In this document: positions 1 through 64,000 of the stretch, one piece after another | Numbering within the stretch: position 1 is the stretch's first letter | How the letters are laid out: every line of letters starts with the position of its first letter | DNA from: Enterobacteriaceae bacterium 89 | GTDB lineage: Bacteria; Pseudomonadota; Gammaproteobacteria; Enterobacterales; Enterobacteriaceae | Direction of reading: 5' to 3' | DNA length: 64,000 nt | Assembly (NCBI GenBank): GCA_014156375.1 | Contig: RQJH01000002.1 | Location: 1,084,331 to 1,148,330, forward strand | Translations under genes and position numbers: made by a program | The notes under the pieces: model-generated | What the model saw: the letters and a program-made list of their open reading frames with translations, nothing else | What the model was told of the DNA's origin: nothing | Databases searched by the model: none

Positions 1-244
1 CTTTGACGTCGGCGCTGTGACGGGCCGGATCGTTGAACAAATTGACCAGCTCGCCGCACTCTTCCAGATTAAAGCCCACCTGACGGGCCTGGCGCAGCAG
101 CGTCAGCTCATCAAGATGTTTCTGCGTGTAGTGGCGATAGCCGTTATCGCTACGCAACGCAGGAGTCACGAGCCCCTTCTCTTCATAAAAGCGGATCGCT
201 TTGCTGGTTAACCCGGTTTTTTTCGCAACGTCGCTGATGTTCAC
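1..244 (-). CDS. cueR: CueR, Cu(I)-responsive MerR-family activator (5' part, cut by window edge)
   Basis: The visible 81 residues are the N-terminal winged-helix DNA-binding part of CueR, the cytoplasmic copper sensor that activates copA and cueO in E. coli. The reverse-strand translation begins [20 protein letters not shown] and runs into the start of the dimerisation helix ([16 protein letters not shown]). The first codon must be GTG, because the ATG one base upstream runs directly into a stop. The metal-binding cysteines lie beyond the edge. The gene is divergent from copA, its usual target. In E. coli the glutaminase/transporter genes ybaS and ybaT lie between them; here they are absent. 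Confidence 0.95.
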
Positions 245-373
245 ATGTCCTCCGGTAGCTGGATATCAGTTCGTCCCTGAGTAAATTATACCCACGGCAG
301 CCCGCTCCCGACCAGTTAACCGGGTCGGGTTACTGTGTAAAGTTATCTGTGCTCACTTTCTTTTCCTGCTGTC

Positions 374-404
374 TTGACCTTCCCCTTGATGGAAGGTTTA
401 AGCT
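374..404 (+). promoter_or_regulatory. CueR-controlled copA promoter
   Basis: The -35 element TTGACC (374-379) and the -10 element TAAGCT (399-404) are separated by 19 bp, the overlong spacer typical of MerR-family targets. The dyad ACCTTCC-N7-GGAAGGT (377-397) fills the spacer. It closely matches the known CueR operator of E. coli copA. Confidence 0.92.
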
Positions 405-446
405 TATTCACAGTCAGAAAAACATGGCGAACTTAAGGAGTCAGTT

Positions 447-2948
447 ATGTCCCACATTATCGATCTGACGCTCGATGGCCTCTCCTGTGGTCACTGCGTG
501 AAACGTGTTAAAGAGAGCCTTGAACAGCGTCCCGACGTTGAACAGGCAGAAGTCACCGTGACCGAAGCGCGCGTGACCGGCAGCGCCAGCGCCGAAGCGC
601 TTATCGACACCATCAAACAGGCCGGATACGGGGCGGAGTTAAGCCACCCAAAGGCTGATCCGCTGACAGAGTCATCACTCCCGTCGGAAGCACTGACAGC
701 GGTCCCTCCAGCGCTTCCGGCAGCCGATGACGTTGACGACAGCCAGCAACTGTTGATCAACGGTATGAGCTGCGCCAGCTGTGTCTCCCGGGTACAAAAT
801 GCGCTTGCCGCGGTCCCTGGCGTCACCCAGGCACGGGTCAATCTGGCGGAGCGCACGGCGCTGGTGATGGGCCATGCCGCTGCCGCCGATTTAGTACAGG
901 CCGTAGAGAAAGCTGGCTACGGTGCTGAAGCTATTGAGGACGATCTCAAACGTCGTGAACGTCAGCAGGAAACCGCCGTCGCTACCATGAAGCGTTTTCG
1001 CTGGCAGGCGATTGTCGCCCTGCTGGTCGGCATCCCGGTCATGGTCTGGGGAATGATCGGCGACAACATGATGGTCACTGAAGCCAACCGCTCGCTGTGG
1101 CTGGTCATTGGCCTTGTCACTCTCGGCGTGATGGTTTTCGCCGGGGGCCATTTTTACTCCAGCGCGTGGAAAAGCCTGAAAAACGGCACTGCGACGATGG
1201 ACACCTTAGTCGCGCTGGGCACGGGCGTGGCCTGGCTGTACTCAATGAGCGTCAACCTGTGGCCGCAGTGGTTCCCGATGGAGGCGCGCCATCTTTATTA
1301 TGAAGCCAGCGCGATGATCATCGGTCTGATTAACCTTGGTCATATGCTGGAGGCACGCGCTCGTCAGCGTTCGTCCAAAGCGCTGGAAAAACTGCTCGAC
1401 CTCACGCCGCCTACCGCCCGCGTGGTGACGGAAGCGGGTGAAAAATCTGTGCCGCTGGCGGAAGTTCAGCCGGGGATGACGCTGCGTCTGACCACCGGTG
1501 ACCGTGTTCCGGTGGACGGCGAAATCACTCAGGGCGAAGCCTGGTTTGATGAAGCGATGCTCACCGGCGAGCCGGTCCCGCAACAGAAAACAGATGGCGA
1601 AAGTATTCATGCGGGTACCGTGGTGCAGGACGGCAGCGTACTGTTCCGCGCAAGCGCCGTTGGCAGCCACACGACCCTGTCGCGCATAATTCGTATGGTG
1701 CGCCAGGCGCAAAGCAGCAAACCGGAAATCGGCCAGCTGTCGGATCGCATTTCCGCCGTGTTTGTCCCGACGGTGGTGGCAATTGCCCTTTTCAGCGCGG
1801 CTATCTGGTACTTCTTCGGCCCTGCACCGCAGATTGTTTACACCCTGGTGATCGCCACCACGGTGCTGATTATCGCCTGTCCTTGTGCGCTTGGGCTGGC
1901 CACTCCGATGTCGATTATTGCAGGAGTCGGTCGCGCGGCTGAATATGGCGTTCTGGTTCGCGATGCGGATGCGCTACAGCGTGCAAGCGAACTGGACACA
2001 TTAGTATTCGATAAAACCGGCACGCTGACCGAGGGTAAACCTCAGGTAGTGGCGGTGAAAACCTTTAACGAAGTGGATGAAGCGCAGGCTCTGCGTCTGG
2101 CCGCTGTGCTCGAGCAGGGCTCCAGTCATCCGCTGGCGCGCGCCATTATCGATAAAGCGGGTTCAGGAAGCCTGCCGCAGGTGAATAGCTTCCGTACATT
2201 ACGCGGGCTGGGTGTCAGCGGCGAAGCGGAAGGTTATTCACTGCTGCTGGGTAATCTGGCGCTGCTCAACGAACAACAGATTGTCACTACTGAAGTTGAA
2301 GCCGACGTTCAGGCCGAGGCGGCAAAAGGCGCCACGCCGGTGTTACTGGCGCTCGACGGCAAAGTGGCGGCGCTGTTTGCCATCCGCGATCCGCTTCGTG
2401 AAGACAGCGTGGCTGCGCTTGCCCGCCTGCATCGTGAAGGCTACCGACTGGTGATGCTGACCGGCGACAACCCGACCACCGCCAACGCTATCGCCAAAGA
2501 GGCGGGCATTGATGAAGTAATCGCTGGCGTACTGCCTGACGGTAAAGCCGAAGCGATTAAAAAATTGCAGGCCGAAGGACGAAAAGTGGCGATGGTCGGC
2601 GATGGGATTAACGATGCTCCGGCGCTGGCTCAGGCGGAAGTGGGGATTGCGATGGGCGGCGGCAGCGACGTGGCTATTGAAACCGCCGCTATTACCCTGA
2701 TGCGTCACAGCCTGGTGGGCGTTGCCGATGCGCTGGCTATCTCACGGGCGACGCTGCGCAACATGAAGCAAAACCTGCTGGGCGCGTTCATCTACAACTC
2801 ATTAGGCATTCCGATTGCCGCCGGGATCCTCTGGCCGCTCACCGGCACTTTATTAAACCCGGTGGTCGCCGGTGCGGCGATGGCACTTTCCTCCATCACC
2901 GTGGTGAGCAACGCCAACCGCCTGCTGCGGTTTAAACCTAAAGCCTGA
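447..2948 (+). CDS. copA: Cu(I)-exporting P1B-type ATPase CopA
   Basis: This inner-membrane pump exports Cu(I) from the cytoplasm. Its 833 residues match the E. coli protein's usual length. Two heavy-metal-associated domains carry CGHC (C14, C17) and CASC (C109, C112). Hydrophobic helices follow, then the membrane copper motif CPC near residue 478, the phosphorylation motif DKTGT near 522 and the hinge GDGINDAPA near 717. The start is preceded by AAGGAG and lies about 40 bp after the CueR promoter. A slippery site between codons 68 and 70 (annotated separately) should also give a short chaperone. The next gene converges on it. Confidence 0.98.
647..658 (+). other. Programmed -1 frameshift site in copA giving CopA(Z) chaperone
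   Basis: The heptamer CCCAAAG (647-653) is read C-CCA-AAG in the main frame. After a -1 slip the ribosome reads GGC and then the stop TGA (656-658), giving a 70-residue protein that is just the first copper-binding domain. E. coli copA makes a 70-residue copper chaperone, CopA(Z), by this mechanism. The slip site and new stop are seen directly; use in this organism is inferred by homology. Confidence 0.8.
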
Positions 2949-2960
2949 TCCTGCTGGCCC

Positions 2961-3545
2961 TTAGCGGAAGACGTTAAGGGCCAAATATTGCAGCAGCATA
3001 ATTGTTTTGCCATCCTCTATCTCGCCGCTGCGGATAGCCTCCAGGGCTTTTTCCAGCGGCCACTCCAGCACTTCAATATCTTCGCCCTCTTCCTCCAGAC
3101 CACCTCCTGTTCCCGTGCGGTCTTTTTCCTGATATTCCGCAATGAAAAAGTACAGTTTCTCGGTGACGGAGCCAGGGCTCATAAAGGCCTCAAACACTTT
3201 TTTCGGCTTTGAAATGCTGAACCCCGTCTCTTCTTCGACCTCAGCGATAATTCTTTGCTCCGGCGAGGCGCTATCCAGCAGACCCGCAGCCGCTTCAATC
3301 AGAAAGCCGTTACGATCGTGCAGATAAACCGGCAAGCGAAACTGGCGGGTCAGCACCACGGTTTGTCTTTCGCGATGATAGAGCAGGATCGTCGCACCAT
3401 GCCCCCGGTCGTAGGCTTCACGGCTTTGCTGCTGCCACGTGCCATCTCGTCGCATGAGCTCGAAGGTATATTTTTTCAGGATAAACCAGTTGTCCGACAG
3501 CAGCTTTTCCTGCAGATGACGAACATGAGCACTCTCTTTTTGCAT
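2961..3545 (-). CDS. Nudix hydrolase related to NudK (GDP-sugar pyrophosphatase type)
   Basis: This 194-residue protein aligns over its whole length with NudK, the GDP-mannose pyrophosphatase of E. coli, which lies elsewhere in that genome. Shared blocks include DRGHGATILLY, LTRQFRLPVY, the Nudix region and the C-terminal DGKTIMLLQYL. The Nudix box is imperfect: in GLLDSASPEQRIIAEVEEET the first conserved glutamate is serine and the residue before the catalytic helix glutamates is alanine, while the EVEEE core is kept. The start MQKES was chosen because it sits at the family's N-terminus and follows AGGAG. It is divergent from a DeoR-type regulator and converges on copA. The substrate is unknown. 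Confidence 0.85.
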   Translation of the reverse strand: MQKESAHVRHLQEKLLSDNWFILKKYTFELMRRDGTWQQQSREAYDRGHGATILLYHRERQTVVLTRQFRLPVYLHDRNGFLIEAAAGLLDSASPEQRIIAEVEEETGFSISKPKKVFEAFMSPGSVTEKLYFFIAEYQEKDRTGTGGGLEEEGEDIEVLEWPLEKALEAIRSGEIEDGKTIMLLQYLALNVFR

Positions 3546-3583
3546 GTTTTTTCTCCTCGCAGATGACAGCCATACAAATATCA

Positions 3584-3597
3584 TGCACAATCGTGCA
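3584..3597. promoter_or_regulatory. Candidate operator between the Nudix and DeoR-type genes
   Basis: TGCAC-AATC-GTGCA is a 14-bp dyad with perfect 5-bp arms in the 82-bp divergent intergenic region. Its location suits an operator for the adjacent DeoR-family protein. Assignment is by position and symmetry only. Confidence 0.45.
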
Positions 3598-3627
3598 ACA
3601 TCAAGAAAAAACATGAAAGAGAAAACG

Positions 3628-4377
3628 ATGCTTGCCAGCCAACGTAAACAGCAAATCCTGCAGCTCCTGGCCGATGAAAAACAGGTGCATTCCGGTGAAC
3701 TCAGCCAGAGATTTGGTATCTCGGAGGACTCTGTGCGCCGTGATTTAAGGGAGCTGGCGGCAGAAGGTCTGCTGCAGCGAGTTCACGGAGGTGCCCTGCC
3801 CGTATCCGCTGCGATTGCGCCACTGGAAACACGCAAAAACGTGCAAACTGACAGTAAACAAGCCGTAGCCCGCAAAGCCGTTTCCCTGATCCAGCCCGGT
3901 CAGGTGATTATTTTTGATGGCGGAACCACAACGCACGAGCTGGTTAAACAACTTCCTCAGTCCCTGAGTTTTACCGCCGTCACCCACAGCCCGACGATTG
4001 CCGTCGCGCTGGCTGAATGCCCTGCTGTTGAAGTGATCCTGCTCGGCGGTGTCCTTTACCGGCACTCTGTTGTCACTACCGGGGCGGCGATGCTGGAGTC
4101 TCTCAGCCGAATCAATGCCGATCTCTTTTTCCTTGGGGTCACCGGCGTTCATCCTGAAACCGGGCTGACGACGGGAAACTATGAAGAAGCCTGCGTAAAA
4201 CGGGCGTTAGCCGCCAGAGCCGCAGAAACTATCGTCATGGTATCGCAGGAAAAAACAGGCAGCGCGTCACCCTTCGCCATCGGCAAACTCGACCTGGCCA
4301 GTACGCTGATTGTGGACAAATCACTGCCTTCGGGACTGCAGGCCGCCTGCCAGAAGCTGGGGGTGATGGTCATTTAG
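3628..4377 (+). CDS. DeoR/GlpR-family transcriptional regulator
   Basis: The 249-residue protein starts MLASQRKQQILQLL and has the N-terminal DeoR helix-turn-helix (SGELSQRFGISEDSVRRDLR). The DeoRC sensor domain follows, with the sugar-phosphate-binding pattern FDGGTTTHELV and LGGVLYRHS. Members usually sense phosphorylated sugars or nucleosides. An in-frame ATG five codons upstream (3613) is possible, but has no Shine-Dalgarno and would add residues not typical of the family. It is divergent from the Nudix gene and likely controls it and itself. E. coli has ybaQ in this interval instead. The effector is not recognisable. Confidence 0.85.
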   Translation: MLASQRKQQILQLLADEKQVHSGELSQRFGISEDSVRRDLRELAAEGLLQRVHGGALPVSAAIAPLETRKNVQTDSKQAVARKAVSLIQPGQVIIFDGGTTTHELVKQLPQSLSFTAVTHSPTIAVALAECPAVEVILLGGVLYRHSVVTTGAAMLESLSRINADLFFLGVTGVHPETGLTTGNYEEACVKRALAARAAETIVMVSQEKTGSASPFAIGKLDLASTLIVDKSLPSGLQAACQKLGVMVI

Positions 4378-4433
4378 GCTTGAGCCCTTCTGCTCAACGC
4401 GCTAGCATGAATCTTTGCATTGATGGAGCGCGT

Positions 4434-5237
4434 ATGAGTCTGTTTCAAAAACTAAAATCTTCACTGCGCACCCTGTTTAAACCTCATTATTCCTGGCCCG
4501 GGCTGGACGTCAGCCTGGTCGGAGGACAGCATCTTCACCTCGTTGGCAGCATTCATATGGGCACCCGCGATATGTCGCCGCTGCCGCCAAAGCTTGTCAG
4601 CCTGATCGACCGTGCGGATGCGCTCATCGTTGAAGCGGACATCACCGGCAGCGAAACGCCCTTCAGCGATCTGCCTGCTTACCCTCCCCTGAGCGAACGG
4701 CTTTCCGCCGAACAATTTCAACAGCTTGAAACACTGGCCGATGAAATGGGGGTTTCGCTGGCGCTGGCCGACAGCCAGCCGCTGTGGCAGCTTGCCATGG
4801 TCCTGCAGGCCACTCAGGCGCAGAAACTGGGGCTGAGACCCCAGTTTGGCATTGATTACCAGATGCTGAATCAGGCTCGGGAAGCGGGGATCAAAGTGCT
4901 TGAACTGGAAGGCGCTGAGAGTCAAATTGCGCTGCTGCGCGACCTGCCGGACAACGGTCTGTCACTGCTGGAAGACACGCTGACGCACTGGCACACCAAT
5001 GCACGCCTGCTGCAGATGATGATTGGCTGGTGGCTGGAGCAGCCACCGGGCGCGGCACCGTCGCTGCCCAATACCTTCAGCCATTCACTGTATGACCTGC
5101 TGATGAATCAGCGTAATCTGGCGTGGCGGGATAAACTGCAGGCATTACCAGCGGGACGTTACGTGGTGGCAGTGGGCGCACTGCATCTGTATGGCGAAGG
5201 AAATCTGCCGACCTTGTTGAAAGCAAAGCAGAAATAA
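4434..5237 (+). CDS. ybaP: TraB/GumN-family protein YbaP
   Basis: This is the E. coli YbaP orthologue, 267 residues here. The TraB family shows two histidine-containing blocks: GSIHMGTRDM near the N-terminus and VAVGALHLYGEGNLP at the C-terminus, proposed as a metal-dependent hydrolase site. The conserved middle QPLWQLAMVLQATQAQKLGL is present. The start was placed at MSLFQKL after GGAG, rather than at a TTG 54 bases upstream. The biochemical role is not established. The stop codon overlaps the poly-U end of the convergent small RNA ChiX. Confidence 0.93.
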   Translation: MSLFQKLKSSLRTLFKPHYSWPGLDVSLVGGQHLHLVGSIHMGTRDMSPLPPKLVSLIDRADALIVEADITGSETPFSDLPAYPPLSERLSAEQFQQLETLADEMGVSLALADSQPLWQLAMVLQATQAQKLGLRPQFGIDYQMLNQAREAGIKVLELEGAESQIALLRDLPDNGLSLLEDTLTHWHTNARLLQMMIGWWLEQPPGAAPSLPNTFSHSLYDLLMNQRNLAWRDKLQALPAGRYVVAVGALHLYGEGNLPTLLKAKQK

Positions 5238-5316
5238 AAAAATGGCCAATATTTCTATTGGCCCGTCAAAGAGGAATTTCACTTTTATTATTATCCCGAA
5301 GTTCGCACTTCGGATC
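5236..5316 (-). ncRNA. chiX: ChiX small RNA (MicM/RybC/SroB)
   Basis: Reading the minus strand gives a 5' stem-loop (arms 5296-5302 and 5307-5313), an A/U-rich linker GATAATAATAAAAG, and the single-stranded seed GAAATTCCTCTTTGACGGG. A terminator hairpin (5244-5250 with 5257-5263) and seven U residues complete it. The seed and terminator match E. coli ChiX nearly base for base, and it sits between ybaP and ybaK as in E. coli. The 5' end is set from a likely promoter, TTGGCA (5346-5351) and GACAAT (5322-5327) with an 18-bp spacer. ChiX is an Hfq-dependent RNA that represses chitoporin and chitobiose genes by covering their ribosome-binding sites. The 5' stem differs in sequence from E. coli. 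Confidence 0.93.
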
Positions 5317-5404
5317 TTTCGATTGTCGCTCAAAGTAACCATCACTGCCAATACTATTGCGCAAGATCGTACTATTTTTTCGACAACGATCGGGCGTATG
5401 CTGA

Positions 5405-5917
<513 letters not shown>

Positions 5918-5925
5918 GGATAATT

Positions 5926-6008
5926 GCCCGGTAACGGAATGCCCGGTGGCGCTGCGCTTACCGGACCTACAAATTCCGTAGGTCTGATAAGCGAAGCGCC
6001 ATCAGGCA
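5926..6008. repeat. REP/BIME element between ybaK and amtB
   Basis: Two inverted REP units are visible: GCCCGGTGGCGCTGCGCTTA (from 5941) and its opposing partner GATAAGCGAAGCGCCATCAG (from 5986), joined by a short linker. It lies between convergent gene ends, the usual site for these elements. It also marks one edge of a rearranged block relative to E. coli. Confidence 0.9.
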
Positions 6009-6028
6009 AAAGTCATTAAAAATAAGAT

Positions 6029-7312
6029 TTAAGCGTTATAAGCATTCTCGCCGTGGCTGTTGACGTCCAGCCCTTCGCGCTCCTGCTCTTCCGGCACACG
6101 CAGACCCACGGTCAGGTCAGCCAGTTTGTAGCCTACGAACGCCACAACCGCAGACCAGACAATCGTTACCGCCACGCTTTCCAGCTGCACCAGCACCTGA
6201 TGACCCATGGTGACACCTTCGGCATAGCCTACGCCGCCGAGTGAAGTCGCTGCGAAGATCCCGGTCAGGATGCAGCCGACAATCCCGCACACGCCGTGAA
6301 CGCCGAACACATCGCAAGGATCGTCCACGCGCAGCCAGCGTTTCAGCGCCGTCACGCCCCACAGACCAGCCAGGCCCGCCGCAATACCGACAATCAGGGA
6401 ACCGCCGACGCCGATATAGCCACAGGCAGGTGTCACCGCCACCAGTCCGGCAATCGCACCGGAACAAGCACCCAGCAGAGAAGGTTTACCGCGCACGGCC
6501 CACTCACCGAACACCCAAGCGAGGATCGCTGCCGCGGTCGCGACGACGGTATTAACAAAGGCCAGTGCCGCAATTTCATTCGCTGAGCTGGCAGAGCCTG
6601 CGTTGAAGCCAAACCAGCCGACGTAGAGGATTGCCGTGCCGGTGAAGACCATCGGCAGGTTATGCGGTTTGAAGGCTTCTTTGCCAAAGCCCGCGCGTTT
6701 GCCAATCAGGTACGCCCCCACCAGACCGGCTACCGCCGCGTTGATGTGCACTACGGTGCCGCCAGCAAAGTCCAGCGCGCCGTGGGTTGCCAGAATGCCG
6801 CCGCCCCACACCATGTGTGCAATCGGCACGTAGGAGAAGGTCATCCACACCGCCACGAAAATCAGCACCGCCGAGAAGCGGATACGTTCCGCCAGCGACC
6901 CCACAATCAGCCCAACGGTAATGCAGGCAAACGATCCCTGGAAAGCAACGTGAATATACTGATAGAACGTGCCCATCAGCGCCTTCAGCTCGATGCCCTT
7001 CAGCAGCACCCAGTCGAAGCTGCCGAAGAAGTTTCCTCCGGTGCCGAAGGCCAGAGTGTAGCCATAAACCACCCACAGCACGCAAACCAGCGCGAAGGAC
7101 ACGGTCACCTGCGTCAGCATCGACAGCACGTTTTTCCCGCGGATCAGGCCGCCGTAAAACAGCGCAATCCCCGGGATGCTCATAAACAGCACTAGAGCGG
7201 TGCTGATCATCATAAATGCGTTGTCCGCTTTGTCAGCCACGGCCGGAGCCGCCAGCGCCAGACCCGGCAACAGCGCCAGGGCAGCAGAGGTATATTTCAG
7301 GACTTTGTTCAT
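6029..7312 (-). CDS. amtB: Ammonium channel AmtB
   Basis: The 427-residue protein starts with a signal peptide (MNKVLKYTSAALALLPGLALA) and has about eleven membrane helices. The conserved pore histidines lie in VHINAAVAG and DVFGVHGVCGIVG. AmtB forms trimers that conduct ammonia when external ammonium is low. It follows glnK by 33 bp, the classical glnK-amtB operon in which GlnK docks into and closes the channel. Expression should come from the sigma-54 promoter upstream of glnK. Confidence 0.98.
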   Translation of the reverse strand: MNKVLKYTSAALALLPGLALAAPAVADKADNAFMMISTALVLFMSIPGIALFYGGLIRGKNVLSMLTQVTVSFALVCVLWVVYGYTLAFGTGGNFFGSFDWVLLKGIELKALMGTFYQYIHVAFQGSFACITVGLIVGSLAERIRFSAVLIFVAVWMTFSYVPIAHMVWGGGILATHGALDFAGGTVVHINAAVAGLVGAYLIGKRAGFGKEAFKPHNLPMVFTGTAILYVGWFGFNAGSASSANEIAALAFVNTVVATAAAILAWVFGEWAVRGKPSLLGACSGAIAGLVAVTPACGYIGVGGSLIVGIAAGLAGLWGVTALKRWLRVDDPCDVFGVHGVCGIVGCILTGIFAATSLGGVGYAEGVTMGHQVLVQLESVAVTIVWSAVVAFVGYKLADLTVGLRVPEEQEREGLDVNSHGENAYNA

Positions 7313-7345
7313 GTTCTCGATTCCTGGCAGTGTGTGTCTGAAAGG

Positions 7346-7684
7346 TTACAGGGCCGCTTCGTCGGCTTCGCCGGTACGAATTCGAATCACCCGCTGGAGC
7401 TCGGCGACAAAAATTTTGCCGTCGCCAATTTTTCCGGTGTAGGCCGCTTTGCTGATCACATCGACAACCTCTTCAAGCTGGTCATCGGCGATAGCCACAT
7501 CAATTTTTACTTTCGGCAGGAAGTTGACGCTGTACTCTGCGCCGCGATAGAGCTCGGCATGCCCCTTCTGACGCCCGAAGCCTTTCACTTCAGTCACGGT
7601 CAGTCCCTGAATGCCAATGGAAGACAACGCTTCACGAACGTCTTCAAGTTTGAATGGTTTAATCACCACGGTAACCAGCTTCAT
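7346..7684 (-). CDS. glnK: PII-type nitrogen regulatory protein GlnK
   Basis: The 112 residues are standard for PII proteins. The T-loop contains the uridylylation tyrosine in ELYRGAEYSV, and the C-terminal loop ends RIRTGEADEAAL as in GlnK. The trimer binds ATP/ADP and 2-oxoglutarate, and when unmodified blocks AmtB. It is the first gene of the glnK-amtB operon and is preceded by a strong GGAGG sequence. Confidence 0.98.
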   Translation of the reverse strand: MKLVTVVIKPFKLEDVREALSSIGIQGLTVTEVKGFGRQKGHAELYRGAEYSVNFLPKVKIDVAIADDQLEEVVDVISKAAYTGKIGDGKIFVAELQRVIRIRTGEADEAAL

Positions 7685-7737
7685 AGATCCCCTCCAGTCA
7701 GAATTCGGTAATGGCCGCGCTAACACACAGGAGGTAA

Positions 7738-7753
7738 AGCAAGCAGCGTGCCA
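7738..7753 (-). promoter_or_regulatory. Sigma-54 promoter of glnK-amtB
   Basis: Read on the minus strand, TGGCACG (7753-7747), four bases, then TTGCT (7742-7738) matches the -24/-12 RpoN consensus exactly, with the invariant GG and GC pairs. It lies just over 50 bp upstream of the glnK start. Confidence 0.93.
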
Positions 7754-7814
7754 GAATGAAAACATCCGGGAATTGGGCGCTGTGATGAGGGAACAATGGG
7801 GATAAAAATAAAAA

Positions 7815-7831
7815 CGCACCAGCATAGTGCA
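7815..7831. promoter_or_regulatory. NtrC binding site upstream of glnK
   Basis: GCAC-N7-GTGC (7816-7830) follows the NtrC enhancer pattern seen at E. coli glnA. It is centred roughly 90-100 bp upstream of the expected transcription start, suitable for activating a sigma-54 promoter. Confidence 0.75.
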
Positions 7832-7849
7832 AGGTGCGTTGGGTTGTTG

Positions 7850-7867
7850 CACCAGCTCACGCTGGTG
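7850..7867. terminator. Stem-loop after mdlB
   Basis: CACCAGC-TCAC-GCTGGTG is a perfect 7-bp stem 26 bp beyond the mdlB stop. No U-tract follows on the minus strand, so termination would be weak or factor-dependent. The TGCACCA half also resembles an NtrC half-site. Confidence 0.45.
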
Positions 7868-7893
7868 TTAGCAGATTGCCTGCTGGTGGTGCA

Positions 7894-9672
7894 TCAGGCG
7901 GAAAGCGACTCTTCTTCGATACTGGCCGCCAGCTCTTCTCCGGCAAGCTGTAGCTGATACATCTGCCAGTAGCGGCCTTTTGCTTCAAGCAGTTGCTGAT
8001 GATTGCCGCGTTCCACCGCCTGCCCGCGATTCAGCACCATGATGGTATCGGCCTCTACGATGGTCGAAAGACGGTGGGCAATCACCACCAGCGTGGTGTG
8101 CTGGCGAACGGCGGCCAGCGCCTGCTGAATCGCCTGCTCCGTGCCGGAATCGATGTTTGCCGTGGCTTCATCAAGGATCAGGATTTGCGGGGTGTCCACC
8201 AGCACGCGAGCCAGCGCCAGTAGCTGCTTTTGCCCAACGGAGAGGTTGTTCCCCTGCTCGCCCAGAGGCGTGTTGATCCCTTCGCTCATTCCGCGCGCCA
8301 GCTCAGCCAGCTGTACCGTTTCCAGCGCCTGCCACACCTGCTCTTCGCTGATTTCACGCCCAAGCGCCACGTTAGCGAAGAAGGTGTCTGCCAGCACCAC
8401 CGGATCCTGCTGCACCATCGCCACGCCCTGACGCAGCACGCTATGGCTCAGCGACGAAAGCGGACGCCCGTCAAGGCGGATCTCGCCTTTGGTCAGCGGG
8501 TAATAGCCCATCAGCAGGCTGGCGAGCGTGCTTTTACCGCTGCCGGTGTGCCCGACCAGCGCCACGAAGCTGCGCGTCGGCACATTCAGATTAATGTCCT
8601 GCAGCACCAGGCGATCGCCCCGGTAGGCAAAGGAAACATTGTCGACGTCAATCGATCCGCTGGTCAGCGGACGCGGATCGTCACCGTAGGTCTGACGCGG
8701 TTTGTCCATCAGTTCAAACACGCGTTCACCGGCAACAACCGCCTGTTGCAGCATCGACTGCTGGGTGGTGAGTTCGATCAGCGGTTCATTCAGACGCCCG
8801 AGGTAGCTGATAAACGCGTACAGCACACCAACCTCAATCGTGCCTTTTGCGGTCAGGCCGAACAGCATCAGCAGGCCGCAGAGGATCAGCGAGGAGAGCA
8901 GGCTCAGCAGCGGACGCAGCAGGAAACCGTCAAGGCGCAGCGTCTGCATGCGGGCCATATAGTGCGAGCGGCTGGCTTCACCCATGCGTTCACCAAAGCG
9001 GGCCTGCTGGCGGAACTGCTGGATCACGCTCATTCCGTTGATCACTTCGTTAAAGCCGTCGTTGATGTCGGCGAGATAAGCACGAACGCGACGCACAATT
9101 GGCGTGCTGTAGCGCTGATAGATCACCATTACCACAATCACCGCCGGGAAAATCGCAATCGCCACCAGCGCCATCCGCCAGTCGAGGCTGAACATCGCCA
9201 CCAGCATCGCGCTGATCAGCGCCGCGCTGCGCAGCACGGTGGAGACAACGGTGACGTAAAGATCGCGGATCACTTCGGTATCATTGGTGACGCGGGAGAT
9301 CAGCTGTCCGACAGGCTGCACGTCAAATTCGCTGAGCGGCTGGCGCAGTGCTGCATCCATCACGTCGGTACGCAGCTGTTGCACCACGCCTACTGCCGCG
9401 CGGTTAAACAGCAGCGACTGAACGTAATGCAGCGAGGCCGCCAGCAGCTGCAGGCCCACGTATGCTGCGCCAAGACCGACGACGATCCCCAAAGGCAGAT
9501 AGCTTTTCGCCACCATATTGTCGATGAAATAGCTGATCAGCAGCGGGCCGGTGACCTCTGCCGCTGCGGCTATCCACATAATCACCATGCCGATGCCCAG
9601 CGGTTTGCGCCACGGGGAACCGTAGGCCAGCAGACGTTTCAGCGTCGGCCACAGCTGTCCGAAATTACGCAT
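7894..9672 (-). CDS. mdlB: ABC exporter half-transporter MdlB
   Basis: This is a 592-residue type-I ABC exporter subunit with an N-terminal membrane domain of about six helices and a C-terminal ATPase. Walker A is GHTGSGKST, the signature is the variant LSVGQKQ, and Walker B is ILILDEATA. It pairs with MdlA as a heterodimer; the substrate is not established. The start [15 protein letters not shown] matches E. coli MdlB, and its first codons overlap the end of mdlA by 8 bp, implying translational coupling. Confidence 0.95.
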
Positions 9673-11434
9673 TGGCGGCCTCCTGCTCTTCTGGCTCGTC
9701 ATCCAGCGCAGCTTCGAGCTGCTGATAACGATACATATCCCGATACCAGCCCGGCTGCACAGCCAGCTCGTCATGTTCACCGCGCTGGGCGATGTGTCCG
9801 TGCTGCATCACAATAATTTCACTGGCTTCCGTCAGGGCTGAAAGGCGGTGCGCGCTGATAATCACCGTGCGCCCTTCTCCCCACTGTCGCAGGTTGTGCA
9901 GGATCTGATGTTCAGTTCGCCCGTCAACGGCCGACAGCGCATCATCGAGGATCAGGATTTCCGCATCCAGCAGCAGCGCGCGGGCGATGGAAATTCGCTG
10001 CTTCTGCCCGCCGGAGAGCATTACGCCGCGCTCACCCACTTCGGTGTCATAACCCTGTGGCAGCAGCAGAATATCTTCATGCACGTTGGCAAGCCGCGCC
10101 ACGTGCTCAATCTCTTCCTGCGTTGCGCCGGGTTTGCCCAGCGCGATGTTATTGCCAACGGTGTCGGAAAACAGGAACGGCGTCTGATTCACGACGGCCA
10201 GGCGGCTGCGCCAGCTATCGAGCTGTAGCACCGTCAGTGGACGATCCTGGAAGCGAATATCACCCTGCTCCACGTCGAAGTGGCGCTGGATCAGAGACAG
10301 CACCGTGGTTTTCCCCGAACCAGTCGGCCCGCAGATGCCAAGCATTTGCCCCGGCGCCAGCTTAAAGCTGACATCGTTGAGGATCGTTTTCTCGGTGCGC
10401 GGATAGTGGAACTCAAGAATATTGACCGCCAGCGTGCCCCGTTCCGGTTTCAGCACTTCCGTGCCGTCATTCACTACCGGCGCTTCTGCCAGCATGTCGC
10501 GAATACGGCTATAGGCTGCGCTACCGCGTTCAACAATGTTAAACATCCACGCCAGCGCCAGCATTGGCCAGATCATCAGGCCCAGATACATCATAAAGCT
10601 GGTGAGCTGCCCCAGCGTCAGACTGCCGTTGACTACCATCCAGCTACCACCCGCGATGGCGAGTAAATTCGCCATGCCGATGGCTATGTAAATAGTTGGG
10701 TCAAAGCGGGCATCGACGCGGGCGACGCGCATATTTTTCGCCCCGGTATCGGCGGCATCGGCTGCAAACTGTGCCGACTGACGATCTTCCAGACCAAAAG
10801 CTTTGATCATGCGGATGCTGGTCAGGCTTTCCTGCGTTCTGTCGTTAAGGCCAGAAAACGCGGCCTGCGCCAGTTTGAAGCGGTTGTGCAGCGTATCGCC
10901 ATTGCGCTTAATCACCAGCGCCATAATCGGCATCGGCACCAGCGCCAGCAGCGTCAGCTCCCAGCTAATCTGCGTAGACATCACAATCAGCACCGCGCAG
11001 CCCATCACCAGGGAGTCGACCAGCGTCAGCACACCTTCACCGGCGGCAAAGACAACGCGGTCAACGTCGTTGGTTGCGCGGGCAATCAGATCACCCGTGC
11101 GGTGGCGCAGATAGAATTCAGGATGCTGACGGCTTAGCTGGCGATAGTAGTCTTCGCGCAGCTCCACGGCGAGCTGATAGGACGCACCAAACAGCAGCAC
11201 GCGCCAGACGTAGCGCAGCAGATAAACCACCACCGCAATCAGCGCCAGCGTGCCCACCCACATCATCACCCGCGTTGGGGTGTAGTGTTGTTGCGTTACG
11301 CCATCCACGACGTACCCCACCACACGTGGTGGGATCAGTTGCAGGATCGCAATAATGATAAGCAGCAGCACTGCCCCGAGGTAGCGACGCCACTCCCGAC
11401 GGAAGTACCAGCTGAGTTGAGCAAATAATCGCAC
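9665..11434 (-). CDS. mdlA: ABC exporter half-transporter MdlA
   Basis: The 589-residue partner of MdlB has the same type-I exporter layout. Walker A is GPTGSGKTT, the signature is the canonical [10 protein letters not shown], and Walker B is ILILDDALS, where D replaces the catalytic E. Such asymmetry is common in heterodimeric exporters. The start lies only 6 bp after the decR stop, so decR-mdlA-mdlB read as one transcription unit. Confidence 0.95.
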
Positions 11435-11440
11435 GCAGAA

Positions 11441-11911
11441 TTATCCAGAGAATGAATCGACCGGCAGCGCGGTGGTGTACTTGATCTGCTCCATCGCAAA
11501 ACTCGATGTCACATCCGACAACCCCGGCACGCTATTGACCAGTCGTTTATAAAAATCGTCGTAGCGTTTCATGTCCGCTACCTGTACCCGCAGCAGGTAA
11601 TCGTATTCCCCTGCCATGCGCCAGAAGCCAAGCACTTCGGGCATTTGCGTCACCTGCGACACAAAGCGGCTGTACCATTCACTGCTGTGATGCTGGGTTT
11701 TTATCAGCACGAAGGCGGTGAGCCCGAGCCCCAGTTTTTCCGCATCCAGCAGCGCCACTCTGCCGCGCAAAATGCCGTCGTCTTCTAGACGTTTCAGACG
11801 CTTCCAGCACGGCGTGGTGGTCAGATTAACGGCATCGGCCAGCGCCTGCAAAGAGAGGGTGCAGTCCTCCTGCAGCAGAGCCAGCAGCTTACGGTCAATT
11901 TTATCTATCAT
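11441..11911 (-). CDS. decR: Lrp/AsnC-family cysteine-responsive activator DecR (YbaO)
   Basis: The 156-residue protein begins [20 protein letters not shown], the standard Lrp-family start. It has a helix-turn-helix ([22 protein letters not shown]) and a RAM effector domain containing [17 protein letters not shown]. coli DecR activates a cysteine desulfidase operon in response to cysteine. Here the divergent neighbour is itself a cysteine desulfhydrase-like enzyme, which fits that role. It is followed directly by mdlAB. Confidence 0.95.
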
Positions 11912-11923
11912 GAGCCACTCACA

Positions 11924-11938
11924 GAGAAAATTTTTCTC
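11924..11938. promoter_or_regulatory. Candidate DecR operator
   Basis: GAGAAAA-T-TTTTCTC is a perfect odd palindrome in the 115-bp AT-rich region between decR and the desulfhydrase gene. Lrp-family proteins bind A/T-rich dyads of this kind. It sits close to the decR start, suited to autoregulation. Assignment is by position and symmetry. Confidence 0.45.
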
Positions 11939-12026
11939 CCTTAATTGTATTTCAAAGACGAAATAGCAACAATTTTTTCCGTGCTTTCCGGTACTCTGGG
12001 CACAAAATGACAAACGGAAAATCACA

Positions 12027-13073
12027 ATGAACAGCACATGGGTCAAACACGCCATCAGTGAAATTAACGCCGACTATCAGCGTTCTGCCGACACGCATCT
12101 GATCCGTCTGGCACTGCCTTCGTTTCCGGGTATTCAGCTGTACCTGAAGGACGAAAGCACGCATCCGACCGGCAGTCTGAAGCACCGCCTGGCGCGCTCA
12201 CTGTTCCTGTATGGCCTGTGCAACGGTTGGATCAAGGAAGGCACCACCATTATTGAAGCGTCCTCCGGTTCAACAGCCGTGTCGGAAGCCTATTTTGCCC
12301 GCCTGCTTGGCCTGCCGTTCATTGCCGTCATGCCTTCCTGTACCGCTAAGCGCAAGGTTGAGCAGATTGAGTTCTACGGCGGCCGCTGCCACTTTGTGGA
12401 AAGCGCCTGCGAAATCTATGAAGCTTCGGAAATGCTGGCCCGTGAGCTGAACGGCCACTATATGGACCAGTTCACCTACGCCGAGCGAGCCACCGACTGG
12501 CGCGGTAACAACAACATCGCCGACAGTATTTTCCGTCAGATGCAGCATGAGCCGCATCCGGTTCCGGCTCATATCGTGATGAGCGCGGGGACGGGGGGGA
12601 CTTCCGCGACGATTGGCCGCTATATTCGCTGTCAGGGTTACGACACGCAGCTGACCGTGGTTGATCCGCAAAACTCCGTGTTTATGGATTACTGGCAGCA
12701 GCGTGATGCGGCTTTGCGCAGCCCGGTGGGCAGCAAAATTGAAGGGATTGGTCGTCCACGCGTGGAGCCTTCGTTTATTCCGGATGTGGTTGATAGCATG
12801 CTGAGGGTGCCGGATGCTGCGAGCGTTGCCACCGCACACTGGCTGGAAACTCAGCTTGGGCGCAAAGTCGGCGCTTCAACAGGGACCAACATGTGGGGTG
12901 CGCTACAGCTTGCCGCCGACATGCGCGAACGCGGCCAGACAGGCTCAATCGTGACTCTGCTCTGTGACAGCGGTGAACGCTATCTTGAGACCTATTACAA
13001 TGAAGAGTGGGTGCAGGCAAATATCGGCGACCTGACGCCGTGGAAGGCTCAGCTTAACGCCCTGCTCGGCTGA
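12027..13073 (+). CDS. PLP-dependent cysteine desulfhydrase-like protein (CcdA type)
   Basis: The 348-residue fold-type II PLP enzyme has the Schiff-base lysine in [11 protein letters not shown] (near residue 53), the substrate-binding loop ASSGSTAVS and the phosphate-binding glycine loop [10 protein letters not shown]. It resembles cysteine synthase/cystathionine synthase relatives. Its position divergent from a DecR-type regulator matches the cysteine-inducible desulfhydrase CcdA described in Pantoea ananatis, which degrades excess cysteine to pyruvate, ammonia and sulfide. E. coli lacks this gene beside decR. The enzyme family is certain from motifs; the exact substrate is inferred from context. 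Confidence 0.82.
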
Positions 13074-13083
13074 TACAGACAGA

Positions 13084-13105
13084 GCCGCGTCACTGCCGAC
13101 GCGGC
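13084..13105. terminator. Stem-loop after the desulfhydrase gene
   Basis: GCCGCGTC-ACTGCC-GACGCGGC forms a perfect 8-bp stem about 10 bp beyond the stop codon. No clear U-tract follows, so efficiency is uncertain. It lies between two convergent genes. Confidence 0.5.
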
Positions 13106-13118
13106 CTGATACAGCTTA

Positions 13119-13238
13119 TTAAAGCAAAATAAAGGCCAGACCAAGGATTACGACCAGAGTGGTGAATCCAAGGATATCCACGGCCTTTTTCATCAACACG
13201 CTATGTGTTGAGGTAGTTTCCTCTTCCCATTCAATCAT
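13119..13238 (-). CDS. Small hydrophobic protein, 39 residues
   Basis: A 39-codon frame encodes an acidic head (MIEWEEETTSTHS), a short basic stretch (MKKAVD) and one hydrophobic segment (ILGFTTLVVILGLAFILL) reaching the C-terminus. This is the layout of a single-span tail-anchored membrane protein. GAGGG is placed 7 nt before the ATG. It lies between the convergent stem-loop of the desulfhydrase gene and the cof terminator, with about 115 bp upstream for its own promoter. I do not recognise the family and assign no function. Confidence 0.65.
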   Translation of the reverse strand: MIEWEEETTSTHSVLMKKAVDILGFTTLVVILGLAFILL

Positions 13239-13353
13239 CCTGATACCCTCGAAGCTGTAAAAAACGCCGATATCCTATGCTCATCCCTATGAGAGCCCCA
13301 GTGCGTAACGTGCTAATTCTGGTTTAAATATAAACATTCGCCAGTTTTCAGGC

Positions 13354-13380
13354 ATAAAAAAACCGGGCCATAGCCCGGTT
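13354..13380 (-). terminator. Intrinsic terminator of cof
   Basis: On the minus strand AACCGGGC-TATG-GCCCGGTT is followed directly by a run of seven T. It is a canonical rho-independent terminator 18 bp past the cof stop. Confidence 0.93.
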
Positions 13381-13397
13381 GCTGGAAGGGGTCTCTG

Positions 13398-14216
13398 TTA
13401 TTCGGGGGAATAGGGGAGATGTGGAGTGTCCAGCCAATGTAGCAAATAGTGAGACACGGCCTGGTTCTGGCAGTGCCCGATAACCGGTAAATGTGGCAGT
13501 GCAGCTTTCAGCTGCGGCATGGCGTTACCCATAATCAAACCGTTACCCACCGAGCCCAGCATTTCGCTGTCGTTCATCGCATCGCCAAAGGCCATGCAGT
13601 CTGCCATCGTCAGGCCGAGGTGAGTGCTGAGCACCGACAGCGCCGCGCCTTTATTGCAGCCAACCGGCAGCACTTCCAGGCATTCAAAGGCAGAAAACGT
13701 CAGGTGGGCGCGGGAGCCCAGCGCTTCATTAAGCTGGACGCGCAGGCGCACCAGATCGTCATGATCGCCGCAGAAACAGATTTTGGTGACCTCATGCGCT
13801 GGCACACGTTTGAAATCGCACAGCTGATAACGAAAGCCGCTGTAGACGTGCGCGTGCAGCATTTCCGGGATTTCACGATCGGTGAACCAGCCGCCATCGT
13901 TAAAAATGTGCATGCTGGCCTGAGTATCCCAGTGGCTGTGCATCACCAGGTCAGCCACTTCGGGATCCAAATCGCTGCGATGCAGGACGTCGCCTTCCAT
14001 CGAATGAATTCGGGTGCCGTTGCCGGTAATCAAAAAAGCGTCGAGGGATAAATGACCGATCAGATGGCGCATCTCCAGCGCATGGCGACCGGTGGCGAAA
14101 GTTAAAGTAATCTCCCGCTCATGCAGCCGCTTAAGGGTGCTCAACGTTTGTTCACCCAGATGATGGTTGGGCATTAACAGCGTCCCATCCATATCAAATG
14201 CAGCCAGTTTTGCCAT
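13398..14216 (-). CDS. cof: HMP-pyrophosphate phosphatase Cof (HAD superfamily)
   Basis: The 272-residue HAD-IIB phosphatase has the nucleophile motif [10 protein letters not shown] at the N-terminus, FATGR (motif II) and the C-terminal acidic motif [13 protein letters not shown]. coli Cof hydrolyses the thiamine precursor HMP-pyrophosphate and several sugar phosphates. The length matches the family. It is divergent from ybaE and ends at a strong terminator. Confidence 0.95.
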
Positions 14217-14321
14217 CGTTTTCCCCGGAGTGTGATGAGTGTCGCTTGTCGGAAAGTATCTCCTGAGATATACGGAAGGAATAGTGAATAGTTAACTTTT
14301 ATTGTTCCGGGTTTAGAAGCT

Positions 14322-16025
14322 ATGCGGCAGTTAAATCGGTTAAATCAGTTCCAGCGTCTGTGGCAGCCCTCATCAGGATCGCCGCAGCTTATTACCGTGG
14401 CGGAACTGGCGGAGCGCTGCTTTTGCAGCGAGCGCCATGTGCGAACTTTGCTACGTCAGGCTCAGGATGCGGGCTGGCTGAGCTGGCAGTCTGCGCCCGG
14501 GCGTGGAAAGCGGGGAACGCTGACCTTTCATGTCAGCCCTGATTCATTACGTAATGAGATGATGGAGCAGGCGCTCAACCAGGGCCAGCAGCAGAACGCA
14601 TTGGAGCTGGCACAGCTGGCGGCCCCGGAGCTGCGCGCCCTGCTGCACCCTTTTCTTGGCGGCCAGTGGCAGAACAACACCCCGACCTTGCGCATTCCCT
14701 ACTATCGCCCCCTTGAGCCGCTGCATCCCGGCTTTTTACCTGGCCGCGCCGAACAACACCTCGCCGGGCAAATATTTTCCGGCCTGACTCGTTTCGATCA
14801 CAGCCATAGCGAACCGCTCGGCGATCTCGCCCACCACTGGGAGGTCTCAGAAAACGGTTTACGCTGGGATTTTTACATTCGTTCGACGCTGCACTGGCAC
14901 GATGGCGATCCTGTGGCAACGGAACAGCTCCACCGGCGTCTTACCCTGCTGCTGCAGCTACCCGCGCTGAGAAAATTATTCTCCAGCGTTGAGCGAATCG
15001 AGGTGACTCACGCTCAGTGTCTGACCTTTATCCTGATAAAGCCTGACTTCTGGCTGGCGCACCGGCTGGCAAGCTATTGCAGCGTGCTGGCTCATCCGGA
15101 TAACACGACGCTCGGCACCGGTCCTTTCCGCCTGAAAATCTTTGAGCCTGAGCTGGTCAGGCTCGAGAGCCATAACCGTTACCATTTGAGCCATCCGCTA
15201 TTGCAGGCTATCGAATACTGGATCACCCCACAGCTTTTCGAGCAGGACCTGGGGACCAGTTGCCGCCATCCGGTGCAAATAGCCATCGGCGATCCGGATG
15301 AGCTACGCAAACTGCGGCTAGTCAGCGACAGCATCAGCCTCGGTTTTTGCTATCTGGCCTTACGCAAAAGTCGGGGACTGACGGCGGCGCAGGCGCGCAA
15401 ATTAATCAATCTAATCCACCAGTCTTCGCTGATGAAAAACCTGCCGCTGGATGAAAACCTGATCACTCCGACGCACGAACTTTTGCCCGGTTGGGAGGTT
15501 CCGCTTTCAGAAGACTCTGCGGAAGTCATCTTCCCTGCTTCTCTGACGTTGCTCTACCACCTTCCGGTTGAATTGCACACCATGGCCGAAGAGCTACGGC
15601 TGGCGCTAGGAAAGCTGGGCTGCGAGCTGACTGTTATTTTCCACGATGCCAAAACCTGGGACGGCTGCCCGCACCTGGCGAAAGCCGATTTAATCATGGG
15701 TGACAGGCTGATTGGCGAAGCCCCGGAGTTTACGCTGGAACAGTGGCTTCGCTGCGACCCGCTGTGGTCACACACCCTCAACGCTCAGGAATATTCGCAG
15801 CTTCAGGCTACGCTGGATCTTGTCCAGACGCAGTGCGATCCCATCGCGCGTCACGCCGCCCTGCAGGATGTGTTTCAGCAACTGATGGAAAACGCGCTGC
15901 TAACGCCGCTGTTTAACTATCAATATAAAATCAGTGCCCCTCCCGGTGTAAACGGGATCCGGCTCAACGCCCGCGGCTGGTTTGAATTTACCGAAGCCTG
16001 GCTTCCGGCTTCCTCTTCGTCGTGA
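14322..16025 (+). CDS. ybaE: SgrR-like transcriptional regulator YbaE
   Basis: The 567-residue protein matches E. coli YbaE throughout. The N-terminal DNA-binding domain (LNQFQRLWQPSSGSPQ, SERHVRTLLRQAQDAGWL) is fused to a large domain related to periplasmic peptide/nickel-binding proteins (LRIPYYRPLEPLHPGFLPGR, ending in WFEFTEAWLP). There is no signal peptide, so it acts in the cytoplasm, as does its paralogue SgrR. The ligand is unknown. Confidence 0.93.
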   Translation: MRQLNRLNQFQRLWQPSSGSPQLITVAELAERCFCSERHVRTLLRQAQDAGWLSWQSAPGRGKRGTLTFHVSPDSLRNEMMEQALNQGQQQNALELAQLAAPELRALLHPFLGGQWQNNTPTLRIPYYRPLEPLHPGFLPGRAEQHLAGQIFSGLTRFDHSHSEPLGDLAHHWEVSENGLRWDFYIRSTLHWHDGDPVATEQLHRRLTLLLQLPALRKLFSSVERIEVTHAQCLTFILIKPDFWLAHRLASYCSVLAHPDNTTLGTGPFRLKIFEPELVRLESHNRYHLSHPLLQAIEYWITPQLFEQDLGTSCRHPVQIAIGDPDELRKLRLVSDSISLGFCYLALRKSRGLTAAQARKLINLIHQSSLMKNLPLDENLITPTHELLPGWEVPLSEDSAEVIFPASLTLLYHLPVELHTMAEELRLALGKLGCELTVIFHDAKTWDGCPHLAKADLIMGDRLIGEAPEFTLEQWLRCDPLWSHTLNAQEYSQLQATLDLVQTQCDPIARHAALQDVFQQLMENALLTPLFNYQYKISAPPGVNGIRLNARGWFEFTEAWLPASSSS

Positions 16026-16088
16026 AGCTGGTGGACACCGCCCGCAGGCGCTAACATAGCGCTTTTACGACGATAAACAGGATTTGCT

Positions 16089-16784
16089 ATGAAACGCGCC
16101 GTTGTGGTTTTCAGCGGAGGCCAGGACTCCACCACTTGTCTGGTTCAGGCTTTACAGCAGTATGACGAAGTGCACTGCGTCACCTTCGATTACGGCCAGC
16201 GCCACCGCGCGGAAATAGACGTTGCGCGCGAACTGGCCCTGAAACTGGGTGCCCGCGCCCATAAAGTGCTGGACGTTACGCTGTTAAACGAACTGGCGGT
16301 CAGCAGCCTGACCCGCGACAGCATTCCGGTGCCGGACTATGAGCCGGAAGCCAACGGGATCCCAAATACCTTTGTGCCAGGACGCAATATTCTGTTTCTC
16401 ACCCTCACCGCTATTTATGCGTATCAGGTGCAGGCTGAAGCCGTGATCACCGGCGTATGCGAAACTGATTTTTCAGGCTACCCGGACTGCCGCGACGAAT
16501 TTGTGAAAGCACTGAATCACGCGGTCAACCTGGGGATGGCGAAAGATATCCGTTTTGAAACACCGCTGATGTGGCTTGATAAGGCTGAAACCTGGGCTCT
16601 GGCGGATTACTGGGGCCAGTTGGATCTGGTGCGCAGCGAAACGCTGACCTGCTACAACGGCATTAAGGGCGATGGCTGTGGGCATTGCGCCGCCTGTTCG
16701 CTCCGCGCTAACGGCCTGAATCATTATCAGGCGGACAAACCCGCCGTCATGGCCGCGATGAAGGCGAAGACGGGGCTGAAGTAG
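16089..16784 (+). CDS. queC: 7-cyano-7-deazaguanine synthase QueC
   Basis: This 231-residue enzyme converts 7-carboxy-7-deazaguanine to preQ0 in queuosine biosynthesis, using ATP and ammonia. The PP-loop is [10 protein letters not shown] at the N-terminus. The zinc site is [16 protein letters not shown] near the C-terminus. It follows ybaE by 63 bp on the same strand. A toxin-antitoxin pair begins 1 bp after its stop on the other strand, which interrupts the queC-fadM neighbourhood of E. coli. Confidence 0.97.
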
Positions 16785-16785
16785 A

Positions 16786-17106
16786 TCAACGCTTACCCGT
16801 TCTGTCGACCAGTTTGACACCGACAGCGCGGGTAATTTTCATTAAAGTAGTTAGTGTTGGATTACCTTCTTCTGAGAGGGTTTTGTAAAGCTGTTGGCGC
16901 GACAAGCCCGTTTTAGCGGCCACATCACCGATCCCACCTCGTGCTTCAATGACGTGACGTAAGGCGATCATAAAAGCGCCAACGCCGCCCTCCTCATTGA
17001 TTTCTTCAAGCGCAATCTCCAGATACATCTGCGCATCCTCCGGGTTGTCGCGCAGCATTTTGACAACGGCATCGTGATGGCTGACAGAACGTTTTAAATC
17101 GCTCAT
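16786..17106 (-). CDS. Antitoxin of HigBA-like module (XRE-type helix-turn-helix)
   Basis: The 106-residue protein has a C-terminal XRE-type helix-turn-helix (GIGDVAAKTGLSRQQLYKTL, then GNPTLTTLMKITRAVGVKL), typical of addiction-module antidotes encoded downstream of their toxin. The acidic N-terminal part probably contacts the toxin. Its ATG overlaps the toxin stop as ATGA, a coupling signal. It converges on queC with almost no gap, consistent with an inserted module. Confidence 0.88.
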   Translation of the reverse strand: MSDLKRSVSHHDAVVKMLRDNPEDAQMYLEIALEEINEEGGVGAFMIALRHVIEARGGIGDVAAKTGLSRQQLYKTLSEEGNPTLTTLMKITRAVGVKLVDRTGKR

Positions 17107-17447
17107 TGCACATTCCTCTTAGTCTGATGATGCTTCCAGTATTCAATGGCTTTACTGATATCAGCTTTTTGAGTCTGTTTGTCTCCAGCAATGAGCAACA
17201 ACACAATCTGCTTTTGAGCAAACGCAAAATAAAGTCTGTAGCCAGGACCTGCATCTATCCGCATTTCCCAGATCCCCTCACGAAGATACTTATAGTCACC
17301 AAAGTTACCCTTCTGCATGCGGTTCAGACGCATGACAACCCGGTAAGCCGTTCGCTTTTCACGCCGCTGCTTGTCATCCAGCCATAATGTAAACGGTACC
17401 TGCCCGTTACGCGCCTGGTACCGTTCAAGCACATAGTCCCTGTCCAT
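17103..17447 (-). CDS. HigB/RelE-superfamily toxin (Gp49-like)
   Basis: The 114-residue protein carries the family features RVVMRLNRMQKGNFGDYKYL, GIWEMRIDAGPGYRLYFAF and a lysine-rich end with DISKAIEYWKHHQ. Members are small mRNA endonucleases acting on translating ribosomes. The order toxin then antitoxin is the HigBA arrangement. AAGGA precedes the ATG. The pair is absent from this position in E. coli K-12 and appears to have been acquired. Confidence 0.88.
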   Translation of the reverse strand: MDRDYVLERYQARNGQVPFTLWLDDKQRREKRTAYRVVMRLNRMQKGNFGDYKYLREGIWEMRIDAGPGYRLYFAFAQKQIVLLLIAGDKQTQKADISKAIEYWKHHQTKRNVQ

Positions 17448-17471
17448 AATTCTATCCTTAAGAAGAACGCC

Positions 17472-17489
17472 TGTCTTTTTTAAAAGACA
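17472..17489. promoter_or_regulatory. Palindrome upstream of the toxin-antitoxin operon
   Basis: TGTCTTTTTTAAAAGACA is a symmetrical 18-bp sequence (8-bp arms, 2-bp centre) in the 51-bp gap between fadM and the toxin. It is a candidate antitoxin operator. It could also help terminate fadM transcription. Confidence 0.5.
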
Positions 17490-17498
17490 AAAAGTCCG

Positions 17499-17897
17499 TT
17501 ATGCCACCATCTCCTCCAGATGCTGGCGCAGCTCGCCTTCCAGCGGCAGCGCTTTCTGGGTTTTGAGATCGATACAGACGAAGGTGATCAGTGCATCCGC
17601 TACCACTTCGCCTTCAGGCTCCAGGGTAACCACCTGGCTTAACACGCCGCTTTTGCCGTTCAGCTGCTCGACTTTGCTGGTGACCGTCAGCAGATCGCCC
17701 AGTACAGCCGGGCGGCGGTAGTTAATATTGATATTGACCACCACAAAGGCGATGCGGTTGTCGGTCATCCACTGGAAGCCGGAGCTGCTTTCCAGCCCGT
17801 CCCAGCGGGCTTCTTCGAGGAACTCCAGGTAGCGGGCGTTGTTCACGTGCTGATAAACATCCAGGTGGAATCCACGAACTTTGATTTGAGTCTGCAT
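17499..17897 (-). CDS. fadM: Long-chain acyl-CoA thioesterase III FadM (YbaW)
   Basis: The 132-residue hot-dog-fold thioesterase starts MQTQIKVRGFHLDVYQHVNN, with the catalytic aspartate in the DVYQHVNNARYLEFLEEARW motif. In E. coli it hydrolyses long-chain acyl-CoAs arising in beta-oxidation of unusual fatty acids and is controlled by FadR. Length and sequence match the family. It lies between ybaV and the inserted toxin-antitoxin pair. Confidence 0.95.
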   Translation of the reverse strand: MQTQIKVRGFHLDVYQHVNNARYLEFLEEARWDGLESSSGFQWMTDNRIAFVVVNININYRRPAVLGDLLTVTSKVEQLNGKSGVLSQVVTLEPEGEVVADALITFVCIDLKTQKALPLEGELRQHLEEMVA

Positions 17898-17926
17898 AGC
17901 GCAATAGCCTTTATTATTGATAGAGT

Positions 17927-17954
17927 CAGAGGTCGCACACTGGTACGACCTCTG
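17927..17954 (-). terminator. Stem-loop after ybaV
   Basis: CAGAGGTCG and CGACCTCTG form a 9-bp stem between ybaV and fadM. Its position suits termination of ybaV. No long U-tract is visible. Confidence 0.6.
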
Positions 17955-17996
17955 TAGTCTGGCATTATTTTACAACTGTGCAACTTTTCTCAGCCG

Positions 17997-18365
17997 TCAG
18001 AGCATCAGATGAGAAAGATTTTTCTCCACCAGCGTTCCTCCCATCCCCGGCACCTGACGTAAATCATCAATGGTTTTAAAAGGACCATACTCTTCGCGAT
18101 AGCTGACGATAGCCTGAGCTTTTTTCAGGCCCACGCCGTTTAAGGCCTGTGCCAGCTCTTCTGCCGTTGCGGTGTTAATGCTGATTTTGCCGGCAGCGTT
18201 TTTTTCGTCGGCTACCGGAGCGCTTTTCTCCGTCGCCGCTGGCTGGGTGACCGTTTTGCTTTCAACCGCCGCTTTGCCCGCCGTGGGGGCCGCAAGTGCC
18301 TGAGTGCCGAGGCCTGAAAAGATCATAGAGAGGGTGAAAAGAACAACTTTAATTCCTGATTTCAT
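17997..18365 (-). CDS. ybaV: ComEA-like helix-hairpin-helix protein YbaV
   Basis: The 122-residue protein has a signal peptide (MKSGIKVVLFTLSMIFSGLGTQALA), an Ala/Thr-rich linker and a C-terminal ComEA domain (ISINTATAEELAQALNGVGL, then AIVSYREEYGPFKTIDDLRQVPGMG). It is predicted to be a periplasmic DNA-binding protein. The start at MKSG was preferred because it begins the signal peptide and follows AAGGAG. ComEA homologues take part in DNA uptake; the role in enteric bacteria is not settled. Confidence 0.92.
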   Translation of the reverse strand: MKSGIKVVLFTLSMIFSGLGTQALAAPTAGKAAVESKTVTQPAATEKSAPVADEKNAAGKISINTATAEELAQALNGVGLKKAQAIVSYREEYGPFKTIDDLRQVPGMGGTLVEKNLSHLML

Positions 18366-18446
18366 GCTGTTATCTCCTTGTTTGTTGACAGCGGAGTCAC
18401 GATAACCAGAAGAAAAAAGCAGTTCAAAAGGCAAATGTCAGAATTG

Positions 18447-18470
18447 GAAAAGGCCGCGAAAGCGGCCTTT
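18447..18470 (-). terminator. Intrinsic terminator of ppiD
   Basis: AAAGGCCGC-GAAA-GCGGCCTTT is a perfect 9-bp stem with a GNRA-type loop about 45 bp beyond the ppiD stop. A short T-rich tail follows on the minus strand. Confidence 0.85.
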
Positions 18471-18513
18471 GATTATTGCAGTGCGTTACGAAAATCTGCG
18501 AGCGTGCGCGAAG

Positions 18514-20388
18514 TTATTGCTGCTGTTCGACGATGCTGCCCAGCTTGATTTTCGCTTCTTTGCGCAGGTTTGCCATCAGCGCTTCGAAAGCCACCTGAGC
18601 ATTGTTCTGGGTGATCCCCTGCACCATCGCTTTTTTCTGTGCGTCCGGCATGGTACCGGCTTTCACTTCATCCAGTGCCAGCAGAACCACGTTGCCCTGC
18701 ATATCAGAACCGACGCCATAGCTTGGCTGGTCTTTCTGCGGCAGCGGCAGCGTAAACGCGGTCTGGCTCAGCGGATCCTGACCGGTGCGGCTCAGGGTTT
18801 TCGCCGCGCCGAAGCTCAGGTTGGCGGCTTTCATCGCTTCCTGGCCTTTGCCCGCTTTCAGGTCGGCCAGCAGCTTCTGAGCATCCAGCTGTGCCTGCTG
18901 GACGGCTTTATTGTGTTTCACGATATCCGTGACCTGCGCTTTCACGTCGGCCAGCGGTTTAACGGTTTCCGCTTTGTGCTCGCTGACGCGCAGAACAAAG
19001 GCACGGTCGCCGTCGACGGTGATGATATCGGAGTTGCTGCCCGGCGTGCCGTTTTCGCCCACCAGGCCACCGTTGAAGATAGCGTCGGAAACGGGCTTGA
19101 AGTTCAGCTCATCCGGCAGGCTGTCGTGACTGAACCAGCCGGTTTCAACCACTTTCAGACCAGATACCTGTGCGGCGCCCGCCAGAGATTCGTTATCGTT
19201 GCTGGCCGCATCGCTGACCTTCTGCTGCATAGCAAAGAAGGCATCCAGCGCTTTGTTCTGTTTCACCTTAGCGGCAATTTCGTCGTGCACTTCCGCCAGT
19301 GGTTTCACTTTTGCAGCTTCAACGTCATCCAGACGCGCGACCAGGAAGCCAACGCTGGACTTGATCACGCCAGACAGCTGGCCTTTGTCTTTCAGACCCG
19401 CGTTTTTCAGTTCGTCAGGAGTGGTGGATGCTTCCAGCCAGCCCATATCGCCGCCATTTTTGGCAGAGATGATGTCGGTGGATTTTGCTTTAGCCACATC
19501 GGCAAAGTTAGCGCCCTTGCTGATTTCGTCCAGCACGGCTTTTGCGTCTGCTTCCGTTTTGGTCTGAATCACGCTGTAACGCACGCGCTGTGGCTGAGTG
19601 TACAGATCCTGATGCTGGTCATAATAAGCCTGGATATCCGCGTCTGAGGCGGTTTCCTGCAGATTTGCCGCATCCATCTTGATGTAGCTAACACGGAACT
19701 GCTCAGGGGCCACGAACTGGTTTTTGTTCTGCTCGTAGTAGCTGGTAATTTCCTGATCGCTGACCTGCTGTTTCGCCGCCAGTGCGCTGACGTCGATGGT
19801 CGCTTCACGAACCACACGCTGCTGAGAAACCAGCGCGGCCAGCTCGTTGGTTTCGCCCGGCAGCATGAACTCGGAGCCGACGATGGCGTTAATCAGCTGC
19901 TGAGTCACCAGCTGGTTGCGCAGAGCCTGAGCGTATTGATCGGTGGTCATGCCCATCCGGCCAACCAGCGCGCTGAAGCGCTCGTTATCGAATTTGCCGT
20001 TGGACTGGAAAGCCTGGGTCTGGAAAATAGCCTGCTTCACCTGGTCATCGCTGATACCCAGCTTGAGGTGTTTGGCATATTGATCGAGCAGCGCTTCGTC
20101 GATAAGACGATTGAGCACCTGCTGACGCATGGATTTCATGTAGTTTTCGTTAGCGGCCAGTTCAGAGAACTGATCGCCCATCTGCTGCTGCTGACGGTTA
20201 CGCTCGCTGGCAACGGCATTTTCGAATTCTGGTCGGCCAATCTCCTGACCGTTCACTTTTGCGGCATAGGTATTGTTACCGCCAATCAGGTAGCTGCTCA
20301 CGCCGGTCAAAATGAACGACACGATAATGATACCGAAAATAATCTTGAGCACGACGCTATTCGCAGCCGTACGTAAGGAGTCCATCAT
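18514..20388 (-). CDS. ppiD: Periplasmic folding chaperone PpiD
   Basis: The 624-residue protein has an N-terminal membrane anchor (SVVLKIIFGIIIVSFILTGV) and a SurA-like chaperone region. A single parvulin-type domain follows (VRYSVIQTKTEADAKAVLDE through GGDMGWL and GVIKSSVGFLVARLDD). It is anchored in the inner membrane near SecYEG, where it assists proteins emerging into the periplasm. The start MMDSLRTAANSV matches E. coli. It lies downstream of hupB on the same strand, separated by the hupB terminator. Confidence 0.97.
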   Translation of the reverse strand: MMDSLRTAANSVVLKIIFGIIIVSFILTGVSSYLIGGNNTYAAKVNGQEIGRPEFENAVASERNRQQQQMGDQFSELAANENYMKSMRQQVLNRLIDEALLDQYAKHLKLGISDDQVKQAIFQTQAFQSNGKFDNERFSALVGRMGMTTDQYAQALRNQLVTQQLINAIVGSEFMLPGETNELAALVSQQRVVREATIDVSALAAKQQVSDQEITSYYEQNKNQFVAPEQFRVSYIKMDAANLQETASDADIQAYYDQHQDLYTQPQRVRYSVIQTKTEADAKAVLDEISKGANFADVAKAKSTDIISAKNGGDMGWLEASTTPDELKNAGLKDKGQLSGVIKSSVGFLVARLDDVEAAKVKPLAEVHDEIAAKVKQNKALDAFFAMQQKVSDAASNDNESLAGAAQVSGLKVVETGWFSHDSLPDELNFKPVSDAIFNGGLVGENGTPGSNSDIITVDGDRAFVLRVSEHKAETVKPLADVKAQVTDIVKHNKAVQQAQLDAQKLLADLKAGKGQEAMKAANLSFGAAKTLSRTGQDPLSQTAFTLPLPQKDQPSYGVGSDMQGNVVLLALDEVKAGTMPDAQKKAMVQGITQNNAQVAFEALMANLRKEAKIKLGSIVEQQQ

Positions 20389-20535
20389 GGTGTAACAACG
20401 CTCCGCTGTAGGTGACATTTACCGCGCACAGCATAACACGACTGCCGCTGCGCGTGAGGGCGTATTTTGACAAGAAAAAGGGGCCGTTGTCAGCCAGCAA
20501 CTTGCCGAAAAGAGTAAAAGTCCGGGGTCAGAAAT

Positions 20536-20563
20536 AAAAAAAGGCACATCGGATGATGCGCCC
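20536..20563 (-). terminator. Intrinsic terminator of hupB
   Basis: On the minus strand GGCGCATC-ATCC-GATGTGCC (one mismatch) is followed by seven T. It lies about 35 bp past the hupB stop. Confidence 0.9.
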
Positions 20564-20598
20564 TTGTACTGTGTCACATTCCCTTAACGGGAAAGCGA

Positions 20599-20871
20599 TC
20601 AGTTTACCGCGTCTTTCAGTGCTTTACCTGCACGGAAACCCGGAACTTTGGCAGCAGCAATGGTGATCTCTTTACCGGTTTGCGGGTTGCGACCAGTACG
20701 GGCAGCACGCTCTTTAACAGCAAAAGTACCAAAACCTACCAGCGCAACGTCATCCCCAGCCTGCAGAGACTCGGTAACAGAAGCGATTAAGGCATCTAAC
20801 GCACGGCCTGCAGCAGCTTTAGAAATATCCGCACCTGCAGCAATTTTGTCAATCAGTTGAGATTTGTTCAC
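20599..20871 (-). CDS. hupB: Nucleoid protein HU beta subunit
   Basis: This 90-residue HU subunit starts [20 protein letters not shown] and has the DNA-contacting arm signature [20 protein letters not shown]. It compacts and bends DNA as a heterodimer with HU alpha. It lies downstream of lon with its own promoter region of about 140 bp, which also holds the lon terminator. Confidence 0.98.
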
Positions 20872-21012
20872 TGTTCTCTTCCTCTCTTTATAATTTATAT
20901 CGCACTGGAATCCTTCGCAGCACGACGGCGCAGCAGTTATATCAGGTGTGTCATGCCCTTACAACACCCGTTGTTGATGGCTTACACACCCAGCAATCTA
21001 AATTAGCTATAC

Positions 21013-21049
21013 AAAAAAAGGCTGGCAAGTGCGAAATCACCTGCCAGCC
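21013..21049 (-). terminator. Intrinsic terminator of lon
   Basis: GGCTGGCA (21020-21027) pairs with TGCCAGCC (21042-21049), and the minus strand continues with seven T. It is a strong rho-independent signal 33 bp after the lon stop. Confidence 0.92.
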
Positions 21050-21081
21050 CTGTTTTTATTAGCGCTCTTTGCGCGGTGTCA

Positions 21082-23436
21082 CTATTTTGCGGTCACAACC
21101 TGCATTCCGTAGGGTTCATTCTGCAATGCAAGTGCCAGAACTTCCTCAATACGTTTCACCGGATGGATTTTCAGATCGGCAATCACGTTGTCCGGAATCT
21201 CTTCCAGGTCGCGTTTGTTCTCATCAGGAATCAGAACAGTCTTAATCCCGCCGCGGTGAGCTGCGAGCAGTTTTTCCTTCAGACCGCCGATTGGCAGCAC
21301 CTGACCACGCAGAGTGATTTCACCGGTCATCGCCACATCGGCACGAACCGGGTTACCCGTCAGGCAGGACACCAGCGCGGTACACATAGCGATACCGGCA
21401 CTTGGACCGTCTTTCGGGGTCGCGCCTTCAGGAACGTGAACGTGAATATCACGTTTTTCGTAGAAGTCGCCGTTGATACCAAGTTTTTCAGCACGTGCAC
21501 GAACGACAGTCAGCGCAGCCTGAATGGACTCCTGCATCACTTCACCCAGTGAACCGGTATAGGTCAGCTTACCTTTACCCGGCACGCAGGCGGTTTCGAT
21601 GGTCAGCAGATCGCCGCCCACTTCCGTCCACGCCAGACCGGTCACCTGGCCCACGCGGTTTTCGCTGTCCGCACGGCCATAGTCAAAGCGCTGCACGCCC
21701 AGATACTGATGCAGGTTGTCGCCGTTAATCTCGATGTGCTTCAGGGATTTATCCAGCAGCAGCTGTTTCACCGCTTTACGGCACAGTTTCGAGATTTCAC
21801 GCTCGAGGCTACGTACGCCCGCTTCACGGGTGTAGTAACGGATGATGCCCACAATGGCGCTGTCATCGACCTTCAGCTCGCCTTTTTTCAGCGCGTTACG
21901 CTCAATCTGTTTCGGCAGCAGGTGCTGTTTCGCAATGTTCAGCTTTTCGTCTTCGGTGTAGCCAGAAAGACGAATAACTTCCATACGATCCAGCAGCGGA
22001 GCCGGAATATTCATCGAGTTTGACGTCGCCACGAACATCACGTCGCTGAGATCGTAATCGACCTCAAGGTAGTGATCGCTGAACGCCACGTTCTGTTCTG
22101 GATCAAGCACTTCCAGCAGAGCGGAAGCCGGGTCACCGCGCATGTCCGAAGACATTTTGTCGATTTCATCCAGCAGGAACAGCGGGTTTTTGACGCCCAC
22201 TTTGGCCATTTTCTGGATCAGTTTACCCGGCATAGAGCCGATGTAGGTACGACGGTGACCGCGGATTTCCGCTTCATCACGCACGCCGCCCAGCGCCATA
22301 CGAATATACTTACGCCCTGTCGCTTTGGCGATGGACTGACCCAGAGAGGTTTTACCGACCCCTGGAGGCCCTACCAGGCACAGAATTGGCCCTTTGAGCT
22401 TGTTCACGCGGCTTTGTACTGCGAGATACTCAAGAATGCGATCTTTCACGCGTTCCAGACCGTAATGGTCGGTATCGAGGATCTCCTGCGCCTGGCGCAG
22501 ATCTTTTTTGACTTTGCTGCGCGCGTTCCACGGAACCTGCACCATCCAGTCAATGTAGCCACGCACCACGGTCGCTTCCGCAGACATTGGTGACATCATT
22601 TTCAGCTTCTGCAGCTCGGCTTCGGCCTTCTCTTTTGCCTCTTTCGGCATCTTAGCGGCGTCAATCTTACGCTTCAGCGCTTCGTTTTCATCCGGAGCAT
22701 CGTCCATCTCGCCGAGTTCTTTCTGGATGGCTTTCATTTGCTCATTCAGATAGTACTCACGCTGGGATTTCTCCATCTGCTTTTTCACGCGGTTGCGAAT
22801 ACGCTTCTCAACCTGCAGCAGATCGATTTCCGACTCCATCATCGCCATCAGGTATTCCAGACGCTCGTTGATGTCGGACATTTCCAGTACGGACTGCTTG
22901 TCGGACAGCTTCAGCGGCATGTGGGCCGCGATAGTGTCCGCCAGACGCGCCGGATCGTCGATGCTGTTCAGCGACGTCAGCACTTCCGGTGGAATTTTTT
23001 TGTTGAGCTTGATATAGCCTTCAAACTGGCTGATGGCCGTGCGTACCAGCACTTCCTGCTCACGCTCGTCGATGGCCGGAGACTCAAGGTATTCCGCCTT
23101 CGCCGAGAAGTGTTCGCCGTTATCAGACAGCGCAGAAATACGCGCACGCTGAAGCCCTTCTACCAGCACCTTTACGGTGCCATCTGGCAGCTTCAGCATT
23201 TGCAGAATAGAAGCCACGGTCCCGACGGTGAAAAGATCGTTTACACCCGGCTCATCCGTTGACGCGTCTTTCTGAGCAACCAGCATGATTTTTTTATCAT
23301 GGTCCATGGCCGCTTCCAGACAACGGATAGATTTTTCCCGTCCTACGAATAAGGGAATGACCATGTGCGGATAAACCACCACATCGCGCAACGGCAATAC
23401 GGGGATTTCAATGCGTTCAGAACGCTCAGGATTCAT
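21082..23436 (-). CDS. lon: ATP-dependent protease Lon
   Basis: The 784-residue protein is the standard enterobacterial length. The N-domain is [20 protein letters not shown], Walker A is GPPGVGKTS, and the proteolytic serine is in [12 protein letters not shown], with the catalytic lysine in the [10 protein letters not shown] region. Lon degrades misfolded and regulatory proteins. The start [12 protein letters not shown] was chosen over an in-frame extension 36 codons longer because it equals the E. coli start and has a Shine-Dalgarno. A heat-shock promoter lies upstream. Confidence 0.98.
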
Positions 23437-23517
23437 AGAGCTCTCTCTTAGTTTAATGTCCGCCAGGTAGTCAATGACGTTACTGTGCGTTACGCCATCG
23501 TTAACATGTGATTCAGT

Positions 23518-23546
23518 ATATGGGGATGTTTCCCACACATTCAACG
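23518..23546 (-). promoter_or_regulatory. Heat-shock (sigma-32) promoter of lon
   Basis: On the minus strand CGTTGAAT (-35 type), a 13-bp spacer and CCCCATAT (-10) match the sigma-32 consensus and the known E. coli lon promoter region. It lies about 80 bp upstream of the lon start. Confidence 0.85.
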
Positions 23547-23565
23547 GCAGGAATACAGGAAAAGT

Positions 23566-23592
23566 AAAAGGGGGATAAAATATCCCCCTTTT
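23566..23592. terminator. Bidirectionally symmetrical terminator between clpX and lon
   Basis: AAAAGGGGGATA and TATCCCCCTTTT form a perfect 12-bp stem with a 3-nt loop 28 bp after the clpX stop. A/T runs on both sides would let it work on either strand. It isolates clpX from lon. Confidence 0.93.
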
Positions 23593-23619
23593 CGTTAACT
23601 GCCTGAGTGAATTGGCTAA

Positions 23620-24894
<1,275 letters not shown>

Positions 24895-25000
24895 GAGTCC
24901 AAACCTCTTTCTATGTTCTTTGTGCCGCACATGACGACGCAAATGCCAGTCTTAACGGAGTACCGCCCTCTACAGTATAGCGGCAGACTGTGTACTGGCA

Positions 25001-25624
25001 TTAATTACGATGGGTCAAAATAGAGTCGACCAGACCATACTCTACGGATTCCGCAGCAGAGAGGAAGCGATCGCGTTCTGTATCGCGCTCGATCTGCTCA
25101 AGGGAATGACCCGTGTGGTGCGCCATAAGTTCATTCATGCGCGCTTTAACTTTCAGGATTTCTTTGGCGTGGATTTCGATATCCGTCGCCTGGCCCTGGT
25201 AGCCGCCCAGCGGCTGGTGGATCATCACGCGGGAGTTCGGCAGGCAGAAACGCTTGCCTTTCGCCCCGGCGGTCAGCAGGAAGGCGCCCATAGAGCAAGC
25301 CTGTCCCATACAGATGGTGCTGACGTCTGGTTTAATAAACTGCATGGTGTCGTAAATGGACATGCCAGCGGTAATCACGCCACCAGGGGAGTTAATGTAC
25401 AGGTAGATGTCTTTTTCCGGGTTTTCCGCTTCCAGAAACAGCATCTGCGCCACGATCAGGTTCGCCATGTGGTCTTCCACCTGGCCGGTCAGAAAGATAA
25501 CGCGTTCCTTGAGCAGACGGGAGTAAATATCAAATGAACGTTCGCCGCGTGAGGTCTGTTCGATGACCATTGGCACCAGGGCCATATGGGGTGCAAAGTT
25601 ATCTCGTTCGCCACTGTATGACAT
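25001..25624 (-). CDS. clpP: ClpP protease subunit
   Basis: The 207-residue serine peptidase has the nucleophile serine in [12 protein letters not shown], the histidine in [13 protein letters not shown] and the aspartate in [18 protein letters not shown] short propeptide precedes the mature N-terminus, as in E. coli. It forms a tetradecamer that works with ClpX or ClpA. Transcription probably starts at the sigma-32 promoter upstream. Confidence 0.98.
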
Positions 25625-25716
25625 GTCCGTCTCCTGGATAAATAGTGAAATTACCTGCTGTACTGATTGTAACCTTGCGGACGGATCATCAGCCAGTCAA
25701 TCTGTTGCTTCCCCTT

Positions 25717-25745
25717 TTATGGGGGTGGCAATGCCCTGTTTCAAG
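25717..25745 (-). promoter_or_regulatory. Heat-shock (sigma-32) promoter of clpP-clpX
   Basis: CTTGAAA, a 14-bp spacer and CCCCATAA on the minus strand are a near-perfect sigma-32 promoter about 95 bp upstream of the clpP start. Confidence 0.9.
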
Positions 25746-25818
25746 CATAACAATATTTTGCTGTAACGCTAACACCGAAACGCCGTTTTAGCACGTACAG
25801 CGATACTATTGCTGCAAT

Positions 25819-25852
25819 AAAAAAACCCGTCACCAGAAGGTAACGGGTTTTT
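25819..25852 (-). terminator. Intrinsic terminator of tig
   Basis: AAAACCCGT and ACGGGTTTT form a stem around ACC-AGAA-GGT with one internal mismatch. A T-run follows on the minus strand. It is 30 bp beyond the tig stop. Confidence 0.9.
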
Positions 25853-25881
25853 CGCTCAAACTTTAAACCGTGGGGCGGAAA

Positions 25882-27528
<1,647 letters not shown>

Positions 27529-27846
27529 TTACGCGATAGTGCCGGCACCTTTGCAGGGCGGTGAAGCAAACACGGTATCCTGCAGCCCTGCCCACTCTTT
27601 CGTGGTGTAGGTATGCAGCGCCAGTGCATGCACGGTGGTGGAAAGTTCTGCCGTTAAGGTACCGTAGATCATTCGATGGCGGTTGAGGAAACGTTCTCCG
27701 GCGAAACGATCGCTGACCAGTACCACTTTGAAATGGCTTTCGGAACCCGCCGGGACGTTGTGGCGATAGCTTTCGTCCACCACTTCGAGGAATAAGGGGT
27801 CAAATGCCGCCCTTAATTTTTGTTCTATCTGTTCACGTATCATCAT
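27529..27846 (-). CDS. bolA: BolA, stationary-phase morphogene / Fe-S-associated regulator
   Basis: The 105-residue protein shows the BolA signature [20 protein letters not shown] with the invariant histidine and [13 protein letters not shown]. coli BolA binds DNA, affects cell shape in stationary phase, and partners with monothiol glutaredoxin in iron-sulfur handling. Starts at either of two adjacent Met codons are possible; the first is given. It is divergent from yajG across 317 bp. Confidence 0.96.
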
Positions 27847-28163
27847 GAATTTACTCCTCCGACAACGCTAAGATGCCGCCTTCCCTTTAAATGTTAGCCG
27901 CTTTTACCGTTTCTATTACATGAAGACAACAAAAATTTAGCTTTCGTCTGGTAATCTCACTCAAAGGGATGAAGTATGTGCCTTTCGCCATCCGATTCTT
28001 CGCAAAATTCAGCATGAAATTGCGCCAGCGTTCTGAAAACGGACAACGTGATGAATTTACATGCGTTACCCACTTCCCCTCGCTGATGGCGGTGTTATGA
28101 TGGCGAGAATTTTTCGCCTATTGATTTTTTGTCCGTAACGACTGTGACTCTGAGAGCCTTAAC
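27847..28163. other. Divergent intergenic region bolA/yajG (317 bp)
   Basis: No gene is seen. The region should contain the bolA promoters on the minus strand and the yajG-ampG promoter on the plus strand. The plus-strand part nearest yajG has GGTGTTATGATGG and a GGCGAGAA-TTTTTCGCC dyad. I could not confidently place the bolA gearbox promoter. Confidence 0.45.
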
Positions 28164-28742
28164 ATGTTAAAAAAAATCCTCTTCCCGTTGGTTGCGATGT
28201 TTATGCTGGCCGGTTGTGCCAAGCCGCCAACGACGATTGACGTATCGCCGAAGATCACCCTGCCTTCCCAGGACCCTAGCCTGATGGGCGTGACCGTCAG
28301 CATCAACGGCGCTGACCAGCGTCCGGACCAGGCGCTGGCAAAAGTGACTCGCGACAACGAACTGGTCACGCTGACCGCTTCCCGCGATCTGCGCTTCCTG
28401 CTGCAGGAAGTGCTGGAAAAACAGATGACCGCGCGCGGTTACATGGTTGGCCCAAGCGGCGCCGTTGACCTGCAAATCATCGTTAACCAGCTGTACGCCG
28501 ACGTGTCTCAGGGCAACGTCCGTTACAACATCGCCACTAAAGCTGACATCGCCATCATCGCCACCGCGAAGAACGGTAACAAGATGACCAAAAACTACCG
28601 TGCGAGCTACCAGGTCGAAGGCGCATTTACCGCCAACAACCAGAACATTGCTAACGCTGTTAATAGCGTGCTGACGGATACCATTTCCGATATGGCACAG
28701 GACACCAGCGTTCACGACTTCATCAAGCAGAACGCCCGTTAA
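28164..28742 (+). CDS. yajG: Outer-membrane lipoprotein YajG
   Basis: The 192-residue protein has a lipoprotein signal peptide ending in a lipobox (LFPLVAMFMLAGC), with the acylated cysteine at residue 19. The rest is a YajG-family periplasmic domain. It precedes ampG as in E. coli. The function is not established. A stem-loop separates the two genes. Confidence 0.94.
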   Translation: MLKKILFPLVAMFMLAGCAKPPTTIDVSPKITLPSQDPSLMGVTVSINGADQRPDQALAKVTRDNELVTLTASRDLRFLLQEVLEKQMTARGYMVGPSGAVDLQIIVNQLYADVSQGNVRYNIATKADIAIIATAKNGNKMTKNYRASYQVEGAFTANNQNIANAVNSVLTDTISDMAQDTSVHDFIKQNAR

Positions 28743-28751
28743 GTTGAATCT

Positions 28752-28772
28752 GACCCGGCCTTGCGCCGGGTC
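28752..28772 (+). terminator. Stem-loop between yajG and ampG
   Basis: GACCCGGC-CTTGC-GCCGGGTC is a perfect 8-bp stem, followed by AGTTATTT rather than a strict U-run. It probably attenuates transcription into ampG and lies only 14 bp before the ampG start. Confidence 0.6.
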
Positions 28773-28786
28773 AGTTATTTAAGCTC

Positions 28787-30274
28787 ATGCCAAATCACTA
28801 TTTACGCTTCTTCCAGCAGCCCAAATCAGCCATTCTGCTGATTTTAGGTTTTGCTTCCGGTCTGCCGCTGGCGCTGACATCCGGCACTTTGCAGGCATGG
28901 ATGACCGTCGAAAATATCGATCTTAAAACCATCGGTTTCTTCTCTCTGGTCGGTCAGGCCTACGTCTTTAAATTCCTCTGGTCACCGATGATGGACCGCT
29001 ACACGCCGCCGTTTTTAGGCCGTCGTCGCGGCTGGCTGTTGACCACTCAGGTGATGCTGCTGATAGCGATTGCCGCAATGGGCTTCCTCGAACCTTCCAG
29101 CCAGCTGCGCTGGATGGCGGCGCTGGCGGTGGTCATTGCCTTCTGTTCAGCATCGCAGGATATCGTGTTCGATGCCTGGAAAACGGACGTTCTGCCGCCT
29201 GAAGAGCGTGGAACCGGTGCAGCCATCAGCGTGCTCGGTTATCGCCTGGCCATGCTCGTTTCCGGCGGTCTGGCGCTGTGGCTGGCCGATCAGTGGCTTG
29301 GCTGGCAGGCGATGTACTGGCTGATGGCAGCTTTGATGATCCCCTGCATCATCGCCACGCTGCTGGCTCCAGAGCCAAGTGATGTTATCCCGGCGCCAAA
29401 AACGCTGGAGCAGGCAGTAGCGGAACCGCTGCGTGATTTCTTCAGCCGCAACAACGCCTGGCTGATCCTGCTGCTGATTGTCCTTTATAAGCTTGGCGAT
29501 GCGTTCGCCATGAGCCTGACCACCACCTTCCTGATCCGCGGCGTCGGTTTTGATGCCGGGGAAGTCGGCGTGATGAATAAAACCCTCGGCCTGTTTGCCA
29601 CCATTCTGGGTGCGCTGTACGGTGGGGTTTTAATGCAGCGTTTGTCGCTGTTCCGCGCGCTGTTGATTTTCGGCATTCTGCAGGGCGCGTCCAACGCGGG
29701 CTACTGGCTGCTGTCGATTACCGATAAGCACATGCTGAGCATGGGAACCGCAGTGTTCTTCGAAAACCTGTGCGGCGGAATGGGCACATCGGCCTTCGTC
29801 GCGCTGTTGATGACACTATGCAACAAGTCGTTTTCTGCCACCCAGTTTGCTCTGCTCTCGGCGCTCTCGGCTGTGGGACGTGTCTATGTCGGCCCTATTG
29901 CCGGCTGGTTTGTTGAGGCGCACGGCTGGCCGACGTTCTATTTGTTCTCGGTATTTGCCGCTGTGCCTGGCATTTTGCTGTTGCTGCTGTGTCGGCAGAC
30001 GCTGGAATATACCTGGCAAAGTGAAAGTTTTATGCCGAGGACCCAATTTAAAGCCGCCTATTCGCTGGCGCTGAACATTCTGGCTATTGGCTGCATTGTC
30101 CTCGCCGTATGGTTGCTGTTGCTGATCCTGAACGCGCTGGATTTAACGGCGTTTTCATTCCTCACCGGTCTGCTTGAAACCGGCGCGCTGATTGCCGTAG
30201 GCGGAGTGCTCTTCGGCGGCGTTCTGGATGCCCTGGCGCTGCGAAAACCCACCCCAGCACTGAATACAAAATAA
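28787..30274 (+). CDS. ampG: Muropeptide permease AmpG
   Basis: The 495-residue major-facilitator permease imports GlcNAc-anhydroMurNAc peptides released from the cell wall. These feed peptidoglycan recycling and, where present, ampC induction. The N-terminal half is almost identical to E. coli (LILGFASGLPLALTSGTLQA, then AFCSASQDIVFDAWKTDVLP). The C-terminal helices are more divergent. The ribosome-binding site is weak, so translation may depend on yajG readthrough. Confidence 0.96.
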   Translation: MPNHYLRFFQQPKSAILLILGFASGLPLALTSGTLQAWMTVENIDLKTIGFFSLVGQAYVFKFLWSPMMDRYTPPFLGRRRGWLLTTQVMLLIAIAAMGFLEPSSQLRWMAALAVVIAFCSASQDIVFDAWKTDVLPPEERGTGAAISVLGYRLAMLVSGGLALWLADQWLGWQAMYWLMAALMIPCIIATLLAPEPSDVIPAPKTLEQAVAEPLRDFFSRNNAWLILLLIVLYKLGDAFAMSLTTTFLIRGVGFDAGEVGVMNKTLGLFATILGALYGGVLMQRLSLFRALLIFGILQGASNAGYWLLSITDKHMLSMGTAVFFENLCGGMGTSAFVALLMTLCNKSFSATQFALLSALSAVGRVYVGPIAGWFVEAHGWPTFYLFSVFAAVPGILLLLLCRQTLEYTWQSESFMPRTQFKAAYSLALNILAIGCIVLAVWLLLLILNALDLTAFSFLTGLLETGALIAVGGVLFGGVLDALALRKPTPALNTK

Positions 30275-30730
30275 ACAAAACGGCCGCTGTAGTTACTTTG
30301 AGTAATTATAACGGCCGTCAGCCATTCATTTTTTCCGATTGTTAATTTGTGCGCTAATTATTTCGGAAATTATTGGCTCTTTCTGGATTGGCTATTATTT
30401 CATTAACCGATTCAGCTTAAACATGGCTATTTTTCCCTCATCGCAATGTCACCTCATTGATAATTAATTGTTAACCATTTGTGTGTTTTTACGATTGGTT
30501 ATACCAATTACCAGCAATAACAGATCAGCAAGCCTCATTTTGTTATAACAACCCGCGAACGGGCGATTTGCCTGAATTTTAGACATATTCGGCAACATCT
30601 GTGACAGCCCCGGCAGAACCCGGTAACACCCGAAAGACACTTCTCCAATCATGTTTACAGTAATGTAACCTTCCCGTAAAATGCCCCCACACTTTAAACG
30701 CCACCAGATCCCGTGGAATTGAGGTCGTTA
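30275..30730. other. Long AT-rich intergenic region upstream of cyoA (456 bp)
   Basis: No coding frame of note is present. Just after ampG, inverted ACGGCCG and CGGCCGT (about 30283-30319) form a likely ampG terminator. The middle is strongly AT-rich, and the right end holds the cyo promoter. The AT-rich part contains an ArcA-like motif: GTTAACAATTAATTA on the minus strand (30458-30475 area). This suits the known oxygen control of cyo. Confidence 0.6.
30654..30682 (+). promoter_or_regulatory. Sigma-70 promoter of the cyo operon
   Basis: TTTACA (30654-30659), a 17-bp spacer and TAAAAT (30677-30682) give a strong promoter. The predicted start is near 30689, about 42 bp before cyoA. Confidence 0.82.
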
Positions 30731-31705
30731 ATGAGACTCAGGAAATACAATAAAAGTTTGGGATGGTTGTCATTACTCGCAGGCACTGTATTGCTCAGTG
30801 GCTGTGATTCTGCGCTACTTGACCCCAAAGGACAGATTGGACTGGAGCAACGCTCTCTGATACTGACGGCTTTCGGCCTGATGATGATTGTCGTTATTCC
30901 CGCCGTCTTAATGGCAGTTGGTTTTGCCTGGAAGTACCGTGCGAGCAATAAAGATGCGAAGTACAGCCCTAACTGGTCACACTCCAATAAAGTGGAAGCT
31001 GTGGTCTGGACAGTGCCTATCCTTATCATCCTGTTCCTTGCCGTACTGACCTGGAAAACTACCCACGCACTTGAGCCAAGCAAACCGCTGGCGCACGATG
31101 AAAAACCTATCACCATTGAAGTCGTTTCAATGGACTGGAAATGGTTCTTCATTTATCCGGAGCAGGGCATCGCTACCGTTAACGAAATCGCCTTCCCAGC
31201 GAACGTTCCGGTGCAGTTCAAAGTCACCTCCAACTCCGTGATGAACTCGTTCTTTATCCCGCGTCTTGGTAGCCAGATTTATGCGATGGCCGGTATGCAG
31301 ACTAACCTGCACCTGATCGCCAATGAAGCAGGCACCTATGACGGTATCTCCGCCAGCTACAGTGGCCAGGGCTTCTCAGGTATGAAGTTCAAAGCCATTG
31401 CCACACCTGATCGTGCAGGTTTCGATCAGTGGGTCGCAAAAGTGAAGCAGTCTCAGAGCACCATGAACGATATGGACGCCTACGAGAAACTGGCTGCACC
31501 GAGCGAATACAACAAGGTGGAATACTTCTCCAGCGTACAACCCGATTTGTTTAAAGCTGTTATCAACAAATATATGGGTCACGGTCACATGGACATGAGC
31601 CAGCCTGCCGGTGAGCACGCCTCACACGAAGGGATGGAGATGGGCAAGGCTGATGAAAACAGCATGCCTGGTATGGACATGAGTCACGCGGAAACCGCTC
31701 ACTAA
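30731..31705 (+). CDS. cyoA: Cytochrome bo3 ubiquinol oxidase subunit II
   Basis: The 324-residue subunit is a lipoprotein (lipobox [10 protein letters not shown]) with two transmembrane helices and a periplasmic cupredoxin-like domain that lacks the CuA ligands, as expected for a quinol oxidase. The C-terminus is rich in His and Met (GHGHMDMS to [10 protein letters not shown]). The start MRLRKYNKS follows GAGGT. It is the first gene of cyoABCDE, the low-affinity oxidase used under high oxygen. Confidence 0.98.
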
Positions 31706-34318
<2,613 letters not shown>

Positions 34319-34319
<1 letters not shown>

Positions 34320-34645
34320 TGAGTCATTCAACCGATCACGGCGCTTCCCACGGTAGCGTGAAAACCTACATGACAGGCTTTGTCCTGTCGATCATCCTGA
34401 CGGTGATCCCGTTTGCGATGGTGATGAACGGCTCGTTGTCTCACGTTGCCCTGATTGGCACCGTGCTGGTGACCGCAGTGATTCAGATTCTGGTGCATCT
34501 GGTGTGCTTCCTGCACATGAACAGCAAGTCTGATGAAGGCTGGAACCTGACGGCGTTCGTATTTACAGTACTGATCATCGCGATTGTAGTGATTGGTTCC
34601 ATCTGGATCATGTGGAACTTAAACTACAACATGATGGTTCGATAA
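34319..34645 (+). CDS. cyoD: Cytochrome bo3 ubiquinol oxidase subunit IV
   Basis: The 108-residue small subunit has three membrane helices and the conserved [13 protein letters not shown] segment. It assists assembly of the CuB site. The start ATG overlaps the cyoC stop (TAATG). Confidence 0.97.
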
Positions 34646-34656
34646 GAGCGGCGAGT

Positions 34657-35544
34657 ATGTTTAAGCAATACCTGCAAGTGACAAAACCAGGCATCATCTT
34701 TGGTAACCTGATCTCGGTGATCGGCGGTTTCCTGCTGGCCTCCAAAGGCCACATCGATTATCCGCTGTTTATCGCAACGCTGGTCGGCGTATCGCTGGTC
34801 GTTGCATCCGGTTGTGTGTTCAACAACTACATCGACAGGGACATCGACAAGAAGATGGAGCGTACGAAGAACCGGGTGCTGGTTAAGGGCCTGATTTCTG
34901 CGAACGTTTCGCTGGTGTATGCCACTTTGTTGGGTATTGCTGGCTTCGCGCTGCTGTGGTTCGGCGCTAACCCGCTGGCCTGCTGGCTTGGCGTAATGGG
35001 CTTCGTGGTTTATGTCGGCGTCTACAGCCTGTACATGAAGCGCCATTCCGTTTACGGCACGCTGATTGGCTCTCTCTCCGGCGCTGCGCCGCCGGTGATT
35101 GGCTACTGCGCGGTGACCGGGAATTTTGACAGCGGTGCGGCCATTCTGCTGGCTATCTTCAGCCTGTGGCAGATGCCCCACTCCTACGCCATCGCGATTT
35201 TCCGCTTTAAGGATTATCAGGCGGCCAACATCCCGGTCCTGCCGGTGGTGAAGGGAATTTCCGTTGCCAAGAATCACATCACGCTCTACATCATCGCCTT
35301 TGCCGTGGCGACGCTGATGCTTTCTCTGGGCGGCTATGCCGGATATAAATATCTGGTGGTTGCAGCGGCAGTGAGTGTCTGGTGGCTCGGTATGGCGCTG
35401 CGTGGGTACAAGGTGGTGGATGACAAAGTCTGGGCGCGTAAGCTGTTCGTGTTCTCTATCATCGCCATTACTGCGCTGTCAGTGATGATGTCCGTCGATT
35501 TTATGGTGCCAAGTTCGCAGAATCTGGTTGCCTACGTCTGGTAA
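34657..35544 (+). CDS. cyoE: Protohaem IX farnesyltransferase (haem O synthase)
   Basis: The 295-residue UbiA-family prenyltransferase has the first aspartate motif [18 protein letters not shown] and a second conserved loop around [15 protein letters not shown]. It makes haem O for the oxidase from haem B and farnesyl diphosphate; the latter is a product of ispA in this same window. The start MFKQYLQ is 11 bp past cyoD. A strong terminator ends the operon. Confidence 0.98.
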
Positions 35545-35561
35545 GTCAGCGAAACGTTTAA

Positions 35562-35586
35562 AAGGGTGCCTCGGCACCCTTTTTTA
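35562..35586 (+). terminator. Intrinsic terminator of the cyo operon
   Basis: AGGGTGCC and GGCACCCT form an 8-bp stem followed by six T. It lies 18 bp after the cyoE stop. Confidence 0.95.
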
Positions 35587-35691
35587 TTCATACAATCAAT
35601 ACTTCGCAATGTAATATTTGTTAAACAACCGCTTGTTTACCCCGCCCTTCCCCGGCTTTACACTAAGCGCAGCTTTTATTCTGAGGTGGAA

Positions 35692-37056
35692 ATGAACGAT
35701 TTTAAGATGACGCCAGGCGAGTTGCGCGCCACCTGGGGTTTAGGGACTGTTTTCTCGCTGCGCATGCTTGGCATGTTTATGGTCCTGCCCGTTCTGACCA
35801 CTTACGGCATGGCGTTGCAGGGGGCCAGCGAAGCCCTGATTGGTCTCGCCATTGGCATTTATGGCCTGGCGCAGGCGGTGTTTCAGATCCCATTCGGCCT
35901 GCTTTCTGACCGAATTGGACGTAAACCGCTGATTATCGGCGGCCTGCTGATTTTCGTGCTCGGCAGCGTAATTGCCGCTCTCTCTGATTCCATCTGGGGA
36001 ATTATTCTTGGCCGCGCCTTACAGGGCTCCGGGGCAATTGCCGCCGCGGTGATGGCGCTGCTTTCCGATTTAACCCGCGAACAAAACCGTACCAAGGCGA
36101 TGGCGTTTATCGGCGTCAGCTTCGGAGTGACCTTCGCCATTGCGATGGTACTCGGGCCGATTGTTACCCATAAACTTGGGCTGCATGCGCTGTTCTGGAT
36201 GATTGCCTGCCTTGCCACACTCGGTATTTTGCTGACGCTGTGGGTGGTGCCAAATAGTGAAAATCACGTCCTGAACCGCGAGTCCGGGATGGTGAAAGGC
36301 TGCTTCAGCAAAGTGCTGATGGAGCCGAAACTGCTGAAGCTCAACTTCGGCATCATGTGCCTGCATATTCTGCTGATGTCGACGTTTGTCGCCCTGCCCG
36401 GCCAGCTCGAAGCTGCCGGTTTTCCGGCGGCCGAACACTGGAAAATCTATCTGGTGACTATGCTGGTGTCCTTTATTTCCGTGGTGCCGTTCATCATCTA
36501 TGCCGAAGTGAAGCGCAAGATGAAACTGGTGTTCCAGATGTGCATCGCCATTATTCTGGTGGCGGAAATTGTGCTGTGGGGCTCCGGCTCCTACTTCTGG
36601 GAACTGGTCGCCGGTGTGCAGCTGTTCTTCCTGGCGTTCAACCTGATGGAAGCGCTGCTGCCTTCGCTTATCAGCAAGGAATCCCCGGCTGGCTACAAAG
36701 GTACGGCGATGGGCATTTACTCCACCAGCCAGTTCCTCGGCGTGGCAATTGGCGGTTCGCTGGGCGGATGGCTTGATGGCTTCTTCGACTCGCAGACCGT
36801 CTTCCTGATGGGTGCGCTGCTGGCGACAATCTGGCTGCTGGTTGCATTAACCATGCAGGAGCCGCCGTACGTAAGCAGCCTGCGTATCGCTATTCCCGAT
36901 GATGTTGATATCGATGATGCGCTGAAGGCGCGCCTGCAGGCCAAAGAAGGCGTGAAAGAAGTGCTGGTCGTTGCGGGCGAACGTTCTGCCTATGTGAAAA
37001 TCGACAGTAAAGTCACTAACCGCTTTGAGGTTGAGCAGGCCGTAGTCGGGGCGTAA
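35692..37056 (+). CDS. yajR: MFS transporter YajR
   Basis: The 454-residue protein has twelve membrane helices, the MFS motif A LLSDRIGRKPLI and a soluble C-terminal ferredoxin-like YAM domain (VSSLRIAIPDDVDIDDALKA through EQAVVGA), the hallmark of YajR. The transported substrate is unknown. The start MNDFKMTPGELRATWGLG follows GAGGTGG and matches E. coli; longer in-frame extensions run into the cyo terminator. Confidence 0.95.
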   Translation: MNDFKMTPGELRATWGLGTVFSLRMLGMFMVLPVLTTYGMALQGASEALIGLAIGIYGLAQAVFQIPFGLLSDRIGRKPLIIGGLLIFVLGSVIAALSDSIWGIILGRALQGSGAIAAAVMALLSDLTREQNRTKAMAFIGVSFGVTFAIAMVLGPIVTHKLGLHALFWMIACLATLGILLTLWVVPNSENHVLNRESGMVKGCFSKVLMEPKLLKLNFGIMCLHILLMSTFVALPGQLEAAGFPAAEHWKIYLVTMLVSFISVVPFIIYAEVKRKMKLVFQMCIAIILVAEIVLWGSGSYFWELVAGVQLFFLAFNLMEALLPSLISKESPAGYKGTAMGIYSTSQFLGVAIGGSLGGWLDGFFDSQTVFLMGALLATIWLLVALTMQEPPYVSSLRIAIPDDVDIDDALKARLQAKEGVKEVLVVAGERSAYVKIDSKVTNRFEVEQAVVGA

Positions 37057-37081
37057 AAAAAGCGGGAGAACCCGCTTTTTC
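37055..37081. terminator. Terminator after yajR
   Basis: AAAAAGCGGG-AGAA-CCCGCTTTTT is a perfect stem with flanking A/T runs starting at the yajR stop. It can serve yajR and, from the other side, yajQ. Confidence 0.93.
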
Positions 37082-37083
37082 CT

Positions 37084-37137
37084 GCCCGGCGGCGCTACGC
37101 TTGCGCGGACCTACACTATCCGTAGGCCCGGTAAGCA
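37084..37137. repeat. REP/BIME element between yajR and yajQ
   Basis: GCCCGGCGGCGCTACGCTTG and the opposing CCGTAGGCCCGGTAAGC form an imperfect inverted pair typical of REP units. It abuts the yajQ stop between convergent genes. Confidence 0.85.
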
Positions 37138-37629
37138 TTAATCGCGGAAGTTCTTGAACTGGAAAGGCTGACCGAGGTTACCGCCGCGTACCAGCGCCAT
37201 CACGGCCTGCAGATCGTCACGGGATTTCCCGGTAATGCGGATCTCTTCGCCCTGAATCTGCGCCTGCACCTTCAGCTTGCTGTCTTTAATCAGCTTAACG
37301 ATCTTCTTCTGCACCGCGCTTTCAATGCCGGTTTTCAGCTTACCTTCAACGAACCAGGTTTTGCCGCTGTGGACATACTCTTCCGGCACGTCGATAGAGT
37401 TACCTTCAATACCGCGCTTGAGCAGCTTGGCACGCAGGATATCCAGCAGCTGATTCACCTGGAAGTCGGATTCGCTCAGCACTTTGATGGTCTGGTTCTT
37501 TTCGTTCAGCTCGATGGTCGCTTCTACGCCACGAAAGTCGAAGCGGGACTCCACTTCACGAGCCGCATTGTCGACGGCGTTTTTCGCTTCCTGAAGGTCA
37601 ACTTCAGAGACAATATCGAAAGATGGCAT
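37138..37629 (-). CDS. yajQ: Nucleotide-binding protein YajQ
   Basis: The 163-residue YajQ/UPF0234 protein has two ferredoxin-like halves ([20 protein letters not shown] and [21 protein letters not shown]). Family members bind tRNA or nucleotides, and in Xanthomonas and Pseudomonas they bind cyclic di-GMP. The role in enteric bacteria is not settled. It is divergent from panE. Confidence 0.96.
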
Positions 37630-37772
37630 GTTTTATTCTCCCTCTCTTTTTGATGCGGTGCATAATACCCGCAACGTCAGATAACACAACCTGTTATCCC
37701 AGTGACTGCCGGAACAAGGTCAAGACTATACTTGTGTCAACGCACTCAATCCACGGCAGGTGAGGAGGAATC

Positions 37773-38687
37773 ATGAAGATTACCGTGCTCGGATGCGGCG
37801 CCCTTGGACAATTATGGATGACGGCGCTAATCCGGCAAGGCCATGAAGTTCAGGGCTGGCTGCGAGTGCCAGCCCCCTGGTGCAGCGTCAACCTTCAGGA
37901 AATCGACGGTACCGTGTTTAACGAACTGGTCACCGCTAACGACCCGGAATTTCTGGCTCAGAGCGACCTGCTGCTGGTCACGCTGAAGGCCTGGCAGATT
38001 TCTACCGCGGTCAAAAACCTGGCAGAAAAACTCCCGGCGTCTACGCCAATCCTGCTGATCCACAACGGGATGGGGATTATTGAAGAATTACGGTCGCTGA
38101 CGCAGCCGCTGCTGATCGGCATGACGACCCAGGCCGCACGTCGCGATCAGAATTTGATTATTCACGTTGCCAACGGCACCACCCGCATTGGCCCTGCTAA
38201 CGCGTTGGCTCATGAGTACAGTTTCCTGGCAGACACGCTGCACAGCGCCCTGCCCGATGTTGCCTGGCACAATGATATGGGCTCGGCGAGCTGGAAAAAG
38301 CTGGCGGTGAACTGCGTGATCAATCCTCTTACCGCAATCTACGACTGCCCCAACGGCGGGCTGCGCGATCATGCGGAGGAAGTAGCGCTGATCAGCGGTG
38401 AAGTTGCCACCGTGATGCAACGGGAAGGACATCACTCCAGCGCGGAAGACCTGCTGTTTTATGTCTGGCAGGTAGTGGACAGCACCTCGGCCAATATTTC
38501 CTCGATGCTGCAGGATATACGGGCCATGCGCCATACTGAAATAGACTACATCACCGGATATTTGCTCAAGCGGGCACGAGCGCACGGGGTAACCGTGCCG
38601 GAGAATGCCCGTTTGTTCGAACTGATTAAACGCAAGGAGAATACATATGAGCGCAACAGCGCTGGTTTGTCTCGCCCATGGGAGTGA
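37773..38687 (+). CDS. panE: 2-dehydropantoate 2-reductase PanE
   Basis: The 304-residue NADPH-dependent reductase makes pantoate for coenzyme A synthesis. It has the Rossmann glycine motif [10 protein letters not shown] at the start, the [11 protein letters not shown] loop, and the catalytic lysine in [20 protein letters not shown]. It follows GGAGG. Its last 41 bp overlap the start of yajL in another frame. Confidence 0.97.
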
Positions 38688-39237
38688 AGAGACCGAAGCG
38701 GTAACTACCATCGACCTGCTGGTGCGCGGCGGTGTGAAAGTCACTACGGCAAGCGTAGCCAGCGACGGTGAGTTAGTCATCGTTTGCTCGCGCGGCGTGA
38801 AGCTGCTGGCCGATGCGCCGCTGGTACAGGTGGCCGATGGCGATTTTGACGCGATAGTTCTGCCCGGCGGCCTGAAAGGGGCTGAATGCTTCCGTGACAG
38901 CCCGCTGCTGGTCGAAACCGTGAAGCAGTTCCACCGCTCCGGGCGCATCGTGGCGGCCATTTGCGCCGCGGCTGGCACCGTGCTGGTCCCGCACGAGATT
39001 TTCCCGATCGGCAATATGACCGGCTTCCCGGGGCTGAAAGACACCATTCCTGAAGACCAGTGGCAGGATAAGCGTGCAGTCTGGGATCCGCGCGTTAATC
39101 TGCTGACCAGCCAGGGTCCAGGCACAAGCATTGATTTCGGCCTCAAGCTGATCGACCTACTGGTTGGCCGCGAAAAAGCTTATGAAGTGGCTTCAAGCCT
39201 GGTCTTGCCCGCCGGGATCTATAACTTCTACGAGTAA
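38647..39237 (+). CDS. yajL: DJ-1/PfpI-family protein deglycase/chaperone YajL
   Basis: The 196-residue DJ-1 superfamily protein has the nucleophile-elbow cysteine in [14 protein letters not shown], a conserved N-terminal glutamate in [14 protein letters not shown], and the C-terminal [19 protein letters not shown]. It protects proteins from oxidative and dicarbonyl damage. AAGGAG precedes the ATG inside the panE coding region, so translation is likely coupled. In E. coli thiI is next; here an accessory sugar locus intervenes. Confidence 0.96.
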
Positions 39238-39348
39238 TTTTTTAGCTCTTCTGCGCCGTCATCCCGTGGCGGCGCTCACAGATTTGCGATTCCCTCCCCT
39301 GCTTCCCAGTCAATAATTCCCGATAAACCCATTTCATTTCAATGAAAT

Positions 39349-39364
39349 GCACGTCTTCCCGTGC
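39349..39364. promoter_or_regulatory. Inverted repeat upstream of the sugar operon promoter
   Basis: GCACG-TCTTCC-CGTGC is a 16-bp dyad centred about 24 bp upstream of the -35 element. It could bind an activator; the protein is not identifiable. A second dyad, ATTTCA-N6-TGAAAT, lies just upstream (39331-39348). Confidence 0.35.
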
Positions 39365-39377
39365 GTTTTAACCTGTA

Positions 39378-39431
39378 TTGACAGAAAAAATGTTCCGTGG
39401 AAAACTCAAAAACAACTGGACTAGTCCAGTT
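39378..39431 (+). promoter_or_regulatory. Promoter and GntR-type operator of the sugar operon
   Basis: A consensus -35 TTGACA (39378-39383) is followed after 17 bp by a poor -10, AAAACT. Just downstream lies AACTGGACTAGTCCAGTT (39414-39431), a perfect 18-bp palindrome over the expected transcription start. It resembles the ACTGGTCTAGACCAGT-like sites of NagR/DasR regulators, which are HutC-type GntR proteins like the one encoded at the end of this locus. A weak partial copy, AATCCAGTT, follows at 39437. Confidence 0.75.
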
Positions 39432-39457
39432 AGCCAATCCAGTTAAAAACAATCCCT

Positions 39458-39474
39458 CCCGTCGCAGGAGGAAT
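39458..39474 (+). promoter_or_regulatory. Candidate ChiX small-RNA target in the sugar operon leader
   Basis: The leader reads CCCGTC, four bases, then GAGGAAT. The complement of the ChiX seed reads CCCGTC, three bases, then GAGGAAT. This would give 6 and 7 base pairs around a small internal loop. It covers the AGGAGG element at 39466-39471. Pairing is predicted by eye only. Confidence 0.6.
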
Positions 39475-39499
39475 AAAAACCTCGTCTGAGGAGTTGCCC

Positions 39500-40759
39500 G
39501 TGGTGACATTTATTGAGAGCAAGGTGGTGCCAGTCCTGATCCGGATTGGCGAAAACAAGATTCTGGTGGCGGTGCGTAACGGAATTGCCCTGACGCTGCC
39601 CTTTACCATTACCGGTAGCCTGTTCCTGATTATTGCTAACCTGCCCATTCCCGGTTGGAGCGAATGGCTTGGGCCATGGGCCGATAAAATCAGCGCCCCG
39701 GTCGCCGTTACTTTCGGCGCTATCGGTCTGATTTCCGCCGTCGGCATCAGCTACAACCTGGCGAAAGAGTACCAGCTCAATGCCATAACCTGTACCGCCG
39801 TGACCCTCGTGGTATTTCTGCTGGCGCAGCTGAACGACAAATACCAGCTCAACGTCGATAATCTCGGCGCGGCAGGTCTGTTCTCCGCCATTATCCTTGC
39901 GGTGCTGACGGTACACATCATCCGCTTTTTCATCGGCCGGGAAATTGTGATTAAACTGCCCGATGGCGTACCACCCGCCGTGGCGCAGTCATTTGCCAGT
40001 CTGGTGCCGGCGGCAGCCGCGATTACTCTGGTGTGGTTTGTCCGGGTGATGCTCAATTTTGATATCAACGCCTTTTTCACCACGGTACTGAGCCCGCTGG
40101 TCAGCGGTTTAGGCTCGCTGCCGGGCATGCTGGTGCTGATTTTCCTGATTTCGCTGCTATGGTGCTGCGGCATTCACGGCGATAACGTGCTGTCCGGCAT
40201 CACCAGCCCAATTTTCCTCAAATACATCGCCGAAAACACGCAGGCTTATCTCAATCATCAGCCCATTCCGCACATTACCGCTGACGGCTTTTACATCGTG
40301 TTTATGTGCATCGGCGGCACGGGGGCAACGCTCGGGCTGGTGTTGGCGATGCTGCGCTCGCGCAGCAAAATGTACAAATCCGTCGGCAAATTGTCGCTGC
40401 CTTCCGCCGTGTTCTGTATTAACGAACCGGTGATTTTTGGCTGCCCGATTGTCTTCAACCCGCTGCTGATGATCCCCTTCACCCTCACGCCAATGCTGCT
40501 GTGCGTCTCCACCTACAGCCTGATGTATTTCGACATCATCGGCCGCCCGGTGCTGCAAATTCCGTGGACCATGCCGCCGATTTTCGCCGCCTGGTTCGTT
40601 ACCGGCGGCAACATCCCGGCGGTGATTTGGTCCGTCTGCACCATCGTAATTTCCGTCGCTATCTACTTCCCGTTCTTCCGGCTGCTTGAACGTCAGCAAA
40701 TGGCAAAAGAGCAGCTGGAAAGTGAAAGCGAACTGACGCCTGACTCTGCTTCATCTTAA
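39500..40759 (+). CDS. PTS EIIC permease, lactose/cellobiose/chitobiose family
   Basis: This membrane protein of about 419 residues is a distant relative of ChbC/CelB, with family landmarks VIKLPDGVPPAVAQSFASLVPA, WCCGIHGDNVLSG, CINEPVIFGCPIVFNPLLMIPF and PWTMPPIFAAWFVTGG. EIIC forms the channel and phosphorylates the sugar using a EIIB partner. No EIIA or EIIB gene is present here, so it must borrow them. The start is uncertain: GTG at 39500 (6 nt after GAGGAG) was chosen; GTG at 39503 is equally plausible, and TTG at 39494 is too close to the ribosome-binding site. First gene of a three-gene operon. Confidence 0.88.
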   Translation: MVTFIESKVVPVLIRIGENKILVAVRNGIALTLPFTITGSLFLIIANLPIPGWSEWLGPWADKISAPVAVTFGAIGLISAVGISYNLAKEYQLNAITCTAVTLVVFLLAQLNDKYQLNVDNLGAAGLFSAIILAVLTVHIIRFFIGREIVIKLPDGVPPAVAQSFASLVPAAAAITLVWFVRVMLNFDINAFFTTVLSPLVSGLGSLPGMLVLIFLISLLWCCGIHGDNVLSGITSPIFLKYIAENTQAYLNHQPIPHITADGFYIVFMCIGGTGATLGLVLAMLRSRSKMYKSVGKLSLPSAVFCINEPVIFGCPIVFNPLLMIPFTLTPMLLCVSTYSLMYFDIIGRPVLQIPWTMPPIFAAWFVTGGNIPAVIWSVCTIVISVAIYFPFFRLLERQQMAKEQLESESELTPDSASS

Positions 40760-40769
40760 GGATAACATT

Positions 40770-42086
40770 ATGAAAAAGTTAAAAATCGTGACCATCGGCG
40801 GGGGCTCAAGCTACACCCCGGAACTGATCGACGGCTTTATCAGACGCTACGATGAACTGCCGGTGACGGACTACTGGCTGCTGGACATTGAAGAAGGCAA
40901 AGAGAAGCTGGAGATCGTCGGCAAACTGGCGCAGCGAATGGTGAAAGAGGCCGGGATCCCAATGACTATCCATCTGTCGCTGAACCGGGAAGAAGCGCTG
41001 AAGGACGCGGATTTTGTCACTACCCAACTACGCGTTGGTTTTCTGGATGCGCGTATCAACGACGAAAAAATTCCGCTGAAATACGGCGTGCTCGGCCAGG
41101 AAACCACCGGCCCCGGCGGCTTTATGAAGGCCCAGCGCACCATTCCGGTGCTGATGGATATCTGCCGCGATATGGAAAAATACTGCCCGGACGCGTGGCT
41201 GATTAACTTCACCAATCCGGCGGGGATCGTCACCGAAGCCATCACCCGCCACTCGAAAATCAAAAGCATCGGTATTTGCAGCGGTGCCAACAGCATGTTG
41301 ATGGACATCGCCAAAGCTTATGAGGTGGAAAAGAAAGACGTTTATGCCCGCATCATGGGTCTCAACCACCTGATCTTTGCCGACCAGATTTTCATTAAGG
41401 GCGAAGACTATACCGATGATTTTATGGCAAAACTGGCTCAGGGCAGCGCCAGCAACACGCTGAAAAACATCCCGGACATTGGCTTCTCATCCCGCTTTGC
41501 CAAAGCGCTGCACATGTACCCGATTTCCTATCTGAAGTATTTCTTCCTGACCCGTGAAATGGTGGAAGCGGCGCAGAAGGATGCCGGAACCAAAGGCACG
41601 CGCGGTGAGCAAACCCGCGAAATTGAGCATCGCCTGTTCGAGCTGTATCAGGATCCTAAACTTTCCCATAAGCCGAAAGAGCTGGAAAAGCGCGGAGGAG
41701 CCTGGTATTCCGATACCGCCTGTTCGATCATCAGCTCAATCTACAATGACAAAAAAGAGATCCACGTGGTCAACACCGTTAACAACGGCACCACGCCAGA
41801 TCTGCCGGATCACGTGACGCTGGAAACCAACGCGATGATCGACCGCAGCGGTGCACATCCACTGGCCTACGGTCGCCTTCCGGTAAAAATTCGCGGTTTG
41901 ATCCAGAGCGTGAAGGCCTACGAAGAGCTGGCGGTTGAAGCCGCTATCACCGGCGACTACAGCACCGCGCTGATGGCGCTGACCATCAACCCGCTTGTGC
42001 CGTCGGCCACGCTTGCCGAGAAGATCCTCGACGAGTATCTGGAAGTGAACCAGCGTTATTTACCGCAGTATCAGCACAAAAGCTAA
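40770..42086 (+). CDS. GH4 family 6-phospho-glycosidase (6-phospho-beta-glucosidase/ChbF-like)
   Basis: The 438-residue protein starts with the NAD-binding motif KIVTIGGGSSYTPEL of glycoside hydrolase family 4. It has the family blocks DADFVTTQLRVG, LGQETTGPGGF and INFTNPAGIVTEA, the metal-ligand cysteine in IGICSGANS and the metal-ligand histidine in MGLNHLIF. GH4 enzymes use NAD+ and a divalent metal, usually Mn2+, to cleave phosphorylated disaccharides. It starts 11 bp after the EIIC gene. It is nearer ChbF/LicH than maltose-phosphate enzymes. The exact substrate is unknown. Confidence 0.9.
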   Translation: MKKLKIVTIGGGSSYTPELIDGFIRRYDELPVTDYWLLDIEEGKEKLEIVGKLAQRMVKEAGIPMTIHLSLNREEALKDADFVTTQLRVGFLDARINDEKIPLKYGVLGQETTGPGGFMKAQRTIPVLMDICRDMEKYCPDAWLINFTNPAGIVTEAITRHSKIKSIGICSGANSMLMDIAKAYEVEKKDVYARIMGLNHLIFADQIFIKGEDYTDDFMAKLAQGSASNTLKNIPDIGFSSRFAKALHMYPISYLKYFFLTREMVEAAQKDAGTKGTRGEQTREIEHRLFELYQDPKLSHKPKELEKRGGAWYSDTACSIISSIYNDKKEIHVVNTVNNGTTPDLPDHVTLETNAMIDRSGAHPLAYGRLPVKIRGLIQSVKAYEELAVEAAITGDYSTALMALTINPLVPSATLAEKILDEYLEVNQRYLPQYQHKS

Positions 42087-42095
42087 GGAGCAGCG

Positions 42096-42818
42096 ATGAA
42101 AACTTTTATCTCCCCTGACTATCAGCAGCTATCAGAAGCCGTGGCAAAGAACGTGATTGACTGCGTTAACGCGAAACCCAACGCGCTAATCTGCATCGCG
42201 GGTGGCGATACGCCGCTGGGCGTGTTTGCTGCGCTTGTGGAAGCGCAAAAGCAGGGTCGCGTGGACTTTTCACAAACTCAGTTTCTGGGGCTGGATGAAT
42301 GGCTCGGTTTGGGGAAAGCCGACAAAGGCAGCTGCCGGGAAATGGTGTGGAGCCACTTCTTCGATAAGCTGACGCTACGCGATGAGCAGATCTGCTTCTT
42401 TGACGGGCTGACCGACAGCCCGCAGGCCGAATGCCAGCGCGTCGACGGTTATATTGCGCAGCACGGTCCGATTGACTGTATCGTGCTCGGCATCGGCATG
42501 AACGGGCACATCGGCTTCAACGAACCGGGCGCTTCGCTTAATAACACCTGCCACGTTATCGATCTTGATCCGATAACCCAGACGGTCTCGGTGAAGTATT
42601 TCGGCACCGCGCGGGACGTGAAGCAGGGCATTTCGCTGGGGCTGAAAACCATTCTGGCGGCTGAGAACATCGTTCTGATGGCAAGCGGAGAGAAGAAAGC
42701 GGATATCGTGGCACAAACGGTGAATGCTCTGGCCAGCAATGCTATTCCGTCAACGCTGGTGAAAACAGCAAAACGAGCGGCGCTGTACGTGGATAAGGCC
42801 GCAGCCAGCGCGCTTTAA
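42096..42818 (+). CDS. Glucosamine-6-phosphate deaminase-like protein (short NagB form)
   Basis: The 240-residue protein has the NagB fold, with GGDTPLGVFAALVE, FLGLDEWLGL (ring-opening aspartate) and GIGMNGHIGFNEPGASL (catalytic histidine and glutamate). It is shorter than E. coli NagB (266 residues). It has Asn where E. coli has the catalytic Asp141 (NDGH), as in the short forms I recall from Bacillus. It probably converts glucosamine-6-phosphate, released by the GH4 enzyme, to fructose-6-phosphate. AAGGAG precedes the ATG. Its stop overlaps that of the convergent regulator. Confidence 0.88.
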   Translation: MKTFISPDYQQLSEAVAKNVIDCVNAKPNALICIAGGDTPLGVFAALVEAQKQGRVDFSQTQFLGLDEWLGLGKADKGSCREMVWSHFFDKLTLRDEQICFFDGLTDSPQAECQRVDGYIAQHGPIDCIVLGIGMNGHIGFNEPGASLNNTCHVIDLDPITQTVSVKYFGTARDVKQGISLGLKTILAAENIVLMASGEKKADIVAQTVNALASNAIPSTLVKTAKRAALYVDKAAASAL

Positions 42819-43549
42819 CGTTCGATACGCAGGTTTTTGACGCGGAAGATATCCGCACGGTTGTAGCTGATGGAGAAGTTGAACGCGGTTTTATCGGCAA
42901 GCCGCGTCACTTCGGTAATCTTCAGCATCGGCTGGCCGCTGGCAATGTTCAGCAGGCCAGCCAGCTCGCCATCGAACAGTGCGGCTTCGATGATCGAATC
43001 CGCATCTTTAATTTTCTTGCCGGTAAACTCTTCGATATAGCCGTACAGCGAACCTTCGCGCAGGATACTTTCGGGAATAGTGCTGATAATGCTCTGCGGG
43101 ATATTGCTGTCTTCCACCAGCACCGGATTGCCGTCGAGCAGGCGGATACGGCGGATAAACCAGACGTTATCGCCCGGATTAATTTCCAGATGCTGAGCCA
43201 GTTCGTCATCAGCCTGGATCACCTCAAACTTCAGCAGCTGGCTGCTGACTTTGACGCGCCCCTGAAACTCACGGGAAAAACCGAGGATGCTGTCGCTGGT
43301 TTCATTATTGAGGATATAGACGCTGGTGGCGGTATTCTTCAGCACGAACATGCCTTTACCATGAATACGCTCGATAAACCCTTCCTGCACCAGAATATCC
43401 ATTGCTTTTTGCACGGTGATGCGCGTCACGCCGTACAGCGCCGCCAGCTCGCGCTCCGAGGGAATGCTTTCGCCTTTTTTATAGGTCTGATTGAGGATAT
43501 CGCCTTTGATGCGTTCCTTAATTTCGACGTATTTATGCTGCTTTTGCAT
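42815..43549 (-). CDS. GntR/HutC-family regulator of the sugar locus
   Basis: The 244-residue protein has an N-terminal winged helix (GESIPSERELAALYGVTRITVQKAMDIL) and a C-terminal UTRA ligand-binding domain. HutC-type members such as NagR sense amino-sugar phosphates. It is convergent with the operon and shares the TAA region with the deaminase. The palindrome at the operon promoter is its probable operator. No obvious copy of that palindrome lies before its own start. Confidence 0.92.
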   Translation of the reverse strand: MQKQHKYVEIKERIKGDILNQTYKKGESIPSERELAALYGVTRITVQKAMDILVQEGFIERIHGKGMFVLKNTATSVYILNNETSDSILGFSREFQGRVKVSSQLLKFEVIQADDELAQHLEINPGDNVWFIRRIRLLDGNPVLVEDSNIPQSIISTIPESILREGSLYGYIEEFTGKKIKDADSIIEAALFDGELAGLLNIASGQPMLKITEVTRLADKTAFNFSISYNRADIFRVKNLRIER

Positions 43550-43590
43550 GAGTTCCCTTTAGCTGGCTTATAGATCTGAGCTGTCTGATG

Positions 43591-43730
43591 CCCTCTCCCC
43601 TGCCCTCTCCCACGGGGAGAGGGAGAAAACCAATCGGCTCCGGACAGTTCCCTCCCCCTTGGAAAGAGGAAAAAACCAACCCGCTCCGGACAGTTCCCTC
43701 TCCCTTGGGGAGAGGGTTAGGGAGAGGGGC
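43591..43730. repeat. CCCTCTCCC-type palindromic repeat, copy 1 (with internal duplication)
   Basis: The outer arms CCCTCTCCCCTGCCCTCTCC and GGGAGAGGGTTAGGGAGAGG-like sequence are inverted. The inside contains GCTCCGGACAGTTCCCTC twice (43637-43654 and 43683-43700), 46 bp apart. Related copies are at 54558 and 57940. It stands just after the thiI stop. Confidence 0.85.
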
Positions 43731-43742
43731 GCTCTCTATTGA

Positions 43743-45191
43743 TTAAGGACGATAAACCTTAACATTAGCAAAGCCCTGCTCGCGCAGGTAAAGCGCCTGC
43801 AGGCGGCTCATCACTCCGCGCTCACACCACAGCAGGTAGGTTTTGCTCTGGTCGAGGTCGCCGAACTTAGTGCTCAGCTTATAGAACGGCAGCGAGGCCA
43901 CTGCCACGCCTTCCACTTTCAGCGGCTTGTCGTCCTGCTCGTCGATGGAGCGGATATCGAGGATCACATCATCGGCGCTAAACCCGCTGACGGTTTCCAC
44001 TTCCACCACTTCTTCGCTGGTCTGCTGGGCGATGTCACGGATATCCACGTTGTTGGCTTCAGCCACCACTTTGTCGAGGATCGTGAAATCGAAATTTGCT
44101 TCTTCCGCTTCAATCTTCGCCTTCACCGCTTTGATGGTTGGGCTTTTTGAAATCACGCCGCAGTATTCCGGCATGGTGCGGGCAAAATCTTCGGTGCCGA
44201 TTTCACGCGCCAGATCGATGATGTGCTCTTTGTCGTGAGAAATCAGCGGACGCAGCACCAGGGTATCAGACACGTTGTCGATCAGACGCAGGTTGGTCAG
44301 CGTCTGGCTGGACACCTGGCCCAGCGCTTCGCCGGTCACCAGCGCCTGCACGCCGTAACGTTCTGCGACCTGGGAAGCAGCACGGATCATCATGCGTTTC
44401 AACACCACGCCCATCTGTCCGTCTTCGACTTTTTCAAGGATCTCGCCCACGACTGGCTCAAAGTTGATAGCCACGAAGCGTACGCGATGCGAGCTACCAA
44501 AGCGGTTCCACAGATAGTGAGCCACCTGACGAACGCCGATTTCATGAGCAGCGCCGCCAAGGTTAAAGAAGCAGTAGTGCACGCGGCAACCGCGACGGAT
44601 CAGCATATAGCTGGAAACGCCGGAGTCGAAACCGCCGGAGATCAGCGACATCACGTCTTCCTGAGTCCCGATCGGGAAGCCGCCAATGCCTTCGTAACGT
44701 CCTTTCACCAGCAGCAGGCGATCGTTTTCGATCTCCAGCAGCACGGTTACGTCCGGATCGGTCAGCTTCACGCGCGCCGTTTCAATATGCTGATTCAGAC
44801 CGCCGCCAACGTAGCGCTCAACGTCAATGGAGGTGAACTCATGCTTACCGCGACGTTTTACGCGCACGCAGAAGGATTTACCTTCCAGCTTTTCGCGCCA
44901 CAGCGGCAGGGTTTGCTCAAAAATATCGTGCATGGAGGTGAAAGGAACGTCTTCCACTTCCAGAATATGGTGGATGCCGGGAATGCGGGTCAGCGCATCG
45001 CGGATAACCGGACGCTGATTTTCATCTTTGGCGCGAACCTCGATGTGATCCCAGTGGCGGACGACGGCCAGCGTCTCGTCGTAGCTCTTCAGTACGTTAC
45101 GAATGTTGCCAGTCAGCATCTTTATAAAGCGCAAGCGCACAGATTGGCTTTTGATGGTGATTTCCGGGAACAATTTAATGATAAACTTCAT
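43743..45191 (-). CDS. thiI: tRNA 4-thiouridine sulfurtransferase / thiazole sulfur carrier ThiI
   Basis: The 482-residue protein has a THUMP RNA-binding domain, a PP-loop adenylation site ([14 protein letters not shown]) and a C-terminal rhodanese domain with the persulfide cysteine in [13 protein letters not shown]. It makes s4U8 in tRNA and supplies sulfur for the thiamine thiazole. The start [15 protein letters not shown] equals the E. coli start; an in-frame 42-codon extension lacks conservation. It is divergent from xseB. Confidence 0.97.
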
Positions 45192-45392
45192 GGCGGCAAT
45201 GGTTCGTTGGCAAGCCTGTGATGGCTTGTAATGGAAAGAAAGTGCAGCAGCCCATACCGGCGGCTGCATCCAGGCGCGCAAGTATATCACCAACACGAGC
45301 AAGCTGCGCGTTACCATTATGCGTTATTTCATCTGCCCCCGGACTTGGTTACCATAGACAGGTCGCGACATAACAAGAGTCAAACATTCACT

Positions 45393-45635
45393 ATGCCAAA
45401 GAAAAATGAAGCGCCCGCTACTTTCGAAAGCGCACTGACTGAACTTGAACAGATTGTCTCCCGTCTCGAAAACGGCGATCTGCCGCTTGAAGAAGCGCTC
45501 AACGAATTTGAACGCGGCGTCGGGCTGGCGCGTCAGGGCCAGGTGAAACTGCAACAGGCCGAGCAGCGTGTCCAAATCCTGCTGGCCGATAACGAAGAAA
45601 CCCCGCTGACCCCTTTCACGCCGGACGCTGAGTAA
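45393..45635 (+). CDS. xseB: Exodeoxyribonuclease VII small subunit
   Basis: The 80-residue protein shows the XseB helical signature [20 protein letters not shown] followed by [20 protein letters not shown]. It binds XseA to form exonuclease VII. Only one base separates it from ispA, at the head of the xseB-ispA-dxs-yajO operon. Confidence 0.96.
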
Positions 45636-45636
45636 T

Positions 45637-46536
45637 ATGGATTTTTCGCAACAGCTACAGGGCTGCGTTGAGCGAGCCAACAACGCGCTGCGTCAGTTTA
45701 TCGCCCCGCAGCCCTTTCAGAACACTCCTCTGGTTGAAGCCATGCACTATGGCGCACTATTAGGCGGTAAACGTCTGCGCCCGTTTTTGGTTTACGCCAC
45801 AGGCCGTATGTTCAACGTCAGCCTGTCTACGCTGGATGCGCCCGCTGCGGCGGTTGAGTGCATTCACGCCTACTCGCTGATCCACGACGATCTGCCAGCG
45901 ATGGACGACGACGATCTGCGTCGCGGGCAGCCGACCTGCCACATCAAATATGGCGAAGCTAACGCCATTCTGGCGGGCGATGCGCTGCAAACGCTGGCGT
46001 TCTCTATACTGAGTGATGCGCCAATGCCTGAAGTCAGCGATCGCTTCCGTCTGGCGATGGTTTCAGAGCTTGCGCAGGCGAGCGGCGTCGCCGGCATGTG
46101 CGGCGGTCAGGCGTTGGATCTGGAAGCCGAAGGCAAGCAGGTTGATCTCCAGGCGCTGGAGCGTATTCATCGCCATAAAACCGGCGCGCTGATCCGCTCA
46201 GCCGTTCGTCTTGGCGCCCTGAGCGCAGGCGAACAGGGCAAAGCCGCTCTGCCGGTGCTGGATAAATACGCCGAGTGCGTTGGCCTCGCCTTCCAGGTGC
46301 AGGATGACATTCTGGATGTGGTGGGGGATACTGCGACCCTTGGCAAACGCCAGGGTGCCGATCAGCAGTTAGGCAAAAGCACCTACCCTGCCCTGTTGGG
46401 TCTTGAGCAAGCCCAAAGTAAAGCCCGTGATCTCATTGAAGAGGCCCGCCAGTCGCTGAAGGTACTGGCCGCGCAGTCTCTGGACACCACGGCACTGGAA
46501 GCGCTAGCGAATTACATTATTCAGCGCGATAAATAA
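45637..46536 (+). CDS. ispA: Farnesyl diphosphate synthase IspA
   Basis: The 299-residue prenyl transferase has the first aspartate-rich motif HDDLPAMDDDDLRRG and the second QVQDDILDVVGD. It condenses IPP with DMAPP/GPP to give FPP, the precursor of quinone side chains, undecaprenyl phosphate and haem O. It is translationally close to xseB and followed by dxs, so precursor synthesis and use are co-expressed. Confidence 0.98.
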   Translation: MDFSQQLQGCVERANNALRQFIAPQPFQNTPLVEAMHYGALLGGKRLRPFLVYATGRMFNVSLSTLDAPAAAVECIHAYSLIHDDLPAMDDDDLRRGQPTCHIKYGEANAILAGDALQTLAFSILSDAPMPEVSDRFRLAMVSELAQASGVAGMCGGQALDLEAEGKQVDLQALERIHRHKTGALIRSAVRLGALSAGEQGKAALPVLDKYAECVGLAFQVQDDILDVVGDTATLGKRQGADQQLGKSTYPALLGLEQAQSKARDLIEEARQSLKVLAAQSLDTTALEALANYIIQRDK

Positions 46537-46558
46537 AAAAATACCACGATGAGCCCCT

Positions 46559-48421
46559 ATGAGTTTTGATATTGCCAAATACCCGACGCTGGCACTGGTG
46601 GAATCCACTCAGGAATTGCGTCTGTTGCCAAAAGAGAGCCTGCCGAAGCTTTGCGACGAGCTGCGTCGCTACCTGCTCGACAGCGTGAGCCGCTCCAGCG
46701 GACACTTCGCCTCCGGGCTTGGCACGGTGGAACTCACCGTGGCGCTGCACTATGTCTACAACACGCCGTTCGACCAGCTAGTCTGGGACGTAGGACATCA
46801 GGCCTATCCGCATAAAATTCTGACCGGGCGTCGCGACCGCATCGGCACGATTCGCCAGAAAGGCGGCCTGCATCCGTTCCCGTGGCGCGGTGAAAGCGAG
46901 TTCGACGTGCTGAGCGTCGGCCACTCCTCAACCTCAATTTCCGCTGGCATCGGCATCGCCGTGGCGGCCGAAAAAGAAGGCAAACAGCGCCGCACCGTCT
47001 GCGTGATTGGCGATGGCGCCATCACCGCCGGTATGGCTTTTGAAGCCATGAACCACGCAGGTGATATCAAACCTGACATGCTGGTTATCCTCAACGATAA
47101 CGAGATGTCGATTTCCGAGAACGTCGGTGCGCTGAACAACCATCTGGCGCAGCTGCTTTCCGGCAAGCTTTACTCCTCGCTGCGCGAAGGTGGCAAGAAA
47201 GTGTTCTCCGGCGTGCCGCCGATTAAAGAACTGCTGAAGCGCACCGAAGAGCATATCAAAGGCATGGTGGTGCCGGGCACGCTGTTTGAAGAGCTGGGCT
47301 TTAACTACATCGGTCCGGTTGACGGTCACGACGTACTGGGCCTGATCAGCACCCTGAAGAACATGCGCGACCTGAAAGGCCCGCAGTTCCTGCACATCAT
47401 GACCAAGAAAGGGCGTGGTTACGAGCCTGCGGAAAAAGATCCAATCACTTTCCACGCCGTACCAAAATTCGATCACACCAGCGGCGTGCTGCCGAAAAGC
47501 AGCGGAGGCCTGCCGTCCTACTCCAAAATCTTCGGCAACTGGCTGTGCGAAACCGCCGCCAAAGACAACAAGCTGATGGCGATCACTCCGGCAATGCGTG
47601 AAGGCTCCGGCATGGTCGAGTTTTCGAAGCAGTATCCGGACCAGTATTTCGACGTCGCTATTGCCGAACAGCATGCGGTGACCTTCGCCGCAGGCCTGGC
47701 GATCGGCGGCTACAAGCCTGTGGTGGCGATTTACTCCACCTTCCTGCAGCGCGCCTACGATCAGGTGATCCACGACGTGGCGATCCAGAAGCTGCCGGTG
47801 CTGTTTGCCATCGACCGTGCGGGAATTGTCGGCGCTGACGGCCAGACCCATCAGGGCGCGTTCGATCTCTCGTTCCTGCGCTGCATCCCGGATATGGTGA
47901 TCATGACGCCGAGCGACGAGAACGAATGTCGCCAGATGCTCTTCACCGGTTATCACTACAACGAAGGCCCAAGCGCCGTGCGCTATCCGCGCGGCAACGG
48001 CACCGGTGCAGAGCTGGCTCCTCTGGAAAAACTGCCGCTCGGCAAAGGTATCGTTAAACGTCAGGGTGAGAAAATTGCCATTCTGAACTTCGGTACTCTG
48101 CTGGCAGACGCCGCTGTAGTGGCAGAAAAGCTCAACGCCACGCTGGTGGATATGCGCTTTGTCAAACCGCTGGATGAATCGCTGATCCTCGAGATGGCAG
48201 CCCGTCATGAAGCGCTGGTGACGCTGGAAGAAAACGCCATCATGGGTGGCGCAGGCAGCGGCGTGAACGAAGTGCTGATGGCGCACCGTAAACCGGTGCC
48301 GGTCCTGAATCTCGGCCTGCCGGATATGTTTATCCCGCAGGGAACGCAGGAAGAGGCCCGGGCCGCCATTGGCCTCGACGCCGAAGGAATCGAAGCGAAA
48401 ATCACGGCCTGGCTGGCCTGA
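46559..48421 (+). CDS. dxs: 1-deoxy-D-xylulose-5-phosphate synthase Dxs
   Basis: The 620-residue thiamine-diphosphate enzyme catalyses the first step of the MEP isoprenoid pathway. It has the ThDP/Mg motif [15 protein letters not shown]-(N)-NDN and the transketolase pyrimidine domain ([20 protein letters not shown]). The 22-bp gap from ispA contains an overlapping ATG that stops after six codons, so the start at 46559 is the only workable one. Confidence 0.98.
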
Positions 48422-48480
48422 TCCCTCCCCCTTTCCCCTCCTGCTATGCTTAACATTATGTTCATCGCAGGAGTGGAACC

Positions 48481-49455
48481 ATGCAATACAACAAATTAGG
48501 AACGACCGACCTCAACGTCTCCCGCCTTTGCCTGGGCTGCATGACCTTTGGCGAACCAGATCGCGGCAACCACGCGTGGACGCTGCCGGAAGAGAGCAGC
48601 CGCCCAATTATCAAACACGCGCTGGAAGGCGGTATCAACTTCTTCGACACCGCCAACAGCTATTCCGACGGCAGCAGCGAAGAGATTGTTGGCCGGGCGC
48701 TGCGCGACTTTGCCCGTCGTGAAGACGTGGTGGTAGCGACCAAGGTTTATCACCAGACGGGCGATCTGCCACAAGGGCTCTCCCGTGCGCAAATCCTGCG
48801 CTCTATCGACGACAGCCTGCGCCGCCTGGGGATGGAGTACGTTGACCTGCTGCAAATTCACCGCTGGGATTACAACACCCCGATTGAAGAGACGCTGGAA
48901 GCCCTGAACGACGTGGTGAAGGCCGGGAAAGCGCGCTATATCGGCGCGTCCTCGATGCACGCGTCCCAGTTTGCTCAGGCGCTGGAATTGCAGAAGCAGC
49001 ACGGCTGGGCACGCTTCGTCACCATGCAGGATCACTACAATCTGATTTACCGCGAGGAAGAGCGTGAGATGCTGCCTCTGTGCTACCAGGAAGGCGTAGC
49101 AGTCATTCCGTGGAGTCCGCTGGCGCGCGGTCGGCTGACGCGTCCGTGGGGCGAAACCACCGCCCGCGTGGTGTCTGATGAATTCGGGAAAACGCTGTAC
49201 AACTCGACGGAAGAGAATGACGCGCAAATCGCAGAACGCCTGGCAGGCGTGGCGGAAGAACTGAATGTCACCCGCGCTCAGGCCGCTTTAGCGTGGCTGC
49301 TGAGTAAACCAGGCGTAGCCGCGCCGATTATCGGCACGTCCAGGGAAGAGCAGTTGGATGAGTTGCTGAATGCGGTGGATATCACGCTGAAACCGGAACA
49401 AATTGCCGAACTGGAAACCCCTTACCAGCAGCATCCGGTGGTGGGCTTTAAATAA
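48481..49455 (+). CDS. yajO: Aldo/keto reductase YajO
   Basis: The 324-residue NADPH-dependent aldo/keto reductase has the tetrad region FFDTANSYSDGSSEE, VVVATKVY and the histidine in LLQIHRWD. E. coli YajO can form 1-deoxyxylulose 5-phosphate from ribulose 5-phosphate, which fits its place after dxs. In E. coli the next gene is pgpA; here it faces ushA across a REP element. Confidence 0.95.
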   Translation: MQYNKLGTTDLNVSRLCLGCMTFGEPDRGNHAWTLPEESSRPIIKHALEGGINFFDTANSYSDGSSEEIVGRALRDFARREDVVVATKVYHQTGDLPQGLSRAQILRSIDDSLRRLGMEYVDLLQIHRWDYNTPIEETLEALNDVVKAGKARYIGASSMHASQFAQALELQKQHGWARFVTMQDHYNLIYREEEREMLPLCYQEGVAVIPWSPLARGRLTRPWGETTARVVSDEFGKTLYNSTEENDAQIAERLAGVAEELNVTRAQAALAWLLSKPGVAAPIIGTSREEQLDELLNAVDITLKPEQIAELETPYQQHPVVGFK

Positions 49456-49477
49456 TCTGGATCCTGAACCCCCTGAT

Positions 49478-49568
49478 TGCCTGATGGCGCTTCGCTTACC
49501 GGGCCTGGAACATCAGTTCGTAGGTCCGGTAAGGCGCCAGCCGCCACCGGGCAATCAGCCACCGGGCA
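49478..49568. repeat. REP/BIME cluster between yajO and ushA
   Basis: TGCCTGATGGCGCTTCGCTT (from 49478), the opposing GTAGGTCCGGTAAGGCGCC (from 49520) and two CCACCGGGCA tails form at least two to three REP units. It marks the second junction of the rearranged block. Confidence 0.88.
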
Positions 49569-49575
49569 TTTTAGC

Positions 49576-51228
49576 TTACTGCCAGCTCACTTCGCCTTTC
49601 GGTTCGTAAGCATTCACATCCAGCGGTGAGTTCTGTTCGATATACTGCTTCAGCACTTCCGCATCAATAAAGCCGGTATTCACATAGCCAGGTTTACTAT
49701 CGATTTTCGGATAACCATCGCCGCCGGTCGCATTAAAACTGAGCGTCGCCATACGGTAGTTTTTCGCCGGATCGACGGGCTCGCCTTTGATTTTCAGATC
49801 GGTTAGCTGACCATTTTTCGCCACAAAGCTGACGTTGGCAAACTGCGGATAAGCCCCGGAATCTGGCTTCATCTGCGCAACCGCAGTCAGATAATCCGTT
49901 GCTTCTTTGCCCGTCATATCGGCATACACCACGATGTTGCCGAACGGCTGGACCTTCAGCACGTCTTTGTAGGTGATTTTGCCCGCTTCAATGGAGTCAC
50001 GAATACCGCCGCCGCTCATCACCGCAAAATCAGCGCTGGTGCGCGCCATCTGCGCCGCTAACAGCAGGTGGCCCATGTTGGTCTGCACAAAGCGCACTTT
50101 GCTGCGGTCACCTTCCAGATGCCCGTTCACCTCACCGATTTTCACGTCGAGCTGCGCTTTGCCTTTGTTCTGGAACGGCGTCAGCAGCGACAGCATCTGC
50201 GGGTTTTCCGGGATCTGTGGGGTATAAAGTACGCGCTCACTTTGCCCGTTATCGTAGGTCACTTTTTTCTTCAGGTTGACCGGGATCAGCTGATAGTGCA
50301 CCAGCTTCATTTCGCCGTTGCGGAATTCAAAATCCGCACGGCCTACGTATTTGCCCCACTCGTGCGCCTGCACAATCCAGATCCCGTTCTGACGGTCTGG
50401 CGCACACGGCGTGCCAGGCACGTAATCCACCTGCTTTTTGTTCTCTGAAGCCATGCACACCGGATCCTGTGAGTGACCACCCACAATCATCGCCAGTGAA
50501 CCGGCAGGTAGGCTGCGGGCCATCTCAACATCGCCCGGCGCGTTGGAGCCATGATCGCCGTTGTCGTAATGACCCATGTGCGTCGCCGCGAGGATAATGT
50601 CCGGCTTCTGCGTTTGCTGCAGCTCCTGGATCACCAGCTTTGCTTCTTCCGCTGGCTTGTGAAATTCAATGTCGGTGAAGTTTTCCGGGTTGCCGATTTT
50701 GGCGGTGTCGTCGGTGGTTAACCCAATCACCGCAATTTTCAGCCCCTGACGGTTAAACAGCGCCCAGGGTTTAAACAGGCGCTGGCCGGTGCTTTTCTGG
50801 TAGATGTTGGCGGAAATGAACGGGAATTTGGCCCATTTTTCCTGCTGGCGCAGCACGCTCAGCGGATTGTCGAATTCGTGGTTGCCGACGGCCATCGCGT
50901 CGTAGCCGATCAGGTTCATCCCTTTGAAATCAGGCTCTGCATCCTGCAAATCAGATTCCGGCACGCCGGTATTAATGTCGCCGCCGGACAGCAGCAGCAC
51001 GCTGCCGCCCTCGGCCGCCACTTCCTTACGGATGCCGTCCACCAGCGTTTTTTGCGCCGCGAGGCCGTATTCACCGTATTCACTGCGCCAGAAGTGACCG
51101 TGATGATCGTTGGTATGCAGAATGGTGATTTTGTAGGTCTTATCCCGCTCGTATGCCTGTGCCTGAAGCCCGGTTAACAGGCCTGCTGCCAGCATGGCCA
51201 ACACCACGCCGCGTTTCAACAATCTCAT
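49576..51228 (-). CDS. ushA: Periplasmic UDP-sugar hydrolase / 5'-nucleotidase UshA
   Basis: The 550-residue protein has a signal peptide (LLKRGVVLAMLAAGLLTGLQAQA). Metallophosphoesterase motifs follow: TILHTNDHHGHFW, AVGNHEFDN, ATHMGHYDNGDH and GGHSQDP. The C-terminal substrate domain contains SFNATGGDGYPKI. It degrades nucleotides and UDP-sugars in the periplasm for salvage. It is divergent from fsr. Confidence 0.98.
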   Translation of the reverse strand: MRLLKRGVVLAMLAAGLLTGLQAQAYERDKTYKITILHTNDHHGHFWRSEYGEYGLAAQKTLVDGIRKEVAAEGGSVLLLSGGDINTGVPESDLQDAEPDFKGMNLIGYDAMAVGNHEFDNPLSVLRQQEKWAKFPFISANIYQKSTGQRLFKPWALFNRQGLKIAVIGLTTDDTAKIGNPENFTDIEFHKPAEEAKLVIQELQQTQKPDIILAATHMGHYDNGDHGSNAPGDVEMARSLPAGSLAMIVGGHSQDPVCMASENKKQVDYVPGTPCAPDRQNGIWIVQAHEWGKYVGRADFEFRNGEMKLVHYQLIPVNLKKKVTYDNGQSERVLYTPQIPENPQMLSLLTPFQNKGKAQLDVKIGEVNGHLEGDRSKVRFVQTNMGHLLLAAQMARTSADFAVMSGGGIRDSIEAGKITYKDVLKVQPFGNIVVYADMTGKEATDYLTAVAQMKPDSGAYPQFANVSFVAKNGQLTDLKIKGEPVDPAKNYRMATLSFNATGGDGYPKIDSKPGYVNTGFIDAEVLKQYIEQNSPLDVNAYEPKGEVSWQ

Positions 51229-51402
51229 GACTCTCTCCCTGAACGAATTTCAACTGCCGAAATTACAATGAGTAACAAGCTTAGACAAATATGTTTTCAG
51301 ATTTGAGACTTTCTTCAAACGTCTGAGACGGTTATCTTAGCCTGATAATGATTACAGACCAGAAAGTCCCCAACGTCGCTAAATCAACTTTAAGTGAATT
51401 CT

Positions 51403-52623
51403 ATGGCTATCAGTGAAACCAGTCCGACCCTGCCGGGAGCCTCTGCGCCGCAGCAGCAGGCGAAAACTTCTTTTCGTATTCTGGGTGCGATAAGTCTGTC
51501 GCACCTGCTCAACGACATGATCCAGTCGCTGATCCTGGCGATTTATCCGCTGCTACAGAATGAGTTCTCGCTCACCTTCGTGCAAATCGGGATGATCACC
51601 CTGACCTTCCAGCTCACCTCTTCACTGCTTCAGCCGGTGGTGGGCTACTGGACCGACAAATATCCGATGCCGTGGTCCTTGCCGATTGGCATGTGCTTTA
51701 CGATGAGCGGGCTGGTACTGCTGGCGATGGCGGGTAGCTTCGAAGCGGTAGTGCTTGCCGCAGCGCTGGTCGGTACGGGTTCCTCCGTCTTCCATCCGGA
51801 ATCTTCCCGCGTCGCGCGCATGGCTTCCGGCGGTCGTCACGGGCTTGCCCAGTCGATCTTCCAGGTAGGCGGTAACTTCGGCAGTTCCTTGGGGCCGTTG
51901 CTGGCAGCGGTGATTATCGCGCCGTATGGCAAAGGCAACGTGGGCTGGTTTGTGCTGGCGGCGCTGCTGGCAATTGTGGTGCTGGCGCAAATCAGCCGCT
52001 GGTATGCCGCGCAGCATCGTATTAATAAGGGCAAACCTAAAGCGACCATTATTAATCCTCTGCCGCGTAACAAAGTGGTGCTGGCGGTTTGCGTCCTGCT
52101 AATGCTGATTTTCTCGAAATATTTCTATATGGCGAGCATCAGCAGCTATTACACCTTTTATCTGATGCACAAGTTTGGACTTTCTATCCAAAATGCACAG
52201 ATACATTTGTTTGCTTTCCTGTTCGCCGTTGCTGCCGGCACCGTGATTGGCGGGCCCGTTGGCGATAAGATTGGGCGTAAATATGTGATTTGGGGCTCTA
52301 TCCTTGGCGTTGCGCCGTTCACCCTTATTTTGCCTTACGCCACTCTTGAATGGACGGGCATTTTGACGGTGATTATTGGATTTATCCTTGCTTCGGCATT
52401 TTCCGCCATTCTGGTGTATGCCCAGGAGCTGTTACCGGGCCGAATTGGCATGGTTTCCGGTCTTTTCTTCGGTTTCGCTTTTGGCATGGGTGGCCTGGGA
52501 GCCGCGGTACTTGGGGTGGTTGCTGACCACACCAGTATCGAAGAGGTCTATAAAATCTGTGCTTTCCTGCCATTACTGGGGATGTTGACCATATTCCTGC
52601 CTGATAACCGCCATAAAGCCTGA
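51403..52623 (+). CDS. fsr: MFS efflux protein Fsr (fosmidomycin resistance)
   Basis: The 406-residue, twelve-helix MFS protein matches E. coli Fsr, with SLSHLLNDMIQSLILAIYPL, GTGSSVFHPESSRVARMASG and the motif-A loop GPVGDKIGRKYV. Overexpression of fsr confers fosmidomycin resistance in E. coli; fosmidomycin blocks the MEP pathway that dxs starts. The natural substrate is unknown. ATG at 51403 is preferred over a GTG three codons upstream. Confidence 0.95.
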   Translation: MAISETSPTLPGASAPQQQAKTSFRILGAISLSHLLNDMIQSLILAIYPLLQNEFSLTFVQIGMITLTFQLTSSLLQPVVGYWTDKYPMPWSLPIGMCFTMSGLVLLAMAGSFEAVVLAAALVGTGSSVFHPESSRVARMASGGRHGLAQSIFQVGGNFGSSLGPLLAAVIIAPYGKGNVGWFVLAALLAIVVLAQISRWYAAQHRINKGKPKATIINPLPRNKVVLAVCVLLMLIFSKYFYMASISSYYTFYLMHKFGLSIQNAQIHLFAFLFAVAAGTVIGGPVGDKIGRKYVIWGSILGVAPFTLILPYATLEWTGILTVIIGFILASAFSAILVYAQELLPGRIGMVSGLFFGFAFGMGGLGAAVLGVVADHTSIEEVYKICAFLPLLGMLTIFLPDNRHKA

Positions 52624-52857
52624 TTTCCACGCCGCCAGAATGCAGTTCTGGCGGCGATTACCCTGCGATTTTACGCGGTTATCCGCACTTTACCCCTCTC
52701 CTTTTCCGATTCGTGCGTTTATCGCATCAAATTCAGATTTTCGTCAAAATTCAACAATTATTCATAAACAAAGCCAATGGAATTGTCATAAACTATTTAT
52801 CGGGTTTCTGATTCATCTGAGTCAGAAATGGACACCTGCACAACGAAAGGAGACGGA

Positions 52858-54534
52858 ATGCATCACGCGACACCGCTAATCACCACCATTGTCGGCGGCC
52901 TGGTACTGGCCTTTATCTTTGGCATGATTGCCAACAAACTTCGTATTTCGCCTTTGGTGGGTTATCTGCTGGCAGGTGTGCTTTCCGGTCCTTTTACGCC
53001 AGGCTTTGTTGCCGATACCAAACTGGCTCCTGAGCTCGCCGAGCTTGGAGTGATCCTGCTGATGTTCGGCGTGGGTCTGCACTTCTCCCTGAAGGATTTG
53101 ATGGCGGTAAAGGCCATCGCCATTCCCGGTGCCATCGCCCAGATTTTAGTGGCGACGCTGCTGGGTGTGGCGCTCTCATCGATGCTCGGCTGGTCGCTGA
53201 TGACCGGCGTGGTATTTGGGCTTTGTCTTTCCACCGCCAGCACCGTGGTGCTGCTGCGCGCGCTTGAGGAAAGGCAGCTGATTGACAGTCAGCGAGGGCA
53301 AATCGCCATCGGCTGGCTGATTGTGGAAGATCTGGTGATGGTGCTGACGCTGGTTCTGCTGCCAGCCGTTGCCGGAATGATGGAAAAAGGCGACGTCGGG
53401 CTGGCGTCCCTGGCTCTCGATATGAGCCTGACCATCGGCAAAGTGATTGCCTTTATCGCCGTGATGCTGCTGGTCGGCCGTCGTCTGGTGCCTTGGATTA
53501 TGGCCCGCAGCGCGGCAACCGGTTCCCGCGAACTTTTCACTCTTTCCGTATTAGCTCTGGCGCTGGGCATCGCCTTTGGCGCCGTTGAGCTGTTCGACGT
53601 TTCCTTTGCGCTCGGTGCGTTCTTCGCCGGCATGGTGCTGAACGAATCCGAGCTCAGCCACCGCGCGGCACACGACACCCTGCCGCTGCGCGATGCGTTT
53701 GCGGTGCTGTTCTTTGTTTCCGTCGGGATGCTGTTTGATCCGATGGTTCTGGTGGAGCAACCGCTGGCAGTGCTGGCGACGCTGGCGATCATCATCTTCG
53801 GCAAGTCCGTCGCAGCCTTTCTTCTGGTGCGCCTGTTCGGTCACTCGCAGCGTACCGCGCTGACCATCGCCGCAAGCCTGGCGCAGATTGGTGAGTTCGC
53901 CTTTATCCTCGCTGGCCTTGGCATGGCGCTGGGCCTGCTGCCGCAAGCCGGGCAAAATCTGGTGCTGGCGGGCGCAATTCTGTCGATTATGCTCAATCCG
54001 GTGCTGTTTGCGGTGCTGGAGAAATACCTCGATAAAACCGAAACCCTTGACGAGCAGACGCTGGAAGAAGCGATTGAAGACGAGAAGCAGATCCCGGTCG
54101 ATATTTGCAACCACGCGCTGTTAGTCGGCTTTGGTCGTGTCGGCAGCCTGCTGGGCGAGAAGCTGATTGCCCAGGGCATTCCGCTGGTGGTGATTGAAAC
54201 TTCACGTACACGCGTGGACGAGCTGCGCGAGCGTGGCATTCGTGCGGTGCTGGGCAATGCTGCCAGCGAAGAGATCATGAATCTGGCGCATCTGGACTGC
54301 GCACGCTGGCTGCTGCTGACGATCCCGAACGGCTACGAGGCCGGGGAGATTGTCGCCTCGGCCCGCGAGAAATGCCCGAACATTGAGATTATCGCTCGTG
54401 CGCATTACGACGATGAGGTGGAATACATTACCGAACGCGGTGCGAATCAGGTGGTGATGGGCGAGCGTGAAATTGCGAATACGATGCTGTTACTGCTGGA
54501 GACTCCGCCTGCAGGGGAAGTGGTGACGGGGTAG
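52858..54534 (+). CDS. ybaL: Putative cation/proton antiporter YbaL (CPA2, KefB/C-like)
   Basis: The 558-residue protein has a 12-13 helix Na+/H+ exchanger domain (LGVILLMFGVGLHFSLKDL, CLSTASTVVLLRALEERQ) followed by a TrkA-N/RCK domain (NHALLVGFGRVGSLLGEKL). It resembles glutathione-gated K+ efflux systems, but the ion is not proven. The start MHHATPLITT follows AAGGAG. Confidence 0.94.
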   Translation: MHHATPLITTIVGGLVLAFIFGMIANKLRISPLVGYLLAGVLSGPFTPGFVADTKLAPELAELGVILLMFGVGLHFSLKDLMAVKAIAIPGAIAQILVATLLGVALSSMLGWSLMTGVVFGLCLSTASTVVLLRALEERQLIDSQRGQIAIGWLIVEDLVMVLTLVLLPAVAGMMEKGDVGLASLALDMSLTIGKVIAFIAVMLLVGRRLVPWIMARSAATGSRELFTLSVLALALGIAFGAVELFDVSFALGAFFAGMVLNESELSHRAAHDTLPLRDAFAVLFFVSVGMLFDPMVLVEQPLAVLATLAIIIFGKSVAAFLLVRLFGHSQRTALTIAASLAQIGEFAFILAGLGMALGLLPQAGQNLVLAGAILSIMLNPVLFAVLEKYLDKTETLDEQTLEEAIEDEKQIPVDICNHALLVGFGRVGSLLGEKLIAQGIPLVVIETSRTRVDELRERGIRAVLGNAASEEIMNLAHLDCARWLLLTIPNGYEAGEIVASAREKCPNIEIIARAHYDDEVEYITERGANQVVMGEREIANTMLLLLETPPAGEVVTG

Positions 54535-54557
54535 TTTGTTAGTTCGGGCCGTTTGTT

Positions 54558-54686
54558 CCCCCTCTCCCCAACCCTCTCCCAAGGGAGAGGGAGTCAAGGA
54601 CAGCTCCCCAACCCCTTTGAGGTGAGGAGTAGAACAATCTGCTCCGGATAGTTCCCTCTCCCTGGGGAGAGGGTCAGGGAGAGGGG
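54558..54686. repeat. CCCTCTCCC-type palindromic repeat, copy 2
   Basis: CCCCTCTCCCCAACCCTCTC at the left and GGGAGAGGGTCAGGGAGAGG at the right are inverted arms. The inner GCTCCGGATAGTTCCCTC (54641-54658) matches the unit duplicated in copy 1. It sits between the convergent 3' ends of ybaL and gsk. Confidence 0.85.
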
Positions 54687-54702
54687 GAGCAGCAATGAGA
54701 AA

Positions 54703-56007
54703 TCAACGCTCCCAGTAAGACTCCTCAAGACTGTCTTCCCGCTCCGGCAGCCCACGCGTCAGGCGTGGTGAATGCTGATTCAGCACCTGATAGCTCACGC
54801 GATTCGCGTACTTACACACCTGCGCCAGCGACGAATAGGTCAGCCAGGTGTATTCATGCTTGCTGGAGTTTGGCACGTTGCTGCGATGGTAGTTATTGGC
54901 GGTGATGTCATGCAGCAGCGCCGCCAGCGCGCCGTCGCCCGCGCCGTTGGTGTTCATGATTTTCTCTGGCCCGCCCATGTACGGGGCGATGTGCGAGTAA
55001 ATTCGCAGCGGCTGTTTGCAATCTTTATGGCGCATCGCGCGGCTGAATTCATACTGGTTGAATTCCGCAATCGCGCCCGGCAGCAGCGGATGCTGAGTGT
55101 TGCGTTTCTTCTCGTCTTCAGTGAAACCTGCCATGTACAGACCAATCGGGCCTGCGGTGCAGAGCACCAGATCCACCCAGTCCAGCGCTTTGTCAGAAGC
55201 CAGCAGCGGATCGGCAATCCCGGTCAGCGCTTCCGCTTCTTCTTCGTTCATCGCCAGAATCGAGACGTTCTCTTTCAGGAAATCCTGCCACCAGGCCGGG
55301 TTATCGGCGATGACATATTTGGTCCCCAGCGTCAGCACCACCGGCACGTTGTGCTTTTTAGCGTATTCCACCGCTTTCATCGTGGCATCGCGCATCGGCT
55401 CGCCCGGCTTGCAGCGCACCAGGTACGAGGTCAGCACCAACGCAGAAGCCCCGGCGATCACCTCTTCGGGAATGCTTTCGGCGCGCAGCTGGTTCATATG
55501 GCCCGGGCTGATGGCGAAGGTTCTTTCGCCGCTGTCGCTGATCAGCGTAAAGCAGCGACCAATCGGGCCGTTCACGCCCTGCAGATAGTTAAGATCGGTA
55601 CGGCTGGAGGTATTACACAGATAGCGATAGGCGTAGCCGCCAATTTCGATATTGCTGCACATCACGCCAAGTAACACTGAGCGGTCGTCCGCCAGCACTG
55701 AATAGTTGTGCATGGTGTTGCCGATGGTGCCGCCGGCAAACTGATGAGTGATCAGATTTTCACGCACCAGTTCCTGATACAGCGCCTCTGCCACGTCATC
55801 TTCAATCACCAGCGAATGACCACTGCTGAGGCCGTAGCGGGCAACAAACCCGTCATCCACTTTAGCTTCTATATCCACCAGCGTCTGGTCGATACCGACA
55901 ACCCAGGAAGCGCTGGTTTCGCTTTCAGGCTGGATCTGCTTTAACAGCGGATCGCGGGCGTTAACGGGAAAATAGTGTTTGGATTTGCGTTTACCAGGAA
56001 ATTTCAT
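54703..56007 (-). CDS. gsk: Inosine-guanosine kinase Gsk
   Basis: The 434-residue PfkB/ribokinase-family enzyme has the anion-hole and catalytic base motif NTNGAGDGALAALLHD and a glycine pair in the nucleoside-binding region (FAGGTIGNTMHN). It phosphorylates guanosine and inosine for purine salvage. E. coli has the esterase gene aes between gsk and hemH; here they are only 62 bp apart. Confidence 0.97.
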   Translation of the reverse strand: MKFPGKRKSKHYFPVNARDPLLKQIQPESETSASWVVGIDQTLVDIEAKVDDGFVARYGLSSGHSLVIEDDVAEALYQELVRENLITHQFAGGTIGNTMHNYSVLADDRSVLLGVMCSNIEIGGYAYRYLCNTSSRTDLNYLQGVNGPIGRCFTLISDSGERTFAISPGHMNQLRAESIPEEVIAGASALVLTSYLVRCKPGEPMRDATMKAVEYAKKHNVPVVLTLGTKYVIADNPAWWQDFLKENVSILAMNEEEAEALTGIADPLLASDKALDWVDLVLCTAGPIGLYMAGFTEDEKKRNTQHPLLPGAIAEFNQYEFSRAMRHKDCKQPLRIYSHIAPYMGGPEKIMNTNGAGDGALAALLHDITANNYHRSNVPNSSKHEYTWLTYSSLAQVCKYANRVSYQVLNQHSPRLTRGLPEREDSLEESYWER

Positions 56008-56069
56008 GAGCGGCGGTCAGTGGCTGTGAACAAGCGGAGAATAGTAGCATATTCCCCGCTTGTTCGCTG

Positions 56070-57035
56070 CTATCCGCGATACGGCGCGGTCAGATTGACC
56101 ATCATCTCGATGTGCGCCTCAGAGGCATTGAGGGCCGGAATATAGTGGTAGGTTTCGCCCCCGGCTTCCATGAAGAATTCTTTATTCTGCACGGCAATTT
56201 CCTCCAGGGTTTCCAGGCAGTCGGCAGAAAAACCCGGGCACATTACCTGAACGTGCTTTACGCCTTTTTCCGCGAGCATTTTCAGCGTTTCGTCGGTATA
56301 AGGCGTCAGCCAGGGTTCACGGCCAAAGCGCGACTGGAAGGTCATCATCACTTTGTCAGGCGAAATGCCGAGCGCGGAGACCAGCTCACGAGTGGTATCA
56401 CGGCAGCGCTGCGGATAATCATCACCTTCGTCAGCAAAGCGCTGTGGGATCCCGTGATAGGACAGCAGCAGCACATCCGGTTCACCGTGTTTTGCCACCG
56501 AGGCCTGCACGCTGTCTGCCAGCGCCTGAATGTAGTCGCTGTCATCGGCATAATCGCGAATAAACGAGATGCCCGGAATATAACGCTTCTTAGCGAGGAT
56601 CCGCGCCAGCTCATCCCAGACGGCGGCCACCGTGGAGCAGGAATACTGCGGATAAAGCGGCAGAACCACGATGTTATCGACGTTGTGCGCCAGCAGTTCA
56701 TCGACCGCGCTTTCCAGCGACGGCGAACCATAGCTCATGCCTAACGCGACAGGTGTATCCGGCAGACGCTGTGCCAGCGCCTGCTGCTGCTGACGGCTGT
56801 AAACCATCAGCGGAGAGCCCTGCTCCATCCATACGGACTGGTAAAGTTTCGCGACGCGTGGTGCTCGCAGCGGCAGGATCACTCCGCGCAGCAGCGGCCA
56901 CCAAATCAGGCGCGGCGTATCAACAACGCGCGTATCACTGAGGAATTGACGCAGATAGCGGCTCACCGCAGCCGGAGTGGGCGCATCGGGCGTACCGAGA
57001 TTGGCTAACAGAATACCGGTTTTGGTCTGACGCAT
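56070..57035 (-). CDS. hemH: Ferrochelatase HemH
   Basis: The 321-residue enzyme inserts iron into protoporphyrin IX. It has the metal-binding histidine in [11 protein letters not shown] and the C-terminal signature [17 protein letters not shown]. It follows adk by about 120 bp on the same strand. It makes haem B, which cyoE in this window converts to haem O. Confidence 0.97.
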
Positions 57036-57124
57036 TACCGCCTCTTAATCATTAAATGGCTGATAATTGTAGCCGAAACGGCACAGAGAAGTATCTATCA
57101 GTGTGAGAGGTAAGTGAGAATTTT

Positions 57125-57149
57125 TCTCACCCGGAGAACCCGGGTGAGA
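57125..57149. terminator. Stem-loop between adk and hemH
   Basis: TCTCACCCGG and CCGGGTGAGA form a 10-bp stem with a short loop about 10 bp after the adk stop. No U-tract follows on the adk strand, so it may be a pause or stability element. Confidence 0.5.
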
Positions 57150-57159
57150 GACCCGGTGA

Positions 57160-57837
<678 letters not shown>

Positions 57838-57939
57838 TCAAAAGCGCTCAACGATACCACCAGAAGGCGGCTCGCTCAAGGAAGGCGGGACGGCTGAAAC
57901 GGTTAACGGGGGATTTATTTGGAATGGTGTCGTCTGGTG

Positions 57940-58020
57940 CCCTCTCCCCCAACCCCTCTCCCACAGGGAGAGGGGGGCTTAAATTCCCTCTCCCCTTGGG
58001 AGAGGGTCAGGGAGAGGGGA
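57940..58020. repeat. CCCTCTCCC-type palindromic repeat, copy 3
   Basis: CCCTCTCCCCCAACCCCTCT, an inner CAGGGAGAGG pair, and GGGAGAGGGTCAGGGAGAGG form the inverted arms without the GCTCCGGA unit. It abuts the htpG stop. Confidence 0.85.
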
Positions 58021-58028
58021 ACACGCAA

Positions 58029-59903
58029 TCAGGAAACCAGCAGCTGGTTCATGCGTTTGATAAACAGGTTAGGATCTTCCAGCGTGCCGCGCTCGGCGAA
58101 CAGCGCCTGATCCAGCAGCAGCTCAACCCATTCGCCAAACTGCGCGTCGTCCTGGGTATCAGCCGCACGTTTCACCAGCGCGTGATCCGGGTTCAGTTCG
58201 AAGATGTACTTCACTTCCGGCACGCTCTGACCCGCAGCAGCAAACAGTTTCGCCATCTGGGTGCTCATTTCGTCGGCTTCGGTGGTGACGATGGCTGGCG
58301 TATCGGTCAGACGATGCGTCAGACGCACCTCTTTCACACGCTCGCCCAGCAGGGTTTTCACGCGCTCGATAAACGGCGTCAGGGCTTTTTCGGCTTCTTT
58401 AGTGGTTTCATCCACTTCATCCGCCAGCTTATCCAGAGACTCATCGGCTTTCGCCACGGACTGGAACGCCTTGCCGTCGAACTCGGTCAGGTAGCTCATC
58501 ATCCACTCATCGATGCGGTCAGAGAGCAGCAGCACTTCGATGCCCTTCTTACGCAGCAGTTCCAGATGCGGGCTGCTCTTCGCTGCCGCGTAGCTGTCTG
58601 CGGTGATGTAGTAGATCTTCTCCTGGCCTTCCTTCATGCGCGCCACGTACTCATCCAGAGAAACGGTCTGCTCTGAGGAATCCGTGTGGGTGGAAGCAAA
58701 GCGCAGCAGTTTAGCAATCGCCTGCTGGTTAGCGGTGTCTTCCGCCGGGCCTTCTTTCAGCACCAGGCCGAACTGTTTCCAGAAGGTCTGATATTTTTCC
58801 GCGTCGTCTTTGGCCAGTTTTTCCAGCATTTGCAGCGCACGTTTGCTCAGCGCGGTGCGCAGATTGCGGGTGACGCTGCTGTCCTGCAGGATTTCACGGG
58901 ACACGTTCAGCGGCAGATCGTTGGAATCTATCAGGCCACGCACAAAGCGCAGGTAGTTCGGCATGAACTGCTCGGCTTCGTCCATGATGAACACGCGCTG
59001 CACGTACAGCTTCAGGCCGTGCTTGTGATCTCGGTTCCACATATCCCACGGTGCCTGCGCCGGGATGTACAGCAGGCTGGTGTACTCCTGCTTACCTTCC
59101 ACGCGGTTGTGGATCCAGGCCAGCGGGTCGGTAAAGTCATGGGCGATGTGTTTGTAGAATTCTTTGTACTCTTCGTCGCTGATTTCAGACTTGCTGCGGG
59201 TCCACAGCGCCTGGGCCTTGTTAATTTTTTCCCAGGAAACGACGGTTTCGCCGTCCACTTCTTCGGTTTTTTCAATCTCAACCGGCAGTGCGATATGGTC
59301 AGAGTATTTGCTGATGATGGCGCGCACGCGCCAGTCATTCAGGAAATCATCTTCGCCTTCACGCAGGTGCAGGGTGATTTCAGTGCCGCGATCGGCTTTG
59401 GTGATATCGGCAACGGTATACTCACCTTCGCCAGCAGATTCCCAGAACACGCCGTTTTCCGCGCTGTCGCCCGCAGCACGAGTACGGACGGTGACTTTGT
59501 CAGCCACGATAAACGCCGAGTAGAAGCCCACGCCGAACTGGCCAATCAGCTGGCTGTCTTTCGCCTGATCGGAACCCATGGATTGCAGGAACGCTTTGGT
59601 ACCGGATTTGGCAATGGTGCCCAGGTGATCAATAACGTCGTCACGGTTCATGCCGATGCCGTTATCAGCAATGGTCAGAGTGCGTTTTTCTTTATCGAAG
59701 GAAACGCGCACGCGCAGGTCGCCATCACCTTCATACAGGCTGGCGTCGGACAGCGCACGGAAGCGCAGCTTGTCCGCCGCATCGGAGGCGTTGGAAATCA
59801 GCTCACGCAGGAAAATTTCTTTATTGGAGTAGAGCGAATGGATCATCAGGTGCAGAAGCTGTTTAACCTCTGACTGGAAACCACGAGTTTCTTGTCCTTT
59901 CAT
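58029..59903 (-). CDS. htpG: Hsp90 chaperone HtpG
   Basis: The 624-residue Hsp90 has the GHKL ATP site ([40 protein letters not shown]), the middle domain with the catalytic arginine region ([11 protein letters not shown]), and the C-terminal dimerisation domain. The start [20 protein letters not shown] equals E. coli. Heat-shock control is visible in the promoter upstream. Confidence 0.98.
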
Positions 59904-59956
59904 CTGAATCGACCTCAACAATGCCATTTAATGGGGTTTTAAAAACGTTGAGTCAG

Positions 59957-59985
59957 AGATGGGGATAGGGGGAAAATTTTTCAAG
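59957..59985 (-). promoter_or_regulatory. Heat-shock (sigma-32) promoter of htpG
   Basis: CTTGAAA, a 14-bp spacer and CCCCATCT on the minus strand match the sigma-32 consensus almost perfectly. It lies about 50 bp upstream of the htpG start. Confidence 0.93.
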
Positions 59986-60014
59986 CGGGAGAACGCGATT
60001 GTCCTCCCGATTGG

Positions 60015-60620
60015 TCAAAAACGAATCTTATGACGCCCGGCCAGAGAGTGGGACAGCGTGGTGCCGTCGACCATTTCCAGCTCGCCGCCGACCGGCACGC
60101 CGTGGGCGATTCGGCTGGCTTCCACGCCATACTGAGCGCAAAGCTCGGCGATGTAGTTAGCGGTTGCCTCACCTTCCACCGTTGGGTTGGTGGCGAGGAT
60201 CACTTCCTGCATCTTTTCGCTGCTCAGACGCTGTTCGAGACGGTCCAGTCCGATGTCGTCCGGGCCGATGCCGTCGAGCGGTGACAAATGCCCCATCAGC
60301 ACGAAATAGCGACCGGAAAACTGCCCTGTTTGTTCAATGGCGTAGATGTCCGCCGGGCTCTCCACCACGCAAATCTGACCATTTTCCTGACGACGCGGGT
60401 TCGAACAGATATTGCACACGTCCTGCTCCGTAAAGGTGCGGCAATCGGCGCAGTGGCCGATTTCAGACATTGCACGAGTCAGAGCCTGTGCCAGACGCAT
60501 TCCCCCGCTGCGATCGCGCTGCAGCAGGGTAAACGCCATACGCTGCGCGGACTTCGGGCCTACACCCGGCAGTGCGCGCAGCGCTTCCATTAACTGCGTT
60601 AACAGAGGGCTGGTCTGCAT
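60015..60620 (-). CDS. recR: Recombination mediator RecR
   Basis: The 201-residue protein has a helix-hairpin-helix N-terminus ([20 protein letters not shown]), a four-cysteine zinc finger (CADC, CNIC) and a Toprim domain ([18 protein letters not shown]). With RecF and RecO it loads RecA at gaps. The start shares one base with the ybaB stop (TGATG), the conserved dnaX-ybaB-recR arrangement. Confidence 0.98.
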
Positions 60621-60952
60621 CAGAACGGCATCTTAAAGCCTGGCGGCAGCTGCATTCCGGAGGAAACACCAGCCATTTTTTCTTTCTGCGTCTCTTCGAT
60701 GCGGCGCGCTGCGTCGTTGAACGCGGCAGCGACCAGATCTTCCAGCATCTCTTTGTCGTCTTCCATCAGGCTTGGATCGATCTCCACGCGACGGCAGTTG
60801 TGCGCACCGTTGATGGTCACTTTCACCAGACCTGCGCCAGACTCACCGGTCACTTCCAGTTGAGCGATCTCTTCCTGCGCTTTCTGCATTTTTTCTTGCA
60901 TCTGCTGGGCCTGTTTCATCAGGTTACCCAGACCGCCTTTTCCACCAAACAT
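60620..60952 (-). CDS. ybaB: Nucleoid-associated protein YbaB (EbfC family)
   Basis: The 110-residue protein is nearly identical to E. coli YbaB (109 residues), with the coiled-coil N-terminus [20 protein letters not shown] and the core [20 protein letters not shown]. It binds DNA as a dimer. It is placed between dnaX and recR and coupled to recR. Confidence 0.97.
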
Positions 60953-61007
60953 AGGCTTATCTCTCAGTCAGTCATGTTAAAGGTTCAACCGTAAGCCGGG
61001 CCTACAG

Positions 61008-62939
61008 TCAAATGGGTCGAATACTCTCTTCATCCAGATCCGCATCGAAGAAACGGCGCAGGGTCTGAATGTTATTATCCGCGACAATCGCTTCACGCGC
61101 CTGCGCGAGCTTTTCTTCATAAATGGCCTGACGCCACTCCAGCGGCGTTTTCACCGCAGGATTATCATCTTCCACGATGGTCAGTTCAACCGGAGAACCG
61201 CTTAATTCATTCAGCGCTTCATTCAGCGTTTTCAGAGCGCCGGGGCTGTTGAGATGACGCTGCGTGGGACGCAGATGCAGGCAAATCGCGCTGCCGTTCT
61301 GCTCTTTCCATGAATTTAGCGCCACCTGCTCAACCAGCTTAGGCAGCTTCATCTGGCTGATTTCTGCCGCCCAGCCGTCGCGCTCAACGGCTTCTACCGC
61401 CAGTTTTGCCGCCAGCTCAGGCGTTTTTTCATGCTCCAGCGCTTTTTTCAGCGCTTTTGGCGTGGCGACCTCTTCCTTCACTTCTTCGGTGATGATGGTC
61501 GCCTTCCAGCGATAGGCTTCTTCTTTTTGCGGACGCTTGGCTTCCAGCGCAGACGGAGCCGGGCGCGCCTGAGCGCGTTCGGTTACCGAGGCCAGTCTCT
61601 CCAGCGCAGCACTGTTCACCGGCCGCGCGCGGGATGCGGTGGCCGGTTCACTCTTTTTTGCTTTGGTTGCTCCCTGAGCGCGCTGCAGCTGACTGCGGGC
61701 CGCCAGTACGGAACTGGTGGCATCCGGCAGCGCTTCATTCTGGTACGCCGGAGCGGCTGGCGCCTGCTGAGCTACCTGAGTCGGGTGCATCACCGCCGTT
61801 GGCGCGACGGGCGCGAACGATTGCCGCGGCACCTCCGGCTCCGGCAGCGGTTTTTGCGGATGAAACGCCAGCGCACGCAGCAGGGTCATTTCCATCCCCA
61901 TCCGGCGGTCCGGCGCATACGGCAGCTCTTTGCGCCCCATCAGCAGCGTCTGATAGTAAAGCTGAATATCGGTCGGTGGCACAATACGCGCCAGTTCACG
62001 CATCCGGTGTTCCACAATCGCCATATCGCTGCCCAGAGCAGACGGCGACAGCTGTACCATCGCAATGCGGTGCAGCAGGCTTTGCATTTCCACCAGCAGC
62101 GCTTCCCATTCGATACCGCGGGAAGCGGCTTCATGAACGAGCGACATCACCTGCTCGCCGTTGGCGGCAACCAGAGCTTCGATCAGCGACAGCGCCTGAT
62201 CGTCGTCCAGCGTACCGAGCATGGTGCTGACGGTGGCGGCGGTCAGCTGACCATCACCGCTGGCAATCGCCTGATCGGTAAGGCTCAGCGCATCGCGCAG
62301 ACTGCCATCAGCCGCGCGGGCCAGCAGCTGCAGCGCACGCGGTTCTGCGGAGATTTTCTCTTCGCCAAGAATATGTTCAAGCTTCTCGCGGATTTGATCA
62401 ACGTCGAGCGCTTTAAGATGGAACTGCAGGCAGCGGGAAAGGATCGTCACCGGCAGCTTTTGCGGATCCGTTGTTGCCAGCAGGAATTTGACGTGCGACG
62501 GCGGCTCTTCCAGCGTTTTCAACAGCGCGTTAAAGCTGTGACGCGAGAGCATGTGCACTTCATCGATCAGATAGACCTTGAAGCGACCACGGGCCGGGGC
62601 GTACTGCACGTTGTCCAGCAGGTCGCGGGTGTCTTCCACTTTGGTACGCGAGGCGGCATCGATCTCGATCAGATCAACAAAGCGCCCCTGCTCGATTTCA
62701 CGGCAGTTATCGCAAACGCCGCACGGCGTGGCGGTGATCCCGCTTTCGCAGTTCAGGCCTTTTGCCAGCAGGCGGGCAATCGATGTTTTCCCGACCCCGC
62801 GGGTGCCGGAAAACAGATACGCGTGGTGAAGTCGACCGGACGCCAGGCCGTTCGCCAGTGCGGTCAACACATGTTCCTGACCGACGACGTCAGCGAAGGT
62901 TTGTGGGCGCCATTTTCGGGCTAAGACCTGATAACTCAT
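61008..62939 (-). CDS. dnaX: DNA polymerase III clamp-loader subunits tau and gamma
   Basis: The full 643-residue product is tau. The AAA+ core has Walker A GTRGVGKTS, the zinc module CESGITATPCGVCDNC and the DEVHMLSRHSFNALLKTLEE segment. The linker is Ala/Pro-rich. The C-terminal domains bind DnaB and the polymerase core. A frameshift site near codon 429 should give the shorter gamma (about 430 residues). Confidence 0.98.
   Translation of the reverse strand: MSYQVLARKWRPQTFADVVGQEHVLTALANGLASGRLHHAYLFSGTRGVGKTSIARLLAKGLNCESGITATPCGVCDNCREIEQGRFVDLIEIDAASRTKVEDTRDLLDNVQYAPARGRFKVYLIDEVHMLSRHSFNALLKTLEEPPSHVKFLLATTDPQKLPVTILSRCLQFHLKALDVDQIREKLEHILGEEKISAEPRALQLLARAADGSLRDALSLTDQAIASGDGQLTAATVSTMLGTLDDDQALSLIEALVAANGEQVMSLVHEAASRGIEWEALLVEMQSLLHRIAMVQLSPSALGSDMAIVEHRMRELARIVPPTDIQLYYQTLLMGRKELPYAPDRRMGMEMTLLRALAFHPQKPLPEPEVPRQSFAPVAPTAVMHPTQVAQQAPAAPAYQNEALPDATSSVLAARSQLQRAQGATKAKKSEPATASRARPVNSAALERLASVTERAQARPAPSALEAKRPQKEEAYRWKATIITEEVKEEVATPKALKKALEHEKTPELAAKLAVEAVERDGWAAEISQMKLPKLVEQVALNSWKEQNGSAICLHLRPTQRHLNSPGALKTLNEALNELSGSPVELTIVEDDNPAVKTPLEWRQAIYEEKLAQAREAIVADNNIQTLRRFFDADLDEESIRPI
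61648..61659 (-). other. Programmed -1 frameshift site producing the gamma subunit
   Basis: On the minus strand A-AAA-AAG (61659-61653) is followed by AGTGA, so a -1 slip gives GAG and then TGA (61650-61648). About 10 nt upstream is AGGGAG, a stimulatory Shine-Dalgarno-like sequence. Downstream CCGGCCACC and GGCCGGTG can form a stem. All three parts match the E. coli dnaX recoding signal. Confidence 0.92.
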
Positions 62940-62989
62940 GGGCTGGCTCTGAAACGCTGGAAGGTGGAATACAGGAGGGTAATGCTAAC

Positions 62990-63016
62990 ACAACCTCACC
63001 CTTTGGGCGAGGTTGT
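62990..63016. terminator. Stem-loop between apt and dnaX
   Basis: ACAACCTC and GAGGTTGT form an 8-bp stem extended by a CCC/GGG pair, 11 bp past the apt stop. No clear U-tract follows; partial readthrough into dnaX is likely. Confidence 0.55.
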
Positions 63017-63027
63017 GGGAGTTCGGA

Positions 63028-63579
63028 TCAGTGACCCGGGAATGGCACCAGGCTGTAGCAATGAATGCCCTGGCTTTCCAGGCGCTGCTCGCCGCCCAGA
63101 TCGAACAGATTAATGATGAAGGCCGCATCGGTCACTTCGCCACCCAGACGGCGGATCAGTTTAACGGTCGCTTCAATGGTGCCGCCGGTCGCCAGCAGAT
63201 CGTCCACCACCAGCACTTTGTCGCCCGGTTTGATGGCATCAACGTGGATTTCCAGCTGATCGGTGCCGTACTCCAGCTCATAGCTTTCAGCAATGGTTTC
63301 ACGCGGCAGTTTGCGCGGCTTACGCACCGGCACAAAACCTACGCCCAGCGCCAGCGCAACCGGAGCACCAAACAGGAAACCACGCGCCTCAGTGCCCACC
63401 ACTTTGGTGATCCCGGCGTTTTTGAAGCGCTCTGTCAGCAATTCGATGCTGAGCGCATAGGCTTTCGGGTCTTCCAGCATGCTGGTGACATCGCGGAAAA
63501 GAATGCCAGGTTTTGGATAGTCCTGGATGCTTTTGATGCTGTTTTTCAGAAATTCAAGCTGCTGTGCAGTTGCGGTCAT
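63028..63579 (-). CDS. apt: Adenine phosphoribosyltransferase
   Basis: The 183-residue enzyme converts adenine and PRPP to AMP. It has the PRPP-binding motif [16 protein letters not shown] and the N-terminal [18 protein letters not shown]. The start [18 protein letters not shown] equals E. coli; an in-frame upstream extension is not conserved. It precedes dnaX as in E. coli. Confidence 0.98.
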
Positions 63580-63736
63580 AGGTGTATGCCTGATTAAAAC
63601 GGTGTAACTCACAAGGCGCATTTTGCTTAAGGATCAAAGTTACATCTGATTAACCTTTGACCAGCCGCGCCCGTGCTCGAAAACGCCAGAATGTACTGGC
63701 ACTCATCCATAAATGCAATATCCGATCTCACCATTA

Positions 63737-64000
63737 TTATTTTTGTTGTTCTGCATCAACCACGGGGATACGCCACATAAAAATCAGCAGGCAGAAGAGG
63801 ATGACTAACAGCAGGATACGCACCCACAACATCTTCACCAGCCATAGCGATAGCGCGAAGGTCAGCAGAATCATGATGATAGCGCGCGGTTTGGCCCCCG
63901 GTGGCATCGCCTTATGCTGCTGCCAGTGGCGCAGATAAGGACCGAACCACGAGCGATAAAGCAGCCAGGCATGAAAGCGAGGCGATGAGCGCGAAAAACA
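63737..64000 (-). CDS. ybaN: Inner membrane protein YbaN (3' part, cut by window edge)
   Basis: The 87 visible residues read CFSRSSPRFHAWLLYRSWFG through PRAIIMILLTFALSLWLV to MWRIPVVDAEQQK, aligning with the C-terminal two thirds of E. coli YbaN (DUF454). At least two membrane helices are seen. The start lies beyond the right edge. Its order after apt matches E. coli. Function is unknown. Confidence 0.93.
   Translation of the reverse strand, partial: CFSRSSPRFHAWLLYRSWFGPYLRHWQQHKAMPPGAKPRAIIMILLTFALSLWLVKMLWVRILLLVILFCLLIFMWRIPVVDAEQQK

Follow-up and report, generated by a model that had tools for sequence, protein, structure and literature searches.

The locus examined here raises the question of whether the small RNA ChiX has acquired a site in the leader of a PTS operon that lies outside chb. 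A sequence-only reading of a window of 64,000 nucleotides (the whole stretch of DNA that was analysed) from an enterobacterial genome had noticed a two-part match to the ChiX seed in this leader, and had proposed the operon as a new ChiX target or a second decoy. We examined the genes, the leader, the predicted hybrid and the orthologous leaders of related genomes.

The operon begins on the plus strand with a PTS EIIC permease of the lactose/cellobiose family (39500-40759; TIGR00410 over its cut-off, PF02378), which is followed on the same strand by a family 4 glycoside hydrolase resembling 6-phospho-beta-glucosidases (40770-42086; PF02056 and PF11975) and by a glucosamine/galactosamine-6-phosphate deaminase-like enzyme (42096-42818; PF01182). 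The nearest solved structure to the hydrolase is 1s6y, and its nearest relatives in the PDB are 6-phospho-beta-glucosidases, while all 8 NCBIfam matches of the deaminase-like protein were below their cut-offs. A GntR/UTRA regulator is encoded on the minus strand at 42815-43549 (PF00392 and PF07702); all 25 NCBIfam regulator models listed for it were below their cut-offs, and from its position it presumably regulates this operon. The permease had been described as ChbC-like, and it is indeed an EIIC of the lactose/cellobiose family. However, it scored 194.1 bits against the curated ChbC cut-off of 760, which places the operon outside chb, and its identity is 40% to another paralogue and just 30% to the genome's true ChbC, so that the description overstates the chitobiose link.

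The ChiX gene itself (sroB, RF00368) is located at 5236-5317 on the minus strand, with an Rfam score of 81.9 bits against a cut-off of 44, and is the only sroB/ChiX match in the 4.72-Mb genome. Its seed is AUUCCUCUUUGACGGG, and the plus strand opposite ChiX reads CCCGTCAAAGAGGAAT. A plus-strand frame at 4380-5237, which by its position we take to be ybaP-like, shares its last two bases (5236-5237) with the 3' end of chiX, which lies on the opposite strand. The genome contains one OprD-family gene, which we took for the chitoporin gene chiP; the chiP leader sequence here is GTCAAAGAGGATATACACATG, and its own chiP site is GTCAAAGAGGA. The true chbC was found at G000:C2:151053-152408 with 921.7 bits. 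The spacer between chbB and chbC reads CCCGTCAAAGAGTAATTTCAC in six of the seven genus genomes, this one included, and GTTATTTCAC in G247, where chbBC has one further mismatch beyond the core (loci L047 and L055-L060). When the chbBC spacer of this genome was paired with the window ChiX, the match spanned 21 bases, interrupted by a single central mismatch, at -30.9 kcal/mol; the ChiX of the other genus genomes differs at the far end of this 21-base stretch. The segment TGAAATTCCTCTTTGACGGGCC of ChiX is unchanged in all seven genus genomes, and the chiP site GTCAAAGAGGATATACACATG and the chbBC core CCCGTCAAAGAG are likewise present in 7/7. The usual ChiX circuit, comprising ChiX, the chiP site and the chbBC site, appears to be present in this genome, so that chiP and chbBC could be used as an internal positive control.

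The ChiX-complementary block lies at 39458-39474 on the plus strand and consists of CCCGTC (39458-39463), GCAG (39464-39467) and GAGGAAT (39468-39474); the letters reported for the two matching parts opposite the ChiX complement proved to be exact. The match had been counted as 13 base pairs. The match is real, but the count was too low, since the best hybrid, CCCGUCG-[C]-AGGAGGAAU with the ChiX seed, joins 16 base pairs, two of them G-U, around a single bulged C. Its energy is -23.9 kcal/mol, and it engages ChiX bases 40-56, the same as chbBC. As the proposal would require, the hybrid exceeded those of shuffled leaders: none of 1000 dinucleotide shuffles was as strong, nor was any of 500 shuffled ChiX segments. 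A further block-shuffle control (0/1000) says little, because it is dominated by a second site at 39480-39496. By hybrid energy alone, the block is stronger than the chiP site (-23.9 vs -21.8 kcal/mol) and ranks first among 55 window leaders, its own included. These leaders belong to frames selected for a length of at least 100 amino acids, and not all of these frames need be genes.

Matches of this kind occur elsewhere as well. Over both strands of the window, one place other than chiX and the leader reaches -23.9 kcal/mol or below, at 8466-8487, antisense to a 628-amino-acid frame that appears ABC transporter-like by eye. In the whole genome, the pattern CCCGTCN{2,5}GAGGAA occurs four times, against none for a control pattern. 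Two of these occurrences are chiX itself and the operon leader, the third lies within an inverted repeat close to the 3' side of a beta-lactamase-like frame, and the fourth is antisense to a frame that looks amino-acid permease-like, both by eye. Before the other EIIC genes of the genome we found no ChiX sites in the four of four tested, whose starts were picked by script and whose best hybrids were -13.2 to -15.2 kcal/mol; the remaining paralogue is chbC itself. We estimate the chance of such a match at about 1e-3 per leader and about 0.05 over the approximately 55 window leaders, and estimate that a few such leaders would be expected by chance in the whole genome. We regard these odds as suggestive, not compelling.

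Inspection by eye and alignment revealed a likely promoter at 39378-39406 on the plus strand, composed of TTGACA (39378-39383), a 17-base spacer ending in TGG and AAAACT (39401-39406). Its TTGAC and AAAACT are unchanged in all 11 aligned leaders, and a simple promoter scan of the leader did not report the element. Transcription would start at about 39413, which would place the block on the transcript, downstream of the likely promoter and upstream of the Shine-Dalgarno sequence. The palindrome ACTGGACTAGTCCAGT (ACTGGNNTANNCCAGT) at 39415-39430 on the same strand, whose ACTGG and CCAGT are invariant in 11/11 aligned leaders, is probably the operator of the GntR/UTRA regulator of the operon. Further downstream, a hairpin, hereafter hairpin A, is predicted at 39455-39471 with a pair probability of about 0.8, in which CCUCC (39455-39459) and GGAGG (39467-39471) enclose the loop CGUCGCA. 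The sequence and the alignment then show an A-rich linker, AAUAAAAA, at 39472-39479, and a predicted hairpin B at 39480-39491 (CCUC, loop GUCU, GAGG), which covers the Shine-Dalgarno sequence GAGGAG at 39488-39493, 6 bases before the GTG start codon of EIIC at 39500. The start codon is GTG in 11 of 12 leaders and ATG in that of a Sebaldella-named MAG (L034).

The block had also been said to cover an AGGAGG element. This element does exist at 39466-39471, but it is not the Shine-Dalgarno sequence, since 28 bases separate it from the GTG, and the true GAGGAG at 39488-39493 is outside the block. The footprint of ChiX on the block ends 13 bases short of the Shine-Dalgarno sequence and lies 26-42 bases upstream of the start. 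The second, weaker ChiX match at 39480-39496 (CCUCGUC-bulge-UGAGGAGU, -18.2 kcal/mol) is positioned over the true Shine-Dalgarno sequence. Two other roles for the leader were considered and rejected. A leader peptide is not plausible because the leader has no AUG and because the spacing after hairpin A varies by one base among relatives (by eye), which shifts the frame; a search for Rfam riboswitch or leader families gave nothing near threshold.

We then compared net energies after subtraction of the unfolding cost, using a home-made approximation from ViennaRNA duplexes and unpaired-constraint energies. By this method the leader block reached -6.7 kcal/mol, compared with -16.1 for chiP and -19.2 for chbBC of the same genome; with the window ChiX, the seven chiP sites ranged from -14.3 to -16.1 and the seven chbBC sites from -16.9 to -19.9. 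The leader block takes 8.8 kcal/mol to open, more than the chiP site (3.9) or the chbBC site (3.0), and opening ChiX bases 41-56 takes another 8.4 kcal/mol. The leader value was stable, varying from -6.7 to -7.6 when the leader ends were set in 20 different ways, and ranks 5th of 55, with four other window leaders better. The leaders of five congeners, which lack the block, gave -3.5 to -6.7 with the window ChiX and -3.2 to -6.2 when each was paired with the ChiX of its own genome, at their Shine-Dalgarno sequence. The net energy of the block is therefore unlike that of chiP and chbBC, and it is unremarkable because the site is predicted to lie inside a hairpin.

The genus sample comprised seven genomes, six of which carry the EIIC of the operon at E <= 1e-140. 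To these six we added the leaders of Buttiauxella sp. B2, Enterobacter sp. kpr-6, two Pseudocitrobacter, G009 and the Sebaldella-named MAG, giving 12 leaders; loci in which EIIC directly follows the end of another gene (L016-L022, L026 and L036-L046) are without a comparable leader and were uncounted, and L014 is the same record as L032. Conservation of the CCCGTC and GAGGAAT blocks in orthologous leaders, a check suggested with the original proposal, was not borne out: the two-part block occurs only in the window itself, that is, in 1/6 of the genus members with the operon and 1/12 of the leaders, and is absent from the 11 others. At the corresponding position, the five operon-bearing congeners have sequences such as CACCTCCTGACACGCCCCCGGCAGGAGGCAT or AACCTTCAGTGCCCAACAACAGAAGGCAT, and CCCGTC-N2-5-GAGGAA was found in the leader of none of them (0/5). 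In contrast to this 1/6, all seven genus genomes retain the seed of ChiX as well as the chiP site and the core of chbBC. The EIIC DNA of the window species is 83.4-85.2% identical (ungapped) to that of the five congeners and Buttiauxella B2; the window species is thus a lone branch, which leaves room for a gain of the block on its own branch.

When synteny was compared over 12 records, eight had the operon between yajL and thiI DNA, the thiI identities here meaning presence of thiI DNA only, and three had a hydrolase-EIIC-regulator arrangement. The Sebaldella-named MAG has all four genes with neither yajL nor thiI as a neighbour, and its DJ-1-family gene is 31% identical to yajL. Its operon (L034:3348-7497, on a contig of 29% GC) preserves the gene order, with identities of 81% for EIIC, 78% for the hydrolase, 54% for the deaminase-like enzyme and 67% for the regulator, and it shares the ACTGG...CCAGT palindrome. 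This points to a transfer between distant phyla or to a misnamed bin.

What the leaders do conserve was examined in the alignment of 11 leaders, from which L034 was left out. The CCTC and GAGG of hairpin B are kept in 10/11. The exception is kpr-6, which is without CCTC and yet has another small stem predicted over its Shine-Dalgarno sequence. The pair probability of hairpin B was 0.79-0.99 in eight of the nine leaders scored and 0.28 in Buttiauxella B2, and its arms are invariant and hence show no covariation. Hairpin A is favoured in five of the 12 leaders (the window, G041, G177, G246 and G248; pair probability 0.62-0.99), weak in Buttiauxella B2 (0.28), hardly predicted in three Pseudocitrobacter-type leaders (0.04), and missing in G249 and kpr-6, with L034 unscored. 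Since hairpin A is lost in G249 and kpr-6 and CCTC in kpr-6, neither element is essential. G248, G249 and kpr-6 each differ in their hairpins (L028:4440-4506, L029:4440-4506 and L031:4470-4506), showing that this leader changes fast, and the block falls on the fast-changing hairpin A.

Over five hand-picked types of hairpin A arms, 28 of 30 cells pair in a hand-chosen register, with changes on both sides at 4/6 pairs, and 2/120 arm permutations pair as well as the real arms in that register. Identical arms were merged for this count, and G249 and kpr-6 (both without hairpin A) and L034 were omitted; because MAFFT had broken up the left arm of the window sequence, a script was used to count pairs directly from the arms. 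One compensatory change is firm, namely CCUUC/GAAGG in G248, in which the fold is favoured; the other three are less firm, since they come from Buttiauxella B2 (0.28) and the Pseudocitrobacter-type leaders (0.04). Since only one compensatory change occurs in a leader that favours the fold, we regard hairpins A and B as plausible, not proven. The odds of the main readings are unchanged by this, because they are independent of the compensatory changes in hairpin A.

Based on these observations, we suggest, with a probability of about 0.6, that the leader match is either incidental or, at most, a weak contact of very recent origin. Coincidence (or such a recent gain) is likelier than an established control site because the block is absent from the relatives examined and predicted to be folded away. 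The primary control of the operon would be exerted by the GntR/UTRA repressor on the palindrome just downstream of the -10 element. The short leader is predicted to fold into hairpin A, the A-rich linker and the small hairpin B, in which CCUC opposite the Shine-Dalgarno sequence possibly limits translation. ChiX complementarity would be a species-specific product of hairpin A, with its C-rich left arm and loop and its G-rich right arm, and of an A after the right arm, where the four congeners with hairpin A have a C. Some results are awkward for coincidence: the hybrid beats chiP and 1000/1000 shuffles, and hairpin A is itself not universal among the leaders. Hairpin A alone was ruled out as the cause of the match, as only 2/2000 simulated leaders with fixed hairpin arms and a random loop reached the hybrid energy. 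If the match is incidental, it illustrates how an sRNA whose seed resembles an anti-Shine-Dalgarno sequence can have its target mimicked by a C-rich/G-rich hairpin close to a Shine-Dalgarno sequence, and why checks of conservation and accessibility are needed.

The strength of the 16-pair hybrid, its first rank among the 55 leaders and the full ChiX system would favour a genuine ChiX target restricted to this species, with the operon repressed in the absence of chitosugars; so would the likely promoter upstream of the block and the amino-sugar-phosphate deaminase-like enzyme encoded by the last gene of the operon. Pairing could start at the CGUC of the site, which lies in the loop predicted for hairpin A, and ChiX, once paired with 39458-39474, could open this hairpin, so that GGAGG of its right arm would no longer compete for CCUC; as a result, the Shine-Dalgarno hairpin B would be favoured or ribosome entry blocked. 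This part of the original proposal stood only so far, as the block is absent in 5/5 congeners with the operon, the net energy is poor, and the footprint leaves the Shine-Dalgarno sequence uncovered, and we judge a true target to be rather unlikely. The more specific idea, that ChiX recruited a non-chb PTS operon on one branch through a 16-pair bulged site that remodels the leader hairpins, we hold to be less probable still; if true, this recruitment would link the chitosugar state to a second beta-glycoside pathway, and would offer a clear case of an sRNA target caught soon after its acquisition, the old targets being kept in all genus genomes examined. The conserved parts of the leader might rather serve another sRNA, an RNA-binding protein or a temperature response on hairpin B, with no part for ChiX, as the CCTC and GAGG kept in 10/11 leaders, the high pair probability of hairpin B in 8/9 and the firm change in G248 would allow. 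However, no Rfam family reaches threshold in the leader and hairpin A or CCTC is lost in G249 and kpr-6, and we find such a regulator very unlikely. The proposed second decoy, in which the induced leader would soak up ChiX and raise the chitoporin as the chbBC spacer does, has precedents in that spacer and in the sponge ChiZ derived from a 5' UTR, as described in passages of PMC7815308, and would engage the same ChiX seed. It found no evidence of its own, as the chbBC site of this genome is far stronger in hybrid and net energy (-30.9 and -19.2 kcal/mol), with its core in 7/7 genomes, and the leader has no visible sign of a released sponge RNA; we hardly expect it to apply.

The pairing of ChiX with chiP and the chbBC decoy are described in passages of PMC4098024 and PMC7815308. 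According to PMC4114697, the mRNA site arose later than the sRNA site in 52/60 E. coli interactions, which keeps a young target under consideration, and ChiX and chiP were co-gained. ChiX can also act by Hfq titration without pairing (passages of PMC5006887), and in Klebsiella it is among the Hfq-bound sRNAs, with its target unnamed in the passages of PMC10907235. Among literature titles covering few subscription journals, none concerned ChiX with an operon of this kind or with a 6-phospho-beta-glucosidase.

Compared with these systems, the leader block shares with ChiX-chiP the same ChiX seed and a position in the 5' leader of a sugar-uptake gene. However, the chiP site, with its contiguous core of 11 bases, has greater accessibility, extends to the start region and is kept in 7/7 genomes, whereas the leader block is bulged, sits 26-42 bases before the start codon within a predicted hairpin and is found in 1/6. 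With the chbBC spacer decoy it has in common the CCCGTC block and the engagement of ChiX bases 40-56, but the chbBC site is intergenic and pairs over 21 bases with one mismatch at -30.9 kcal/mol, while the block is located in a leader. The operon as a whole is like GntR/UTRA-controlled PTS disaccharide operons in having a convergent GntR/UTRA gene at its end and a palindrome that follows the -10 element, and we take it to resemble the PTS operons of the trehalose repressor family.
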